A stretch of 64,000 nucleotides of DNA from an uncultured delta proteobacterium (GTDB lineage Bacteria; Myxococcota; Myxococcia; Myxococcales; 40CM-4-68-19), in NCBI GenBank assembly GCA_903911145.1, contig CAIWCD010000013.1, positions 62,001 to 126,000 on the forward strand, in the 5' to 3' direction. A model generated the notes under the pieces. It searched no databases. It was not told where the DNA came from and was given only the letters and a program-made list of their open reading frames with translations. The position numbers and the translations under genes were made by a program. Positions 1 to 64,000 of the stretch are shown here, piece after piece (positions within the stretch are counted from its first letter, which is position 1; each line of letters opens with the position of its first letter).

Positions 1-375
1 CGCCCATCCGGTTAAAACGCGCCAACCGTCCGCTTCCTTGAGCAACATCAGCGTTTCCTCCTCGGAGGATTGTTGCCCCGCGATGGTCGTGCCCGTCAGC
101 GCGAGCGTAACCCGTGCGTGCTCTCCGTCCTGTTGAACGCTCTCGACCGACACCGCAGTGTTTTTGAGAAGCGCGGACAAGATGCCCGACAGGGAACTCT
201 CCGCCCTGAAGGCGTCGAAGGAACGCGCCGATCGGTCCTTCGTGCTCGCCAGCGCGTAGGCGGCAGCCGCGTCGCCGTGCAGGCGCGCGTTCTCGTAAGC
301 CAATGCCGTCTTCTTGGGACCACCGCAAGCGATAGCAAACATCGCCATCACGGCGAGCCACCTGATTGGTCGCAT
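1..375 (-). CDS. Partial lipoprotein of unknown function (C-terminus outside window)
   Basis: An open frame reads leftward from ATG at 375 off the window edge (125 codons seen). The N-terminus is a lipoprotein signal: MRPIRWLAVMAMFAIAC with lipobox AIAC, so Cys17 would be lipidated. The visible mature part contains a helical stretch rich in Ala (ALAYENARLHGDAAAAYALA) and then beta-like segments ending LLKEADGWRVLTGW, which resembles small NTF2-like or DUF4878-like lipoproteins; that match is only a guess. The start is supported by GGGGGA about six bases upstream. It is divergent from the XRE gene at 452. Whether it is cargo of the integrated element or an old chromosomal gene cannot be told here. 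Confidence 0.7.
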   Translation of the reverse strand, partial: MRPIRWLAVMAMFAIACGGPKKTALAYENARLHGDAAAAYALASTKDRSARSFDAFRAESSLSGILSALLKNTAVSVESVQQDGEHARVTLALTGTTIAGQQSSEEETLMLLKEADGWRVLTGWA

Positions 376-451
376 GTTGGTTCCCCCGAAGCACAGGGTG
401 CTCCGCAAACAGAGCAGCCACGGTAGCGCGAGGTCCTAGCCTCGAGCAACC

Positions 452-676
452 GTGTCCGTCGCAAGCGATCCCCTCCATCGACAGTTCGCCGCCAATGTTC
501 AGCGGTTGATGCTCGAACGAGGGTTGTCGGTGAACAAGCTCGCCGACTTCAGCGGGATTGGTCGTGGACGCCTCTCTGACATCCTCGCAGGGAAAGGCTC
601 TCCGACGTTGCGCACGGTCGGGAGAGTCGCGGATGCCCTCGGCGTGACGGCGGCCGAGTTGGTTGTTTCGAAATAG
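452..676 (+). CDS. Small XRE-family HTH transcriptional regulator
   Basis: A 74-residue protein that is almost only a Cro/CI-type helix-turn-helix: the core runs from about residue 10 (QFAANVQRLMLERGLSVNKL) through GIGRGRLSDILAGKGSPTLRTV to ADALGVTAAEL. It probably represses genes of the integrated element. The GTG start at 452 is chosen because an internal ATG at 509 would cut away helix 1. The gap to the divergent lipoprotein gene holds a short inverted repeat (CGAGG at 429-433, CCTCG at 440-444) that could be its operator. No obvious Shine-Dalgarno sequence precedes the GTG, so the exact start is uncertain. Confidence 0.8.
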   Translation: MSVASDPLHRQFAANVQRLMLERGLSVNKLADFSGIGRGRLSDILAGKGSPTLRTVGRVADALGVTAAELVVSK

Positions 677-774
677 CCGCCTTCGTCTGGCCGTTCGAGG
701 ACAGTGAAGGCAGAACTCGCGTTCCCGCGGGGTCCCATGGGAACGCAAATCGCCGTCTCCGACAGCGTCGCCGC

Positions 775-803
775 TTGACCGCGAGGGCGACAATGTTTAC
801 AGT
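775..803 (+). promoter_or_regulatory. Candidate promoter of the serine recombinase gene
   Basis: TTGACC at 775-780 and TACAGT at 798-803 are separated by exactly 17 bases, and the recombinase ATG follows 26 bases later with GGGAG as ribosome binding site. Five of six -35 bases and four of six -10 bases match the sigma-70 consensus. Confidence 0.5.
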
Positions 804-813
804 GGCAACACTG
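800..813. promoter_or_regulatory. Inverted repeat overlapping the -10 box (possible operator)
   Basis: CAGTG-GCAA-CACTG is a perfect 5-base inverted repeat that begins inside the -10 box and covers the likely transcription start. A second inverted repeat, GTTCCC (721-726) with GGGAAC (739-744) enclosing the palindrome TCCCATGGGA, lies just upstream of the -35 box. Either could bind the XRE or RHH regulators of this element; this is inference. Confidence 0.35.
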
Positions 814-829
814 AACAACGGGAGCGCCG

Positions 830-1504
830 ATGACCCGCACGATCGCCTACCTGAGAGTGAGCACCGACAAGCAGGCCGACCGCGGCGTCAGCCTGGAAGC
901 CCAGCGCGCGAAGGTGGCAGCGTATGCCGAGCTGTACGATCTCGAGCTGTGCGAGGTGATTATTGACGCTGGCGAGAGCGCCAAGTCGCTCGACCGGCCC
1001 GGGCTGCAGCGGGCGCTCGCGATGCTCAAGAAGGGCGAGGCGGAGGCGCTCCTCGTGGTGAAGCTGGACCGCCTCACGCGCAGCGTGCGCGACCTGGGCG
1101 ACCTCGTGGAGCGTTGCTTCTCCCCCGGCAAGGCTGCGCTTCTCTCGGTGGGCGAGCAGATCGACACGCGCAGCGCCGGGGGGCGGCTCGTGCTGAACGT
1201 GCTCGCGAGCGTTTCGCAGTGGGAGCGCGAGGCGATCGGGGAGCGGACGGCGACCGCGATGCAGCATAAGGCTGCTTGCAGTGAGTACACCGGCGGCGCT
1301 GCTCCCTATGGCTATCGCCTCGCCCCCGATGGGGAGCACGTCGAGGAGGTGGCCGAGGAGCAAGCCGTGCTCGCCGCCGCTCGAGAGCTGCGCGCCTCCG
1401 GGCTCTCTCTCCGCGCCGTTGCCGTCGAGCTTGCACGCCTCGGGCATAACGGCCGCACCGGGCGCGCGTTCGGTCCCAAGCAAGTACGCGCGATGGCGGG
1501 CTAG
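830..1504 (+). CDS. Small serine recombinase (resolvase/invertase family)
   Basis: A 224-residue serine recombinase. The catalytic serine is Ser11 in AYLRVSTDKQ, and the resolvase core continues through DAGESAKSLDRPGLQRAL, VVKLDRLTRSVRDL and LNVLASVSQWEREAIGER to about residue 145. The C-terminal part (PYGYR then GLSLRAVAVELARLGH and TGRAFGPKQVRAM) is the start of a recombinase domain carrying a DNA-binding helix-turn-helix. It is far shorter than the large phage integrases of 450-600 residues and lacks their zinc and coiled-coil parts. It may invert or resolve DNA rather than integrate the element, which has its own tyrosine integrase. The next gene starts directly after its TAG. Confidence 0.88.
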   Translation: MTRTIAYLRVSTDKQADRGVSLEAQRAKVAAYAELYDLELCEVIIDAGESAKSLDRPGLQRALAMLKKGEAEALLVVKLDRLTRSVRDLGDLVERCFSPGKAALLSVGEQIDTRSAGGRLVLNVLASVSQWEREAIGERTATAMQHKAACSEYTGGAAPYGYRLAPDGEHVEEVAEEQAVLAAARELRASGLSLRAVAVELARLGHNGRTGRAFGPKQVRAMAG

Positions 1505-1852
1505 GTGGCCACTCGCAGGAAGAGCGGAGCCGGGCTGCCCGTCGATCTGCCCCGCGTCCGGCGCGCGCTGGCCGAGTTAAATCGAATCGCACGCGAACAC
1601 CCGGAAGCATTCAACCGAGATAGAGCGGGCTGGGAAGGTGTGCTCGCCGAGGATGAAGAAATGGCGGATAGCAAAGTCGTAGCGTTCCGGTTCCCTCCAG
1701 CGTTGCAGGACCGAATAGACGGGTACGCAGAGCGGCTCTCCACGCGGGCTGGCGTCGAGGTGACGCGGGCACAGGTCGTCAAGAAGCTCCTCGCGCTGGG
1801 CCTCGACGCCGCAGAGGCGGAGGAGACGGCGACGAGGAAACAAAAGAGGTAG
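1505..1852 (+). CDS. Ribbon-helix-helix-like DNA-binding protein
   Basis: A 115-residue protein starting with GTG immediately after the recombinase stop codon, so the two are translationally coupled. The N-terminal half has no recognisable domain. The C-terminal half (from about residue 57, KVVAFRFPPALQDRIDGYAE, then VTRAQVVKKLLALGLD) has the strand-helix-helix pattern of ribbon-helix-helix regulators. It most likely controls the recombinase operon or assists recombination; no stronger claim is possible. Confidence 0.6.
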   Translation: MATRRKSGAGLPVDLPRVRRALAELNRIAREHPEAFNRDRAGWEGVLAEDEEMADSKVVAFRFPPALQDRIDGYAERLSTRAGVEVTRAQVVKKLLALGLDAAEAEETATRKQKR

Positions 1853-1927
1853 GCTCAAGAGAAGAGCGCGGCACCTGCTCGTAACAGGCCCGCGCTCGTG
1901 ATCGATACAGGCTGGAGGCCGAGACGG

Positions 1928-2644
1928 ATGGCGAGCAGGATACCGCGCAAGCCGACAGCTACGCGAGCCCCCGCCCGGGTACGCGCCAATCGCGGCAACC
2001 GCATCGTCGCAGCCGCAGTACCTGACCTGTCAACGAAGCTTTGGCCAACCATATGGGAGGCCGATGATCCACGTTTCTGGGAAGTCGTTCACGCCCATAT
2101 CGCGGAGGCCGCAGTAATCCTCCGCCTCGGTGCCCGATCGGATAGGTCCAGCGCGGCCGCGTCGCAGATCCTGTCCGGGGTTGATCAACTCTTGCGCGAA
2201 GCCCGCGGGGCTCAGGCATCGTCGAAGAAGAAGCTGAAGCACCTCGCTCGACAGTTTCCCCCATTGAACTGTTCTCAGTGGGACGCGCGGTTGAGCGATC
2301 GCCACGAGGTACTTGAACGGTTGCGATCGCTCTGTGACCAGCGGATCAAGGACGCGCCGAATAAAAACGACGGTCGCGTAGACGCCGCTGAGTTGGCGCT
2401 CACCGCCCTGCCGACCTGGCTTCCTTCAGAAGTGAAACCGATCACGGAAGCAGAAATGCATGAGGCTTGGGTGCGGCTTCAGCGCGTCGTTGGCCAGCGG
2501 GATGATGGGGAGGAACTGATTCGCAAAGCCGGTGTCTCGCTTGGCGTGGCATCCAAGCGCATTCGCAACTGGTTTGACTATCTCAAGAAGAGCGTTGAGC
2601 GGAAGCAACGAAAGCCGTTGGAGAAAAGCGAATCAGCGGATTGA
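1928..2644 (+). CDS. Hypothetical protein of the integrated element
   Basis: A 238-residue protein I do not recognise. The ATG at 1928 is preferred over an in-frame GTG at 1898 because GGAGG (1914-1918) sits nine bases before it. The N-terminus is strongly basic (PRKPTATRAPARVRANRGNR). The C-terminus looks like a small helix-turn-helix: EELIRKAGVSLGVASKRIRN followed by WFDYLKKSVERKQRK. Similar C-terminal HTH segments occur in transcriptional activators, but the rest shows no family match. It lies between the recombinase/RHH pair and the replication-type operon. Confidence 0.6.
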   Translation: MASRIPRKPTATRAPARVRANRGNRIVAAAVPDLSTKLWPTIWEADDPRFWEVVHAHIAEAAVILRLGARSDRSSAAASQILSGVDQLLREARGAQASSKKKLKHLARQFPPLNCSQWDARLSDRHEVLERLRSLCDQRIKDAPNKNDGRVDAAELALTALPTWLPSEVKPITEAEMHEAWVRLQRVVGQRDDGEELIRKAGVSLGVASKRIRNWFDYLKKSVERKQRKPLEKSESAD

Positions 2645-2653
2645 TAGACCTGC

Positions 2654-2676
2654 GGGGACAAGTCGGAGTTGTCCCC
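2654..2676. repeat. Strong hairpin between element genes
   Basis: GGGGACAA (2654-2661) and TTGTCCCC (2669-2676) form a perfect 8-base stem with a 7-base loop just after the stop codon of the unknown gene. No T-run follows, so it is not a classic intrinsic terminator. It may be an operator, an mRNA-stabilising stem or part of an origin. Confidence 0.5.
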
Positions 2677-2701
2677 TAGCAGCATGTAATCAGGTCCCGG
2701 C

Positions 2702-2720
2702 TGCGCGCCTTATGCGCGCA
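2702..2720. promoter_or_regulatory. Hairpin touching the start codon of the small HTH gene
   Basis: TGCGCGC (2702-2708) and GCGCGCA (2714-2720) form a perfect 7-base stem with loop CTTAT. The last base is the A of the ATG start codon. There is no clear Shine-Dalgarno sequence upstream. The stem could occlude the start codon and limit translation of the operon, or act as an operator for the HTH product. Confidence 0.4.
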
Positions 2721-2920
2721 TGACGCTACTCACGAAGCTTCCAGCCCATGTCTTGCGAGAGGTGGCCGTCGCCGCCGACGCGGACCCCCGCACGGTGATT
2801 AAGGTCGTCTCCGGTGTGGCGGTTACACCGCTTGCCCGCAAACGCATCCTTCGCGCCCTGAGGCTCAAGGGCCTCGCCCCACTCTGCGAACCTGCCCCCG
2901 GGGAAGGCGGTGATACGTGA
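2720..2920 (+). CDS. Very small HTH protein at the head of the replication operon
   Basis: A 66-residue protein resembling an isolated LacI/XRE-type helix-turn-helix: LREVAVAADADPRTVIKVVS followed by VTPLARKRILRALRLKGL. Its last codons overlap the primase-polymerase start by four bases (GTGA), so both are translated from one message. It is a likely copy-number or operon regulator of the element. A hairpin touches its start codon. The family assignment rests on pattern only. Confidence 0.6.
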   Translation: MTLLTKLPAHVLREVAVAADADPRTVIKVVSGVAVTPLARKRILRALRLKGLAPLCEPAPGEGGDT

Positions 2921-4002
2921 ACCCGGACGCGCAGCCGCCCGCAGCACCCGAAGCGGCCGACGTTACTGCGACGACCTCCGATAGACTTGATCTAGTCGAG
3001 TGGTACGCGGCAGAGAACGGCTGGGCGCTACTCCCGCTCGAGGCCGCGGGTAAGAAGCCCCGCGCCGATGTGGCGAAGGGCTGGAGTGGCTACCGGCTCA
3101 CTCGCGAGCGCGTCCGCACCACGTTTGCGGGCGGCTGCAACGTGGGCGTCCTCCTCGGCGAACCGTCGGGCGATCTCGTCGACGCGGATCTCGACTGCCA
3201 GGAGGCACTCGAACTGGCGAGCCTGTTCCTCCCCGACGGCGCGCTCACATTCGGTCGAGCTTCTCGCCCCAAGTCGCACGCGCTCTACACCAGCACCGGC
3301 GAACCGCTTTCGTCCCTCGTGGTGGAGGATATCCCTCCCAACGGCAAGGAGCGCGGCGAGATGCTCGTCGAGCTGCGCTCGACAGGGCGGCAGACGATGA
3401 TCCCGCCGAGCATCCACCCGGACGGGGAGCGGGTGGAGTGGACCGCGGATACCGAGGAGCCGCTGCACCCTCAACCGGTGGATGGTGCTGATCTGCGCCG
3501 CCGGGTTGAACTGCTCGGCGCAGCCTGTCTCGTAGCGCGCCACCACCCCGCGGGCTTAGCGGCCGCTCGCGCGTTCGCGACGGGAACCCTGGCCCGCGCG
3601 GACTTGCGCGGCTTGCCAATCAGCGTGCAGGCGAAGATCGCCGAGCTATGCCACGCGCCGAGGGTAGTGGAGGAGCGGCGCTACGTGCGCGCGCCGTCCG
3701 GCGACGGCTGGATCGCCCGCATCAAGGCGATGGGCGTCGCCGGTGTGGCCGCCGCAGTCGGACTCGAAGAGGTTCGCAAGGGCTCGTGGGGTTCGTGCCC
3801 GGCTTGCACGAACGAAAAACGGGGCTCTCGCGATCGGCGCGGAGCAATCGGCATTCGCCGCGACGGGCGCGGGTGGGCCTGCCATGCCTGCAAGACCACC
3901 GGCGATGCCGTCAGCCTCGCGGCGTGGGTGCTCCTCGGTACACCACGCCCAGCGAACTGGCACGAGCTGCGCGCGGCACTCGAAGCCCGGGGCATCTTAT
4001 GA
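2917..4002 (+). CDS. Bifunctional DNA primase/polymerase N-terminal domain protein with zinc ribbon
   Basis: A 361-residue archaeo-eukaryotic-type primase-polymerase. The prim-pol domain covers roughly residues 20-175: YAAENGWALLPLEAAGKKP, GCNVGVLLG, the acidic metal-binding stretch GDLVDADLDC, and later ELRSTGRQTMIPPSIHPDGE. Near the C-terminus a zinc-binding unit uses CPAC (about residues 294-297) and CHAC (about 322-325), reminiscent of the DNA-binding ribbon of primases. Such proteins start replication of plasmids, phages and satellites. It starts with GTG overlapping the upstream HTH gene, and its TGA overlaps the ATG of the DUF3987 gene. Together these form an initiation/unwinding pair for the element. 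Confidence 0.85.
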   Translation: MNPDAQPPAAPEAADVTATTSDRLDLVEWYAAENGWALLPLEAAGKKPRADVAKGWSGYRLTRERVRTTFAGGCNVGVLLGEPSGDLVDADLDCQEALELASLFLPDGALTFGRASRPKSHALYTSTGEPLSSLVVEDIPPNGKERGEMLVELRSTGRQTMIPPSIHPDGERVEWTADTEEPLHPQPVDGADLRRRVELLGAACLVARHHPAGLAAARAFATGTLARADLRGLPISVQAKIAELCHAPRVVEERRYVRAPSGDGWIARIKAMGVAGVAAAVGLEEVRKGSWGSCPACTNEKRGSRDRRGAIGIRRDGRGWACHACKTTGDAVSLAAWVLLGTPRPANWHELRAALEARGIL

Positions 4003-5678
4003 AGGCCGATCTTGACTCGATGTGTGCCCTCGGCGCGTCGGTGGAACGCCCAGAACTGCGCGAAGAACTGGCGCGAGTTGCCGAAGCTCGCGCGCAGCAG
4101 AGCGATGCAACGCCGGTGGACGTCGAACGAGCGCGCAAGGCGCGCGAGGAGGCAAGCGCAGCGGAGTGGCCGGAGCTAATCCCGATCGGCGCACCAGAAG
4201 CGCCGCCCCCCTTTCCGGTCGACCACTTGCCCCACTGGCTGGCCCGCTTTGTCATTGAGGTAGCCGAACAGCTCCAGGTGCCTCTCGACCTGGTGGGGAT
4301 GTGCGTCCTGTCCGTCCTCTCAACAATCTGCGCGCGACGATTCTGGATCTCCCCGCGCACCGGATGGAAGCAACCGGCGCTTCTCTGGACTCTCACGATG
4401 CTTGCCAGCGGCAACCGCAAGACCGCCGCATTCGACCTTGCGACGGCACCTCTTCGCGCATTCGTGAAGAGACGAAGCGCCGACTTGCACAACACTATCG
4501 CCGCGGAGGGATCGCAGCTCCGTGTGCTCAAGAGCAGCCTCGCGCGCGCGGAGAAAAGGGCGTCAGAAGCGAAGGCACCGGAGGAACGCACCGCATCGGA
4601 GATTGAGGCAACGGAGTTTGCGATGCGGGTCGCAACGTTCCGGTTGACGCCCAAGCCGCTGCTGTTTCTCTCAGAGGCGACCCCGGAGCGGCTCGAGGAA
4701 ATGCTCGCCGAGCACGGGCGAGCCGCGGTGCTCGCTGACGAGGCGGGCCTTCTCGGTCTGCTTGCTGGGCGATACGGGAAGAGCGCGCCGAATCTCGACC
4801 CGTTCATCCAAGGCTATGAAGGCAACACCGTCCACGTCGGTCGGATGAAGAAACAGGATGGAAGCGGAGGCGATCGACACGCCGAGGCGGCGCACGTCAC
4901 GCTCGGCCTCGTGCCTCAACCTGATGTGGCATTGCCGCACCTACGTAGCTCAGAGGCATTCGCTGCGACCGGCTTTCTCTGGCGCTTCCTCTTCTCGATG
5001 CCCTGCTCGAAGGTGGGCAATCGCAACGCTCGCGCGGCCGCCGCGTCACAGGAGGTGCTCGAGACCTATTCGGCAAGGATCGGTGAGCTGCTCAACATGA
5101 GCGAGCCGCTACCTGATTGCTCGGGTGATGAGATCCCGGTGCTGCACGCGACCGCCGAGGCTGCGGAGGCCGTGTTGCAGTTCGAGGAGTTGCTCGAGCC
5201 GCGGCTAAGAGCGGGAGAGGGAGACCTTGCCGGGCTTGGCTCTTGGGGGTCAAAACTCCTCGGGCAGCTCGTGCGCCTGGCCGCATTGCTTCACGCGGCC
5301 GAATATCGCGCGAAGCCGGTGGAGACGCCGCTTGATCTATCCACGATGCAGCGCGCGCTCGCGTTCGCGCCCTACTTCATCGCGCACGCACAAGCCGCCC
5401 GGTTCGAGATGCACGTCGACGACAACACCAAGCAGGCGCTGCGCGCGCTCGAGTGGATGCGCCGCCGCGCGAGCGGTGGAGTTCGCATCTTCACCAGGAG
5501 CGAGCTGCACAAGGCGATCGCGAAGAACAAGCCCGTGGATGAGATCGATCCGTTGGTCGCGTTTCTCAAGCGGCACGGTGCGATCCGGGAAATCGCTCCA
5601 CCGAAGGGCACGGTTGGCGCTCCCCGCAAAGCGACGTACGAGGTTCATCCTGAGATCGGCGAGGTGGCCGATGAGTAA
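3999..5678 (+). CDS. DUF3987 family protein, probable replication ATPase/helicase-like
   Basis: A 559-residue protein. The ATG at 3999 overlaps the previous stop (ATGA); the open frame extends upstream but only as an antisense-like shadow. Features are PHWLARFVIEVAEQLQVPLD, a degenerate P-loop LASGNRKT near residue 136 as in DUF3987 proteins, a predicted coiled coil with many Glu/Lys/Ala (about 180-205), LLFLSEATPERLEEML and the acidic VLADEAGLLGLL (Walker B-like). The end is a winged-helix-like region (FTRSELHKAIAKNKPVDEID). DUF3987 proteins commonly follow prim-pol genes in mobile elements and are thought to act in their replication. Conservation of ATP binding is uncertain because the P-loop is atypical. 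Confidence 0.8.
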   Translation: MKADLDSMCALGASVERPELREELARVAEARAQQSDATPVDVERARKAREEASAAEWPELIPIGAPEAPPPFPVDHLPHWLARFVIEVAEQLQVPLDLVGMCVLSVLSTICARRFWISPRTGWKQPALLWTLTMLASGNRKTAAFDLATAPLRAFVKRRSADLHNTIAAEGSQLRVLKSSLARAEKRASEAKAPEERTASEIEATEFAMRVATFRLTPKPLLFLSEATPERLEEMLAEHGRAAVLADEAGLLGLLAGRYGKSAPNLDPFIQGYEGNTVHVGRMKKQDGSGGDRHAEAAHVTLGLVPQPDVALPHLRSSEAFAATGFLWRFLFSMPCSKVGNRNARAAAASQEVLETYSARIGELLNMSEPLPDCSGDEIPVLHATAEAAEAVLQFEELLEPRLRAGEGDLAGLGSWGSKLLGQLVRLAALLHAAEYRAKPVETPLDLSTMQRALAFAPYFIAHAQAARFEMHVDDNTKQALRALEWMRRRASGGVRIFTRSELHKAIAKNKPVDEIDPLVAFLKRHGAIREIAPPKGTVGAPRKATYEVHPEIGEVADE

Positions 5679-5910
5679 CGTCCCGAATCGGCCGTTGGTC
5701 GCTGCAGAGTGCTTGTGGACGGTGCGCGACGTTGCCGCGTTCCTCCAAGTTGGCCGGAACGCTATCTACGGCATGGCTCAGAGTGGGGAGATCCCGAGCT
5801 TGCGCGTTGGTGCGCGCGTGCGCTTCGTGCCCGATGAGATCCGCGCTTGGCTCGCTCGACAGCGCGCGCCGAATGCAACCGTGCTTCCGATGACCAAGGA
5901 GGTTGCGTGA
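5671..5910 (+). CDS. Excisionase-like MerR/HTH_17 DNA-binding protein
   Basis: A 79-residue protein starting with ATG at 5671, eight bases inside the end of the DUF3987 gene. It shows the helix_turn_helix_17 pattern: LWTVRDVAAFLQVGRNAIYG, then GEIPSLRVGARVRFVPDEIR and AWL. Small proteins of this type act as recombination directionality factors (Xis) or regulators in integrated elements. Because a tyrosine integrase is encoded 0.7 kb away, a role in excision is plausible but not proven. Confidence 0.8.
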   Translation: MSNVPNRPLVAAECLWTVRDVAAFLQVGRNAIYGMAQSGEIPSLRVGARVRFVPDEIRAWLARQRAPNATVLPMTKEVA

Positions 5911-5939
5911 TTCGGGTCGCCGAAGGTAGTATTTCAGGT

Positions 5940-6194
5940 ATGACAACCGCCAAGATCGCAATCACGGTGCCGGAGGATGTGCTGGAGAAGGCGCGCCTCT
6001 CAGTGCGCAAAGGAAGCGCGCGGAGTTTGAGCGCCTATATCAGCCGCGCGATGGAGCAGAAGGTGATGCTCGACGATCTCGATTCGTTGCTGGCGGAGAT
6101 GCTCGACGCCTCCGGCGGTCCGTTGAGCGCGAGCGAGAAGCAGGAAGCAGATGCGGCGCTCGGCCTTTCTCACAAGAAACGGCGAGCGCGATGA
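5940..6194 (+). CDS. VapB-like ribbon-helix-helix antitoxin
   Basis: An 84-residue protein: an N-terminal ribbon-helix-helix (TTAKIAITVPEDVLEKARLS, then SLSAYISRAMEQ) for DNA binding and dimerisation, followed by an acidic, probably flexible toxin-binding tail (LDDLDSLLAEMLDASGG). The ATG at 5940 is chosen because the motif begins right after it. The stop codon overlaps the ATG of the PIN-domain gene (ATGA), the usual arrangement of type II antitoxin-toxin operons. It should neutralise the downstream nuclease and autoregulate the pair. Confidence 0.82.
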   Translation: MTTAKIAITVPEDVLEKARLSVRKGSARSLSAYISRAMEQKVMLDDLDSLLAEMLDASGGPLSASEKQEADAALGLSHKKRRAR

Positions 6195-6568
6195 CGGGTA
6201 TGACTCTCGACAGCGGAGCACTGATCGCGTTCGAGCGCGGAGAGCGATCGGTTGTCGCGATCGTCGCCCGAGCACTAGAGCATCGGATGAAACTGGCCGT
6301 GCCTGCGGGTGTGATCGGGCAGGTCTGGCGGGATGGCCGCAAGCAGGCTCGCTTGGCGCGCCTCCTGGCCTCGAGCGTGATCGAGATCGAGCCGCTCGAC
6401 GACGCCCGCGCTCGGGCCGCCGGGCAGCTCTGTGGTGCAACCGGGACCGCCGACGTGATCGATGCATCTGTCGCGCTCTGCGCGCAGGCACGCGGCCACG
6501 GAGTCCTGACCTCGGACCCTGACGATCTCTCCCGGCTTGGCCCGTCGCTCCGTCTCGTCGTCATCTAG
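6191..6568 (+). CDS. PIN-domain toxin (VapC-like ribonuclease)
   Basis: A 125-residue PIN-domain protein. Acidic metal-binding residues are visible at Asp7 (TLDSGALIAFERG), in the GTADVIDASVALCA segment and in LTSDPDDL near the C-terminus, matching the order in VapC RNases that cleave tRNA or rRNA. It overlaps the antitoxin gene by four bases. A second in-frame ATG at 6200 would also retain Asp7. In an integrated element this pair would favour maintenance by post-segregational killing. Confidence 0.82.
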   Translation: MTGMTLDSGALIAFERGERSVVAIVARALEHRMKLAVPAGVIGQVWRDGRKQARLARLLASSVIEIEPLDDARARAAGQLCGATGTADVIDASVALCAQARGHGVLTSDPDDLSRLGPSLRLVVI

Positions 6569-6580
6569 TGGAGGCTTTGA

Positions 6581-8107
6581 ATGCCCTGGAAACACGGCGG
6601 ACAGTGGATGACCAGGGTGAAGGACGCCGGTGGCGTCCTCCGTAAAGTCCCGTTGCCGGAAGCGCGGACCAAGGAAGAAGCGAAACGGCAGGAGGCAGAG
6701 CTGCGCCTGAAAGCATGGAGGCAGAGCGAGGGCCTCGAACCACCACCGAGTGATCGCAGCTTCACTGTCGGGGCGCTCCTCGAGTGGTGGCTGGAGACCT
6801 ATGTGAAAGGAGGCCCGTCGGCAGGGCGCGAGAGCAGCCGACTGCGCGTGCACTTCGACGGCACCGATCTCGTCCGCTTGCCCGTCGCCGCGCTGACGCC
6901 GGGGAAGCTCGAGACGTTCCTCCAGCAAAAGATGCAAGCCGGGATGGCCCCCGCGAGCGTCAACAAGCTCCGCGCGATGATGCGCACTGCGTGGAACTAT
7001 GCGCGCAAGGCCGAGAAACTCCGCGGCGACAATCCCGCGACCGACGTGGCGCGGCGGAAAGTGCCGAAGCGCAAGCCGAGCTTCCTCGAGGCCCACGAAG
7101 TGCCGCGCGTCTTGGCCGAGTTGAACGCTACCGATCGGGACATGGTGGCCGTCGCGTTCTACGCGGGGCTCCGCAAGGGCGAGCTGTTCGGACTGCGCAA
7201 GCGCGATGTGGATCTCGAGCGCGGCCTGCTCATGATCGGCAGGAGCTACGACCGGGAGACAACGAAGGGCAAGTCCGAGGAGCCTGTGCCGATCGCGCTC
7301 GATCTCGTGCCGTATCTCAAGCACGCGCTCTCCGTAGCGCCCGGCGAGCTGCTCTTCCCGAAGCCCGACGGAACGCACCGGACCGAAGAAGACAAGCTCG
7401 GTGACCGGCTGCAGGCAGCCATGAATCGCGCCAACATCGTCGATGGATGGCTGCACGTCTGTCGCTGGTGGAAGCTTCACCCCGAGCCGAAGAAGTACGA
7501 GGAGCGACACCCCGACAACGAGCGGCGTCGCTGCGAGGTCTGCGCACGAATGCTCTTCCCTCGCGCGGTCCCGCGCCGCTTCCGGTTGCACGACACGCGG
7601 CACACAACGGCGACGCTGCTACTCGCCGCGCACGTCGACCTCTATGCCGTCGCGAAGATCCTCCGTCACAAGGACCCGCGCGTGACGTTCGAGACCTACT
7701 CGCATCTCGTGCCGGGATATCTGCGGAATCAGATCGACAAGGTATCGCTGGGCGCTTCACTGGCAGCGCCGGAGGAGACACGGCAAGAGCAATCGCGGAG
7801 CCGGAGTTCTGTCCCCGCGTCCCAGGGACGAAAGCAGGACGGGACGTTACTCACTCTCTCTGAAAAGGGGCTTATGTCCCTTCCGTCCATTTCGTCCTTA
7901 GAAGCAGGTTTTAGAGAGTCTTCTTATTCGATGGATTCCACCGGCTCTGCCCCAGGGCTGCCCCAACACGCCGCGAACGCCCCCGAGGCGCGATTAGCGC
8001 CGATTGAATTACTGTCTGTTAATCGGGGGGTTGATATGGCGGGCGATAGTGGATTCGAACCACTGGCCTTCGGCTTCGGAGACCGACGCTCTATCCAGCT
8101 GAGCTAA
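6581..8107 (+). CDS. Tyrosine recombinase (integrase) whose frame ends inside the tRNA
   Basis: A 508-residue phage-type integrase starting at ATG 6581 with GGAGG (6570-6574). It has an N-terminal arm/core-binding part (SFTVGALLEWWLETY) and a catalytic domain with Arg in FYAGLRKGELFGLRKRDVD, HDTRH, LRHKDPRVTFETYSH and the Tyr nucleophile. A Cys-containing insert (VCRWWKLH, then CEVCARMLFP) sits between the first Arg and the His-x-x-Arg box; it looks like a partly degenerate zinc finger. The recognisable catalytic domain ends near 7745, but the frame stays open for about 120 more codons, and the last 21 residues are antisense to tRNA-Arg. The att core therefore probably lies inside the coding sequence. 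Confidence 0.92.
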   Translation: MPWKHGGQWMTRVKDAGGVLRKVPLPEARTKEEAKRQEAELRLKAWRQSEGLEPPPSDRSFTVGALLEWWLETYVKGGPSAGRESSRLRVHFDGTDLVRLPVAALTPGKLETFLQQKMQAGMAPASVNKLRAMMRTAWNYARKAEKLRGDNPATDVARRKVPKRKPSFLEAHEVPRVLAELNATDRDMVAVAFYAGLRKGELFGLRKRDVDLERGLLMIGRSYDRETTKGKSEEPVPIALDLVPYLKHALSVAPGELLFPKPDGTHRTEEDKLGDRLQAAMNRANIVDGWLHVCRWWKLHPEPKKYEERHPDNERRRCEVCARMLFPRAVPRRFRLHDTRHTTATLLLAAHVDLYAVAKILRHKDPRVTFETYSHLVPGYLRNQIDKVSLGASLAAPEETRQEQSRSRSSVPASQGRKQDGTLLTLSEKGLMSLPSISSLEAGFRESSYSMDSTGSAPGLPQHAANAPEARLAPIELLSVNRGVDMAGDSGFEPLAFGFGDRRSIQLS

Positions 8108-8113
8108 TCGCCC
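8041..8113 (-). tRNA. tRNA-Arg(CCG)
   Basis: The minus strand folds into a complete 73-base cloverleaf: acceptor GGGCGAT/ATCGCCC, D stem GCTC/GAGC, anticodon stem TCGGT/GCCGA with loop CTCCGAA (anticodon CCG, reading CGG), variable loop AGGCC and T arm AGTGG-TTCGAAT-CCACT. No 3' CCA is encoded. The integrase gene enters from the tRNA 3' side, so this gene is the likely integration target and its 3' end has been restored by the element. Confidence 0.96.
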
Positions 8114-8207
8114 TGAGTTGAGGCCGGCGTCAGTACCCCAGGAGCGGGAGCCGTGCAAGCAGCATCGCGGGCGGGGGGACCGTGGACCCATCCTGCCGAT
8201 CAGTCGA

Positions 8208-8236
8208 TTGACATCGCGTCGCCGGTGGAGAATATG
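8208..8236 (+). promoter_or_regulatory. Candidate promoter of the Cys-rich lipoprotein gene
   Basis: A perfect TTGACA (8208-8213) is followed after 17 bases by AATATG (8231-8236, a weak -10). The ATG at 8274 lies 37 bases further on, preceded by GGAGG at 8264-8268. Confidence 0.5.
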
Positions 8237-8273
8237 CGCGCGCTTTTGACGAGTTCACGTCCTGGAGGATTTC

Positions 8274-11102
8274 ATGCTGTCATCCGTCTCTCGCGCACTT
8301 CTCGCCTCGCTTCTCGCCGCCGTCGTTCTTGGCGCCTGCTCGAGCGGGTCCTCGCCCAGCACGTGCTCGACCTCGAGCGATTGCGCGACCGGACAGACCT
8401 GCCGCGCCGGCGAGTGCCTCGGCGCCGGGCAGTGCCCGAGCGGAATCCTCAGCTGCACCGCCTCGAGCCAGTGCGGCGCGGGCAATACCTGCGCGAGCGG
8501 ATGCTGCGCGCCCATCGAAGGCTGCGCGTCGAGCGCGGACTGCACCAGCGCTTCCCGCCCGCACTGCGACACCGGAAACCACGCCTGCGTGCCTTGCGCG
8601 AACAGCACGCAATGCTCGGGTGGAAAGGTCTGCACCGCAGCAGGTGCCTGCGAGTCGGCCTGCACGTCTGACAACAACTGCTCGGGCGCGACCTCTCACT
8701 GCGTACTTCCCGGTGGCTACTGCGGCCAGTGCACCGCCGACACGCAGTGCTCGGATTCAGCGCCGTTCTGCCAGAACAACGTCTGCGTCGGGTGCACCAG
8801 CAACGCCAACTGCGCAGCACCCACGAGCATCTGCGACACGTCGTCGAAGACCTGCGTCGTCTGCCTCGACGCGCAGAATCAGAACGGCGTCAACAGCGGC
8901 TGCCCGTCCGCGACCCCCGCATGCGAGAGCGGCGCTTGCGTCGCGTGCAACCCGGCGAACAACGCGAGCAGCGGCGCCAACGGGGCGTGCAGCGGCGCGA
9001 CGCCGAGTTGCGGCCCGGCCTCCACCTGCGTGGCCTGCACGCTCACCAGCGAGTGCACTCAGGGCAACGTCTGCGACTCCTCGGCCAACACCTGCGGGCC
9101 GGTCACGCTCGTCTCGTTCACCTCGTCGGCGTCGACCATCCTCGCGTCGGGGACCGCCACGCTGACGGCAACGCTCAATGGAGACGTGTCCTCTGCGACG
9201 ACGGTCAACGTCGACATCGCTGCGGATGGCGGAGTCGCGGGCTCGCTCGGCGCAAGCACGATCGTCATCGCGAGCGGACACCACAGCGGCACCGTCGTCT
9301 ACACAGCCCCGTCTGCAGGCGGCACGGCGACTGTCGAAGCGACGCTGGGCAGCACCACGCTCATCGCGGCAATTCACGTCAGCTCGGCAGCGCTCTCCGT
9401 TTCCAGCATCGACCTGCCCGCGAGCAGCGCACCGGGCAGCGCCGTCCAGGCGACGATCACGCTCTCGGCCGCGCCCAGCGCGGACACGGCGGTCACCGTC
9501 GCCGCGGACAACGGGTCGACGATCAATGGTGCGGCCAGCGCGAGCATCACCGTTCCATCCGGTAGCGCCACCTCCCCTGCGTTCACGCTTCAGCTCGCGT
9601 GCAACACCAGCGTGACGACGGTCACGACCACGCTGAACACAGTGAACAAGACGGCAACGGTCACGCTCGACAACTCGCAGCCGTCCGTCGCCTCGCTCTC
9701 CGCCTCGCCCACGTCGATTGCGATGGGCCAGCCCGTCGCGCTCACCGCCACGTTGACGAAGGCCGCGTCGTGCAAGGGCGTGCGCGTCCTGCTCGCGAGC
9801 TCCGTGCTCTACAACACCAACAGCAAGTACAACGGCTACGTTCCCAGCTACATCACGGTGCCGGCCGGCCAGACGAGCGTGACCGCGAACATCGTCCCGG
9901 AGTGCTACGGCGGCACCGGCGACCACGTGATCATCAGCGCCTCGACGCAAGGGACCGCCCCGGTGCAGATCGCCGCGCCCATCAACGTCGCGAACAACGC
10001 AGCCGGCTCGGTCGTCTTCTGCCCGATCTCTCCGATCACGGCGGACCGCCCGCTCACCTACGTTCTCGGCGACGGAGGAACCGCGCCGATGCCCGAGCTC
10101 ATCACGGTCGGATTCGGCCAGTACAAGGTGGACGGCGGTACCTACTCGGTCAGCTTCGCGGCGACGCTCGCCGACGGCGGCAGCTGCGGCATCTTCGAGG
10201 TCGATGGAGGAACCCTCTCGGGCGCGCTCTCCTTCCCCTTCGCGACCAAGACCGAGTTGAGCTTCCTGCCCACAGTGGCAGGCACGTGCACGCTCAATGC
10301 AACCGCCTCCATCACGCCGCAGGGCGGCTCGCTCTCGACGGTGCAGGCGGGGATCCCGTCGGTCTACAATCTGATCGACACCACCGCGCTGCAGCAGTCG
10401 TCGCCGACCGATCTTGTGCTCAGCAAGGCGGAGATCGACGAGAACACGCTGATCGGCACTGATGGCGGTACGAACCACGATGGCGGCGTCTTCGGAGATC
10501 TCGCGGAGTACGTCGAGATCTACAACCCGACGGCCGCGCCCATCGCGCTCGCCGCCTACTCGCTCGTCTTCGTCGGCGGTGCGTATGACAACTTCGACGG
10601 TGGCAGCGCGCAGGTAAAGGGCGAGTACAACACCATCGCGCTCTCGGGCAGCGTCGCCGCGGGCCACTATGCGATCGTGCAGGATCCAGGCGCGGGCATC
10701 GTCGCGTCGGGGACCATCGACGCGCTCATCCCGCTCACCACGCCGGCCGGAAACGCCTCGCTCACCGGCACGACGCCGTGGCGCGTGGGCAACATCTACA
10801 ATGCGCCCGGCGGCATCTTCCTGGTGAAGAATGCCGGCACGAACACGGCAGCGATCGTCGACGGAATCAACTACGGCGCGCCTGTGCAGCAGTGGGTCAG
10901 CCAGAGCATCACCGGCACCGCGGGCGGCGTCTTCTCCTGGCCGCCGTCGCCGCTTTTGCCGCTCGACAACTGGATCACGGACAATCCATTCGTGAATGGC
11001 TCACTCGTGCGCGTCGGGTTCACCGGTTCGCCGGCGCTCGACTGGGCCGACAGCACCACGGTGGTTCCGGGCGCCGCGAACACGACGATCACCGGGCCGT
11101 AA
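8274..11102 (+). CDS. Large Cys-rich lipoprotein with Ig-like and lamin-tail (LTD) domains
   Basis: A 942-residue surface lipoprotein. The signal ends in LGAC (Cys22). Residues 23-275 are a Cys-rich region of repeated short units (CSTSSDCATGQTCRAGEC, CSASSQCG-like, CTLTSECTQGNVC) as seen in many myxobacterial secreted proteins. From about 277 there are two or three beta-rich Ig-like modules (ASTILASGTATLTATLNG; ASPTSIAMGQPVALTATLTK). Near residue 715 a lamin-tail-like domain begins (LVLSKAEIDENTLIGTDGG, then EYVEIYNPTAAPIALAAYSL). It is probably displayed on the outer membrane or secreted; the ligand is unknown. A good ribosome binding site and candidate promoter precede it. Confidence 0.85.
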   Translation: MLSSVSRALLASLLAAVVLGACSSGSSPSTCSTSSDCATGQTCRAGECLGAGQCPSGILSCTASSQCGAGNTCASGCCAPIEGCASSADCTSASRPHCDTGNHACVPCANSTQCSGGKVCTAAGACESACTSDNNCSGATSHCVLPGGYCGQCTADTQCSDSAPFCQNNVCVGCTSNANCAAPTSICDTSSKTCVVCLDAQNQNGVNSGCPSATPACESGACVACNPANNASSGANGACSGATPSCGPASTCVACTLTSECTQGNVCDSSANTCGPVTLVSFTSSASTILASGTATLTATLNGDVSSATTVNVDIAADGGVAGSLGASTIVIASGHHSGTVVYTAPSAGGTATVEATLGSTTLIAAIHVSSAALSVSSIDLPASSAPGSAVQATITLSAAPSADTAVTVAADNGSTINGAASASITVPSGSATSPAFTLQLACNTSVTTVTTTLNTVNKTATVTLDNSQPSVASLSASPTSIAMGQPVALTATLTKAASCKGVRVLLASSVLYNTNSKYNGYVPSYITVPAGQTSVTANIVPECYGGTGDHVIISASTQGTAPVQIAAPINVANNAAGSVVFCPISPITADRPLTYVLGDGGTAPMPELITVGFGQYKVDGGTYSVSFAATLADGGSCGIFEVDGGTLSGALSFPFATKTELSFLPTVAGTCTLNATASITPQGGSLSTVQAGIPSVYNLIDTTALQQSSPTDLVLSKAEIDENTLIGTDGGTNHDGGVFGDLAEYVEIYNPTAAPIALAAYSLVFVGGAYDNFDGGSAQVKGEYNTIALSGSVAAGHYAIVQDPGAGIVASGTIDALIPLTTPAGNASLTGTTPWRVGNIYNAPGGIFLVKNAGTNTAAIVDGINYGAPVQQWVSQSITGTAGGVFSWPPSPLLPLDNWITDNPFVNGSLVRVGFTGSPALDWADSTTVVPGAANTTITGP

Positions 11103-11190
11103 TCGCGCTCGAGAGATCGTGCCGATGCAGTGTGGCCCGCGCGGACATCCTGTCGCGCGGGCCTCTCTGTCTCAAGGAGCTGCGCGGATC

Positions 11191-11234
11191 GTTTGAGTGC
11201 CAATCATTTGAATGCCAATCATTGGCACTCAAAC
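11191..11234. repeat. A+T-rich palindromic repeat between convergent genes (family member a)
   Basis: GTTTGAGTGCCAAT (11191-11204) and ATTGGCACTCAAAC (11221-11234) form a perfect 14-base inverted repeat around a loop that contains another CCAATC unit. On the minus strand it reads as two near-tandem ATGATTGGCAYTCAA units ending in CGATC. It abuts the stop codon of the glycosyltransferase and could serve as a transcription stop for both convergent genes, but no T-run follows. Closely related sequences occur at 24771, 26307, 26441 and 59481. Confidence 0.75.
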
Positions 11235-12004
11235 TATTTGTCTTGAGGCAGCAGCTTCTTGCCGGCGTTGTCGTAGCGCAGTGAGCGCGACACGCCCCAC
11301 TTGCAGAAGCGGTACTCGAACGCAGTGCCGAGCACGCCGAAGCCGTACGTCACGCTGCGCCGGAAGTTGATCGACGAAGCCTCGGCGAAATAGCGCGTCG
11401 GGCACGTCACCTCGCCGATGTCGAATCCGAACCAGAGCGACTGCGCGAGCATCTGGTTGTCGAAGACGAAGTCGTCCGAGTCCTCCTCGAGCGGCAACGT
11501 CTCGAGCAGCTTGCGCGAGAAGGCGCGATAGCCGGAGTGATATTCGGCGAGCTTGTATCCAAGCAGCAGGTTCTCGAACGCCGTCAGGCAGCGGTTCGCG
11601 ACGTAGCGCCAGAGCGGCATCCCGCCTGCTCGCGCGCCTTTTCCGAGGATGCGCGAACCGAGCACCGCATCGAAATGCCCGCTGGCGATCATGCCGGCCA
11701 TCGCGGGAATCAGCCGCGGCGAATATTGATAGTCGGGGTGGAGCATGACGACGATGTCGGCTCCGCGCGCGAGAGCGGCCGCGTAGCAGGTCTTCTGGTT
11801 GCCACCATATCCACGGTTCTTCTCGTGGCGGATGACGTGCAGCCCGAGGCGCTTGGCCACGTCCACCGTCTGATCGCGCGAAGCATCGTCGACGAGGATG
11901 AGATCGTCGACGATGGTGCGATCGATCTCAGCGACCGTGCGCTCCACCGTCGCAGCGGCGTTGTAGGCAGGCATCACCACGGCGACACGGCGTCCCGAGA
12001 TCAC
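11234..12004 (-). CDS. Family 2 glycosyltransferase (DPM1-like)
   Basis: A 256-residue GT-A fold glycosyltransferase. The nucleotide-sugar site is VAVVMPAYNAAATVERTV and DDLILVDDASRDQT; the DxD-like metal site is VVMLHPDYQYSP; the acceptor region includes SRILGKGARAGGMPLWRY and EYHSGYRAFSRKLLETLP. The family transfers sugars to lipid or protein carriers at the membrane face; the sequence resembles dolichyl/polyprenyl-phosphate mannosyltransferase-type enzymes but lacks a clear C-terminal membrane anchor. It is encoded alone, converging on the upstream lipoprotein gene. Confidence 0.88.
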   Translation of the reverse strand: MISGRRVAVVMPAYNAAATVERTVAEIDRTIVDDLILVDDASRDQTVDVAKRLGLHVIRHEKNRGYGGNQKTCYAAALARGADIVVMLHPDYQYSPRLIPAMAGMIASGHFDAVLGSRILGKGARAGGMPLWRYVANRCLTAFENLLLGYKLAEYHSGYRAFSRKLLETLPLEEDSDDFVFDNQMLAQSLWFGFDIGEVTCPTRYFAEASSINFRRSVTYGFGVLGTAFEYRFCKWGVSRSLRYDNAGKKLLPQDK

Positions 12005-12044
12005 ATGAACTCCTCTGCGCGTGCAGTCGCACGTCGCGCGTTTC

Positions 12045-12524
12045 TCACTGCGCGCGGCTCTTGGCCAGCTTGAGAATGAAATCGAATTCAGACTTGCGGA
12101 CGGGCTGTACCGAGAGTCGCTGTCCGCGCTGAAGCAGCGCCATCTCCTTCAGCGCCGGCAGGCCGCGCAGCTCCTCGAGCGTCACCGGGCGAGCGAGCTT
12201 CTGCACCGCACGCACGTCGACCTGGAACCACTGCGGCGACTCGCGCTTCGACTTGGGGTCGAAGTGATGGTCGCGCGGATCGAACTGCGTTGGATCGACG
12301 TGCCCCTCCTTCGCGATTTCGGCGACGCCCACGATGGCCATCGGAGGAATCCGCGAGTGGTAGATAAGCACGCCGTCGCCGACCTTCATGTCGTCGCGCA
12401 GGAAGTTTCGCGCCTGGAAGTTGCGCACGCCGTCCCAGCCGCTCGTCTGCTGCGGCGCCGCAAGCAGATCATCGAACGAGAAGACGTCAGGCTCGGTCTT
12501 CAGCAGCCAATATCGTCGAGGCAC
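12045..12524 (-). CDS. EVE domain protein
   Basis: A 159-residue EVE-domain protein (thymocyte nuclear protein 1 type). The diagnostic segments are YWLLKTEPDVFSFDDLLA, WDGVRNFQARNFLRDDMKVG, VLIYHSRIPPMAIVGVAEI and later FQVDVRAVQKLARPVTLEEL. EVE domains bind modified bases in nucleic acids, related to the PUA/YTH folds. The GTG at 12524 is chosen because the conserved domain starts four residues later and GGAG lies upstream; the frame is open further but without family similarity. It is followed upstream by a dCMP deaminase gene on the same strand, 74 bases away. Confidence 0.88.
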   Translation of the reverse strand: MPRRYWLLKTEPDVFSFDDLLAAPQQTSGWDGVRNFQARNFLRDDMKVGDGVLIYHSRIPPMAIVGVAEIAKEGHVDPTQFDPRDHHFDPKSKRESPQWFQVDVRAVQKLARPVTLEELRGLPALKEMALLQRGQRLSVQPVRKSEFDFILKLAKSRAQ

Positions 12525-12598
12525 AGGGCGAAGATCTCCGAGGCGGTGGAGGCGAAGAGCGGACGCTTGTAGCACGCCGCGTCCGGCCGTCGAGCAGG

Positions 12599-13033
12599 TC
12601 ACGGAACTTCGTCGGTGCCGCTCACCTGCACGAGCTCGATGCCGAGCGTTTTGGCGACATCGAAGATGCGCTCGTCCCGATAGAACTCGCCATAGACGAT
12701 CCGCTTGAGGCCCGCGTTCGCGATCAATTTGAAGCAGGGCCAACAGGGGCTTGCGGTCGTGTAGATGTCCGCGCCCTCGATGCGCACGCCGTTCTTCGCC
12801 GCCTGAAGAATCGAGTTGGCTTCGGCGTGGATGGTCGCGACGCAGTGGCCGTTCTCCAGCATGTGCCCTGCGTCGTTGCAGTGGGGCATGCCGCGGATCG
12901 AGCCGTTGTAGCCGGTCGAGAGGATCGTCCGGTCGCGCACCAGCAGCGCACCGACGTGCTTGCGGTCGCAGGTGGCGCGCGAGGCAACCACCGTGGCAAT
13001 CCGCATGAAATAGGCATCCCAGGAAGCGCGCAT
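12599..13033 (-). CDS. comEB: dCMP deaminase (ComEB-like)
   Basis: A 144-residue zinc-dependent deaminase that converts dCMP to dUMP for dTMP synthesis. The zinc site is HAEAN (His plus catalytic Glu) and PCWPC (two Cys). The dCMP-type segments LSTGYNGSIRGMPHCND and KHVGALLVRDRTILS separate it from cytidine deaminases. The start ATG at 13033 gives MRASWDAYFMRIATVVASR, the normal N-terminus of the family; the longer open frame upstream overlaps the divergent kinase gene. The EVE gene lies directly downstream on the same strand. Confidence 0.9.
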   Translation of the reverse strand: MRASWDAYFMRIATVVASRATCDRKHVGALLVRDRTILSTGYNGSIRGMPHCNDAGHMLENGHCVATIHAEANSILQAAKNGVRIEGADIYTTASPCWPCFKLIANAGLKRIVYGEFYRDERIFDVAKTLGIELVQVSGTDEVP

Positions 13034-13142
13034 CGCGGCAGAATCGTCGCAGCCGCCAGAGCCGTCAAACCATTGCTGAACGACGGCGGGAGACGGAGGT
13101 CGCTTGCAGCGCAACCGCTGCTCGCACAAGGTGTCGCCGCCG

Positions 13143-14090
13143 ATGAAACCGAATCGATCCTTCAGACCACTCCCGACGCTCCTCGTCGGCTTCGGCGTGG
13201 GGCTCTTCTTCGCGAGCCTCGACAAGGTCCTTCCCGACCAGACCGCGAAGGGAGCGCTCCACGGAGTCGTCGTCGCCATCGACTGGCTCGCTCCACCGAT
13301 CGCGGGACTCTTCTTTGGCGGAGCGATCCTCTACTCGATGAGGCACCGCTCGATGCTCGCTGCGGAGCGGACGGCAGCCGGGGTGCTCGCCGAGCGGCTC
13401 GCCGGAACAGAGCGACGGCAGGCCCTCTGGGTCGTGGCCGCAGCCGTCGCGCACGACCTGAAGAACCCACTTCACAATCTGCAGCTGCTGCTCGAGGAAC
13501 TCGAGAGTGATCCACAGCGACACGCCGAGCTCGTTCCGCGGCTGCGCACGAATCTTGGGCGGGCCACCGAGAGGCTCTCGGAGCTCTCGCACGCAGGCCG
13601 TGCACCGGACGAAGCGGTCACACCGGTGCGCCTCGAGGAGATGCTCATCGAGCTGCGGGGACGATTGCAGTCACTCGCCACGGCAGCGAAGACCACGCTG
13701 GTCATCGACTGCCCACGCGACCTCGCGGTGCAGGCCGACGCGCTCGCCCTGCGCTCGGCGGTGGAGAACGTCGCGGCCAATGCGCTCGAGGCGATCGCGC
13801 GTCGGGGCACGGGAGGCTCACTGCGCCTGAGCGCCAGGCCCGTGGGGGGCGGGAGCGATCTCATCGAGCTGCTCGCCGAAGACGATGGCCCGGGAATTCC
13901 AGAGCGCCTGCGCGAGCGGCTCTTCACCCCATTCACGACCGGCAGCGAATCGGGCACGGGACTCGGTCTCGCCATCGCCCGCGCCATCGCTCGCGCCAGC
14001 GGCGGCGACCTCGCCTGCGTCGATTCGATGCCGGGCCACACGACCTTCCGCTTCACCTTCCACGGCCCCGACGGCGCATCGCTGTCCTGA
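13143..14090 (+). CDS. Membrane sensor histidine kinase without a periplasmic domain
   Basis: A 315-residue histidine kinase beginning at ATG 13143. Two membrane helices (about residues 10-30, LLVGFGVGLFFASL, and 40-62, IAGLFFGGAIL) are joined by a very short loop, so it lacks an obvious input domain. The H-box is AVAHDLKNPLHNLQLL (His about 103), followed by N-box NVAANALEAIARRG, G1 box EDDGPGIPERL, F box FTPFTTGS and G2 box GTGLGLAIARAIA. The response regulator gene follows 44 bases downstream, so the two form a two-component system. The signal sensed is unknown. Confidence 0.9.
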   Translation: MKPNRSFRPLPTLLVGFGVGLFFASLDKVLPDQTAKGALHGVVVAIDWLAPPIAGLFFGGAILYSMRHRSMLAAERTAAGVLAERLAGTERRQALWVVAAAVAHDLKNPLHNLQLLLEELESDPQRHAELVPRLRTNLGRATERLSELSHAGRAPDEAVTPVRLEEMLIELRGRLQSLATAAKTTLVIDCPRDLAVQADALALRSAVENVAANALEAIARRGTGGSLRLSARPVGGGSDLIELLAEDDGPGIPERLRERLFTPFTTGSESGTGLGLAIARAIARASGGDLACVDSMPGHTTFRFTFHGPDGASLS

Positions 14091-14134
14091 CGTCGAGGAG
14101 CGAGACGCCAACGCCTTTTTCACGAGGAGCACGC

Positions 14135-14770
14135 ATGATCCCGATCGAGAGAAACGACCACCAACAGCGCACCACGCCCACGCACCGCAAGATGCTGCTC
14201 GTCGAGGATGAGACCGACGCGCGCACGATCCTCTCGCGCCGTATGGCCGCCTACAATTGGAACTGCCTGGCGCACGCGTCGGCTGAATCGGCGCTGAAGG
14301 ATCCGGAGCTGCGCCACGTCGAGGCGGTGGTCGCCGACGTCGTGCTCGGAGAGGGAAAGCTCTCCGGCATCGAGCTCATCCTCGAGCTGCGCAAGCTGGA
14401 CGTGCGCGCGCCCGTTGTGCTCGTGACTGCGTTCGCGGATCAGCAGCGAGTCAAGGCCGCGCTCAACACCGGCGCGTCGTATCTGCTCGAGAAGCCGTTC
14501 ACCACCGAGGCGCTGCGCAACGTGCTCGACAAGGTGACAACGGTCGACATCGATCTCGCACGCCTGGTCAATCGCGCGCTCGCGCGTGCACGGCTGACGA
14601 AGAAGGAGGAGGAGGTCGCGCGCCTGGTGCTCAAGGGGCTCACGTCCGCGGAGATCGGCGCGATGATGGGCAACAGTGAGAAGACCATCAAGCAGCACCT
14701 CACGCAGGTCTACTCGAAGCTCGGCGTCACCGGCCGCGCAGAGTTCTTCCACCTCGTCTTCCCGAGCTGA
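14135..14770 (+). CDS. NarL/FixJ-type response regulator
   Basis: A 211-residue regulator with a receiver domain (KMLLVEDETDARTILSRRM, phospho-acceptor Asp68 in VVADVVLGEGKLSG, Thr in LVTAFAD, Lys in LLEKPF) and a C-terminal LuxR-type HTH (LTKKEEEVARLVLKGLTSAE, then SEKTIKQHLTQVYSKLGV). It should bind DNA when phosphorylated by the upstream kinase. GAGGAG lies seven bases before the ATG. The acceptor loop is two or three residues longer than usual (GEGKLSG). Confidence 0.92.
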   Translation: MIPIERNDHQQRTTPTHRKMLLVEDETDARTILSRRMAAYNWNCLAHASAESALKDPELRHVEAVVADVVLGEGKLSGIELILELRKLDVRAPVVLVTAFADQQRVKAALNTGASYLLEKPFTTEALRNVLDKVTTVDIDLARLVNRALARARLTKKEEEVARLVLKGLTSAEIGAMMGNSEKTIKQHLTQVYSKLGVTGRAEFFHLVFPS

Positions 14771-14817
14771 GGAGCGTTCGCAGTTGCGCGCATGCGGTAA
14801 AGTTTGCTCCCTCGCCG

Positions 14818-15345
14818 ATGCGCGTGCAGGATTCCCTCGTGCTCGCAGCTCTCCATCCGTTCCTCATCCATTTCGCGATCGGACTGTTGCTCGTCGGTCC
14901 CGCGATGGACACGATCGGGCTGCTGCTGCGCCGTGAGACGCTGCTGCTCACAGGCCGATGGAACGCGATCATCGGCGCGGCGATCCTCGTGCTCGTCGAG
15001 CTGACAGGCTTCGCGGCAGAGGCGGAGCTCGGGCCGCACAGCGCTGCGGGCGAAGCGCTGCTCCACCTGCACGCGGCCCTCGGACATCTCTGCGTTGCGA
15101 TCTGGGTGCCGGTCGCGCTCTGGCGCGCGCTGGTGAAGTCGGTGCTACCGGTCCGGCTGCGCACTCTCTATCTCGTGCTCAGCTACACGGGCGCAGCGCT
15201 CATCTTCTCGCAAGCGGCACTCGGTGCGACGCTCGTCTATCGCCACGGAGTTGGACTCAACGCAGCCGCGCGTGCCGAACCGATGGTCCACCGGCCCGCC
15301 GCACCGGGCGCGATCGATCATCCGGAGTTGGTGCCGAAGAATTAG
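14818..15345 (+). CDS. DUF2231-type membrane protein
   Basis: A 175-residue integral membrane protein with about four helices. The N-terminal LHPFLIHFAIGLLLVGPAMD with conserved His-Pro and His residues, LTGRWNAIIGAAILVLVELT and HAALGHLCVAIWVPVALW resemble DUF2231 proteins, which may bind haem. No enzymatic role is assignable. It follows the response regulator gene by 47 bases and may be co-transcribed. Its stop codon (TAG, 15343-15345) is the first base overlap with a palindromic repeat. Confidence 0.75.
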   Translation: MRVQDSLVLAALHPFLIHFAIGLLLVGPAMDTIGLLLRRETLLLTGRWNAIIGAAILVLVELTGFAAEAELGPHSAAGEALLHLHAALGHLCVAIWVPVALWRALVKSVLPVRLRTLYLVLSYTGAALIFSQAALGATLVYRHGVGLNAAARAEPMVHRPAAPGAIDHPELVPKN

Positions 15346-15360
15346 TTGCTTCGTGCAACC
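15345..15360. repeat. Palindromic repeat between convergent genes (family member i)
   Basis: GTTGCTTCGTGCAACC is a stem GTTGC/GCAAC with a short loop. Its reverse complement (GGTTGCACGAAGCAAC) recurs exactly at 38545-38560. The flank CATTTCAGCGC matches the flank CATTTCAGGGC of the repeat at 59481-59536. Confidence 0.6.
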
Positions 15361-15363
15361 ATT

Positions 15364-16932
15364 TCAGCGCGGCGCAATCGGCGTCGTCGCAAAGCCTTGC
15401 TGGGCGCGGGCCTCATCTTCGAGATGGATCATCGCCGCGAGCACGCGATGCTCTTCCCACGGCCGCCCAATCACCTGCACGCCGACGGGCAGGCCCGCGC
15501 TGCCTTCGTCGATCGCCGTCGCCATCTTCGCGAGCCGCGACGCAACTGGAGCGCGTGTCGTCTCGCCCGCGCGCACGGTCGTGAACGGGAACACGCCCGC
15601 GGGCAGCTGCAGCACATTGAAGATCGACGCGTAGGCACCGCCGGGCATGAACTCACGCGTCGACGTGTGCTGCGCCGCTGGCGTCGAGAACGGCGGGCAG
15701 ATGAGCAGATCGATCTCCTGCTTCGCCATTGCGTCGAGGAACGTCTGGCGTGCCGCGCGCACCTGCGCCGTGAGCGACCAGAACTCCTGCACGGGCCTGC
15801 GGCCGAGGCGCTCGATCACCTCGGCGACTTTCGGGTCGCCATTCCTGCGCATCAGATGCGCTGCGATCGCGCGCAGGCCGCGGCCGAGACGGAAGTTGCG
15901 CAGCAGCGTGCCGACCACCTCGTCCTTCGCGCCGCCAGCAAGTGCGCGCGTCACCGTCGCGCCGCCGTCCGAGCCGACCGCGCTCGCTTGAAATGCATAG
16001 AGGCTGACGACGTCCGGGATCTCGAACGGCATCACGCTGCACCCCGCGCTTCGCAGGAACTGCGCGGCCTGGTCGACAGCGCGCGTGATCGCCTGCGACG
16101 GCGCGACGAAGAACGGCCCCGGTGCCACGACACCGATGCGCAGGCTCTTCACGTCGATCGTCTCCGGATTCGTCCACGCAATCGGAGGCACGCGTCCATC
16201 GGCCTGGGCCATCCAGTGCGGATCGAGCGTCGAAAACCAGAGTGCAAGGTCGCGAGAGGTTCGCGCCATCGGCCCCGGCATTCCGCGCACCGCTTCCTGG
16301 CCCGGTAGACCGGTCTGACAACCGCGCGCGGGAATTCGATCGAGCGTCGGCTTGAGCCCTGCGGTCCCCGTGAAGTGCGCGGGCACGCGAATCGATCCGC
16401 CGAGATCGCTGCCGAGACCAAGCGGAGAAAGGCCCGCAGCGATCGCAGCCGATTCGCCGCCCGACGATCCGCCCGGCGTCCGCTTGAGATCGAACGGGTT
16501 GTTGACCGCGCCCCAGATCGGATTTCGCGATTCGTACGAGAGCAACAGCTGCGGCGTATTCGTGCGGCCGAGTATGACTGCGGAGTTCTCGCGCAGATGC
16601 TCGACGAGCGCCGCGTCTCGCGTGGCCTTGCTCGCGAGACGAGATGGAATGCCCAACGTCGTCGGCCTGCCCGCGATGTCGAAGCACTCCTTCACCGTCA
16701 CGGGCAAACCGTGCAACGGCGACTTCGCCTCGCCGCGCGATCGCGTCTCGTCGGCTCTGGTGGCTGCCGCGAGCGCTTCGTCGCGCAACACCTCGGTGAA
16801 CGCGTGCAGCGCGCCATCGTGCTCGGCGATGCGATCGAGATGCGCCTGCGTCACTTCGCGCGAGCTGACTTCCTTCTTCGCGAGCAGGGAACTGAGCTGC
16901 GTGGCGGAGAGGCTCCAGAGCGGTTCGGACAT
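15364..16932 (-). CDS. Amidase signature family enzyme
   Basis: A 522-residue amidase. The Ser-cisSer-Lys triad is visible: Lys in LPVTVKECFDIAGRP, the Gly/Ser-rich loop RTPGGSSGGESAAIAAGLSP and the nucleophile segment GLGSDLGGSIRVPAHFTG. The N-terminal SLSATQLSSLLAKKEVSSRE is typical of the family. It hydrolyses amide bonds of small substrates; the specificity is unknown. It lacks GatB/GatC neighbours, so it is probably not GatA. It converges with the DUF2231 gene; a palindromic repeat separates them. Confidence 0.9.
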   Translation of the reverse strand: MSEPLWSLSATQLSSLLAKKEVSSREVTQAHLDRIAEHDGALHAFTEVLRDEALAAATRADETRSRGEAKSPLHGLPVTVKECFDIAGRPTTLGIPSRLASKATRDAALVEHLRENSAVILGRTNTPQLLLSYESRNPIWGAVNNPFDLKRTPGGSSGGESAAIAAGLSPLGLGSDLGGSIRVPAHFTGTAGLKPTLDRIPARGCQTGLPGQEAVRGMPGPMARTSRDLALWFSTLDPHWMAQADGRVPPIAWTNPETIDVKSLRIGVVAPGPFFVAPSQAITRAVDQAAQFLRSAGCSVMPFEIPDVVSLYAFQASAVGSDGGATVTRALAGGAKDEVVGTLLRNFRLGRGLRAIAAHLMRRNGDPKVAEVIERLGRRPVQEFWSLTAQVRAARQTFLDAMAKQEIDLLICPPFSTPAAQHTSTREFMPGGAYASIFNVLQLPAGVFPFTTVRAGETTRAPVASRLAKMATAIDEGSAGLPVGVQVIGRPWEEHRVLAAMIHLEDEARAQQGFATTPIAPR

Positions 16933-16941
16933 GCCGAGACT

Positions 16942-18513
16942 CTAGCGTCGTGCGTGCGTGGGGCTGCGTCCCGCGAGCTGGATCGCCGGCACCACGAGCG
17001 AGCGCGAGTGTCCGCCGTGCTCCGCCGTCACGCGCAGCGAGACGACGCCGATCAGTCCGAAGACGACCACGCCCAGGCCCATCCAGCTCCAGATTGCCGA
17101 GCGGCCCGCCGACTTGCGCTTGGTGCGCGGAGCGAGCTCCATCACGGGCGAGAGGCCCGCGAGACGCTCGAGCACGTGCGCGAGTTCCAGCGCGCTGTGC
17201 GGGCGCTTGCTCGGCTCGAGCTCGAGGCAGCGCTCGACGAGCTGATCCCAATCGGACGAGAGCTGCGGCACGACCTTCGACGGCGCGGGGAAGCGGCCAA
17301 CCGGCAGTTCGCCCGTCAGCAGCTCGTACGTCATCACGCCGAACGAGTAGAGATCGGCGCGCAGGTCGACATGCTTGGCGTCCTTGCGCTGCTCGGGCGC
17401 CATGTAGTTCGCGGTGCCCATCGCGACGTTGCTCTGCGTGAGGCACTCCGCGCCCTGCACGTAGAGACCGGCGAGGCCGAAGTCGAGCACCTTCGTCTTC
17501 TGATCCGACTGCACGATCACGTTGTCCGGCTTGAGATCCCGATGCACGACGCCGCGCGCGTGCGCATAGGCGAGCGCGTGCGCGACCTGCGAGAGGAGCT
17601 TCGCGAGCAGTCGCGGAGACGGACGATTCTGATGCGCGAACGTGCGCAGCGAAACGCCATCGATCAGCTCCATCGAGATCCAGCAGTGCGGACCGCTGCG
17701 GCCGCGATCGAGAAGACGCACGATGCCGGGATGATCGAGCTGCGCCATCGCAGACGCCTCGCGCTCGAACCGCTTCACGTAGTCGGGAACGACGGCGAGC
17801 GACTGCGAGAGGACCTTCACCGCGAGAGGACGACCGTCGCTCTTGTTGCAGCGATAGACCTCGCCCATGCCTCCCTGCCCGATGCGCTCGAGGACGGTGA
17901 AGCCATCGATGTGCGGCAGAATGGGAGCCGGCGCGGGTGCGCGCTCCGGAGTCGTCTCGACCACAGCAGGCTTGGCCGGCGCGTTCGGCGCACGCACGAC
18001 AGCGAGCGGGCGCACCGGTTCCACTGCGCGAGGAGCGGCGAGAGCTGCACCGTCATCCTTGCGAATGACTTCGATGGGACGCGCGGGATTTTCACGCGCC
18101 GCGAAATTCTGCGTGAGCGGCTGGGCCGCGACAGGAGCGGGCCGCGGCGCTTGCGCCTTGTTCATCTGCGGATCCGACGGAAGCGTCTTCGCATCGCCGA
18201 GGCCCAGCTCATCCCACTTCGGCGCGGAGGCCTCCGGCCAGATCGGCTGCTCGACGAGCTGCTTCGACGGCGCAGCCCACGCGGGATCCTGCCCGATGAG
18301 CGGCTGCGCGTTCGGCTGCACCACAGGCGGAGGCGGCGTCTTGCGCCGCTCGGTCGCGACCGGCCGACTGACCTGAAAACGCACGCCACAGCGCGCACAG
18401 CGGACGAGCGCACCGGCCACGAACGTGCTGACATCTGCACGCGCCTCGCAGTTCGGGCACCGCTGAATGATCCGTGCTCGCGGGTCCGGCGTGTTCGCAG
18501 GCTGCTCGGCCAT
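16942..18513 (-). CDS. Ser/Thr protein kinase with N-terminal zinc ribbon and C-terminal membrane helix
   Basis: A 523-residue Hanks-type kinase. An MJ0042-type zinc ribbon (CPNC at about residue 20 and CARCGVRFQV) precedes a Pro/Ala-rich linker to about residue 195. The kinase domain (about 203-455) has RIGQGGMGEVYRC, the ATP Lys in LAVKVLSQ, VVHRDLKPDNVIV, VLDFGLAGL and YMAPEQRKD. A single membrane helix (WMGLGVVVFGLIGVVSL, about 478-497) lies near the C-terminus, so the catalytic part is cytoplasmic. The next gene upstream on the same strand encodes a zinc-ribbon/FHA/cyclase protein that could be its partner. Confidence 0.93.
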   Translation of the reverse strand: MAEQPANTPDPRARIIQRCPNCEARADVSTFVAGALVRCARCGVRFQVSRPVATERRKTPPPPVVQPNAQPLIGQDPAWAAPSKQLVEQPIWPEASAPKWDELGLGDAKTLPSDPQMNKAQAPRPAPVAAQPLTQNFAARENPARPIEVIRKDDGAALAAPRAVEPVRPLAVVRAPNAPAKPAVVETTPERAPAPAPILPHIDGFTVLERIGQGGMGEVYRCNKSDGRPLAVKVLSQSLAVVPDYVKRFEREASAMAQLDHPGIVRLLDRGRSGPHCWISMELIDGVSLRTFAHQNRPSPRLLAKLLSQVAHALAYAHARGVVHRDLKPDNVIVQSDQKTKVLDFGLAGLYVQGAECLTQSNVAMGTANYMAPEQRKDAKHVDLRADLYSFGVMTYELLTGELPVGRFPAPSKVVPQLSSDWDQLVERCLELEPSKRPHSALELAHVLERLAGLSPVMELAPRTKRKSAGRSAIWSWMGLGVVVFGLIGVVSLRVTAEHGGHSRSLVVPAIQLAGRSPTHARR

Positions 18514-18604
18514 CGATCCTCCAGGTTACGTACTGCGTTCGATCCCCGCACATTGGCTCGCGCGATCAGGAGCGCAAGTTTTTGACGACATTTTTTTCAG
18601 GAAT

Positions 18605-18634
18605 GTTTGCAGCGCCGATCGGCGCGCTGCAAAC
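18605..18634. promoter_or_regulatory. Large inverted repeat upstream of the kinase gene
   Basis: GTTTGCAGCGC (18605-18615) and GCGCTGCAAAC (18624-18634) form a perfect 11-base stem with an 8-base loop. It lies in the 200-base gap between the cyclase stop and the kinase start. On the minus strand it is followed by an A-rich run rather than T, so it is more likely an operator or processing site than a terminator. Confidence 0.45.
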
Positions 18635-18713
18635 GGCGCAGGGACCGGACGGGGGGGCGAAGTGAATGCAGTGACGATCGATTGATGCGCGAGGGCTCTG
18701 CCGGACAGCGCGG

Positions 18714-20624
18714 CTACAGCGCTTCCTTCACTTTGAAGATCTCGACGGGCTGCTCGCGGTTCTTCACTTTTGCGGGCGGCAGCGGCTCGAGGACGAAGCG
18801 ATCCATGCCGGCCTTTGCGGCGCAGTCGGCGGAGATGATCACCTCTTCGGCCTGGGCAAGGCTGCAGAGGCGCGAGGCGAGGTTCACGCCGTCGCCGATC
18901 GCGGTGTAGCTGAGTGCCTTCGAAGAGCCCATGTTGCCGACGACGACGGTGCCAGTGTGCACACCGATGCCGGCCTTGAGCGGGCTCTTGCCGGCAGCGA
19001 TGCGGCCCTCGTTGAACTCGACAATCTTCTGCTGCATCTTCACTGCGGCCTGCACGGCATGGAGCGCGTCGTCAGAGCGGCGCACGGGCGCGCCCCAGAG
19101 CGCCATGATCGCGTCGCCGATGAACTTGTCGAGGATGCCGTTGTGCTCGAACACGATATCGACCATCAGCTCGAAGTAGTCGTTGAGCATCCGCACCACC
19201 TCTTGAGCGGGCATCTTTTCGCTCATCGAAGTGAAGCCGCGGATGTCGCAGAAGAGGATCGTGATCTCGGTGAGCGCGCCGCCCTTGGAGAGTTCGAGCG
19301 CACCTCGCGCCGCCTGCTCGACGAGCGCGGGAGAGAGAAAACGTGAGAGCTGCGCGCGCTGCTCGGCCTCGCGTTCGAGCGCGCGCGCGTACTCGGAGTT
19401 CTCGAGCGCGACCGAGGCCTGCGCGGCGATCGCGGAGAGCACCTCGAGATCCTTGGGAATGAACGCGCCAATCCGCTCGCGCGAATCGAGAAACATGATC
19501 CCCTTGACGTCGTCGCCCGAGAGCAGTGGCACGGCCATCGCCGACCGCACGCCGAGCGCAATGATGCTCTGGCTAGCGGAGAGTCGATCGTCGGCGAGTG
19601 CGTCGCTCGTCAGCACGCCCTTCTTCGTCTCCTGCACCACCTTCAGCAGCGTGTCGGAGACGAGCACCTTGCCCTGCCCCTCCTTGCGCTGGCGCATCGC
19701 CTGGATCACCAGCTCGCCGGAGACGGAATCGCGCAGGAGGATGACGCCGTTGTCGGCGGGGATCAGATCGAAGGCGATCTCGAGGATTCGCTTGAGCAGC
19801 TGATCGAGATCGCGCTCGAGGCGAACGTACTGGCTGAACTCGTGCCCGACGCGCAGACGTTCGTAGTCGCGGCGCAGCTGGTTGACGTCCTTGATCTGCT
19901 CGACCGGCGAGAAGGAGGCCTTCGCGTCGACCCGCGCGACCACGCCCTCGAGTTCGCCCGTCGTGTTGGCTTTCGAATCGGAGACGATCTCGGCGAGTTT
20001 CGGCTTTCCCTGGCCGCGCCGGAAAACCATCTTGCTCGTGCCGACGACCACCTCCTCGCCGTCCTTGAGCGGCGTGGGTCCGAAGATGCGGCGCGCGTTG
20101 ACATAGGTGCCGTTCGACGAGCCGAGATCGCTCAGCACGTATTGGCCGCTCTGGAAATCGATCTGCGAATGCTTGCGCGAAACCTCGCGGTCGACGAGGC
20201 GCACAGTGGCCTGCGTGCTGCGGCCGATCACGCTCTGCTTCTCGAGCGTGAACTCCGAGGCGGGGCCGGTCATCCCCATCAACACCATCCGCGCGCCGCT
20301 CTCGTCGATGGTCACCGGCACGACGGCCTTGGGACGCGCCGGGGGGGGCACGCTCACGTACGAGGCAACGGGCTTGAGCGGCGGAATCGACTGCTTCGGA
20401 CTCGGCGCTGCAGGCGCCGGCGGGATGCGTAGGACGGGACTCGAGCCGGCCGGCTTCGCAGGTCGCGGTGGCGTGGTCGGGCCAGCGCGCAATGGAGCGC
20501 GAGAGTAGTTCGTCGGCTCATCCTCGATGGTGAACGCGGGCTCGTCGCGGCGATCGGCGCCACAGGCCGGGCAGCGGGCATGGGCGGGCGCGAACTCGCG
20601 ACGGCATGAGGAGCAGACAGGCAC
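18714..20624 (-). CDS. Class III nucleotide cyclase with zinc ribbon, FHA and GAF domains
   Basis: A 636-residue signalling protein. Domains in order are an N-terminal zinc ribbon (CSSCRREFAPAHARCPACG), a Pro-rich linker, an FHA phosphothreonine-binding domain (about 117-200: IGRSTQATVRL, SRKHSQIDF, LSDLGSSNGTYVNARR), a GAF domain (about 278-430) and a class III cyclase domain (about 450-630). The cyclase has the metal-binding ILFCDIRGFTSMSEKM, KFIGDAIMALWGAP and GIGVHTGTVVVGNMGS. It should make cAMP or cGMP in response to GAF ligand binding and/or recruitment to a phosphoprotein. The kinase gene follows on the same strand 200 bases away. Confidence 0.92.
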   Translation of the reverse strand: MPVCSSCRREFAPAHARCPACGADRRDEPAFTIEDEPTNYSRAPLRAGPTTPPRPAKPAGSSPVLRIPPAPAAPSPKQSIPPLKPVASYVSVPPPARPKAVVPVTIDESGARMVLMGMTGPASEFTLEKQSVIGRSTQATVRLVDREVSRKHSQIDFQSGQYVLSDLGSSNGTYVNARRIFGPTPLKDGEEVVVGTSKMVFRRGQGKPKLAEIVSDSKANTTGELEGVVARVDAKASFSPVEQIKDVNQLRRDYERLRVGHEFSQYVRLERDLDQLLKRILEIAFDLIPADNGVILLRDSVSGELVIQAMRQRKEGQGKVLVSDTLLKVVQETKKGVLTSDALADDRLSASQSIIALGVRSAMAVPLLSGDDVKGIMFLDSRERIGAFIPKDLEVLSAIAAQASVALENSEYARALEREAEQRAQLSRFLSPALVEQAARGALELSKGGALTEITILFCDIRGFTSMSEKMPAQEVVRMLNDYFELMVDIVFEHNGILDKFIGDAIMALWGAPVRRSDDALHAVQAAVKMQQKIVEFNEGRIAAGKSPLKAGIGVHTGTVVVGNMGSSKALSYTAIGDGVNLASRLCSLAQAEEVIISADCAAKAGMDRFVLEPLPPAKVKNREQPVEIFKVKEAL

Positions 20625-20749
20625 GCGCTTTTCCAGCCTCCACAGAGGGTCAAACAGCGACCGCGGACTGTACCATCGCAGGGCCAGTGAAGTCGCGCGG
20701 CCTGCGCGCGACCCTTGCGCTGCGCTCTCTGACCTGTTACGCGCGCCCT

Positions 20750-22507
20750 GTGAAAATCAAGCAGCGACCGGAAGATTTCGTGGTGCGCGAAGGCGCGAAT
20801 TACGAAGCCCAGGCCGATGGCCCTGTCTGGGTCTATCGAATGGACAAGCAGAAAGTCTCCACGCTGCAGGCGCTCGATCGCCTCGGCAAGGAGTTCGGCG
20901 TGCGTCGGCGCGCGCTCTCCGTCTGCGGGCTGAAAGACAAGCAGGGACGCACCGAGCAACTCGTCGGCGTCGAGGGCGGAGCGCTCGGAATGACCGAGGT
21001 CGTGCAGACCGGCGACATGCGTCTCACGCTGGTCGGGCGCGCGGCGAAACCTCTCTCGTCTCAAAACGTGACTGCAAATCGCTTCGAAGTCACCATTCGA
21101 GATCTGACGCGCGAAGAGGCTGCGCGCGTTCCCGAGAGCGCGAAGGAGGTCGAGCGCGTCGGCATCGTCAACTATTTCGACTCGCAGCGATTCGGCTTCC
21201 TCAAGCACGGCCAGGGCTTCATCGGCAAGCAGCTCATCCGCGGCGATTTCGAGGGCGCGCTGAAGTCGTTCCTCGCCACGCCCAGCGAACTCGATCGCAG
21301 CGACGATGCGAAGGTCAAGGCGTTCTGGCGCGACAACTGGGGACAGTGGCGCATGTTCGCGCCGCAGAAGGCCGGCGCCATCTACGCGCCGATGCTGCGC
21401 CGCCTGCGCCAGGACCCGATGGATTTCAAGGGCGCGTTCATGCACATCGAACGGCGCACGCGCATGATGACGCTCTTCGAGCTCCAGTCGTATCTGTGGA
21501 ACGAAGGGGTCCGTCGCTTCCTGCTCGGCATTCTCCCTCCGGCGGAACTGCTCGGCCTGCGCTACCAGGCAGGTGCGCTGATCTTCCCGCGCTCGATTCC
21601 GCCCGAGATGCGCGACGAGCTGAAGGACAAGACCTTCCCTCTGCTCGCGCACGATTCGACGTTCACCGATCCGCGCGTGCAGGCTGCGGCCGTCTCCGCG
21701 CTGCAATCGCAGGGTCTCGCGCTCTCGCACATGAAGGTGCCCGAGACGCCGCAACTCTTCTTCAAGCATGAGGAGCGGCCGCTCTTCGTCTTCCCGGGGA
21801 AGCTGCGCGTAAGCGAGGCGCGGCCCGATGAAATGAATCGCGGTTCATTGAAGCTGACGCTCTCGTTCACGCTGCCGCCCGGTGCCTACGCGACGCTCGT
21901 CGTGCGACGCGTGCTCTGGTTCGCGGCCGATGGCGTGCGCGAACTCGGGCCGCACGGGAGCGACGCGGCGAAGGCCAGCCGTGCCCGCGCGCGTGCGAAC
22001 GAGAAGCTCGGCGTGACTGCGCGTGAGCCGGAGCATGACGCCGACGAAGAGGCGAAGCCCGAGAAGGCGCGCAAGGCGCCGTACATCTCGAAGGCCAATC
22101 GCGCGCTCGCCGAACGCGCCGCCGCTGCGAATCCAAAATGGGGCCAGCCGGCACCGGAAGCGGCGCAGCTTGGCTTGTCGGACGATCTCGCAGAGCCGCG
22201 CCCAGCGCGGGCGAGCGCATCGCCAACTGCTCCCGCGAAGCACGCCGCGAGCAAACCGGCCACGCACGGTGCGAGCAAGTCAGCTGGAGCGAAACCGCTC
22301 GCGGTCGAGTCCGCCGAAGAGATCGATCGCGATGAAGATGACGCGACCGAAGAGGCGCCGCGCGTGTTCGTCGATCCGCGCAGCAACGGATTTCTCGCTC
22401 GACAGAAGATGCGCAAGGCCGCCAAGGAAGCGCGCCGGATCGAGATCGCCGCGAGCAAGAGCGCAGCGAAGCCGGGTGCGAAGAAGAGCCAGCCAAAGAG
22501 GAAGTAA
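20750..22507 (+). CDS. truD: tRNA pseudouridine synthase TruD with a long charged C-terminal tail
   Basis: TruD makes pseudouridine 13 in tRNA. Family signatures are IKQRPEDFVVREGANYEA, STLQALDRLGKEFGV, the catalytic Asp in CGLKDKQGRTEQLVGV, NRFEVTIRDL, IVNYFDSQRFG and SYLWNEGVRRFL. The GTG at 20750 (585 residues) is chosen because the conserved N-terminus starts there; a GTG at 20687 with AGGG in front is an alternative. After about residue 425 the protein has roughly 155 residues rich in Ala, Lys, Pro and Glu (EPEHDADEEAKPEKARKAPY; ending AKKSQPKRK), which normal TruD proteins of about 350 residues lack. The gene is divergent from the cyclase gene. Confidence 0.9.
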   Translation: MKIKQRPEDFVVREGANYEAQADGPVWVYRMDKQKVSTLQALDRLGKEFGVRRRALSVCGLKDKQGRTEQLVGVEGGALGMTEVVQTGDMRLTLVGRAAKPLSSQNVTANRFEVTIRDLTREEAARVPESAKEVERVGIVNYFDSQRFGFLKHGQGFIGKQLIRGDFEGALKSFLATPSELDRSDDAKVKAFWRDNWGQWRMFAPQKAGAIYAPMLRRLRQDPMDFKGAFMHIERRTRMMTLFELQSYLWNEGVRRFLLGILPPAELLGLRYQAGALIFPRSIPPEMRDELKDKTFPLLAHDSTFTDPRVQAAAVSALQSQGLALSHMKVPETPQLFFKHEERPLFVFPGKLRVSEARPDEMNRGSLKLTLSFTLPPGAYATLVVRRVLWFAADGVRELGPHGSDAAKASRARARANEKLGVTAREPEHDADEEAKPEKARKAPYISKANRALAERAAAANPKWGQPAPEAAQLGLSDDLAEPRPARASASPTAPAKHAASKPATHGASKSAGAKPLAVESAEEIDRDEDDATEEAPRVFVDPRSNGFLARQKMRKAAKEARRIEIAASKSAAKPGAKKSQPKRK

Positions 22508-22837
22508 CGCGGCTCAACCCGGCAGCGCTGCAACGCGAGAAGTGCCCGAATTTCTCTCGACGCATCTGGGCTTTTGACCGGTCGCCAAGGCGTGCGCGGC
22601 GTTGGTGCGCGGACGGGCAACATTTCGCTCAGCCCATCACGCTGCACGATCCTCTGATCGCGCCTCTGGTTCCGATAGCGCCCGGCTCCGGGAGCAAAAG
22701 GCGCGACCCGCGCGCGGAGACATTCATCTCGCAGGACGGACACGAACTCCGCGCGCTCCACACTGCTCGATCCCGATCGCGTCCCGGGACCGAGCAGAGC
22801 GTGTTGCCCGCCGCGCACCAACGCCGCGCGCGCCGCC
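22508..22837. other. Intergenic gap of 330 bases between convergent genes
   Basis: No convincing gene, RNA or terminator with a T-run is seen. Short G+C-rich palindromes such as GTCCCGGGAC (about 22783) are present but not distinctive. Confidence 0.5.
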
Positions 22838-25800
22838 CTAGTACTCCCCGACTGCGCGAATAAAGAATCCGCCCGCCGTGTGATCGTACCGCGCGAGTTC
22901 ATCGTCACTGAAGGTGGTGAAGTTCCACCCCGCTCCGATGCGTGCGTAGCGCGACGGCTTGAACGCTGCCTCGAGGAGAATGCCCCGCTCACCGTCGCCG
23001 CCGATTCCAACCGCGCCACTCGAAGGCCCGCGCAGCGCGAGCACACGGAACTCGCCCGAGAAGTCGACCATCTTGTGCAGATGCACGTCGAGACGGTTCA
23101 CCCAGAGCCACGTGCTCGTGTCGAGCGCAGGCCCGCCCGCAAGCACGTCGCGCGTGTGCTTGTAGGCAACCTTCTCGGCGATCGCGATGTGGAACGGCAG
23201 CTCGAACGTCGGTGAAATCGCGAGCACATCGCTCGTCTGCTCGTCGCCGATCCCGCTCGTCAGATCGAGCGGACGTAGATCGACGAGGTGGGTCACCTTG
23301 AACATCACGGCGAGCCAGTCGGTCTTCACGGGGCGATAAGTGAGGCCCGCCGTCAGCTCGACCCAACGCGCTTCAGTGAGCTGCGGGCCGGTCGGGTTCT
23401 CGACGTTCTGCGCCTGCGTCTGCGCGATGTGGACGCGGCCGAACGTGCCGAGATCGTCGCCCCACTTCGAGGTGAGATCGACGCTGACGAGGAAGTGCAG
23501 ACGATCGGCGACGCCGGCCATCGTACCGACGAGGCGCTGATCCGCCTGGTCGAGGCGCAGTTCGCCCTTCGCGGAGAGCTTGAAGCGCTCGCTCGCGAGA
23601 TATTCGATCGAGACGCTGCCGGAGTCGCGCGTGGTGGTGCCTGGGTAGTACGCGCCCGCTGGATTGTATGAGAGTCCGCTGCCGCTCGAGCAGGCCCCGG
23701 CTGCTCCCGCGACTGGAGGCGTGCCGCTGTTCGTGGTCGTGCCCGGGATGCAGGTCGCGATCGGATTGAGCGACGTGCCCGAGATCGGAGACTGGCCGGT
23801 GATGCCGCCGAGCGTGCCGCCCGGACCCGCGCCGGGGATGTTCTGCCCGTCGCCCGCCACGCCGCCGCCGAGGCCCGCGCCGATGCCCGCGATCACCTGC
23901 GCGCGCTCGAACGCCGCCGACGCGAAGAGACCCGGACGGACCTCCCAGCGGTTCTGCATGCCCATCACCGCGCGCTGCGCCGCCGCGCTCGACTGGTTGT
24001 CGAGCTGGTACTCGCCGTACATCCGGGTGCCCGCAGCGATGCGCTCCTCCGCGCCCACCACGGTCGTCGTCTGCAGCGCGCCCGAGGTCTCGGTGAACCG
24101 CTCATTCAGATAGCCACTGCTCAGCGGCGAGAAGAGAGGAGTGCGCAGACCGAGCACTGTCGAGTTGTTTCCGTTCCAGAGAATCGTCTCCTGCACGTCG
24201 GCGTAAAGCTTGTCGGTGAGCTTGTAGGTCGCGCCCAGCAAGGTCGAGACGCGCTCGCCCCACGACGGATACTGGCTCGCGTCCGCATTCCAGGTCCCCT
24301 GCTGGTAGAGGCTGAAGTTCAGCTTTGGCGTCGCGCGGAAGATCGCACCGAAGAGGAGCTGATCCGCGAACGTCGTGCCGATCGCCGAGTCGTCCGTATA
24401 GGTGTCGTCGATCTCTGCGGTGAGCGTGAAGCGACCCGCGAGAGTGTCGGACTCGCCCAGCGTGTGCGAGGCCTGGATGCCACTGAAGCGGCGCAGCACG
24501 CGCTTGGTCGTGTACCCATTCGTGTCGTCGAAGCCGAGCGCGACATCGCTGGCGACCTGATCGACGCGGCCGGTGATCTGCGTGCGCATGTCGGGCGTCC
24601 AGCGCAGGAGCAGGCCAGCCTTGGTAGCGCCCTGATCCATCGCGCCGCCCGAGCTGTAGAAGCCCTGATCGCGCGTGTCGAAGTAGATGTTGGCGCGCAG
24701 CAGATCGCCCGGACCAATCGCAGGAGCGCCCGGCATTCCCGAGGGAGTTGGGAGCGGAGGCGGCGCCGCAGAATTGCTTTGAGTACCAACTGTTGGTGTA
24801 CCAACCATCTCCGCGGACTTCCTGTGCAGCCACTCGCCGAGCTCGAAACCGGCCTCGATACGCAGCGCGCGTCCCGTCGCGTTGCAGGCGTAAAGATCGG
24901 TTGCCGCGTTGAGGCACGACGGCGTGAGCGAGCCGAACGTCAGGCCGCCGTCGACCGAACTGTATGACTCGGCGTCGGTGCCCTTTGACTGCGCGACCTC
25001 GATGTTGATGAACGTGTGCGGCTTGGGCTTGTAGCCAATGTTCAAACCCGCGAGCGTGTAGGCCGAGCCGCCCGAGTAGTTTTCAGAAGCGATGCCGCCG
25101 CCCGCAGTCAGCACGCCGAAGAGCGTCTCTTGCAGATGCGCGCCGGCCGCGTGCCCGCCCTGCCCGGCCGCTCCGCGGTAGTCGTAATCGACGACCACGA
25201 AGATGGGGTGACCGCCCAGCGCCGTCGTGTAGTTCGCGCTCGCGAGGAACGAGGCGTCAGCGACGCTCGGGATCGCCTGCTTGAAGATGACCCGACCCTC
25301 GCTCGCCTGGATTGTGTAGTCGACGTCGCGCGCCTGCGGCACGGAAGTGAGCTCAATGCCCGTGTTCGCATCGCGCACGACGAGCCGCACCTGCTCGGAG
25401 CCGGCAATGATGTCCGAGTCCTTGAGCCAGTAGATGCTGCCGCCCGTGCCACGCAGTTCGCCGTGCGCGTGGTGCTGGCGAAGGTCTCCGTTGGCGCCAA
25501 AGAGATCGAGCTTGGTGTCGAGGCCCGGCTTGCCCGCGCCCGCGATGGCTGCGCTCTTCTGCACGCTGAGATCGATCCCGTAGAGAGTGCGATCGAAGCG
25601 GAACAACTGCTCCGTGCTCGACGGCATCTCCGTCTTGAAGTTGCCGACGATGAGGTGGCTCTCGTCCGCCTTGAGGTTCAAGTAGATGGGACCCTGGCTC
25701 GTCGCCTGCTGGCCGAAGAGGCCGCTGTCGCCGTCGACCGGATAGTAGTGCGACGGATCGTAGAGTTCGACGAACGCGTCGGGCGCGTTGCGGCGCGCGG

Positions 25801-28800
25801 TGTCGAAGTTCCCGGAGAGCTGCACGTCCTTGATGAGCCCGCTGAGCTTCTGCGAGAGATCCCAGCGTCCCTCGACCACGCCCGCGGCGCGGCCCTTGAG
25901 GAAGACGCCGCCGAAGTCAGCGCGATCGCCGACGCCGTCGAGCGCGGCTCCGCCCTGGCCGAAGTCTCCCTCGCCGAGCAGCAACATGAAGAAGCCGTCG
26001 GGGTTGACGTGGACCTGTCGTTCGATGGTGGCGCTCTCGCCGTTCGGATCGGTCGAGACGAGCGCGAGGCTCTGATCGCCGCGATGCAACGGCACGCGCA
26101 CCGCGAACGCGCCCTGCTCATCGAGCTTCACCGATGCTCCGTTGAGCGTCAGCTTGTTGCGCGGATCAGTGGAACCCCGCACCCAGAGAGCCTCTGCGCG
26201 CACGAGCGTTCCGGCGGCAGGAAGGTCCGCAGAGAGTTTGGCAGCGAGCGGCGCACTTCCGGTCGCGACGTCAGCCATCGCCATCGTCTTCATCTGCACG
26301 GCACCCGAGATCGTTTGAGTGCCAACGATCGGGGATCCGTTCGAGGGCGCGGCAACGGCAGGAAGCGCCGCAATGGGAGCAGGCGCTGCAGTTCCCGCAT
26401 CCATCGACACCTCGACCGCAGCAGACCCGAGCGCGGTCGACGAATTGCTTTGAGTGCCAATCATCGCCTGCGCCGAGGAGGCACGGACGTTGGAGACGAG
26501 GGCGGGCGCGCCAGGAGCGGGTTTCAGCTCTGTCGACGGGAACGGGAGCGCCAACTGCAACGTCGCGCTCGCGCCGCTGGTGAGCCGCACATCGATCGGC
26601 AGCAAGGTCGGGAGGGACTTGATCTCGCCGACGAAGCTTGCGCCATCGGCGTGCATCGAAGCGTCGCCGAGCCGCGCGGCTGAAGGCATCGCCTCGGCTT
26701 CGGGCAGCGCTTTCTCTGCGGCCATCGCGGAGAAGAGCACGCGGTTGTTGGCGCGGCGACCCGAAGCGTTGGAGTTGGAGGCGATCGGAAGCGTCTCTCC
26801 GCGCGCACGCACGAGGAGCTGCGCCTCGGGCACACCGGCGGCGACGAGTGCGGCCTTCAGCTCAGTCGCGCGAGCTTCGGAGAAGGCCTGCGCGTCGCGC
26901 GCGTCGTCGGTGAAGACGTCGACCACAAGGCGACCATCCTCGCCCGCAGAGATGAGCAACTTGTCCGCCACGCCCTTCGCGTTCACCACGCCTTCGCGCG
27001 AGAGCTTGCGTTCGCGGCCGTTGAAGAGCGTCGCACCCTGCATCGTCGAACGCATCACCGGATCCGGAGGAGGCGACGCGATGAACTCGGCAACTGGCGA
27101 GCGGCCCTCGCCGCCACCACGCACGCGCACCGAGAGGCGAGCGCGCACAACGCCCGCGACCAGCGGCTTGCTCTCCGGCCACGAGATGCGCTGCGGAGGC
27201 GTTCCCTCACCAGCGACTTCCGAGGACTGATCGGTGTCGGTCGATTCGACGACGAGCCGCCAGGAGACGACGTCATCGACCGGCGCGCCGATCGCGAACG
27301 AGAGCCCGCGCGGAATTCCGCCCGTGTCGACGAGCACGCGCTTGGACGGACTTCCCTCGACGAGCGGCTCCACCGAGAGCCCGAGAAGCGGAAGCGCGAA
27401 CGAGTTGTTGCCGATGCTCAGCGTCCGCGTCGGCGCATCGAGGCGCAGCGCGATGGGCGCGGCAGGCACCGCAAGCGGCTCCTTCGGCACGGTGAACTCC
27501 GTGCGCTCGCCATCGGTCCCCTGCAGCACGACCGCAGCGCCCTGTCCGTGAGCGAGCTCCGCGATCGGCTGGCCGATGGTCATCGCGAGAGGCTTGCCTT
27601 CGTATAGCGTGAGCGCGTCGGTGTGCACCGCCTCGGGCGCGGGAGGCGGAGTCAGCGGCTTCATCAACTGGATGACGATGCGCCGATTCTTCAGGCGCGC
27701 CTTCTCGGTGACATTGATCTCGAGCGGAACATCGCTGCCACGTCCGCGAGCGTGGATGCGCTCGGGCGCGATTCCTGCCGTCAGCAGCAGCTCACGCACG
27801 GCGCGCGCACGCTGATCCGAGAGCACATGCTCCTCGTCAAGCGAGCCGAGGTACGCGGTGTGAACCTCGACCTCAACCTGAAGTTCCGGCTTGGCCTTGG
27901 CCGCCTCGATCGCCTTCGCAATCTGCTTGGCGAGTTCTGGCGTCTGCGTCGCGTTCTGCTCATCGAAGAGCTGGCCGTGAAGCACGAATGTCGCCACCGA
28001 CTCCGCGGGCGGAATCTTCGCGATCACGCGCAGCGGCAGGATCGGCGAAACGTAGCGACCTGCGTCCGAGCGCAGCTCGAGTTGCGCGCGCAACGTCGCG
28101 CCGATCGGCAGCGTGCCGACAGGAGCAAGCTCGATCGATTCCGGCGGGGCTCCATTCGCGAGCGCCTCGCCGAGCAGCGTGCCCGTCGCGTCGGTGAGCG
28201 AAACGCGCCACGAGAGCGGAACCGGTCCGCCTGCGAGGAGCGCCTCGAAGTGCAGCGGCTTCTGCGCGGCGGCATCGACCTCGATGACGTTCTCGTGCGC
28301 CGTCTCCTTTGCCTCGCTCAAGAGGCGCAGCGAGCCGCGCGACATCAGCAGCGGCGTTCCATCGACGCGCAACTCGAGCGCGCTTGGATCGGCCACCAGC
28401 GTGCGCGTCTGCGGAGGAGGCGGCGGAACATAGCGGACGCTCACGCGATCGGGACCGACCAGCTTGCGCTGGCAGGAGACAGGGAAGTTTCCGCGCGCGT
28501 CGAGACCCGCGGTGAGATTGGTGGTGATCGATCCGTCGTCGAAAATCGTCGCGCCCGGCGGCAGCGTGCGCGGGTCGATCTTGAAGCGATGCAAGCCTGG
28601 TTGCAGGCCGCGGAAGTGGAACTTGCCGGTCGCATCCGTCTCGGCGAACCAGCCCTCGTCCTCGTAGATGCGCACGCCTGGCACGCCGAGTTCATCGGCA
28701 TCCTGGCCGTACCCAGCGCGGCCCGGAGCATCCTTCTCGCAGTAGACCTTGCCGACGAGCGACGAGAGATCGAAGAGCGGATCCTGCGCGATGCGGACGA

Positions 28801-31800
28801 TGGCGCTGTCGCTGTTGGAGACGTTCACGCCACCTGCGCGCGCAACGGCGCTGTTGATCGCATCGCCCGGCTTCGCGCTGGTGAGCACGACCGCCTGGTA
28901 GCGCAACTCGAGCGTTTCACCCGCCGCGAGATCGTAGGGACCAAAGTCGAGATTCGCGCCGACCGTTGCCTGGCCTGACTTTCCGGCGTCGGGCAGCCTC
29001 GGGCCGAGCCGCGATGCCGCGCAGTTCGCGCCCAGTGCATCCTGCGACAGCAGCGGGCAGTGCCTCGTCGCCGCGGGCTGGACCCCGTTTGCCGTCGTCA
29101 CGGAATTGATTGGTGCCGGAACCAATCTATCCGCACGCGCCGAACCAGCCGCGTAGCGAAGATCTGCAGGCAGCACGTCCGCGAGGTGCACGCCGCCGTT
29201 GCCGTTGGCGTCGACGAGCATGTCCTGCGAGCTCGGATTCTGCAGCGTGATCGAATAGCCGACGAGATCGCCAATCATCGCGGTCGTGCGGGTCGCGACC
29301 TTCACCAGGCGCAGCGACGAGCTGTCGAGCTCGACGTGATTGTTGGTGACGACATCACCGGGAGAGAGCGTGAAGCGCTGGAACCAGCGCGGCGTCGTGG
29401 ATGCGTTGGGCGCACCGAGAGGAACGACAGGGCCGTTCGTCGCGAATCCCGGCCACGGCGCCGGCTTGCTTCCCGGGAACGAGAGCATCGGCGTCTCGGG
29501 CAGAACCATGAGTCGATAGTGGCGCGGGGTCCCGTCGCCAGATCGTGCGCCTGCACTCGTGCCCGCGACGAGGTCGAAGCGATAGAGGCCGAGCGAGCCC
29601 GTGGTCTGCGCCTGCTGGCCTGCACGCAAGCAACCGGGGCTCACGGCACGCGGCAGAATCTTGCCGTCCGCGAACCGCTGCGGACCGACTGCAATCGTCG
29701 ACTGATCGGCCTCGCATGATGGAGGCGTCTGCCCGACTTCGCTGTCGTCGTAGAGCAGCACCATGCGCGCGCCCGCGACGACGCTGCGATCAGCGCGCAC
29801 GAGCGCACCGCCCGGCTGCACGGGAAGATCGAGTGCCACGACATTGCCGCCCTGCCCGCTCGACGTGACCGGCGCGTCGAGGAAGTGCGTTCCCTCGGGA
29901 GACACCACCTCGATCCCATAGCCAGCCGGCGGCAGATCGTTCGCACGGTAGTTGCCCTGCGCGTCGGCGATGACCGTCTTGATCGGCGCGCCACCGTTCA
30001 GATCGGCGCGGCGTACGAGCACCTGGAATCCAGGCAGCGGGCGGTCGCCGTCGCCGACGAGGCCGTCGCTGTTGAGATCCCACGCGACCTTGCCGGAGAC
30101 GGATGACGTGCCCTGCGCCTGCCCGACGACGACGACAACCGGCATCGCCAGACGCGAATCGAGCGGCGTCGCCCGCACGCCGGCCTCGTTGCGAATGGTC
30201 GAACCGAGCGCGACGTTGGCGAGGACCTTGACGCGGAACTGCAGCTGCGCCCTGCCGCCTGCGCGGACCGTGACATTGCTCGCAGTGATGATCCCCGCGC
30301 CGCCCGCGGTGGACTGGAACGCGATGGTTCCATCGCCCGTCGCGCTGCCCGCGACGTAGCTGAGACCAGGAGGAAGCGTGTCGTCGATCAGCGCCTGCGT
30401 CGCATCGACACCGCCGCCGTTGACGAGCGTGATTGTGTACGTCAACGCGTCGCCCGGCTCGACATCGCCGCCGTTCTCGTCGAGCACGGCCTTGCTGCTG
30501 CTCGAGAGATCGGCGCGGCTCCCAGCGCCCACCGGCGTCAGCGTCGGCTGGATTCCCGGCAGGGTCGGATCGCCATCGCTGTTGATCGAGATGCCGCCGG
30601 CCGCGTTGATCTGCGCCTGGTTCGACAGCGTGCCCGGCTGATCGACATGCATGCGGAACGTCGCGATCGCGTGCGCTCCTGCTGCGAGCGCGCCGATCGG
30701 AACATAGACGCGCGTGCCGATCACGTTGCCCGAGTCGGGAAGCGAAACTGTGTTGAGTACCAACGATCCGGCAACGTACGTCGCGCCCGCCGGGAGATCG
30801 TCGATGATCCCCACAGCGTTCGCCGCCGCGCTGCCGTGGTTGTCGACTTCGATCGAGTATTGGATCACGTCTCCAACATCGACCGCGCCGTTCTGGTTGA
30901 CGTCTGTCGCCAGCGACCAACTCTTCACCGCGGTGAGCAGCGGCGCGCTTCCCACGACCACCGTGGTCGCATCGCCGAGAACAGGCGTCGTCGGATCATC
31001 CGTCACGGCCTGCGGCACGCGATCTGCGCGCAGCATTCCCTGGTTCGAGATCTGCGTTCCGGCGAGCGCCGAGTCCGAGACGCGCACGCGGAAACTGACG
31101 GCCGCGACGGTGTCATCGAGGGCCGCGCCCGTCGAGACGAGCATGGTTCCATCGGCCGTGCCCGCGCGCGCGGAGTGCACACGCAGGCCCGTCGCCAACG
31201 CGCTCTGCCCGCTCACGTCGGTGACGGTCTGCCCGTTGAGCATCGTGCTGCCCGCCACGTACGTCGTCTGCGGCGGAGGCATATCGGTGAGCACCGTGTT
31301 GGTCGCCACCTGGCTGCCGTCGTTGAGTACATGGATCTCGTACTCGAGGATGTCGCCTGGACGCACGACGCCGCCGGTCGAACTGACGTCGGTCACGGTC
31401 TTCACCGAATGTGACAAACGAGGCGAAGCTGTCACAACGAACTTCGTCGGATCATTCGGTGCCGCGGTGTTCGGATCGTCGGTGAGCTGCGGCTGGCCTC
31501 CGCTGAGCTCATCGAAGCTGAGCGCTCCCTGGTTGGCAACGACCTGCTGATCGTTCGCCGACGAAGCGATGACAGCTGTGAACACGAGATTGATCGACGC
31601 ACCCGGCGCGACCGTGGCGAGCGAGGCGAGACTGGTCGCGCTCCAGACGACCGAACCACTCGTCACGTTGCCCGTCGGGGCGGCAACATGCGTGAGCACA
31701 GGATCGATGGCATCTGCGACCACGACGTGATCGGCATTCGCATCGCCGCTGTTCTTCACCGCGATCGTATAGGTGACCGCATCGCCAGGACGCCACGTGC

Positions 31801-34800
31801 CGTCGCTGCGGCTGTTGTTGACGACCGTCTTCGTGCTCGTGTGCAGATCGGCGATGGCCTTCACCGTGAACCGCGTCGGATCGCTCGCGGCCTGCGTCGA
31901 CGGATCGTCGCTGGGCAGCGGCTGCGAAGACTCATTCAGATTGAGCGCGGCCTGATCGCTCACCACGGTTCCATTCGCAGTGCCCGGCTTCACGCGCGCG
32001 CGCACCGTGAGTTGCACAGTGCGCCCATTGACGAGCGTCCCGAGCGAAGGCGTGGTCGCGGCCGTCCAATCGAGATGCGCGGGATTTCCGCCCGACGCAG
32101 CCGTGAGAATTCCGCCCGCGCCCGCGCTCAGCGTGTCGAGGTTTGAGTCGATCGGATCGACAACGTGCACGCCCGTGGGATTGAACGTCCCGTTGTCCGT
32201 GACCGTGATCGTGTACGCGACGAAATCACCGGGATGGATCGTCCCGTCGCTGCGCGGCGTCTCGGCCCGCACGGTCTTGGCCAGCGCGAGCACCGGATAG
32301 TGCACGGTGATCTTCGTCGCATCGTGCGCGGCGGCCGTCGACGGATCGTCTGTGACATATCCGCTCGATTCGTCACAGGAGAGATTTCCCTGGTTGCTGA
32401 TGACCGTGCCGTCCGCAGTCGTCGAGGCGACCTGCGCGGTGAACGTCAGCGTCACGGCGTTCGCAGGCCCCGGCGCGACGTGCGCGAGCGCGGGAACGAT
32501 CGAGGGAACCCAGGTCAGTGCGCCGCCCGTGACGCCAACGCCATTGCTGCCCTGCGCGTTGACGAGGTTCGCGTCGATCACGTCGGTGACCACCACATTG
32601 TCCGCGTAACCGGTGCCGCTGTTGATGACCGTGATGGTGTAGCTGAGCGTATCGCCCGGCCGCACCAGTCCTGCCTCGCTCTGGCCAACGACCGACACGG
32701 TCTTGGTGCTCGTCGAGAGATCGGGCCTCGAGCTCACCTTCACGACCGTGGGATCCTTCACCGCACCCGTCGACGGATCATCGGAGAGCTGCGGCTGGGT
32801 GATCTCCGACGAAGTCACCTGTGCCTGGTTCGAAATGCTCGTTCCATTCGCGACCGTGGTCTTCACGCGCGCCGTGAACCGGATCGTCGCCGTCGCGCCG
32901 GCCGTGATCCCGCCGACGTTCCAGCGGACCGATCCGCTCGTGAACGTGCCGCTGTCGAGCGGCGTCACCTGATCGAGATTCGTCGTGTCGATCGCATCGG
33001 TCACGACGCTGTTCGTCGCGTTCGCATCTCCCGCATTCGGGACCTTGATCACGTATGTCAAGACAGTGCCCGGAGAGACCGCGGCCGCGACGGTCTGGCC
33101 GTTCGCGAGCTGCGCGACCTTGGTGATGCCGGAGAGATCGGGCGCGGAGTGAACAGTGAAGCTCACGGTGTTGGTGTTGACGTTCGACTGCAGCTCGCTC
33201 GCCGCGAAGGTCGCAAAGTTCGAGATGCCGGTGCTGTCCGCGATCGGCTTCGCGATCGTCGCGACGAACGCCAGCGCGATCCCCGTGCCGGGCGCAACGC
33301 TCGCGAGATTCCACTGCACCGTGCGCGTGCCGCTCGTGTAGCTGCCGCCCTGCGCCGCGGAGACGAACGTGAGGTTCGCGTCGAGCACGTCGCTCACGAC
33401 GGTCGCTGTCGTCGCCTCGTCGCCCGTGTTGATCGGCGTGATGGTGAACTGCAGTTGATCGCCCGCGTGGAAGCTGCCGTCGGTGCGCGTGAGGTTCTTC
33501 ACCGCCTTGGTGCTCGTCGAGAGATCCGCGGCGCTGACGACGGTGAACTTCGTCGAGTCGTGCGGCGCCTGCGTGCCCGGATCATCGCTGAGCGCGGGAG
33601 CCAGTCCCTGCGCGCTCACGCTCGCCTGGTTGGCGATCACAGTCCCGTTCGCGAGCGGCTTCTGCACCACGGCATCGAACGTCAGCACGATGGGCGAATC
33701 GTTCGGGTTCAGTGTCTGCGCGGGAGAGAACGTGATCGTGCCCGAGGTGAACGTGCCACCCGCGATGGGCAGCACCGGCGTCAGGCGCGGGTCGATCGCG
33801 TCGGTCACGACGATCTGGTGAGCCGCGGCCGTGCCCGTATTGGGGACAGTGATCGTGTAGCGGACGGTGTCGCCCGGATGGATCCCGGCAGTGCTGTGCG
33901 GGGGATTGCCAGGAGCTGCAGCGACGGTCTTGGTGATCGAAGAGAGATCGGGCGCGCTCTGGATCGTCACGACCGTCGCGTCGGCAGTCGCGGGAGTCGC
34001 CGGATCGTCCGAAGGCACGGGCGTCGTGATCTCGCTCGACGTGGCGAAGGCCTGGTTGGAGATCGTGACTCCGTTCGCGAGGGGGGACGCGATCGTGGCC
34101 GTGAGCGTGAGCGAAGCCGATGCGCCGGCTGCGAGCGAGGCCCAACTCGCGCTGAGGACGCCGCCGCTGATGTTTGCACTGCCACCGCCGGTCACGCCGG
34201 AGACGGACGGATTGGTCAATCGCGGATCGATCGTGTCGCTCAACCGCACATTGGTGGCCGCGGCCGTGCCGTCGTTGGGGATCGTCAGCGTGTAGACGAC
34301 CGTGTCGCCGGGCTGGCGCGATTGGCTGCCCGTGAGCGCCTTGGTGAAGCCGGAGAAATCGGGCCGGCTGCCGAACTGCATCACCACGATCGTCGGGTCG
34401 CCCGGAGCGCCCGTTGCGGGATCGTCGCTCAGCGTCGTCGCGCTCGCGAGCGTCTGCGCGCCCTGTTCGGGAAGCTGCTTGCCGTTGATCTGCGCCGACG
34501 AGATCCCCACGCTCTGGAACTGCGCGACGCTGAACGCCGTCGTCTCCCAGACCACCTCGAGCTGGAAGTTCGCGGGCACCTTCATGTTGGTGAGATCGAA
34601 CTGCCCGGTGTTGTTCGCGCCGCCAGGCTGCACGCTGAGCGTCGCGTTGCTGTCGCCCTGCGAGACGACGTCGAGTCCTTGCGTGAACGGCGGCGCATCG
34701 ACATGCAGGTGAACGCCTGTCGCCGCGACCGCGCCAGTGTTCGTCAGCACCAGCGTGTACTGCAGCGTGTCGCCAGGATGCGCGTTGTGCGGCGCCGTGT

Positions 34801-35380
34801 TCGAGGCCTGCCCATTGACACGCACCGTGAGTTCTGGAGTGCCGAGCTGCGGGCCTGCGACGGACGTGCAGGGATTGGTCGTCGCTGCGTCCGCACCGCC
34901 GCCACCCGTGATGTTCGAGGTGTTGCAGATCTGTCCGGATGCGTTCTGGTTCACCGTCACGCGAAAGGTGAAATCGACTTCATTGAGCGTGAAGCCGAAA
35001 AGAGAGATCGGCAGCTGCACCGGAAAGCCGGGGAACTGGATCGTCCAGCCCGCCACCAGCGCGCTCGTTCCGTTCTGATCGGCGATGTCGAGGCTGAGCG
35101 GGAAGCCAAACGCCGCGGCCTGCGGAGCCGTCGCCGAGGTCGAACCGGCCACGTACGTCGTCCCCGCCGGGATGCCGTCCTGCACGGTGATCGTCGCGGG
35201 GTCGCCCGTGCTGATCACCTTGATCGTGTACGTGAGCGTCTCTCCCGGCAGCGCCGTCGTCTTGTCGACCGACTTGCTGCTCTGTGAAAAATCAGGAGCC
35301 GCCTGCACCGACAGGGCACAGAGGGCAATCGCCAGCGCAGCTCCGATGGATGCACGCACGTTCTTCCGCCTCCACTGCAT
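22838..35380 (-). CDS. Giant outer-membrane protein: DUF11 repeats, SdrB and OmpA domains, C-terminal beta-barrel
   Basis: A 4180-residue protein with a signal peptide (ASIGAALAIALCALSVQA). Residues about 29-1750 hold twelve DUF11 (TIGR01451-type) modules, each with a motif like PGDTVRYTITVPNTGTAAA and VVTDAIDPRLTPV. An SdrB-like module follows (VSGKVAWDLNSDGLVGDGDR, about 1757), then a thirteenth DUF11 module (about 2010-2090) and a second SdrB module (GVPGVRIYEDEGWFAETDA, about 2220). Two OmpA-like peptidoglycan-binding domains lie near 2510-2577 (LSDQRARAVRELLLTAGI, LKNRRIVIQLM) and 2780-2890 (second copy, more divergent). From about 3130 to the end is an aromatic-rich beta-barrel ending in Tyr. 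A GTG at 35359 with GGAGG nine bases before it may be the real start. Likely a surface fibre anchored by its own barrel. Confidence 0.85.
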   Translation of the reverse strand: MQWRRKNVRASIGAALAIALCALSVQAAPDFSQSSKSVDKTTALPGETLTYTIKVISTGDPATITVQDGIPAGTTYVAGSTSATAPQAAAFGFPLSLDIADQNGTSALVAGWTIQFPGFPVQLPISLFGFTLNEVDFTFRVTVNQNASGQICNTSNITGGGGADAATTNPCTSVAGPQLGTPELTVRVNGQASNTAPHNAHPGDTLQYTLVLTNTGAVAATGVHLHVDAPPFTQGLDVVSQGDSNATLSVQPGGANNTGQFDLTNMKVPANFQLEVVWETTAFSVAQFQSVGISSAQINGKQLPEQGAQTLASATTLSDDPATGAPGDPTIVVMQFGSRPDFSGFTKALTGSQSRQPGDTVVYTLTIPNDGTAAATNVRLSDTIDPRLTNPSVSGVTGGGSANISGGVLSASWASLAAGASASLTLTATIASPLANGVTISNQAFATSSEITTPVPSDDPATPATADATVVTIQSAPDLSSITKTVAAAPGNPPHSTAGIHPGDTVRYTITVPNTGTAAAHQIVVTDAIDPRLTPVLPIAGGTFTSGTITFSPAQTLNPNDSPIVLTFDAVVQKPLANGTVIANQASVSAQGLAPALSDDPGTQAPHDSTKFTVVSAADLSTSTKAVKNLTRTDGSFHAGDQLQFTITPINTGDEATTATVVSDVLDANLTFVSAAQGGSYTSGTRTVQWNLASVAPGTGIALAFVATIAKPIADSTGISNFATFAASELQSNVNTNTVSFTVHSAPDLSGITKVAQLANGQTVAAAVSPGTVLTYVIKVPNAGDANATNSVVTDAIDTTNLDQVTPLDSGTFTSGSVRWNVGGITAGATATIRFTARVKTTVANGTSISNQAQVTSSEITQPQLSDDPSTGAVKDPTVVKVSSRPDLSTSTKTVSVVGQSEAGLVRPGDTLSYTITVINSGTGYADNVVVTDVIDANLVNAQGSNGVGVTGGALTWVPSIVPALAHVAPGPANAVTLTFTAQVASTTADGTVISNQGNLSCDESSGYVTDDPSTAAAHDATKITVHYPVLALAKTVRAETPRSDGTIHPGDFVAYTITVTDNGTFNPTGVHVVDPIDSNLDTLSAGAGGILTAASGGNPAHLDWTAATTPSLGTLVNGRTVQLTVRARVKPGTANGTVVSDQAALNLNESSQPLPSDDPSTQAASDPTRFTVKAIADLHTSTKTVVNNSRSDGTWRPGDAVTYTIAVKNSGDANADHVVVADAIDPVLTHVAAPTGNVTSGSVVWSATSLASLATVAPGASINLVFTAVIASSANDQQVVANQGALSFDELSGGQPQLTDDPNTAAPNDPTKFVVTASPRLSHSVKTVTDVSSTGGVVRPGDILEYEIHVLNDGSQVATNTVLTDMPPPQTTYVAGSTMLNGQTVTDVSGQSALATGLRVHSARAGTADGTMLVSTGAALDDTVAAVSFRVRVSDSALAGTQISNQGMLRADRVPQAVTDDPTTPVLGDATTVVVGSAPLLTAVKSWSLATDVNQNGAVDVGDVIQYSIEVDNHGSAAANAVGIIDDLPAGATYVAGSLVLNTVSLPDSGNVIGTRVYVPIGALAAGAHAIATFRMHVDQPGTLSNQAQINAAGGISINSDGDPTLPGIQPTLTPVGAGSRADLSSSSKAVLDENGGDVEPGDALTYTITLVNGGGVDATQALIDDTLPPGLSYVAGSATGDGTIAFQSTAGGAGIITASNVTVRAGGRAQLQFRVKVLANVALGSTIRNEAGVRATPLDSRLAMPVVVVVGQAQGTSSVSGKVAWDLNSDGLVGDGDRPLPGFQVLVRRADLNGGAPIKTVIADAQGNYRANDLPPAGYGIEVVSPEGTHFLDAPVTSSGQGGNVVALDLPVQPGGALVRADRSVVAGARMVLLYDDSEVGQTPPSCEADQSTIAVGPQRFADGKILPRAVSPGCLRAGQQAQTTGSLGLYRFDLVAGTSAGARSGDGTPRHYRLMVLPETPMLSFPGSKPAPWPGFATNGPVVPLGAPNASTTPRWFQRFTLSPGDVVTNNHVELDSSSLRLVKVATRTTAMIGDLVGYSITLQNPSSQDMLVDANGNGGVHLADVLPADLRYAAGSARADRLVPAPINSVTTANGVQPAATRHCPLLSQDALGANCAASRLGPRLPDAGKSGQATVGANLDFGPYDLAAGETLELRYQAVVLTSAKPGDAINSAVARAGGVNVSNSDSAIVRIAQDPLFDLSSLVGKVYCEKDAPGRAGYGQDADELGVPGVRIYEDEGWFAETDATGKFHFRGLQPGLHRFKIDPRTLPPGATIFDDGSITTNLTAGLDARGNFPVSCQRKLVGPDRVSVRYVPPPPPQTRTLVADPSALELRVDGTPLLMSRGSLRLLSEAKETAHENVIEVDAAAQKPLHFEALLAGGPVPLSWRVSLTDATGTLLGEALANGAPPESIELAPVGTLPIGATLRAQLELRSDAGRYVSPILPLRVIAKIPPAESVATFVLHGQLFDEQNATQTPELAKQIAKAIEAAKAKPELQVEVEVHTAYLGSLDEEHVLSDQRARAVRELLLTAGIAPERIHARGRGSDVPLEINVTEKARLKNRRIVIQLMKPLTPPPAPEAVHTDALTLYEGKPLAMTIGQPIAELAHGQGAAVVLQGTDGERTEFTVPKEPLAVPAAPIALRLDAPTRTLSIGNNSFALPLLGLSVEPLVEGSPSKRVLVDTGGIPRGLSFAIGAPVDDVVSWRLVVESTDTDQSSEVAGEGTPPQRISWPESKPLVAGVVRARLSVRVRGGGEGRSPVAEFIASPPPDPVMRSTMQGATLFNGRERKLSREGVVNAKGVADKLLISAGEDGRLVVDVFTDDARDAQAFSEARATELKAALVAAGVPEAQLLVRARGETLPIASNSNASGRRANNRVLFSAMAAEKALPEAEAMPSAARLGDASMHADGASFVGEIKSLPTLLPIDVRLTSGASATLQLALPFPSTELKPAPGAPALVSNVRASSAQAMIGTQSNSSTALGSAAVEVSMDAGTAAPAPIAALPAVAAPSNGSPIVGTQTISGAVQMKTMAMADVATGSAPLAAKLSADLPAAGTLVRAEALWVRGSTDPRNKLTLNGASVKLDEQGAFAVRVPLHRGDQSLALVSTDPNGESATIERQVHVNPDGFFMLLLGEGDFGQGGAALDGVGDRADFGGVFLKGRAAGVVEGRWDLSQKLSGLIKDVQLSGNFDTARRNAPDAFVELYDPSHYYPVDGDSGLFGQQATSQGPIYLNLKADESHLIVGNFKTEMPSSTEQLFRFDRTLYGIDLSVQKSAAIAGAGKPGLDTKLDLFGANGDLRQHHAHGELRGTGGSIYWLKDSDIIAGSEQVRLVVRDANTGIELTSVPQARDVDYTIQASEGRVIFKQAIPSVADASFLASANYTTALGGHPIFVVVDYDYRGAAGQGGHAAGAHLQETLFGVLTAGGGIASENYSGGSAYTLAGLNIGYKPKPHTFINIEVAQSKGTDAESYSSVDGGLTFGSLTPSCLNAATDLYACNATGRALRIEAGFELGEWLHRKSAEMVGTPTVGTQSNSAAPPPLPTPSGMPGAPAIGPGDLLRANIYFDTRDQGFYSSGGAMDQGATKAGLLLRWTPDMRTQITGRVDQVASDVALGFDDTNGYTTKRVLRRFSGIQASHTLGESDTLAGRFTLTAEIDDTYTDDSAIGTTFADQLLFGAIFRATPKLNFSLYQQGTWNADASQYPSWGERVSTLLGATYKLTDKLYADVQETILWNGNNSTVLGLRTPLFSPLSSGYLNERFTETSGALQTTTVVGAEERIAAGTRMYGEYQLDNQSSAAAQRAVMGMQNRWEVRPGLFASAAFERAQVIAGIGAGLGGGVAGDGQNIPGAGPGGTLGGITGQSPISGTSLNPIATCIPGTTTNSGTPPVAGAAGACSSGSGLSYNPAGAYYPGTTTRDSGSVSIEYLASERFKLSAKGELRLDQADQRLVGTMAGVADRLHFLVSVDLTSKWGDDLGTFGRVHIAQTQAQNVENPTGPQLTEARWVELTAGLTYRPVKTDWLAVMFKVTHLVDLRPLDLTSGIGDEQTSDVLAISPTFELPFHIAIAEKVAYKHTRDVLAGGPALDTSTWLWVNRLDVHLHKMVDFSGEFRVLALRGPSSGAVGIGGDGERGILLEAAFKPSRYARIGAGWNFTTFSDDELARYDHTAGGFFIRAVGEY
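24771..24810. repeat. Dispersed A+T-rich repeat inside the giant gene (member b)
   Basis: The patch GAATTGCTTTGAGTACCAAC, followed by TGTTGGTGTACCAACC, contains the inverted repeat ACCAAC-T-GTTGGT. In the gene's frame it encodes MVGTPTVGTQSNS. It shares ACTCAAAGCAATTC (minus strand) with member d. Confidence 0.6.
26307..26330. repeat. Dispersed A+T-rich repeat inside the giant gene (member c)
   Basis: GATCGTT-TGAGTGCC-AACGATC is a perfect 7-base inverted repeat. Its minus strand shares 17 consecutive bases (TTGGCACTCAAACGATC) with the intergenic repeat at 11191-11234. It encodes IVGTQTI in frame. Confidence 0.65.
26441..26466. repeat. Dispersed A+T-rich repeat inside the giant gene (member d)
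   Basis: The minus strand reads ATGATTGGCACTCAAAGCAA, sharing ATGATTGGCACTCAAA with the intergenic repeat at 11191-11234. It encodes MIGTQSNS in frame, nearly the same peptide as at 24771. Confidence 0.65.
29107..29127. repeat. Possible further repeat member in the giant gene (member g)
   Basis: GATTGGT (29107-29113) and ACCAATC (29121-29127) form a perfect 7-base inverted repeat, preceded by GAATT as in members b and d. It is more diverged, so membership is tentative. Confidence 0.35.
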
Positions 35381-35421
35381 GTGCCCGCGCAGCTGCCGGG
35401 CGACTTCGTGTACTTACGACA

Positions 35422-35667
35422 CTAAGCTTCGCGCAACCTGAGCTTCGCCTCTTCGTCGACGATGGCAACGAAGCTCAATCCGCAGTAGGCGCAGAGCACG
35501 TCATCGCCATTTCCAAACGCGTCATGCGGGTTGTTTGCCGAGCAGATCGGACAGTCGAATTCGCTGAAGCGCCGCCGCCTGCCGAGAGCAAGACCGGACC
35601 TCTTGGCCTCGTCCTCCTCGGCCTCGGCGTTCTGCTGCAGTTGATCCGCTCTGCTCTGCGCGCTCAT
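35422..35667 (-). CDS. Small zinc-ribbon protein
   Basis: An 81-residue cytoplasmic protein. The N-terminal half is charged and Gln/Glu-rich (SRADQLQQNAEAEEDEAKRS). The C-terminal half is a zinc ribbon with FDCPICSANN and LCAYCGLSFVAI, i.e. two CxxC pairs about 20 residues apart. No function is assignable. It lies between the esterase-like gene (22 bases upstream on the same strand) and the giant gene (41 bases downstream), so it may share a transcript with either. Confidence 0.75.
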   Translation of the reverse strand: MSAQSRADQLQQNAEAEEDEAKRSGLALGRRRRFSEFDCPICSANNPHDAFGNGDDVLCAYCGLSFVAIVDEEAKLRLREA

Positions 35668-35688
35668 TCCCGGTTCCTTGTCGCTGCC

Positions 35689-37974
35689 CTAGAACGCCTG
35701 GCCGTTGGCAGGCGGCAAGGTCCGATAGTCGTGGTCGATCACGCCCATCAACTCGATGATCGCTTGCGCGTACTGGGTCTTGTCCTCCGCGGTGCCCGAC
35801 ACGCCCTGGCGATCGACAAAGAAGCTGCCGGTGTCGCATTCGCGCTGGTATCCGAGGCTCTGGTAGCTGACGCCCGCGTCGTTGCTGTCGAGGCAGGCCT
35901 TGTCACCGCTCGCGTCGACCCAGCAGCACTGGCCCGAGGGAAACACGGTGATCATCGGATGCGCGAGGCCCGAGGTCGCGAGCACGTTGGGAACCGCGCC
36001 GGTGCCGGCCATCGCTGTCGACGTCATGCCGTAGCCATGCAGCACGAACGCGACCGGATACCGCTTCGTCGCGTTCGCCGGATCGTTGTAGCCGGGCGGC
36101 AACATCACCGAGTAGGCCCAATCGGCGCCGAGCGTCGTCGAGTGCAGCACCAGATCCATCTGGTTGACGCCCGCTCCGCTGAACGGCTTGGGCGGGCCCA
36201 GCACCGGGTCCCAACGCGCGGAGAGCCACTGGAAGAAGACCGCGAAGCGATCGTACGTCTCGGCGAGCGAGCCGACGTGATCGCCGTTGCCCGCGCGGAT
36301 GTCCGCGACGCTCGCGTTCGGATTTCCGTAGAGCACGAGCGTGTTCCGCCCCAACGCCGAGATGTCGAAGCTGAGCGGATTGAAGTCGTTCTCGGGATCG
36401 CTTCCGGGTGCTTCGCCGTAGGTCCACGGCAGTCCCGACGCAGAGGGGATATCGGGGAAATCCTCGAACCGCGTCAGCGCAGGCGTCGGCACGGCCAGCT
36501 TCACGCCGCCCGCGAGCGCCTCGGCCTGCGCGCCGAGATCGAACACGTCGCGAATGCCTCCCTCGAAGTAGAAGTCGAGCCCCGCCTTGCGCTCAGCGGT
36601 CATCGTCGGGAGCGAGCTGCGCAGGTCCTGGGCGAACCAGTGCGCGTAGCCGGGCGACATCGTGAACTTCCCGTCGCCCTCGCCCTCGTCGCTGGTGCCT
36701 GCGACGCCATCGAGGCCGACGTCCTCGAACGGCTCGCCGAGATCGTACTTCCAGTTCCCCTCGGTGCCCGCCGGGTTTGTCTGCGGATTGTAGTTGTCAC
36801 CGTTCGGATCGGCGACGCCTCTCGCGAACGGGCTCAACTCCGCCGTCGTGCAGCCGCCATCACCGGCCTCGAGCTTGTCCGGGCAGCCATCGACACCGAC
36901 ATCGCTGAACGGCTCGTGGCCTTGCAGGAGAAGCGGCTCGTTCAGATCGCGCCGGCCGTTGCCATTGATGTCGATCGCGAGCACGAACGGCACGAGGACA
37001 TTGCCCTCATAGCAGCCGAGGTTCTCGCCCATGTGATTGAAGTAGAGGTCGACCTCGGCCGGGTTGCTTGAGTGCTCGTTCGCCTCGTGCGCGTTGCCGC
37101 CGTGCGTGGCGCAGAACCCGCTGGCATCGCTGTACTGCGCGAGCGCGCGTCCTTGCAGCGCCGCCGCCGCGCACCAGTCGACCTGCGTGCCGTCGTCACA
37201 CAGCATCAGCGGCGGCTGGCCATCGCAGAACGTAATCGCGTTGTGCTCGCCGTGCGGGCTGTAGTCGCGATCGATCACGTTGTGCACGACATAGGGGCTG
37301 GCACAGCTGATGTTCGCGAGTTCCTCGGGCTTGATCGGCGAGGCGAGCGACGGGCTGTGCGGATTGTGCGAGACGGGATTTCCCATCGATTCGGCGAGGT
37401 CGCCGAACACCTCGAGATAGAAGCCGCGATCGAAGTGGCCACCGTTGAGCGTGAAGGCCCAGTGGTTGAACCGCTGCGAGCGCGAGTACTTCGTCAGCGG
37501 CGTCGGATTCGTCTGCGCGCAGCCGGCGATGCGATCGAGGCGATCCATTCGATTGCCATTGTCGAGCTTGTCCGCGGCCGCGGCCGCCTCGAGTTGCGCT
37601 GGCGAGCAGAAGCCACCGAGGTGCTCGTATTCGATGTTGTGCAGAATCAGCGCCGCATCGAGAGGGCCGCCGAGCGCGCCGATGGCGTCGAAGAGATCGG
37701 GGCGGCTCGCGACGATGCGCGACGAGCCGATCGCGCCCATCGAGACTCCTGAGATCGCGTGGAACAGGTAGTGGCGCGCGGGCGCATTGCAGGTCGGCTT
37801 GCCAGGCGTCGCGGGAAGTCCCGCGGGCGTGTCGGTGCAGACCAGCGTCGCCGCGCAGGTGATCGTCGTACTGCACGCCTCACCGCGCTGCGCGATCGCG
37901 GGCGGCGGAGTCGCCTTCTTTTGGCAAGCGGCAGAGCAGATCAGGACGGCAATCAGAGCCAGGCGACGATGCAC
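35689..37974 (-). CDS. Esterase-like lipoprotein with the alpha/beta-hydrolase halves in reversed order
   Basis: A 761-residue lipoprotein; the GTG at 37974 gives MHRRLALIAVLICSAAC (lipobox SAAC, GAGG upstream). After a Cys-rich linker, the nucleophile elbow comes first: HAISGVSMGAIGSSRIVASR, then PDLFDAIGALGGPLDA, with Ser about 78. The middle (about 270-430) has Asp-rich calcium-type segments (DINGNGRRDLNEP; DPNGDNYNPQTNP). The part that normally precedes the elbow is at the C-terminus: SVMLPPGYNDPA, RYPVAFVLHGYGM (about 643) and ELMGVIDHDYRTLPP at the very end. The family is esterase D / putative esterase. The order suggests circular permutation. Substrate unknown; likely outer-membrane attached. 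Confidence 0.75.
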   Translation of the reverse strand: MHRRLALIAVLICSAACQKKATPPPAIAQRGEACSTTITCAATLVCTDTPAGLPATPGKPTCNAPARHYLFHAISGVSMGAIGSSRIVASRPDLFDAIGALGGPLDAALILHNIEYEHLGGFCSPAQLEAAAAADKLDNGNRMDRLDRIAGCAQTNPTPLTKYSRSQRFNHWAFTLNGGHFDRGFYLEVFGDLAESMGNPVSHNPHSPSLASPIKPEELANISCASPYVVHNVIDRDYSPHGEHNAITFCDGQPPLMLCDDGTQVDWCAAAALQGRALAQYSDASGFCATHGGNAHEANEHSSNPAEVDLYFNHMGENLGCYEGNVLVPFVLAIDINGNGRRDLNEPLLLQGHEPFSDVGVDGCPDKLEAGDGGCTTAELSPFARGVADPNGDNYNPQTNPAGTEGNWKYDLGEPFEDVGLDGVAGTSDEGEGDGKFTMSPGYAHWFAQDLRSSLPTMTAERKAGLDFYFEGGIRDVFDLGAQAEALAGGVKLAVPTPALTRFEDFPDIPSASGLPWTYGEAPGSDPENDFNPLSFDISALGRNTLVLYGNPNASVADIRAGNGDHVGSLAETYDRFAVFFQWLSARWDPVLGPPKPFSGAGVNQMDLVLHSTTLGADWAYSVMLPPGYNDPANATKRYPVAFVLHGYGMTSTAMAGTGAVPNVLATSGLAHPMITVFPSGQCCWVDASGDKACLDSNDAGVSYQSLGYQRECDTGSFFVDRQGVSGTAEDKTQYAQAIIELMGVIDHDYRTLPPANGQAF

Positions 37975-38123
37975 GGAGCGACCTCGGCGTTCGCGAAAGT
38001 CGCGCACACTACAGTGAGAGAGGAAATGCCGCATCCGGCTTCTTCCGGTGCAGATCTGCCGCGAAAGTTTCGCTGCAACCGAGCGCGCGATTGGCAGGAG
38101 ATTGGAGTACGACTTCCCGCCGC

Positions 38124-38996
38124 ATGCGCTCTCTCGCGATCGTCCCGCTGCTCCTCGCTCTCGCCCCCAGCGCCATGCGTGCTGACGGGCCGCACGCACA
38201 AACTCCCGCGGCGACGCCCCGCGCCGAGCCGCAGAGCGACGAACTCGCACCACTCTGTCCAGCTCTGCCGGCCTCGGTCGAAAACCACCGCTTCGCCGCG
38301 GGCGAGCAACTCCGCTTCCACCTCGACCTCTACGGCGCGGACGTCGGCTCCTTCCAGATCGATCTCGAGCCGCCTCCTCGTGCCGAGAGGGAGCGCGTGC
38401 AGTTACTCATCCACGCACGCGCACACACGTCGGCCTTCGTCTCGACCAACCTCGGCGACTACTCGGGATTCGCCATCTCGCGCATCGGGCCGGGACTTGC
38501 TCCGCTCTCGACGCATGAGGAGGTCGACGAGGGATCGACGCATTGGTTGCACGAAGCAACCTTTCCGCCGAGGCAGGGAAAGCTCGACGTGCACGCGAGC
38601 AAGAACGGCGAGCCTGCTCCGCTTTCGCTCTCAGCGACGCCATCCGCGCGCGACCTGCTCTCAGCGTTTCTCACTCTGCGCGCCGCGCCGCTCACAGCTG
38701 GCACGCAGCTCTGCGCAGAGGCGTTCGGGGGCCGCCGCATCTGGAAGATGACAGGAACGATCGGGCCGCATGAACAGCTCGAGACGCCGCTGGGCAAGTT
38801 CGACACGGTCCGGATCGATCTGCTCTCTGCGCGCGTCGACGAGCCGCGCACGACCCGCGCCGCGCACTTCTGGATCACGGCTGACGAGCGCCGATTGCCG
38901 ATCGCTGCGCTCGCGGAGATCAAAGGCAAGACGATCCGCGCCCAACTCGAGTCAGCGAGCGGACGCGGATGGTCATTGGGCAAGAAGGCGAACTAG
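38124..38996 (+). CDS. DUF3108-type periplasmic protein
   Basis: A 290-residue protein with a Sec signal peptide (MRSLAIVPLLLALAPSAMRA). The body matches the DUF3108 pattern: AAGEQLRFHLDLYGADVGSF, later ATPSARDLLSAFLTLRAAPL, RRIWKMTGTIGPHEQLETPL, GKFDTVRIDL and FWITADERRLPIAALAEIKG. These proteins are predicted to be all-beta and periplasmic; their role is not established. The ATG at 38124 is chosen because the signal peptide starts there. The gene is divergent from the esterase-like gene with a 149-base gap. Confidence 0.8.
   Translation: MRSLAIVPLLLALAPSAMRADGPHAQTPAATPRAEPQSDELAPLCPALPASVENHRFAAGEQLRFHLDLYGADVGSFQIDLEPPPRAERERVQLLIHARAHTSAFVSTNLGDYSGFAISRIGPGLAPLSTHEEVDEGSTHWLHEATFPPRQGKLDVHASKNGEPAPLSLSATPSARDLLSAFLTLRAAPLTAGTQLCAEAFGGRRIWKMTGTIGPHEQLETPLGKFDTVRIDLLSARVDEPRTTRAAHFWITADERRLPIAALAEIKGKTIRAQLESASGRGWSLGKKAN
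38545..38561. repeat. Palindromic repeat inside the DUF3108 gene (member k)
   Basis: GGTTGCACGAAGCAACC is a 6-base stem (GGTTGC/GCAACC) with a 5-base loop. It is the reverse complement of the intergenic repeat at 15345-15360 and here encodes WLHEAT in frame. Confidence 0.55.
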
Positions 38997-39166
38997 GAAT
39001 TCTCCCGAAGACGCGCCCGTGCAGAGTGGGCGCGGCTTCGCACGTCACTGCTCGATTGCACTCGCGCGCCGGCGGCGCAGGTAGATCGGCAACAGAGCCA
39101 GCAGCGTCCAGCGACAGAACGAACCGGACTCCGCGTCCCAGTAGACACCTGCGGAAGAGGAGAGAC

Positions 39167-39209
39167 AAAAAAAGCACCGGCCACCTCGCGATGGTCGGTG
39201 CCGGTGCTT
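39167..39209 (-). terminator. Rho-independent terminator of the porin gene
   Basis: On the minus strand AAGCACCGGC pairs with GCCGGTGCTT across an 18-base loop, and the stem runs into seven consecutive T. It lies 52 bases after the porin stop codon. Confidence 0.88.
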
Positions 39210-39260
39210 GGAGCGGATTCGCCGCGCCCGCTCAGGACGCGGCGCCGATCAGGCTTGCGT

Positions 39261-40778
39261 CTAGAAGATGTACCAGGCGGAGAGCTGGACGCGATCGTTG
39301 GTGCACGGGACCGAGTTGTCGCCGAACCGCTGGCGGGTCTTGCCCCACGAGAGGCCGGTGCGCACCGCAGAGGTGACGTCCCAGAGGATATCTGCGTTGA
39401 ACCAGCGCACGTCCGTGATCGCGCTCGCGGCCGTCGTGAAGTTGGTCGCGTTGTCGCTCTGCAGCGTTCCGTAGACCGCGCTCACATAGACCGAGCCGTT
39501 GTTGATGGGCAGGAAGTATTGCAGCGAGACGAGCATCGACTTGGCGTCGATGGTGTCGAGCTTCCCGGTGACGGTGTTGAAGCCGGCAACGCCCGGGTCG
39601 AGGTTCGCGCCGCTCGCGTAGGTCTTGCCCGTCGGAACGCCCGAGGGAGTACCGATCGAGCTGACACCTGCGCCCCAGCTCTGGAAGAGATCGTTGTAAC
39701 CGGAGCCGGTGCTGATCTCGCCGACGAGGGTGAGCACGTTGTTCTTGTCGAGCTTGCTGCCGGGGATGATCGGAATGATCGCGTCGAGAGCGAACGCCGT
39801 GCCCGTGGCGGTCTGGTAGTCCGAAGTGCCTGTCGGAACAGCGGCGAGGGCTCGGAATTTGCGCGTCAGCGCGGAGAACGCGAGCTGGACGCCTGAGTCA
39901 TCGCCGCCGGTCGGGCCGCTCGCCTTGTAGCCCTTCCATCCGTCCCACGCGAGGCGAAGGAAGCCACCGAAGTCGGGCGTCATTGAATCGCGCTGGTACG
40001 GACGGATCGCGGCGACCTCGAGCTCACCCTTGAAGTCGCCGAACTTGAGCGTCTTGCCGAGGCGCAGCTGGGCCGTGCGCTGGTAGATCTCGGCCGGCGC
40101 ACCCTGCAGATCGACCGTCGCGGGAATGAAGAGCGCCGCGCCACCGAGCGGATTCCACGTCTGGCCGAAGACAACGTCGATGTACGGCGTCGCCAGCTTG
40201 ACGAAACCGTGGCGGATGCGGAACGTCGGCGACGCGTAGATGCCCGCCTCTGTCGTGCCGTTCACGGCCGGAGTGGTCGCGACGGCAGAGATCGAGTTGA
40301 AGCCAAGGAAGTCCATCTCGAGGTTGCCCGTCGCCTTGATGCCGCTCGCCGTCTCGGGGCTGTCGACCTTGATGCCGAAGCGGGAGTTGCGCGCGCCGAA
40401 CTGCGCACGACCGTTGTCGCCCGCTTCACTGCCGATCTTCGCGATCGAACCGTTGCCCTGGAGTTCGGTGAACGACTGCGTCGAGTCGAAGATCGAGTCG
40501 GCTTCGACGAAACCGTAGAGCGTCACCTTGACCGCGCGGTTGTTGAGCGACGCGTTGCCGAGCACGAAGGTCGGCTCAGCCGACATCTGCGAATCGCCGC
40601 CAGGTGTCACGACCGTCTGCGGAGCAGCGCTCGTGGGCGCCGGTGCAGAGGAAGGAGCAGCAGCCGGAGCGGACGGCCCAGCCGCGCTGGTGGCCTGCGC
40701 GGGGGCCGCGGGCGCTGTCTGGGCGCTGGCGGAGAGGGCGGTCAAACCGAGAAGTGCAAGTGGGGCGATGCGGCGCAT
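39261..40778 (-). CDS. Outer-membrane porin (DcaP-like)
   Basis: A 505-residue protein with a signal peptide (MRRIAPLALLGLTALSASAQ), an Ala/Pro-rich low-complexity stretch to about residue 60, and a beta-barrel with alternating aromatic strands: VKVTLYGFVEADSIFDST, RFGIKVDSPE, GNLEMDFLGF, VFGQTWNPLGG and the C-terminal VQLSAWYIF ending in Phe as expected for BAM substrates. The opening YGF-EAD segment resembles DcaP-type porins that pass organic acids, but substrate cannot be read from sequence. A clear terminator follows, and inverted repeats lie upstream (40819-40851). Confidence 0.82.
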   Translation of the reverse strand: MRRIAPLALLGLTALSASAQTAPAAPAQATSAAGPSAPAAAPSSAPAPTSAAPQTVVTPGGDSQMSAEPTFVLGNASLNNRAVKVTLYGFVEADSIFDSTQSFTELQGNGSIAKIGSEAGDNGRAQFGARNSRFGIKVDSPETASGIKATGNLEMDFLGFNSISAVATTPAVNGTTEAGIYASPTFRIRHGFVKLATPYIDVVFGQTWNPLGGAALFIPATVDLQGAPAEIYQRTAQLRLGKTLKFGDFKGELEVAAIRPYQRDSMTPDFGGFLRLAWDGWKGYKASGPTGGDDSGVQLAFSALTRKFRALAAVPTGTSDYQTATGTAFALDAIIPIIPGSKLDKNNVLTLVGEISTGSGYNDLFQSWGAGVSSIGTPSGVPTGKTYASGANLDPGVAGFNTVTGKLDTIDAKSMLVSLQYFLPINNGSVYVSAVYGTLQSDNATNFTTAASAITDVRWFNADILWDVTSAVRTGLSWGKTRQRFGDNSVPCTNDRVQLSAWYIF

Positions 40779-40818
40779 TCGTTCTCCCGTTGAAGGTACG
40801 TTGAAGGCGGGCGGTATC

Positions 40819-40851
40819 TACACGCGCTGTGCGTGTATTCGGCAACACGAA
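40819..40851. promoter_or_regulatory. Two inverted repeats upstream of the porin gene
   Basis: TACACGC-GCTGT-GCGTGTA (40819-40837) is a perfect 7-base inverted repeat, followed by TTCG-GCAACA-CGAA (40838-40851). They lie 41-73 bases upstream of the porin ATG, where a regulator could bind; a direct repeat CTTCAACG lies between them and the start codon. Confidence 0.35.
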
Positions 40852-40907
40852 TGTGAACAGCGTGTGTCGCGGGAGCGCTGGAGTTGCCTGCACGCTGCGG
40901 CATCGCT

Positions 40908-43343
40908 TCACTCGATGAGGAGGACCTGATCCTCCTTCGTGTCGATCGCGTAGAGGCGACTCCCGTCGGCAGAGAGGACAAGTTCACTCACGCCAGCAGG
41001 GAGAGCGACGGAAGGCTCGGCTGGCCCCAGCGCGCCCGTCACGGGATCGATCGCGATGCGCACCAGTTCCTGGCCAGAGAACGTCGGACGCAACAGATAG
41101 ACCCGCGTCCCCGCGGCCGGAACGCTCATGGACAAGGCGGCGTTTGCGGTCGCCTTGTCCAGGTAGATCAATCTGGTCGTTGCTCCATCGCCGCGCACCA
41201 GCGCGAGGTAGATGCGCCCAGAATCGCCATGACCGAGTATGTAGGCGGTGCCCTGGGCGGCGGCAGCGGAGATAAATGGCGCGGGCAGAGGAGATGCTGC
41301 CTTCGCGGCGGCCCCACTGAGCATCGCGGCGCTGTCGAAGAGTTCGACCTCCGACTGAAACGTGATGCCTTCGAGCCCCGTTTCATCGCTCAACAAAGCC
41401 ACTGTCTGGAAACTCGGGTCTGTTGAGGGATCGGTGTACGAACGCTTCCGCGGAAGCAGGGACGCACTCCACACGACGGACGTATCGAGCGACGAGACGC
41501 TCCACCCAGCCGACGTTTCGTAGGCAACGTTGAGCAGCCCGCCGTCGGTTGAAAGCGAGAACTGAGGAACGCCGTCGCCCGCTTCCGGAGGAAGGGGCCA
41601 CGAATCCGACGATGAGTCGGAGGTCCCGCCGAGCGTGTCCTGCGTGCGGCGCACCTCGAACCCTCCGCCATCGACCGTCTGGTGCAGCGAATAGAGGACG
41701 CGCCCATCCGGCGTCGCCGCGATCGACTCGAGGCTGCCGGGGTCAAGCACGCCTCCGTGGAAATCCTCTCTCAGCTCCTCCCCGACCTGAATCACACGAT
41801 TGACGGTCTGCGCGCCCAGCAAGAGTTGGCCTCCCGTGAGGCTCGAGTTGGGCAGCAGGCGAAGCTGCGGCGCACAAAGCCCGAGGGAGAACTTCACTTG
41901 ACCAGTCACCGCGCCGGTGTCCTGAGTAAGAAAGACCGATTCGCCCAGGGTGCCGACCGCGAACAGGTGTTTGACTGCCCGCACGCTGTTGGCGGACGGA
42001 ATCGGCGTGAGACCGTGAGGTGTCAGGACGAGCCCAACCGGGCTGCCGGTGATCTGGAACAGTTCGACGCCATCGGCCCCCGTGGTGGCGACGGCGAGCT
42101 GCTGGCTGTTGTCGGAGAACGCAATCGAGGTGGCCGCGATCCCTTGAGTGGCCGTCATCGGACTGGCCGAGGCAATTGCGTCGCCATCGATCTTGAACAT
42201 CTGCACGAAGGCGTTTCGCAGATAGGCAAGCGCGAGCCGGCGGCCATCCGGCGACACGGCAAGGGCGCGAACCGGATCGACCAACCAACCATCCACCTGT
42301 AGCGGCTCCCCGAGTGTCTGCGTCGACACGTCAAAGTAGCGCAAGGACGGTGTCACCGAGGGGTCGTCGTCACTCCAGCCAGAACTCACGATGAACCGAT
42401 GTTCTGCGACGAAAGCTGCGGTCAAAGGGTATCCAAACGAGACGGGCTGCACCTCGACGACGGGCGTCGGCGCCGTCAGATCGACCGTCCAAAGCTGCTG
42501 GTCGGAGACGACGATCACCGCGGAGCTCGCGGGGTCTGCCGCGATGGCGATGTGCTGTTGATCAAGGAGCCGAGTTGATGGAATCGCAGGAAGGCAGACA
42601 GGAGGAAGCATCTCGATCGAGGAGATCGGAAGCCCCGCGTCGGGGAGCCATCCATCGATTGCTCCGGCAACAACCTGTTTGAGAGTTGCCGCACTCCCGC
42701 TCGCACAGGAAGAAACGTCAGTCGAGACGATCAGCGCGCCGAGGTCCGTAGCCGCAACCGCGATGGTGCTGTGCTCATCCAGCACAGGAGTGAACTCACC
42801 CAGGCGTGTTACAACCCCAGCCCAACTGTAACTCGGCACGAATAGCAGTGCATCGCCCGCCGGACCGAGCGGAATCGCAGTGGCGACGTCCGGGCGCAAA
42901 TCGCGCTGCGCGGCGATCACTCCATTGCGCAATCGACCGAGCCCACGGAAGACGAATGGATCGTTCGAGATCGCCGTGCCCGTGGGAGATACGACGGAGA
43001 TTCGCGCCCCCGCGTCTGCGGCGGAACCGACGTCATCGGGAACTACGACATCGACGGTTGTCGTGCCACCATCCGAGATGAGCGAAAGCGGCGTCACGGG
43101 GAGACCCTGGCCGAATCGAATCTGCACGTCGGAAGGACGCGCGCCAAGATTGACACCGGTCAGCGCGACGTGCGTGCCAGCCCAACCGGAGGTTGGCGTG
43201 AAGCTTTTGATCAGGACCTTGTTGTCGGACGGAACGTCGAAATCGCGCGCACAGCCACTGTGGCTGATCCCGACAAGAAGCGAAAAGCTCGAGAGGAGCG
43301 CGGCCGCAGCGTTCAAGCGACGCCGAATGATTGTGTCCCCCAT
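40908..43343 (-). CDS. Lipoprotein with TIG domain and beta-propeller-like repeats
   Basis: An 811-residue protein; the ATG at 43343 gives a signal ending SFSLLVGISHSGC, so Cys is probably lipidated. An IPT/TIG-type domain follows (KSFTPTSGWAGTHVALTGVN, then TVDVVVPDDVGS; about residues 40-135). The remainder repeats beta-propeller-like blades: ALAVSPDGRRLALAYLRNAF, IAFSDNSQQLAVATTGADG, SIAATPDGRVLYSLHQ and ELVLSADGSRLYAIDTKEDQ. The longer open frame upstream is not used. It likely sits on the cell surface; binding partner unknown. Confidence 0.82.
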   Translation of the reverse strand: MGDTIIRRRLNAAAALLSSFSLLVGISHSGCARDFDVPSDNKVLIKSFTPTSGWAGTHVALTGVNLGARPSDVQIRFGQGLPVTPLSLISDGGTTTVDVVVPDDVGSAADAGARISVVSPTGTAISNDPFVFRGLGRLRNGVIAAQRDLRPDVATAIPLGPAGDALLFVPSYSWAGVVTRLGEFTPVLDEHSTIAVAATDLGALIVSTDVSSCASGSAATLKQVVAGAIDGWLPDAGLPISSIEMLPPVCLPAIPSTRLLDQQHIAIAADPASSAVIVVSDQQLWTVDLTAPTPVVEVQPVSFGYPLTAAFVAEHRFIVSSGWSDDDPSVTPSLRYFDVSTQTLGEPLQVDGWLVDPVRALAVSPDGRRLALAYLRNAFVQMFKIDGDAIASASPMTATQGIAATSIAFSDNSQQLAVATTGADGVELFQITGSPVGLVLTPHGLTPIPSANSVRAVKHLFAVGTLGESVFLTQDTGAVTGQVKFSLGLCAPQLRLLPNSSLTGGQLLLGAQTVNRVIQVGEELREDFHGGVLDPGSLESIAATPDGRVLYSLHQTVDGGGFEVRRTQDTLGGTSDSSSDSWPLPPEAGDGVPQFSLSTDGGLLNVAYETSAGWSVSSLDTSVVWSASLLPRKRSYTDPSTDPSFQTVALLSDETGLEGITFQSEVELFDSAAMLSGAAAKAASPLPAPFISAAAAQGTAYILGHGDSGRIYLALVRGDGATTRLIYLDKATANAALSMSVPAAGTRVYLLRPTFSGQELVRIAIDPVTGALGPAEPSVALPAGVSELVLSADGSRLYAIDTKEDQVLLIE

Positions 43344-43411
43344 CCTCGCTCCGCTCCTGGCAACACCGCCCGCGCCGCCGCCATCGATGCTCCGCGACGC
43401 CAGCGGATCGC

Positions 43412-44905
<1,494 letters not shown>

Positions 44906-44968
44906 GGCGGCCTTGTACCGCCAGCGAAGCGCGAGGGCTAGACAGATCGTCTGGCCCTGAACGACGAA

Positions 44969-45487
44969 CTAGACGAGGCCCTTGTTCCGGCGGATCTGCT
45001 CCACCGTCTTCTGGTACTCAATCTCGAACGCCTGCGTGCCCTCGGTCAGATGCTTGATGCGGGCGCGCGCCTCACGGTCGACATCATCTTCGACGTCGAG
45101 GTGCTTCTTGAAGACCTGGTAGACCCGACGACGGATCGTGTGATCCTCCGAGAACACCTCCTCGACGTTGCGCGAGATGAGGAGGAACTCGATCATCTGG
45201 TTGATGATGTAGTCGACGCCGTCGTCGCCCATCTTGAAGCCGCGCACGTCGGCCATCTCGCGCTTCACGGAATTGAACTTCGAGTGATCGTAGCCGCGGC
45301 GCTCGAGAGCTTCGCGCGTGGCCTGGTTCACCCGCTCCTCGGAGGCGAGGTACTCCTTGAGAATGGCCGCCATGTCCATCTCGGCGTCAGCCACTCGCAT
45401 GGTCTCCACCTCGACGTCTCCCTCGGCCATGAGCGTGCCCACCACGTCGCGGGCGATGGCAGGGATGATCTTGGGGTAGAGCTTCAT
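44969..45487 (-). CDS. DUF507 family protein
   Basis: A 172-residue, mostly helical, charged cytoplasmic protein starting MKLYPKIIPAIARDVVGTLM. It has AEMDMAAILKEYLASEERVN, then KMGDDGVDYIINQMIEFLLI and SEDHTIRRRVYQVFKKHLDV. DUF507 is common in Myxococcota and other former deltaproteobacteria and has no known function. The start ATG at 45487 is 85 bases from the uvrC stop; a possible promoter lies in that gap. The upstream open frame overlaps uvrC antisense-like and is not used. Confidence 0.88.
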   Translation of the reverse strand: MKLYPKIIPAIARDVVGTLMAEGDVEVETMRVADAEMDMAAILKEYLASEERVNQATREALERRGYDHSKFNSVKREMADVRGFKMGDDGVDYIINQMIEFLLISRNVEEVFSEDHTIRRRVYQVFKKHLDVEDDVDREARARIKHLTEGTQAFEIEYQKTVEQIRRNKGLV

Positions 45488-45547
45488 AGATCGCGGATCC
45501 TTTCCGGGATGTTCGCGGCTGTCGCTTGTAGATGATGCGGCAGGGGG

Positions 45548-45576
45548 CCGCAAGCTAAATTCCAAGAAAATGTCAA
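45548..45576 (-). promoter_or_regulatory. Candidate promoter of the DUF507 gene
   Basis: A perfect TTGACA (minus strand, 45576-45571) overlaps the uvrC stop codon and is followed by an unusually A+T-rich stretch; at 17 bases the -10 would be only TTGCGG, so just the -35 is convincing. Confidence 0.3.
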
Positions 45577-47786
45577 GTCCCCCCCTCCTCGTCGAGCTCG
45601 GCGGCGTCGAGTTCAAGAGCGGAAAGCTCGCCCCCGGCAGCGTCGAAGGCGACGTCCTCCTGCTCGGGGAGCGGTGCATCCGGACCTGAATCGTCCTGCT
45701 GCTCGTCGACCGCTTCCGCTGCCGCAGCGCCCTGCCCGCGCAGGAACGTCGCGATCCGACCGGCGAGCTCGACGTTGACGCCTGGCGCCTGCGCGAGCTC
45801 ATCCACGGTGGCCGCGCGGATGCGCTTGAGCGAACCGAAGTGAGTGAGCAGCGCGCGCTTGCGCTTCTCACCGACGCCCTCGACCTCCTCGAGCACGGAG
45901 CGGAAATTCCGCTCGCGCCGCAGCTTGCGGTGGAACGTGATGGCGAACCGGTGCGCCTCGTCGCGCAGTCGCTGGAGGAGAAAGAGTTCGCTCGTGTTCT
46001 GCCGGAGCACGACCGGATTCTTCTGCCCCGGAAGGAACACGCGTTCGGGCGAGCGCTCGAGCGACTCCTTGCTGTAACGACCGGGCCGGCGCGAGCGACC
46101 GGCGAGAGGATCGTCCGGATTCACTGTCGGACGAGGCGCTGTCTGTGCGTCCTGTTCACCACCAGCCTCGCTGTCCGCCGCCTCGGCGGTCTGCTCGCCG
46201 CCCTCCGCCTCGACGTCAGGTCCTGCCCGATCAGCCCAGGCATCGGCGAGCTTGAATCCCTGGCGGGCCGCAAAGCGCGCCTCGTCCTCGACGACGCGGC
46301 TCTTGGCAAGACCGGCCAGTGCGACATCGCTGGCACTTAGCCCCAGCTCTTTTAATGCCGCGCGCGCGACGTTTAATTGCCCCTTGCCGCCATCGACGAG
46401 GATTAAATCAGGCAGGTCGTGCGCAGCTTTTCCCTTGGCGAGCCGGCGCGTCAGCACCTGGAACATCGAGGCGAAATCATCGAGCCCCGCGTCCCCGCGC
46501 ACACGATAGAGCCGACACCTCGACTTATCCGGCTCGCCGTCGGTAAACGCGACCTGGCTGCCAACGGTGAATTGCCCCTGAATCGTCGACATATCGAAGC
46601 ATTCGATTCGGCGCGGCAGCTTTGCGAGTTTCAACCGACTCTGCAGCCGAGTCAGAGACTCGAGCGCGCTGGCTGCTGTCTTGCGCCGCTCTTCAAATGC
46701 ATGGCGCGCATTCTCCTGGGCCATCTCGAGCAGACGAACCTTTTCGCCGCGCTCGGGAACCAGCACGTGCACGCGATCGCCGCGCTTCTCCGACAACCAC
46801 GCCTCGAGCGTTTCGGCGCCAGGGACCGCGATCGGAAGCAGCAGCTCCTTGGGGATTAAAGCGCCCGAATCGTAATACTGCTCGACGAAGCTCTGCACGA
46901 GCTCGTCGGTGGGAAATTCCTGCTTGTTGAAATGGAAACTCCGCGCGCCGTTTAATCGACCGTTGCGGAAAAAGAGCGCGTGCAACTCAAGCAAGCCGCC
47001 TTCGCGATAGTAACCGATGATATCCTGATCGACGAGATCGCCGAGCACCGTGCGCTGCTTTTCCAACGAGCGCGTCATCGCGTCGACCTGGTCGCGCAGC
47101 AGCGCCGCGCGCTCAAACTCGAGCGCCTTCGCAGCCTCCTTCATCCGCGCCTGCAACGTATTCGTCAGTTCGTCCGCTTTCCCTTCAAGAAACAGCGACA
47201 CGTCCTGAACCGAACGTTGGTAATCCTCGGTCGGCACGGAATAGACGCAGGGCGCCGGACAGCGCTTGATCTGATACTGCAAGCAGGGCCGGCGCCGATT
47301 GGCCATCACCTGATCGGTACAGGTGCGCAACTGAAAGTGGCGATTGACGACCTGCAGCGTTTCGCGAATTGCAGACGCGCTTGAGTAAGGACCGAAGTAT
47401 CGCGCGTTGTCCTTGCGCACGCGACGCACCACCTCAAGCCGCGGATAAGGGACGCTTCGCGAGAGCCGCAGCGAGATGAAGTTCTTATCGTCGCGCAGGC
47501 GGACATTAAACCGCGGCCGGTGTTTTTTAATCAGCTCATTCTCAAAGAGCAGCGCGTCTTTTTCGCTCGGCGCGAGAATCACCTCGATGTCGCCGAGAAG
47601 CTCCTCGAGAAACGGCACAAACGAGCGCGTATCGGACGTGCGCGCCTGAAAGTATTGCGACACGCGCGCGCGAAGGTTCTTCGCTTTGCCGATATAGACC
47701 ACCACATCCTGGCGGTCCTTCATGATGTAGACGCCGGGCGTCGTCGGCAGCGTCTCGAGTTTCGCCTGCAGCGCTTCGCTGAGCAT
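45573..47786 (-). CDS. uvrC: Excinuclease ABC subunit C
   Basis: A 737-residue nuclease that makes both incisions in nucleotide excision repair. It has the GIY-YIG domain (GVYIMKDRQDVVVYIGKAKN), a Cys-rich loop (CTDQVMANRRRPCLQYQIKR then CPAPC), a UVR motif (LTNTLQARMKEAAKALEFER), the RNase H-like endonuclease (ECFDMSTIQG, LILVDGGKGQLN, RDEAHRFAITFHR) and a helix-hairpin-helix pair (EGVGEKRKRALLTHFG). Two parts are unusual: a Glu/Ala-rich insert of about 55 residues between LAKSRVV and ERVFLPGQ, and an acidic 50-residue C-terminal tail. At least five TTA codons are present, rare for this genome. It is 11 bases downstream of uvrB. Confidence 0.96.
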   Translation of the reverse strand: MLSEALQAKLETLPTTPGVYIMKDRQDVVVYIGKAKNLRARVSQYFQARTSDTRSFVPFLEELLGDIEVILAPSEKDALLFENELIKKHRPRFNVRLRDDKNFISLRLSRSVPYPRLEVVRRVRKDNARYFGPYSSASAIRETLQVVNRHFQLRTCTDQVMANRRRPCLQYQIKRCPAPCVYSVPTEDYQRSVQDVSLFLEGKADELTNTLQARMKEAAKALEFERAALLRDQVDAMTRSLEKQRTVLGDLVDQDIIGYYREGGLLELHALFFRNGRLNGARSFHFNKQEFPTDELVQSFVEQYYDSGALIPKELLLPIAVPGAETLEAWLSEKRGDRVHVLVPERGEKVRLLEMAQENARHAFEERRKTAASALESLTRLQSRLKLAKLPRRIECFDMSTIQGQFTVGSQVAFTDGEPDKSRCRLYRVRGDAGLDDFASMFQVLTRRLAKGKAAHDLPDLILVDGGKGQLNVARAALKELGLSASDVALAGLAKSRVVEDEARFAARQGFKLADAWADRAGPDVEAEGGEQTAEAADSEAGGEQDAQTAPRPTVNPDDPLAGRSRRPGRYSKESLERSPERVFLPGQKNPVVLRQNTSELFLLQRLRDEAHRFAITFHRKLRRERNFRSVLEEVEGVGEKRKRALLTHFGSLKRIRAATVDELAQAPGVNVELAGRIATFLRGQGAAAAEAVDEQQDDSGPDAPLPEQEDVAFDAAGGELSALELDAAELDEEGGT

Positions 47787-47797
47787 TCGGGCCGCGT

Positions 47798-49906
47798 CTA
47801 TTTCTTCTGCGATCCGCGTCCGCGACCGCGACCACGCCCATTAAACGCCGGCCTCGGCGCAATCCCCGCAGCTGCGCGCGCCTCCGCCTTTAATACCTGC
47901 GGCTTCTTCGGCATGATTCCAAGATCGAGATCCTTGATCGCCTGGATCTTGTCGCGCAGCATCGCCGCGCCCTCGAAATCGAGCGCCTCCGACTTCTCGT
48001 GCATCTCGGCCGTCAGATCCGCGATTAACTTCGGAACGTCCTTGCGATTGGCCGGCAGATATCCTGCGAGCTCTTCCCTGCCCGCGAGCGCGTCGTCGTT
48101 GCCGCTCGCGATCCCACCGATCGCAAGATCAATAATCGAGCGCTTGGTCGACTGCGGCGTGATGTTGTGCTCGCGATTATAGGCCTCTTGAATCGCGCGG
48201 CGGCGATCGGTCTCGCCGATCGCCTTCTTCATCGAATCGGTCATTCGATCGGCATAGAGAATGACGCGCCCCTCGACGTTGCGCGCAGCGCGGCCGATGG
48301 TCTGGATCAGCGACACGCTCGAGCGCAGAAACCCCTCCTTGTCCGCATCGAGCACGCCGATTAACGACACTTCGGGGAGATCGAGTCCCTCGCGGAGGAG
48401 ATTAATCCCGACGAGGACGTCATAGAGACCGCGCCGCAGATCACGAATCAGATCGAGCCGCTCGAGCGTATCAATGTCCGCGTGGAGGTAACGCACGCGA
48501 ATGCCCAGGTCCGCGTAATACTCGGTGAGATCCTCCGCCATCCGCTTGGTCAGCGTCGTCACCAGGACACGCTGTCCCTTCTCGACGCGGATGCGAATCT
48601 CCTCGAGGAGGTCGTCCACCTGCGTCGCCACGGGCCGGATCTCCACCTGCGGATCGACGAGGCCCGTCGGGCGGATGATCTGCTCGACGATTACGCCCTC
48701 GCTCTTCTTGAGTTCATATTCCGCGGGCGTGGCCGAGACATAGATCGCCTGGTTCACCAACCCTTCGAACTCCTCGAACTTCAAGGGACGGTTATCGAGC
48801 GCAGATGGCATACGGAAGCCATATTCGACCAGCGTCTCCTTGCGTGCGCGGTCACCGCGATACATCGCGCCAATCTGCGGAATGCTCTGGTGCGATTCGT
48901 CAATGACGACGAGAAAATCCTTGGGGAAGTAATCAAGCAAGCACGGCGGCGGCGCACCCGGTTCGCGGCCAGACAGTTGCCGCGAATAGTTCTCGATGCC
49001 GTTGCAGTAACCCATCTGCTCGATCATCTCGAGGTCGAACATTGTCCGCTGCTCAAGTCGCTGGGCCTCGAGGAGCTTGTTCTGCGAGCGCAGTTGCTGC
49101 AGGCGCATGAGCAGCTCGTCTTTAATCGCGGTCATCGCGATTCCGCGGCGCGCGCCCGAGGTCACATAGTGGCTCGAAGGAAAGATCGAAATCTTATCGA
49201 TCTCCGCGAGCACGCGGCCACGCAGCGGATCAATCTCTTTAATGCACTCGACGGTATCGCCGAACAACTCAACGCGAATGGCGCGCTCTTCCTCGTACGC
49301 AGGGAAGATCTCGATCGTGTCGCCCTTCACACGAAAGGTTCCTCGCGCGAAGTCGGTATCGTTGCGCTCATATTGAATCTCAACCAGATCCTTGAGCAGC
49401 TTGCCGCGCGGGTAATCGACGCCCTTCTGCAGCGATACCTTCAGTTCGAAATAGGCTTCCGCGGTGCCGAGGCCATAGATGCAGCTCACTGAGGCGACGA
49501 TGAGCACGTCGTTTCGCGTCAGCAGCGAGTGGGTCGCGGCGTGACGAAGTCTGTCGATCTCGTCGTTGATCGACGAATCCTTCTCGATGAAGGTATCCGA
49601 GGAAGGGACATACGCTTCGGGCTGGTAGTAATCGTAATAGCTGACGAAGAACTCGACGGCGTTGTTGGGAAAGAGCTCCTTGAACTCGCCGTAGAGCTGG
49701 CCCGCGAGCGTCTTGTTGTGCGCGATCACCAGCGTTGGCCGCTGCACCTGCGCGACCACGTTGGCGATCGTGAACGTCTTACCGCTGCCGGTGACGCCAA
49801 GGAGCGTCTGGTGGCGATCGCCGCGGCGCAGGCCCGCGCAGAGCTCCTCGATGGCGCGAGGTTGATCTCCAGCGGGCGTATATTCGGTCTTTAATTCGAA
49901 TGGCAT
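47798..49906 (-). CDS. uvrB: Excinuclease ABC subunit B
   Basis: A 702-residue DNA-damage-verifying helicase of nucleotide excision repair. It has Walker [11 protein letters not shown], the beta-hairpin region [20 protein letters not shown], the DEAD-like [20 protein letters not shown], motif [22 protein letters not shown] and a C-terminal UVR domain ([20 protein letters not shown]) that binds UvrC. The end is a short basic Gly/Arg tail ([13 protein letters not shown]). It overlaps no gene; uvrC follows after 11 bases, so the two form an operon. The gene has at least four TTA codons. Confidence 0.97.
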
Positions 49907-49970
49907 GCGCGGGCGATCATAGTGACGAGGAGAGCCCCGCGCACGTGAAGGGGCGCGACGAGGGCGTCGA

Positions 49971-50873
49971 TTACTTCAGCAGATCGCGCAGCGGCGAATA
50001 ATCGCCATCCTCGGCGGGGATGAAGCCGTCCGAGTGGAAGTGATCCGCGAGGACCTTCTTGCCGTCTGCCGTCTTGTCGAGATCGATCAGCGCCGCGCGC
50101 AGGGCCGCGAACTCCGCCGCCGACGACCCTTCCTTCAGCGCGAAGACATCGTTGGGGATCGGGTCGCTGATGGCGAGAACCTTGAGCTCGTTGACCTGCT
50201 TGCCGAGCGTCTCTGCGCAACCCGCGATTGCGCCGCCGGCCTTGTCGTTCGAGATGGTCGCGCCCGCGTCGTCCTTGCCCTCGATGACCGCTCTGCAGAC
50301 CGAGGCGTGGTCGCCGAGGAACGAGCCATTCGCCTTGATATCTGCCTCGGACACGCCCGCGCGCAGCAGCTCGCGATGCGGAATCATGTAGCCCGCAGCG
50401 GAGGTCTCGGAGACAAACGCGATCTTCTTGCCCTTGAGATCGGCCGGCGTCAGCAGCTGCTTGCTCTTCTTCGTCGTGAAGAGCACCGAGCGATAGAACG
50501 GCAGGCCTGCGTGCAGCGCCTTCGCGGCCGGCTGAATCTTGCCGTTGGTCTTCGAAGCCGCGATGTACTCGAGCGCAGTCAGCCAGCCGATGTCCGCCTT
50601 GCCGCTGGCGAGGATCCCGGGCAGGTCGGCCGCAGCGACCACTTCGAACTCGACCGGACGCGCGAGCGCCGCAGAGAGCGCATTGGCGACCGCGCGACCA
50701 TCCTTCTTGCCCTGCTCGACGCTGAGCGGCGCGCTGAGCACCAGCTTGATCGACTGGACCGGCTTTGCATCGGGCGCTGCCTTGGTGATCTGCGGATCAG
50801 CGATCGCGGGAAGCGAGAGCGCGGCGCAGGCAACACAAGCAGCGAGCGAAGGGAGGGTCAGCGAGCGGGTCAT
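49971..50873 (-). CDS. Periplasmic PhnD-like substrate-binding protein
   Basis: A 300-residue protein with a signal peptide ([17 protein letters not shown]) and the phosphonate-binding-protein fold: [80 protein letters not shown] and [19 protein letters not shown]. Members bind phosphonate, phosphite or other small anions for ABC uptake. No ABC ATPase or permease is adjacent, so it is an orphan here; it may pair with a distant transporter or act as a sensor. Confidence 0.82.
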
Positions 50874-50986
50874 TCGAAATCTCTCTCTTTGGAAAACGCC
50901 GCGTGCAGCGGCCTATTGCCCGAAAGGGGCGGGACTCTACAACGCGTCTGCCGCTGGTGTCGCCCGCATAAATGCAGCCCGCCCCA

Positions 50987-52423
50987 CTACGCCGGAACGC
51001 GCCAGTCAGTGCCGCCGATCGAGTCGCGCAACTCGACCCCCTTCGCCTTCAACTCGTCACGAATCGCGTCTGCATCAGCGAATCGCTTCTCCTTGCGCGC
51101 GAGCAGGCGAGCCGCGATCCGCTCATCGACCCACGCCGGATCGATCGAATTGCGCTTCGCTGCCAGCGTCCTGCGCGCGAGCACCGCCGCCTTCGGATCG
51201 CGCCAGCCCAGGCCCAGCACGGCTGCGAGAGCACGCGCGGTCACGCGCAGGTCCGCCACGTCCTGCGGCGCGCCCTTCCCGTCGATCTTCACGTTGAGCT
51301 GCGTGTAGGTCGAGAGAAGCTGCGCGAGGCCGTCGGCGGTATTGAAATCGTCTTCCATCGCCGTGCGGAACGCGTCCTTCAGCGACGCCACCTCGCGGCC
51401 TTCGCCTGTGAACTTCTTCTGTGCGAGATAGGCCTCCGCCTTGCCGTCGGTCTCGTAGAAGTAGTCGACGCGGCGGTCCGCTTCCGCAAGCGCGTCGTAG
51501 CCGAACTGGATCGGATTTCGATACTGCGTCGAGAGCAGCAGCGCACGAATGGCCTCGCCGTCCCACTGCGCAGTGAGGTCGCGGATGGTCTTGAAGTTGC
51601 CGAGCGACTTGCTCATCTTCTCGTCGCCGGCTGTCACGAAGCCGTTGTGCATCCACGCGCGGGAGAGCGGAAGACCGCTCGCACCTTCGCTCTGCGCGAT
51701 CTCGTTCTCGTGATGGGGAAAGACGAGATCCTTGCCGCCGCCGTGCAGATCGAACGTCGTGCCGAGGTGCTTCTGGCACATCGCGGAGCACTCGATGTGC
51801 CAGCCCGGACGGCCCGGCCCCCACGGGCTCTGCCACGTCACCGACGCAGGCTCGCCTGGCTTGGCGGCCTTCCAGAGCGCGAAGTCGAGCGGATCGCGCT
51901 TGATGTCGCCCGTCTCCACGCGCGCGCCCGAGAGCAGATCATCGAGGTTGCGCTTGGAGAGCTTCCCGTAGTCGGGAAACGATCGGACCGCGAAGTAGAC
52001 GTCGCCGTTCACGGCATACGCATGCCCACGCGCGACGAGCTTCTCGATGATCGCGTGCATCTCTGCGATGTGCTCGGTCGCCCGCGGCTCGATATCCGCG
52101 GCGGCGATGTTGAGCGAGGCCATGTCGACGTGGCACTCATCGATGAACTGCTGCGCGAGCTGCAGCGGATCGATCCCCCGCTCTCCCGCGCGCCGGATGA
52201 TCTTGTCGTCGACGTCGGTCCAGTTGCGCACATACTTCACGTCGAGACCTGACCAACGCAGGAAGCGCACGACCGTGTCGAACGCGATCATCATGCGCGC
52301 GTGCCCGATGTGCGAAAGGTCGTAGACAGTGATGCCGCAGACGTAGATCCCGATGTGGCCGGGCGTGAGCGGGACGAGATCTTCCTTCTTGTCGGTCAGC
52401 GAGTTCCAAACGCGAATCGTCAT
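50987..52423 (-). CDS. cysS: Cysteinyl-tRNA synthetase
   Basis: A 478-residue class I aminoacyl-tRNA synthetase that charges tRNA-Cys. It has the zinc/Cys site GIYVCGITVYD, the HIGH motif in LSHIGHARMM, zinc ligands in GWHIECSAMC and FPHHENEIAQSEG, and KMSKS in GDEKMSKSLGNF. The C-terminal DALR-like helical domain ends ELRDSIGGTDWRVPA. The ATG at 52423 gives the standard MTIRVWNSLTDKKEDL start. The metalloprotease gene ends only eight bases upstream of its start, so read-through transcription is likely. Confidence 0.97.
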   Translation of the reverse strand: MTIRVWNSLTDKKEDLVPLTPGHIGIYVCGITVYDLSHIGHARMMIAFDTVVRFLRWSGLDVKYVRNWTDVDDKIIRRAGERGIDPLQLAQQFIDECHVDMASLNIAAADIEPRATEHIAEMHAIIEKLVARGHAYAVNGDVYFAVRSFPDYGKLSKRNLDDLLSGARVETGDIKRDPLDFALWKAAKPGEPASVTWQSPWGPGRPGWHIECSAMCQKHLGTTFDLHGGGKDLVFPHHENEIAQSEGASGLPLSRAWMHNGFVTAGDEKMSKSLGNFKTIRDLTAQWDGEAIRALLLSTQYRNPIQFGYDALAEADRRVDYFYETDGKAEAYLAQKKFTGEGREVASLKDAFRTAMEDDFNTADGLAQLLSTYTQLNVKIDGKGAPQDVADLRVTARALAAVLGLGWRDPKAAVLARRTLAAKRNSIDPAWVDERIAARLLARKEKRFADADAIRDELKAKGVELRDSIGGTDWRVPA

Positions 52424-52431
52424 GCGGACGC

Positions 52432-53412
52432 TTATATCGCGGCCCGCACGCGGCGAGCCCGGAAGAGTGAGAAGAGCGCAATCGCGAGGAGCGATCCTTC
52501 GAGCGACGGCGCCGCGCTCCCACTGCTCGTGCATCCGCAGCCCGCGTGATCGCTCTCGCCACTCGCGGTCAGCTCGATCGGCCCGCCCAGGCAGGTCAAC
52601 GTCTGCGCGCCCTTCGGATAGATCGTGCAGATCGCATCGAGATCGTCCTGCGCGAGGTGACGCTTGGAGGTCTCGCCCATCGGTGCCGTCGCGTACATCG
52701 TCGCGGTCGACTCGAGCGAGTGCCCGAGTCCGATGGTGTGCCCCTCCTCATGCGTCGCCGTGTTCTGCACGTCGATGTTCACGCAGTTGCTCTGCGAAGA
52801 GTCCGCGCACGGCGGACTGTCGATGGTCGTGAATGTGTACTTGGTGCCGTCGGCGGCGGTCGCGTCGTTGAACTCGATATCGGCGTCGAGCATCTGGCCG
52901 GTAGCGCGGTTGGTCGTCGTCGTGGTCGTCGCGATCACCGAACTGTCGTGGTCCCAGCAGTCATACTTGTTGCCGCAGCCGCCGCTCACCAGACACGAAT
53001 CGCTCGGAGGCACCGCGCCGTTGTCGCAACTGGCCGTGCGGAACAAGACGAGGTTGCGGTTGTACTGGCCGGGGAAATATCCGACGACGCGATCGGCGGG
53101 GTTGGTCGACAGGCCGAGATCGGGAAAAACGAGATCGCTGCAGCCCGCGTCGGCCCAGGTGTCGAATCCGTCGCGAATCGCGCTGAACGCCGAGAGGCCA
53201 GGGACATCGGGAGTACCGCGCGCATCGATCATGAAACTGTGGCCGCGCGGGCCCCAGAAGAGGCAAGGACCGGCACCGCCGTCGGCAAGATGAACCGTCG
53301 TGCGCACCCAGGCGAGAGCGGGACGCGAAACGAGCACGACCGCGCCCAGAGCGGCGAAGAGCGAGATGATTGCTATGCCAATGATTCGCGCGCGCACCTG
53401 ATCGCAACTCAT
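52432..53412 (-). CDS. Secreted metzincin metalloprotease with MYXO-CTERM-like tail
   Basis: A 326-residue protein. An N-terminal hydrophobic segment (IIGIAIISLFAALGAVVLVS) precedes the secreted part. The zinc site HEEGHTIGLGHS (about 219-230) is a full HExxHxxGxxH metzincin motif, and TATMYA is a plausible Met-turn; many Cys suggest disulphides. The C-terminus has Cys-Gly-Cys, a hydrophobic stretch (SLLAIALFSLF) and RARRVR, the layout of MYXO-CTERM sorting signals, which in Myxococcota are cut and anchor the protein to the surface. The ATG at 53412 overlaps the stop of the upstream gene. Part of the signal helix is encoded by a dispersed repeat. Confidence 0.88.
   Translation of the reverse strand: MSCDQVRARIIGIAIISLFAALGAVVLVSRPALAWVRTTVHLADGGAGPCLFWGPRGHSFMIDARGTPDVPGLSAFSAIRDGFDTWADAGCSDLVFPDLGLSTNPADRVVGYFPGQYNRNLVLFRTASCDNGAVPPSDSCLVSGGCGNKYDCWDHDSSVIATTTTTTNRATGQMLDADIEFNDATAADGTKYTFTTIDSPPCADSSQSNCVNIDVQNTATHEEGHTIGLGHSLESTATMYATAPMGETSKRHLAQDDLDAICTIYPKGAQTLTCLGGPIELTASGESDHAGCGCTSSGSAAPSLEGSLLAIALFSLFRARRVRAAI
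53366..53382. repeat. Dispersed repeat inside the metalloprotease signal sequence (member j)
   Basis: ATGATTGCTATGCCAAT is identical over 17 bases to the reverse complement of 59515-59531. On the coding strand it encodes IGIAI within the membrane segment. Confidence 0.6.
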
Positions 53413-53999
53413 CGGCGCGCCTTGTTGGCGGCCGCGGCGACGACGTTCGCGCGAAGTTCTGCGAGCGAGATGTTGTCGGATTCGTCCGCTCGGCAGCCAA
53501 CGCATTCGACGCCGCTGCGATTGCGAATCGCGCGCTTGTCCGCGCCAGGAGCGGGGGCGAGCACCGTGAACGCGCCGAGAGCCCAGTGGCTCACTTCGTA
53601 GATCGCGGGCCTGCCTTCGCGCGCAGAGACGCGAAGACGAAGAAAGAGGACGACCTCGTCGCCGGGATGCAGGCGCGGTGTGCCGACCACCTCCTGCGCC
53701 AACTCGCCGAGTTCGCCGCCCGGCGTCCGCACAACAAGTCGATCACCGACGCTCTCGCCCACCCACTGTTCGCGCGGCACGAGTTCGACCGTCGTGAAGA
53801 GTTGGCCCGACTGCGCGCCGCCTGTTCCCCAGTGCGCCTCGGAGGACCAGACCTTCGCGAGCACGACCGCGTCTGCTGCGGCCGTGAGCGTGGCGAGATC
53901 GGCCGGGCCGCGGATCGTCGTCGCGCGTGCAGCAAGCGCGAGGAGAGCGATCGCAGAGCAGAGCGCCAACACGCGAAGGTGCGGAAGTCGAGGACTCAT
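53409..53999 (-). CDS. Secreted protein of unknown function, partner of the metalloprotease
   Basis: A 196-residue protein with a signal peptide (LALCSAIALLALAARA). The mature part begins TTIRGPADLATLTAAADAVV, then LFTTVELVPREQWVGESVGD, RLVVRTPGGELGELAQEVVG and GDEVVLFLRLR, a pattern seen in small extracytoplasmic proteins found near matrixin-type proteases. A Cys pair (GVECVGCRADES) lies near the C-terminus. It is 4 bases overlapped with the metalloprotease start, so the two are co-translated; it may be a chaperone, inhibitor or co-secreted partner, which is inference. Confidence 0.72.
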   Translation of the reverse strand: MSPRLPHLRVLALCSAIALLALAARATTIRGPADLATLTAAADAVVLAKVWSSEAHWGTGGAQSGQLFTTVELVPREQWVGESVGDRLVVRTPGGELGELAQEVVGTPRLHPGDEVVLFLRLRVSAREGRPAIYEVSHWALGAFTVLAPAPGADKRAIRNRSGVECVGCRADESDNISLAELRANVVAAAANKARR

Positions 54000-54102
54000 C
54001 GAAGGCAGACCGTATCGCGAAGCGAGCAGCGACGCGTCAATCTCGATGGGGCGCAGGCAGACCAGGGCGTTGCGCTCCGCTCCGGCGAGGCGGGATCGCT
54101 CA

Positions 54103-55770
54103 TCAAGGAACCGCGGCCGCACCATCTCCGCGCGGGTCGCTCGCGCCGATGCGCAGCCCGGTCGCGGGATCGATGGCAACAGCCTGCGCATTCCCCCATG
54201 GCTCGGTGAACTTGAGCCGGTGCCCCCGCGCTTCAAGCGCCGCCGCAGTCTGCGCGTCGAGACCGTTCTGCTCGACACGCACCGAGTCGGGCGTGAACTG
54301 CTCGTGCAGGCGGGGCGCGGCCAGCGCGCGATCGATGGGCATCTGGTCGTCGACAAAATGAACGATCGCCTGCGCCACCGTGGTCGGAATGGTCGAACCA
54401 CCGGGCGAGCCAATCGCGAGGCGAAGCGCGCCGGACGCGTCGAAGAGCAGCGTCGGAGCCATCGAGGAGAGCGGCACCTTGCCAGGCCCCGGCGCGTTCG
54501 CCGCGCCGCCGCGCACGCCGTACTGGTTCGGGACGCCCGCGACAATCGAGAAGTCGTCCATCTCGTCGTTGAGCAGCACACCCGTGCCGGGAGCGACAAG
54601 GCAGGAGCCGAAGACGTAATTGACCGTCGTCGTCAGCGCGACCGCGTTGCCCTCCGCATCGATCACAGAGAGGTGGGTCGTGTCGGGCGACTCAGTCATT
54701 GGCGTGACGACACTCGCAGCAGCGGCCTTCTCGCCAATCTGCGCGCGCAGCGTCGCCGCGAACGATTTGCTCGTCAGATCGCTCGTCAGCTTGCTCATCT
54801 GCGGCGCGAAGTCGGGGTCTCCCATCTGCTCGCGCAGCGCGTAGATCCGCTTCTCAGCCTCGATCATGATGTGCAGAAACGAGACGGGCCGATAGCCGCC
54901 CGCGCGCGCGTCGTCGTGCTCGAGCGCATTGAGCAGGCCGAGGAGAATCAGCCCGCCTGAACTTGGCCCCGGCATCGTCACCAGCGTGTTGCCGCGGTAA
55001 CTGCCGACAAGCGGCGTCCGCTCGCGCACGCGATAGTTCTTGAGATCAGAGGGGGAGAGAATGCCTCCGCCTCGCTGGACACTCTGCACGAGCTTCGCTG
55101 CGATCGGGCCCGCGTAGAATGCGGCGTCACCGTGCGCTCCGATCGCGCGCAACGTCGACGCCAGATCGCTCTGCACGAGCAACTCTCCTGGGCGCAGAGC
55201 ACGGCGCTTCGCAGGATTGCGCTCGTCGGCCGCGGTGAACAGGCGCGTCGCTTCCGGGTCCCGGGACAGACAAGCGAGTCGCTCACGCGAAGCCCACGCC
55301 AGATGCGCGCTCACCGGAAAGCCGCGCCCAGCAAGGGCTTGCGCGACCTGCGTCAGCTTCGCGAGCGGGAGTTTTCCGAAGCGACGCGCCAACTCGACAT
55401 AGCCGCGCACAGCGCCGGGGACCGCCACGGAGAGCGCGCCATCCAGCGAAAGATCGGGGCGGGGCTTGCCATCGATCAGGTACATCGTGGGCGTCGCCGC
55501 TTGCGGCCCGACCTCGCGGAAGTCGAGCGCGTACGTCTGCTTCTCCTTCGCGAGATAGACGAGCGCGAAGCCTCCGCCGCCGAGTCCCGAACTCGCGGGC
55601 TCGACGACCGCCAATGCAAATGCGGCTGCCACTGCTGCGTCGATCGCGTTCCCGCCCGCTCTCAGCGCGGCCGCGCCCGCTTCGCTCGCCAGAGGATGTG
55701 CCGTTGCGATCGCGCCATTCGCGGAGACGGCGCTGGTCGCAACGAGGAGAGCTACCAAAGGTAAGCACAT
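54103..55770 (-). CDS. ggt: Gamma-glutamyltransferase (glutathione hydrolase)
   Basis: A 555-residue Ntn-hydrolase with a signal peptide (MCLPLVALLVATSAVSANG), so it acts in the periplasm or outside. It has ATAHPLASEAGAAALRAGGN, SSGLGGGGFALVYLA, the self-processing site with catalytic Thr in ESPDTTHLSVIDAEGNAVAL, and the substrate loop PLSSMAPTLLFD and IGSPGGSTIPTTVAQ. It cleaves gamma-glutamyl bonds in glutathione and related peptides after autocatalytic cleavage at that Thr. A divergent TauE-type exporter gene follows upstream, which might deal with sulfur compounds, but no shared regulation is visible. Confidence 0.95.
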   Translation of the reverse strand: MCLPLVALLVATSAVSANGAIATAHPLASEAGAAALRAGGNAIDAAVAAAFALAVVEPASSGLGGGGFALVYLAKEKQTYALDFREVGPQAATPTMYLIDGKPRPDLSLDGALSVAVPGAVRGYVELARRFGKLPLAKLTQVAQALAGRGFPVSAHLAWASRERLACLSRDPEATRLFTAADERNPAKRRALRPGELLVQSDLASTLRAIGAHGDAAFYAGPIAAKLVQSVQRGGGILSPSDLKNYRVRERTPLVGSYRGNTLVTMPGPSSGGLILLGLLNALEHDDARAGGYRPVSFLHIMIEAEKRIYALREQMGDPDFAPQMSKLTSDLTSKSFAATLRAQIGEKAAAASVVTPMTESPDTTHLSVIDAEGNAVALTTTVNYVFGSCLVAPGTGVLLNDEMDDFSIVAGVPNQYGVRGGAANAPGPGKVPLSSMAPTLLFDASGALRLAIGSPGGSTIPTTVAQAIVHFVDDQMPIDRALAAPRLHEQFTPDSVRVEQNGLDAQTAAALEARGHRLKFTEPWGNAQAVAIDPATGLRIGASDPRGDGAAAVP

Positions 55771-55895
55771 GCGAACTCCGTGGCGTGCTCGCGGATCGTG
55801 AGCGAGGTCGCGAGCGCGCGCACCATATCGCTGCGCGCGCGGCAGATGTCGTGGAGTAGGGTCGCGCGGCCATCACGAGCACGCAGAGGAGTCGA

Positions 55896-56810
55896 GTGCA
55901 CATCGCGGCAACCCAGGCTGTGCTGCTGATCGCGCTCGGGGCCTTCTCCGGGCTCATCGGCGCGCTTGTCGGGATCGGCGGAGGCATCATCGTCGTGCCG
56001 GCGCTGGTGCTCGGCTTCGGTTGCGGCATCAAGGTCGCCGTCGCGACGTCGCTCGTCACGGTGGTCGCGACGTCGACGACCGCCGGTTCGGTCTGGGTCG
56101 GAAAAGGATTGGCGAACATGCGCCTCGGCATGACGCTCGAGGTGGCGACGACGCTCGGCGGACTCTCGGGAGGACTGCTCGCCGCGCTCATCTCTCCGTC
56201 AATTCTTGCCGGACTCTTCGGCGTGCTCATGGGCGTGACGGCGGCGCTGATGATGCGCAAACCCGCCACCACTGCGGCCGCGAGCAACCTGGCGCCGCGC
56301 GATCAGACTCCGCGCGCAATGAACGACGCGCCTGCGCGAGGCGCCACGGAACCGGACGGCACCGAGGAACCGGGCACGCTCGCCGGCTCCTATGTCGACG
56401 GAGAAAAACGCGCGCTCGTCTCGTATCGCGTCGAGCGGATCTGGCTCGGCAGCGTCATCTCATTCGCCGCGGGCATCCTCTCCGGCATGCTCGGCGTCGG
56501 CGGCGGCTTCATCAAGGTCCCGGCGATGCACCTCGGCATGCGCGTCCCAATCAAGGTTGCCGCGGCCACCTCGAACTTCATGATCGGCGTCACCGCCATC
56601 TCGAGCCTCTTTGTCTATCTCGCGCGCGGACTCGTCCACCCTGCGCTCGCCGCACCGGTCGCATTGGGCACTCTCGCCGGCTCACTTGTCGGCACACGCG
56701 TCGCCCGCCACGTCTCCGCGACCACCCTGAAGCGACTGCTCGCGGCGGTGCTCGTGCTCGTCGCGATGCAGATGATGCTCCAATCGGCCGGAGTGACACT
56801 TGGACACTGA
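55896..56810 (+). CDS. TauE/SafE family membrane transporter
   Basis: A 304-residue membrane protein with about eight helices in two homologous halves. Each half carries the family motif: SGLIGALVGIGGGIIVVPAL and AGILSGMLGVGGGFIKVPAM. The family exports sulfite, sulfoacetate or other organic anions, or acts with sulfur metabolism; the substrate is not readable. A hydrophilic, probably cytoplasmic loop of about 60 residues separates the halves. The GTG start is supported by AGAGGAG (55885-55891). The next gene (DUF1634) overlaps its end, a common pairing. Confidence 0.9.
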   Translation: MHIAATQAVLLIALGAFSGLIGALVGIGGGIIVVPALVLGFGCGIKVAVATSLVTVVATSTTAGSVWVGKGLANMRLGMTLEVATTLGGLSGGLLAALISPSILAGLFGVLMGVTAALMMRKPATTAAASNLAPRDQTPRAMNDAPARGATEPDGTEEPGTLAGSYVDGEKRALVSYRVERIWLGSVISFAAGILSGMLGVGGGFIKVPAMHLGMRVPIKVAAATSNFMIGVTAISSLFVYLARGLVHPALAAPVALGTLAGSLVGTRVARHVSATTLKRLLAAVLVLVAMQMMLQSAGVTLGH

Positions 56811-57159
56811 ACGTCACATCGCAACAGAGGCTCCGCGCCGCGAGCGACGCAGCGTTCAGTTGCTGTTGCGTGGAGGGCTCGCGCTCTCGGGCTCGCTGAT
56901 GACAGCCGGGTTCCTGCTTCAGTTCGCCCACGGTGCGCTGCGCTCGCAGGGATTCGCCCCCCGTGACGTGCTTTCCGCGACATTCCCCCTGGGCGAGCGA
57001 TTGATGGGCGCAGGGATCCTCGTGCTGGCGGCCACGCCTGCAGTGCGCGTGCTTGCGCTGCTCCTGCTCTGGACGCACGAACGCGACCTCCGATTTGTCG
57101 CGGTCGCGCTGGCCGTCATCGCCACGCTCGCCACCGCGATCGCACTCGGCGGCGGCTAG
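56800..57159 (+). CDS. DUF1634 membrane protein
   Basis: A 119-residue protein with three predicted helices (LLLRGGLALSGSLMTAGFLL, LMGAGILVLAATPAVRVLAL, FVAVALAVIATLATAIAL). DUF1634 proteins are almost always encoded beside TauE/SafE-like transporters and are presumed accessory subunits. It starts with TTG (56800) preceded by GGAG at 56790-56793, overlapping the transporter gene by 11 bases. Confidence 0.85.
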   Translation: MDTERHIATEAPRRERRSVQLLLRGGLALSGSLMTAGFLLQFAHGALRSQGFAPRDVLSATFPLGERLMGAGILVLAATPAVRVLALLLLWTHERDLRFVAVALAVIATLATAIALGGG

Positions 57160-57194
57160 CGCGTCCGGACGCGAGCTCGAGGCGGGGCGGTTCG

Positions 57195-58481
57195 CTACTG
57201 GAGCGTATTCAGATACGCGACGATCGCTGCGGTCTCGTTCACCGTGCGCTGGCTGATCTCGGGATTCTCAGCGCCCGCATAGCTGAACGCATGCAGGTTG
57301 AACGCGCCGGTGACATCGAGGGTCGGCACCGTCGCGCCAGCAGGAACAAAACGCGCATCGGCAGTGAAGGCATTTGCGTTGCCGGCCTCGGAGATCCCGA
57401 AGAGGGGACCGGCGTTGTAGAGCGCGGTCGGCATCGCCAGGTGGCAACTCGCGCAGTCGATCGTGTTGGGCGTGAATCGGGTCGGGTTCTCCACGCGGAC
57501 GAGCGCATCGAAGGCCGCCTGTCTCGTTCCGGCATCGAGCGTGTTGGCAACATCCGCGTTGGCGAGCGGCGCGAGGTCGTCGGGAGAGATCGTCTCCGGC
57601 TCGAACCGGCCCTGCATCCCTTCATTCGGGCCGAAGTTGCGCAAGAAGGTCTGGCTCGAACCTGCGTCCGGCAGGAGCGTCGGGATCACCATCGGCGTGA
57701 TCGACGCCGCGCCCGGGGTGGTCACGTCGAAACCGGAGAAGGTCCAGGCGAAGACACCGTCGTTGGCGCTCATCTTCGTCACCCGCACCAGGTTCTGTGC
57801 GCCGGCGTACTTGAGCACCAGCGCGCGCAGTCCGGTCGCGAAAGCGCCGTTGAGCCCTTCCTTGACCATGTCCGGATGCGGCTGCAGCGGCCCGAGTTGC
57901 GCAGAGCCGCTGCTGGCCTGCCTCAGCGCGATCACGCTGCGAACGAGCGACTCAAGTTCGGCGCGCGTGAGGGAGTAGAAGACGTGCAGCGCGGAGTCGT
58001 TCGGACCGTCGATGCCGGTGTTGAACAGCACCATCTCCTGGAAGATCAGACGGAGCTGGTTGGCGCAGCCCGTGCCGTGGGGATCGGGGGCGAGCGAAGC
58101 GAAGCAGGGATCGATGCGGACCGCAACCACAGCGAGGTCTGCGTACATCGCCTCGCCGGTGGAGCCCGGCGCGATCGGCGGCGTGAACGTGTTTCCGATG
58201 ACGTGCCCGACCGCATCGTAGAGATTGGAGGGCAGCAGCGTGCCGCGCGCACCGCTCGCAGAAGCGGCCAGCAGTCCGGCGCGGGTGACGCCGCCATCGG
58301 TGGGGATCGGGAAGAGAATCGACACGTCGTTCATCTGGGCGGCGATCGTGCCGCCGTCGTCGTTGGGCCCGCCATCCGGATTGAGCGGTCCAGCGTCCGG
58401 ACTGGACACAGAGCCGCCGCACCCGAGCGAGGCGCAGAGAAGCAGACCGAGTGATGCAAGGAGCACTGGCCTCATCGTCAT
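57195..58481 (-). CDS. Lipoprotein with a c-type haem motif
   Basis: A 428-residue lipoprotein; the ATG at 58481 gives a signal ending LLLCASLGC (lipobox). A low-complexity DGG/PDG-rich stretch follows. A single CxxCH haem-binding motif lies near the C-terminus in TIDCASCHLAMP, with possible Met ligands in that region. The middle part (VRIDPCFASLAPDPHGTGC) contains a Cys pair. It is probably an exported electron-transfer or sensor protein; no close family is recognised. The ATG at 58475 is an equally good start. Confidence 0.78.
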   Translation of the reverse strand: MTMRPVLLASLGLLLCASLGCGGSVSSPDAGPLNPDGGPNDDGGTIAAQMNDVSILFPIPTDGGVTRAGLLAASASGARGTLLPSNLYDAVGHVIGNTFTPPIAPGSTGEAMYADLAVVAVRIDPCFASLAPDPHGTGCANQLRLIFQEMVLFNTGIDGPNDSALHVFYSLTRAELESLVRSVIALRQASSGSAQLGPLQPHPDMVKEGLNGAFATGLRALVLKYAGAQNLVRVTKMSANDGVFAWTFSGFDVTTPGAASITPMVIPTLLPDAGSSQTFLRNFGPNEGMQGRFEPETISPDDLAPLANADVANTLDAGTRQAAFDALVRVENPTRFTPNTIDCASCHLAMPTALYNAGPLFGISEAGNANAFTADARFVPAGATVPTLDVTGAFNLHAFSYAGAENPEISQRTVNETAAIVAYLNTLQ

Positions 58482-58578
58482 GGCTGGAACCGTTCTCGAG
58501 GGCGCATCAGCGCGGTGAAACAAGTAGGAACGCGAGCAGCGCGATCTGGGCAAACTGTTTTTGCCTGTGCTGCACGAT

Positions 58579-59496
58579 TCAGGTCGATGCATTGAGCGAG
58601 AGGCCGGAGGCCCGCGCCCAGAGCGATCGCAGCGCTGCATGGACTTGTCGCTGCGCCTCAAGATTCACCGCATGTCCGACGCCCGCGAGCGCGAGAAGGT
58701 CGGCGTCGGGAATCAACCGCGCCAACTCCTCGGCACCGGCGAGTGGGGCGAGTTGATCGAGCACGCCGTGAATCACCAGCGTCGGCGCTGAGATCTGGCT
58801 GAGGCGAGCACGCGTGTCGTGCGCAAGGGCCGCGTCGACCTGCCCGACGAAGCCCTGCACGGTCTGCTGCGGCTGCGACGCCGCGAAGCGCAATGCTGCG
58901 CGCACGCTCGCCTCGCTCTGCCAGAACGACTCGGTGAAGAGCCAGGCGTAGGCCTGCTTCTCCCAGGCCTCGCGCAGCGCGGGACTCTGCGCCGCGAGCG
59001 GATAGAGGACACGCCAACCCTCGAGCAGGGCCCGGCCACGAGGAGACTCGCCGGGAAACGTCGAGAGCAGAGCCACCGAGCGCACGCGCTCCGGAAAGCC
59101 GATCGCCAACTCCTGCGCCGCGGCCCCTCCGAGCGACAGTCCGACAACGTGTGCGCGCGCGACACCGCACGCATCGAGCACGGCGACGGCATCCTCCGCG
59201 AGTTGCCGCGTCGTATACGGCCCGGGCGGCGCGCCACTCTTGCCCACTCCGCGCGCGTCCGGCGCGATCGAGCGGTGCGTGCGCGCGAAGTGCGCCAACT
59301 GCACGCCCCACGCGCTCGCCGGAGCATTGAGCCCCTGCAGCCAGAGGACGACCTCAGGCGCGGGCTCCGAACCGCTCGCACCGGCCGTCTCCGCGCGCGT
59401 CGGCGATTGATCGACGACGTGCAACTGCACTCCGTCGCGCGCAGTCACCAGCACGGGCAGCCCCGCAGCGACCTCGAGTCGATCGTTTGAAACCAA
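58579..59496 (-). CDS. Alpha/beta hydrolase (3-oxoadipate enol-lactonase type)
   Basis: A 305-residue hydrolase. The oxyanion region is VVLWLQGLNAPASAWGVQLA, the nucleophile elbow VVGLSLGGAAAQELAIGFPE (Ser), the acid LVIHGVLDQLAPLAGAEELA (Asp) and the base GVGHAVNLEAQRQVH (His), all in normal order. It cleaves an ester or lactone of unknown identity. The TTG start at 59496 lies inside the dispersed repeat at 59481-59536; GTG codons about 45 bases further in are alternatives, so the first residues (MVSNDRLEV) may come from the repeat. Confidence 0.85.
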   Translation of the reverse strand: MVSNDRLEVAAGLPVLVTARDGVQLHVVDQSPTRAETAGASGSEPAPEVVLWLQGLNAPASAWGVQLAHFARTHRSIAPDARGVGKSGAPPGPYTTRQLAEDAVAVLDACGVARAHVVGLSLGGAAAQELAIGFPERVRSVALLSTFPGESPRGRALLEGWRVLYPLAAQSPALREAWEKQAYAWLFTESFWQSEASVRAALRFAASQPQQTVQGFVGQVDAALAHDTRARLSQISAPTLVIHGVLDQLAPLAGAEELARLIPDADLLALAGVGHAVNLEAQRQVHAALRSLWARASGLSLNAST

Positions 59497-59536
59497 ATGA
59501 TTGGTGTCCCAACTATTGGCATAGCAATCATTTCAG
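59481..59536. repeat. Dispersed A+T-rich repeat between hydrolase and glycosylase genes (member f)
   Basis: The patch starts GATCGTTTGA as in member a, contains ATGATTG (59498-59504) paired with CAATCAT (59525-59531), and shares ATTGGCATAGCAATCAT with member j. It overlaps the first codons of the hydrolase and the stop codon of the glycosylase gene. Confidence 0.65.
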
Positions 59537-60267
59537 GGCCTGCCACTCACGGGTGCCAGCAGGCCGCGCGCGCGCTGCAGGACCTGATCGAACATCGTCG
59601 AAGTGAGCCGCCCGGTGTTCGTGTTCTGCTGGCTCACGTGGTAGCTGCCGAGAAGGATCGGGCCGCCGCCGAGCTGCACCTGTGCGCCGTGGCCGAATCG
59701 CGGACGCGGACCTGGAATCGCGATGCCGCGTCTCGCGAAGACGTCGAGCGCCGCGGACCAGCCGATGCTCCCCAGTGCGAGCACGACTCGCACGCACCGC
59801 AGCATCGTAAGCTCGCGATCGAGCCAGTGGGCGCAGTTTGCCAACTCGGAAGGAAGAGGCTTGTTCGCAGGCGGCGCGCAGCGGCAGGGCGCAGCGATGT
59901 AGACGTCGCTGAGCGACTGTCCGTCGTCGCGCGAAGTGCTGGTGGGAATGGCCGCGAGGCCGGCGCGGCGAAGCGCGGCGTAGAGGAAATCTCCGCTGCG
60001 ATCTCCAGTGAACATGCGACCGGTGCGGTTTGCGCCATGCGCAGCGGGCGCGAGTCCCATCACCAGAAGTCGCGCGTTCGCGTCCCCGAAGCCCGGCACG
60101 GGCCGTCCCCAGTAGGTCCAATCGCGGAAGCGGCGCACCTTCTCGCGCGCCACCTGCTCGCGCCACGCAACCAGACGCGGGCAGGCGCGACATTCGATCA
60201 GTTCGCGGTTCATCACCGTGAGCGAATCGCGCCCTGCCGCGCCCAGCCTGGGTTTGCGTGGACTCAA
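59533..60267 (-). CDS. Uracil-DNA glycosylase, family 5 (UDGb)
   Basis: A 244-residue base-excision repair enzyme removing uracil from DNA. Motif A is VMGLAPAAHGANRTGRMFTG and motif B is LLGSYHVSQQNTNTGRL, characteristic of family 5 (UDGb), whose motif A lacks the polar residue of other UDGs. Cys residues (CRACPRL near residue 26, CRCAPP, MLRCVR) are placed as in iron-sulfur-containing UDGs. It ends at 59533, at the border of a dispersed repeat. Other DNA-repair genes (uvrB/C) lie 10 kb away without obvious linkage. Confidence 0.9.
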   Translation of the reverse strand: MSPRKPRLGAAGRDSLTVMNRELIECRACPRLVAWREQVAREKVRRFRDWTYWGRPVPGFGDANARLLVMGLAPAAHGANRTGRMFTGDRSGDFLYAALRRAGLAAIPTSTSRDDGQSLSDVYIAAPCRCAPPANKPLPSELANCAHWLDRELTMLRCVRVVLALGSIGWSAALDVFARRGIAIPGPRPRFGHGAQVQLGGGPILLGSYHVSQQNTNTGRLTSTMFDQVLQRARGLLAPVSGRP

Positions 60268-60270
60268 CTC

Positions 60271-60687
60271 TCAGCTTCCGCGACCGCCGCCACGACCGCC
60301 GCCGCGCTGGCTGCCGCGCTTGTTGTCATGCGTCGGTCCCCGGCTGCCAAATCCTCCGCGCGCGCCCTGATCGCGCAGGCCTGCGCCACCGCCGAAGCCT
60401 CCGCCACGCTCGCCTCCTGCGCCGAACCGGCTTCCCGGCTTCTCCTGCGCTTCGTTGACCTTGAGCGGACGTCCGCCGAAGTCCTTCCCGTCGAGCGCCG
60501 CGATGGCAGCTTTGGCCTGCTCGTCATTCTCGAAATCGGCGAACGCGAAGCCCCGCGGCTCCCCCGTGTCGCGGTCGGTGACGATCTTGATCGACGTCAC
60601 GACGCGCCCGTCCGCGCCCAGCACGGCACGCAGCGAACTCTCTGAAGCATCGAACGGCAGGTTCCCCACAAACAGACGATTTCCCAT
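60271..60687 (-). CDS. RNA-binding protein with RRM and Gly-rich tail
   Basis: A 138-residue protein. One RRM domain (about 1-82) has RNP2 LFVGNL and RNP1 RGFAFADF. The C-terminal tail is Gly/Arg-rich (FGAGGERGGGFGGGAG; GGGRGGGRGS), as in cold-shock RRM proteins of cyanobacteria and myxobacteria. The ATG at 60687 begins the RRM directly; the longer upstream open frame is antisense to the ABC gene. AAGGA lies about eight bases upstream. It ends three bases before the glycosylase gene, so a shared transcript is likely. Confidence 0.92.
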   Translation of the reverse strand: MGNRLFVGNLPFDASESSLRAVLGADGRVVTSIKIVTDRDTGEPRGFAFADFENDEQAKAAIAALDGKDFGGRPLKVNEAQEKPGSRFGAGGERGGGFGGGAGLRDQGARGGFGSRGPTHDNKRGSQRGGGRGGGRGS

Positions 60688-60765
60688 GGAGCGTTTCCTT
60701 TTGTCAGAGCGAAGAGGTCGTTCTTGTACGACGGAATCGGCGCTGTGGCATCTTCCCTTCCGCCC

Positions 60766-62592
60766 ATGGAATCGATCGACACTCCCGCGGTGCGCCTCGT
60801 TGGCGCCACCAAGCGGTACGGAAACTTCACTGCGCTGAGCAACGTCACTCTCGACATCAAGCGGGGCGAGGTCTTCGCGCTGCTTGGCCCCAACGGTGCC
60901 GGCAAGACGACGCTGATCTCTCTCGTCGCCGGAACCGCACGCGCGAGCGAGGGCAAGGTCGAAGTGCTCGGCCACGATGTGCGACGCGACTTCCAGGCCG
61001 CGCGCAGAGCGGTCGGCCTCGTGCCGCAGGAGATCAACTTCGACCCCTTCTTCACCGTCGAGGAGGCGCTCCGATTTCAGGCGGGATACTTCGGCGTCGA
61101 ACTTTCCGACGCACGCCTCGTCGAGATCCTCACTGCGCTGGGCCTCGCCGACAAGCGCCGCGCAAACTCCCGCCAACTGTCCGGGGGCATGAAGCGGCGC
61201 CTGCTCATCGCCAAGGCTCTCGTGCACCGCCCGCCGGTCCTCTTTCTTGATGAACCGACAGCGGGCGTCGATGTCGAGCTGCGCCGCGATCTCTGGACCT
61301 ACGTCTCGCGCCTGCGCGATGAGGGAACCACAGTCGTCCTGACCACGCACTATCTCGAGGAAGCGGAGCAGCTCGCCGATCGCATCGGCGTCATCAAGGG
61401 GGGCCAATTGCTCCTCGTCGAGGCGAAGAAGAACCTCTTGCGCCGCTACGGCCATCGCACGGTGCGCCTCGCGCTCGAGACTCCGTGCAGTTCTCTCCCG
61501 CCCTCGATCGCGGGTGCGGGCGGCGAGCTCGAAGCGGGTGGCGCGGCCGTGCTCCTCCACCCGACGCTTGGCCAGCCGATCTCTGCGGAGCTGCAGGCGA
61601 TCGCCGATGCGGGACTGCGCGTCGCCGACATCGAGACGAAGGAGCCTCGCCTCGAGGATGTGCTCATCGAACTGCTCCACGCGCAGGCACCGAGCGCGCA
61701 GCAGCAAGCCGCGAATTCCGCGATCGCGGCGACCACGCAAAATCGATCTGGTCCGCTCCCAGAGCCACTTCACGCGACTTCTGTCGCGACAACACCACCG
61801 CCGGGAACGGCCCCGACGCGCGAAGAACTCGTCCCTCTGCTCGGCGTGCGCACGCTCTACCGCAAGGAGGTCTCGCGCTTCATGCGCGTGCCCGGCCAGA
61901 CCATCCTCTCGCCGCTGATCACGACGGCGCTCTACTTCGCCGTCTTCGGCTTCTCTCTCGGCGGCCGCCTGCGCGAGGTCGACGGTGTCCCGTACTCGCG
62001 CTTCCTCGTCCCCGGTCTGGTGATGCTGGGCCTCATCAACAACGCGTTCCTCAACACGTCGTCATCGCTCTTCATCATGAAGTTGCAGGGCACGATCATC
62101 GATCTGCTCGTGACCCCGCTGGGCAATCTCGAGGTGCTCGCGGCCTTTCTCCTCGCGGCCTGCACGCGCGCGTTGATGGTCGGCGTGCTGACCTGGTTCA
62201 CCGCCGCGCTCTTTGTTGGATTTGCATTGCCGCACCCGGGACTCGCCATCCTCGCGGCGCTGCTCGTCTCGCTCTCCTTCTCTGCGAGCGGCCTGATCGT
62301 CGCGCTCTGGGCCGACAAGTTCGAGCAGGTCAACTTCATCCCGACCTTCGTCATCACGCCGCTGACCTTCCTCGGCGGCGTCTTCTACACGGGCTCAATG
62401 CTGCCCCCGATGCTGCAGAAGGTATTGGCGGTCAATCCCATCTATTACATGATTGAATCGATGCGGTTCGCACTCCTCGGCCGCAGCGCCACGCCGCCAC
62501 TGGTCGGCTTTTCACTCTTGTTCGCGCTCGCCGGGTCCGTGATCGGCGCGGCCTTCCTGCTGCTGCGCAGCGGATACAAACTACGCAGCTGA
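60766..62592 (+). CDS. Fused ABC-2 type transporter: ATPase and permease in one chain
   Basis: A 608-residue fusion. The N-terminal ATPase (about 1-300) has Walker A LLGPNGAGKTTLI, the signature RQLSGGMKRRLL, Walker B PVLFLDEPTAGVD and the switch His VVLTTHYLEEAEQ. A low-complexity Ala/Gln/Pro linker (about 305-370) leads to an ABC-2 permease (FMRVPGQTILSPLITTALYF, LFVPGLV-like FLVPGLVMLGLINN, LIVALWADKFEQVNFIPTFV) with about six helices. These parts are separate genes (yadG/yadH-type) in many bacteria. Substrate unknown; polysaccharide, lipid or drug export is typical. The ATG at 60766 is the start; it is divergent from the RRM gene. Confidence 0.92.
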   Translation: MESIDTPAVRLVGATKRYGNFTALSNVTLDIKRGEVFALLGPNGAGKTTLISLVAGTARASEGKVEVLGHDVRRDFQAARRAVGLVPQEINFDPFFTVEEALRFQAGYFGVELSDARLVEILTALGLADKRRANSRQLSGGMKRRLLIAKALVHRPPVLFLDEPTAGVDVELRRDLWTYVSRLRDEGTTVVLTTHYLEEAEQLADRIGVIKGGQLLLVEAKKNLLRRYGHRTVRLALETPCSSLPPSIAGAGGELEAGGAAVLLHPTLGQPISAELQAIADAGLRVADIETKEPRLEDVLIELLHAQAPSAQQQAANSAIAATTQNRSGPLPEPLHATSVATTPPPGTAPTREELVPLLGVRTLYRKEVSRFMRVPGQTILSPLITTALYFAVFGFSLGGRLREVDGVPYSRFLVPGLVMLGLINNAFLNTSSSLFIMKLQGTIIDLLVTPLGNLEVLAAFLLAACTRALMVGVLTWFTAALFVGFALPHPGLAILAALLVSLSFSASGLIVALWADKFEQVNFIPTFVITPLTFLGGVFYTGSMLPPMLQKVLAVNPIYYMIESMRFALLGRSATPPLVGFSLLFALAGSVIGAAFLLLRSGYKLRS

Positions 62593-62637
62593 TATCAACA
62601 CTTCATATCGGGGCAATTCGCCGCTTCGCGACACTTC

Positions 62638-62666
62638 TTGACACCGCGCGCCCCCCGCTCTACTCC
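62638..62666 (+). promoter_or_regulatory. Candidate promoter of the succinate dehydrogenase cytochrome b gene
   Basis: A perfect TTGACA (62638-62643) is followed after 17 bases by TACTCC (62661-62666, a weak -10). The gene's ATG at 62711 lies 44 bases further, preceded by GGAGG. Confidence 0.45.
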
Positions 62667-62710
62667 CTCGCGCGTTCACATTAAGTATTCCGATGTTCCG
62701 GAGGACGACG

Positions 62711-63403
62711 ATGTCGACCGCCACCGCAACCGCCGAAGTCACGACGAAGACCACGCCCCACGATGCCGCCCGCGGATTTCTGCTCTCGCGCCTCGGCTCG
62801 CTCTTCTCAATCCTGCCCCTCGGTGTCTGGACGCTGTTCCACCTCTGGAACAACCTCGCGAGCTACAGCGGCCCGCGCGTCTGGCAGCAGGAAGTGACCG
62901 ACCACGGCAGCGATGCGTCGACGCTGCTCGTCTCGCTCCTCGTGCTCATCCCGCTCTTCTGGCACATGATCTGGGGAATCATGCGGATGGGTCGCAGCCA
63001 TCCTGAGTTGCGCATCGGCTGGTTCTCGAACGTCCGCTACATCGTGCAGCGCCTCTCGGCGCTCGGTCTGCTCGGCTTCCTCGGCGCGCACCTCTACCTC
63101 GCCTGGTTCTCGCCGCGCTTCATCGAGCACCGCGCGGAATCGTTCCGCGACATCGCCGCGCATATGCATCATCACCTGCCGACCACCATCGTCTATGCGC
63201 TCGGCATCCTCGCGGTCGCCTACCACCTCGCGAACGGCCTCTGGAGCTTCGCGATGGGCTGGGGCCTGACGGTCAGCCGCGCTTCGCAGAACTGGATGCA
63301 GACGGTGATGCTGATCCTGTTCGTCGTCTTCCTCGTCATCGGATGGGGCGCGGAGTACGGCCTCTACAGCGCCGGCGCGAGCTTCCCGGCGCCAATCGAG
63401 TAG
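62711..63403 (+). CDS. sdhC: Succinate dehydrogenase / fumarate reductase cytochrome b558 subunit
   Basis: A 230-residue membrane protein with five helices, the type B two-haem cytochrome b. Haem-ligand His positions are visible: WTLFHLWNN, LFWHMIWGIMRMG, FLGAHLYLAWFSP, HMHHHLPTTIVYAL and AYHLANGLWSFAMG. It anchors succinate dehydrogenase and passes electrons to quinone. The ATG at 62711 is chosen because GGAGG (62700-62704) is six bases upstream; an ATG at 62693 lacks such a site. No sdhA or sdhB follows: the next gene is convergent 20 bases away. Confidence 0.9.
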   Translation: MSTATATAEVTTKTTPHDAARGFLLSRLGSLFSILPLGVWTLFHLWNNLASYSGPRVWQQEVTDHGSDASTLLVSLLVLIPLFWHMIWGIMRMGRSHPELRIGWFSNVRYIVQRLSALGLLGFLGAHLYLAWFSPRFIEHRAESFRDIAAHMHHHLPTTIVYALGILAVAYHLANGLWSFAMGWGLTVSRASQNWMQTVMLILFVVFLVIGWGAEYGLYSAGASFPAPIE

Positions 63404-63423
63404 CTCTCGGACGGAGGCGCTCG

Positions 63424-64000
63424 TCAGTTCGGGAGTCGCGGGATGAACGCGCTCGCGATCGCGGCGCACTCCTCGGTCGCGAACTGGCCGTAGACTTCGA
63501 CCTGCGTCGTCGCGCTCGAGGTGATTTCGACGTCGAAGCTGCCCGTCAAAGCAAGCGCCGCCCCGCCGTCGAGCCCGTCGAGGGACGTGGAGCCCGAGTC
63601 GGCGAGATAGACGTCGATGGGAGATCCCGCGCTCGCAGAGACGAAGAGATCGACCTCGCTGCCCTCGGGTCCGACTGCGATGCTGCCAACGCTGCCGCGA
63701 GGGAAGAGCAGCGCGAGGATGACGAAGCCTTGCGGGGCGCTCTCGAAGAGATCCGGATGCGCACCGAGCATCGCGCAGAGCCCGGGTTCGTTCGAAAGCA
63801 GCACGACGCGGCGCTCGGTGCGGTTTCCATTCACGTCGACCACGACTGCGTCGCCGCTGATCGCCGAGCGGACGGTCGGGATCATCGCGTCGGGAACGCT
63901 TCCGCTGCCGAGCACACCGCCGACGACCCGATTCCCGGGCGCAGCACAGGCGACGGCGAACGCGGCGCAGAGCATGCTGGGGATGGACCCGCGCAGACCG
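63424..64000 (-). CDS. Lipoprotein of unknown function (N-terminus cut by window edge)
   Basis: The frame is open to the right edge. Visible residues include a hydrophobic signal ending SMLCAAFAVACAAPGN, with lipobox AVAC; since only about 18 residues precede the Cys and no basic n-region is seen, the start codon lies beyond the window. The mature part has VVLLSNEPGLCAMLGAHPDL, LALLFPRGSVGSIAVGPEG, SAGSPIDVYLADSGSTSLDG and a C-terminal QFATEECAAIASAFIPRL. No family is recognised. It converges with the cytochrome b gene. Confidence 0.65.
   Translation of the reverse strand, partial: GLRGSIPSMLCAAFAVACAAPGNRVVGGVLGSGSVPDAMIPTVRSAISGDAVVVDVNGNRTERRVVLLSNEPGLCAMLGAHPDLFESAPQGFVILALLFPRGSVGSIAVGPEGSEVDLFVSASAGSPIDVYLADSGSTSLDGLDGGAALALTGSFDVEITSSATTQVEVYGQFATEECAAIASAFIPRLPN

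Follow-up and report, generated by a model that had tools for sequence, protein, structure and literature searches.

The window, a stretch of 64,000 nucleotides, carries on its minus strand a reading frame running from 37974 to 35689, which encodes the esterase-like protein described here (Table 1). The start codon as given is GTG, and an ATG lies slightly upstream. The N-terminus (LIAVLICSAAC) is a signal-peptide stretch with a lipobox cysteine, the feature by which lipoproteins are recognised, and Cys17 is invariant in 29/29 close homologues. Pfam matched mainly the C-terminal piece of the protein, over profile positions 1-67 of Esterase (PF00756), with 27.5 bits against a gathering cut-off of 22; the same model matched 28/28 family members at E<=0.01. 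The family is annotated only by this C-terminal fragment because domain models meet its halves in the wrong order.

Table 1. Features of the esterase locus, in coordinates of the window.
Feature	Position	Strand	Evidence or remark
Candidate permuted esterase gene	35689..37974	-	761 aa; ORF real, homologues known
Lipoprotein signal peptide, lipobox SAAC	37924..37974	-	Cys17 invariant
Proposed N-terminal core after permutation (residues 66-110): beta5, nucleophile elbow, helix C and beta6	37645..37779	-	Ordinary-order columns 392-426; 7xrt 142-208
Nucleophile elbow G-V-S78-M-G	37735..37749	-	Ser78 in 52/52
Insert rich in Asp and Cys (residues about 121-448), after beta6 and before beta7	36631..37614	-	Alignments; cap position (PMC11878206)
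EF-hand-like loop DINGNGRRDLNE (residues 335-346)	36937..36972	-	D335, N337, N339, E346 in 52/52; D343 in 51/52
Strand beta7 with the candidate acid Asp476 (GGIRD)	36529..36585	-	Asp476 in 52/52; lines up with the acid site in ordinary esterases
Candidate catalytic His566 (GNGDHVG), then helix F	36271..36291	-	His566 in 52/52
Putative linker of about 18 residues between helix F (old C-terminus) and beta1 (old N-terminus)	36157..36210	-	Approximate boundaries; His-to-HGxG spacing
Proposed C-terminal core after permutation (residues 607-756): beta1-beta4, helix B	35707..36156	-	PF00756 positions 1-67; 7xrt 25-142; columns 263-391
Oxyanion-strand motif HGYG (646-649)	36028..36039	-	Motif search, alignment
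End of helix B, DHDYRT (747-752), proposed new C-terminus	35719..35736	-	Conserved end across all homologues
Divergent neighbour, DUF3108 (PF11306)	38091..38996	+	Pfam E 1.4e-12

The DUF3108 gene of the window and the esterase are divergent, and 117 bases separate that gene from the esterase start. This arrangement recurs: one or two DUF3108 genes, mostly divergent, adjoin the esterase in most class-level loci (presumably Polyangiia by name) that have enough flank (the window, L004, L006, L007, L009-L013, L015-L020, L022, L024-L029, L054 and L082). DUF3108 proteins have been described as outer-membrane beta-barrels with the YmcC fold (PMC4364669). Together, the lipobox and the DUF3108 neighbour suggest a role of the esterase in the outer envelope. 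We found no report of this gene pair in the literature searched.

Four motifs mark the course of the chain: GVSMG at residues 76-80, GGIRD at 472-476, GNGDHVG at 562-568 and HGYG at 646-649. A sequence-only reading of this DNA had located GVSMG at about residue 78 and the HGYG segment near residue 643, far toward the C-terminus, and both placements agree with ours. The protein finishes in ...VIDHDYRTLPPANGQAF before the stop codon (the end is also given as ...DHDYRTLPPANGQAF), just past the helix that in ordinary esterases precedes the nucleophile strand. In all 52 aligned members the chain stops after this helix (...ELMxHVDxxYRT) and a short tail, the ends lying between a few and about 20 residues from the helix. 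The view of the earlier reading that the protein ends with the segment leading into the nucleophile strand extends to every homologue.

Homologues were found in 40 of the 147 genomes of the class, a few of these matches being weak and generic. A profile search at E<=1e-10 detected the permuted family in 59/195 Myxococcota genomes, and whole-genome searches added three further genomes from two other phyla; carriers in those two phyla were 2/2 and 5/5 of the genomes examined. The source genome itself holds a paralogue, 63% identical, with an identical motif order. Comparing homologues was one of the checks that the sequence-only reading had proposed for the order, and the answer was uniform: nucleophile, acid, His and HGxG follow one another in this sequence in 52/52 aligned members, drawn from Myxococcota and the two other phyla. 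Across about 390 genomes, every member with both halves was permuted, matches to one half only seem to reflect incomplete hits or short contigs, and whole-genome searches revealed no ordinary-order relative with the same insert. Viral contigs contained no relatives, and a search of a plasmid collection returned a single generic ordinary hydrolase (Rubrobacter) and no family member. The literature searched, which takes in few subscription journals, did not describe any permuted family of feruloyl-esterase-like enzymes. Tandem copies with identical scores occur in genome G039 (contig C5, 9117-11261 and 12821-14965), and tandem copies are also present in G038 (contig C62).

We compared the family with 14 ordinary-order esterases, collected from related genomes by profile search. 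In profile-profile alignments of the natural-order profile, the C-terminal piece matched ordinary columns 263-391 (98.5%, E 2.5e-15) and the N-terminal piece matched columns 392-426 (94.7%, E 6.4e-8): the two swapped pieces abut without a gap, the family C-terminus ending at column 391 and the N-terminus starting at 392. A reversed-sequence control against the same 14 esterases gave nothing (0.1%). The earlier reading held that joining the C-terminus to the N-terminus would restore the usual order, and rotation of the profile did fuse the pieces into a single alignment to the ordinary esterases (99.5%), lowering E from 2.5e-15 to 2.3e-23. A scan of cut points over the 14 esterases summed to 356.7 bits for the natural order and to about 415 bits when the ends were joined and the cut spared the conserved strands; the exception was a new cut that breaks a conserved strand, which brought no such gain. 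The pieces also abut within single ordinary esterases (L085, 176-213 then 213-244; L095, 349-374 then 374-422).

The PDB search gave the same picture. Positions 537-619 of the natural-order profile aligned to residues 25-105 of the 7xrt chain, 670-692 (the family C-terminal end) to 119-142, and 22-88 (the family N-terminal end) to 142-208. The match had an E of 1.8e-18 in natural order and 8e-31 with a rotated core profile, which reached the acid site. Rotation likewise lengthened the PF00756 match from positions 1-67 to positions 1-152. No member follows the beta1-to-beta8 chain order of alpha/beta-hydrolases; all are permuted. Taken together, these comparisons make it very probable that the family is a circularly permuted alpha/beta-hydrolase with its halves in swapped order.

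The ancestral chain would have run beta1-beta4/helix B - beta5 (Ser)-beta6-cap-beta7 (Asp)-beta8-(His)-helix F. The break would have fallen in the helix B-beta5 loop, with a short linker, about 18 residues long, bridging the former termini. The present chain would then read beta5(Ser78)-beta6-[large Asp/Cys-rich cap with EF-hand-like loop]-beta7(Asp476)-beta8-His566-helix F-linker-beta1-beta2-beta3(HGYG)-beta4-helix B. Packed together, the halves should form a single active site of the ordinary kind, in which HGYG makes up the oxyanion side beside the nucleophile elbow. AlphaFold2, run with four sequences (the window protein and three partial homologues, none covering the C-terminal half), gave a pLDDT of 31.6; because that model came from too few sequences, we infer the packed fold from homology.

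The Asp-rich insertion that the sequence-only reading saw in the middle of the protein is present. It contains an invariant EF-hand-like loop, DxNxNGxxDxxE (D335 to E346), which follows the EF-hand pattern D-x-[DN]-x-[DN]-G-x-x-[DE]-x-x-E, together with further Asp/Gly-rich repeats and cysteines. Among 28 members at E<=0.01, Pfam reported only Esterase and Abhydrolase_1, with no match to an EF-hand or dockerin family. Caps and lids of the alpha/beta-hydrolase fold usually sit between beta6 and beta7 (PMC11878206), and the insert occupies this very position. The insert probably binds calcium, which may stabilise the cap. One member, L082 (285-2325), is without most of the Asp-rich repeats, but its permuted core is complete and the EF-hand-like loop is retained; it offers a minimal construct for structure work.

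Ser78, Asp476 and His566 are invariant in 52/52 members, and HGxG is kept in 51-52/52. Asp476 lines up with the acid-bearing strand of the ordinary enzymes (GiRDlfnf versus GDDDFLSV in 7xrt, and GirDvfnl versus GAHDEFAL in L100). The homology of the Asp segment to ordinary esterases is weak and by itself not significant, and profile comparison gave no significant homology of the His part to ordinary esterases. We therefore propose Ser78-Asp476-His566 as a candidate catalytic triad from invariance and register, with invariance and position as the only basis for His566. The protein would be expected to hydrolyse esters.

Several other explanations of the swapped order have to be weighed. An assembly error, or a chance juxtaposition of two gene fragments, has as its sole support the caution of the earlier reading about a rearrangement at this locus. 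It is refuted by dozens of full-length homologues with the same order in independent assemblies: with the paralogue, they leave a practically negligible chance of an artefact, and more than 50 relatives with the same swap indicate a stable natural rearrangement, not a sequencing error. A permutation real in sequence could also belong to a domain-swapped dimer, in which the halves complete each other across chains and the active site is intermolecular. Sequence alone does not separate intramolecular from intermolecular packing, but the His-to-HGxG spacing (46-94 residues, mean 84 in the 52 members) leaves roughly 18 residues for a linker, which should suffice to bridge neighbouring ends within one domain, and we regard the dimer as very unlikely. 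The large conserved Asp/Cys-rich insert would suit a catalytically dead protein that acts as a calcium-dependent envelope binding protein; a dead enzyme, however, would not need an essentially invariant Ser78, Asp476, His566 and HGxG glycines, and this reading is highly improbable.

Circular permutation is uncommon among natural enzymes. To our knowledge, one full-domain permutation is documented in the alpha/beta-hydrolase superfamily, that of the type 2 PHB depolymerases; Hisano and colleagues reportedly called 2D80 a circularly permuted variant in 2006. The same kind of permutation is already known: the type 2 enzymes (2D80/2D81) are naturally permuted, with the order Ser - acid - His - oxyanion, as in the permuted family, and their new termini lie in the loop before the nucleophile strand, apparently the same loop. 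They are defined by an oxyanion hole C-terminal to the triad (PMC2666664), which is where the oxyanion segment of our family lies, and the order in 2D80/2D81 is Ser39/40, His155 and oxyanion Cys250 (PMC7034887). Unlike our family, the type 2 enzymes are without the large insert, and they carry an HGC-type oxyanion segment and a WDWWG motif near the C-terminus. A common order and cut loop are what one would expect if the family were a divergent type 2 branch that inherited its permutation, yet the alignments make this unlikely. Against seven type 2 enzymes, found via a short motif and checked against 2d80, the family profile reached a probability of 5.7% over 33 columns of the elbow only, compared with the 99.5% of the rotated profile against ordinary esterases; in the PDB search 2d80 was unmatched at E<=1, although a type 2 enzyme from the set matches it at 8e-49. 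These comparisons found no significant kinship to the type 2 PHB depolymerases, and a very old permuted ancestor shared with them is possible but disfavoured.

The best sequence relatives of both halves are CE1-type feruloyl esterases (PDB 7xrt, 5vol, 8bbp, 1jjf; PF00756), and the closest homology among solved structures is to ordinary-order feruloyl esterases (7xrt). These enzymes share the nucleophile, oxyanion and acid motifs with the permuted family. They have the ordinary order and a catalytic domain of about 270-290 residues without the Asp/Cys-rich insert, whereas the permuted family has its halves swapped and consists of lipoproteins of roughly 600-760 aa. The sequence-only reading had compared the protein with esterase D: an alpha/beta-hydrolase in permuted order stands, but esterase D proper gives way to the CE1-type enzymes as the nearest relatives. 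Esterase D / S-formylglutathione hydrolase (TIGR02821), of ordinary order, matched 13/28 permuted members weakly, and much more weakly than the feruloyl esterases did. Type 1 PHB depolymerase (NF050058), also of ordinary order, matched both halves weakly, with 28.6 bits for the paralogue, far under the curated cut-off of 150 bits.

With no significant kinship to the type 2 enzymes, the permutation event looks independent, and an independent permutation of a feruloyl-esterase-like enzyme would be the simplest reading. It is likely, in our judgement, that such an alpha/beta hydrolase was permuted independently of the type 2 PHB depolymerases, with the break likewise in the loop preceding the nucleophile strand, and that the product settled into several bacterial phyla as a stable and diversified family of lipoproteins, which combine a calcium-type cap with DUF3108 as a partner. 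Two permutations at one loop, apparently independent of each other, would point to the stretch ahead of the nucleophile strand as a favoured site for reopening this fold, and such a loop would be useful for enzyme engineering.

On its other side, the esterase gene of the window is followed by a small ORF of 81 aa (35422-35667, minus strand) with a CxxC...CxxC zinc-ribbon-like pattern and no Pfam family above cut-off. This ORF lies between the esterase and the gene for a giant protein of 4180 residues, directly downstream (22838-35380, minus strand), which has about ten DUF11 repeats as well as OmpA and SdrD_B domains. A relative of the giant protein, 35% identical, follows the esterase in another family (L127, 7701-12999).
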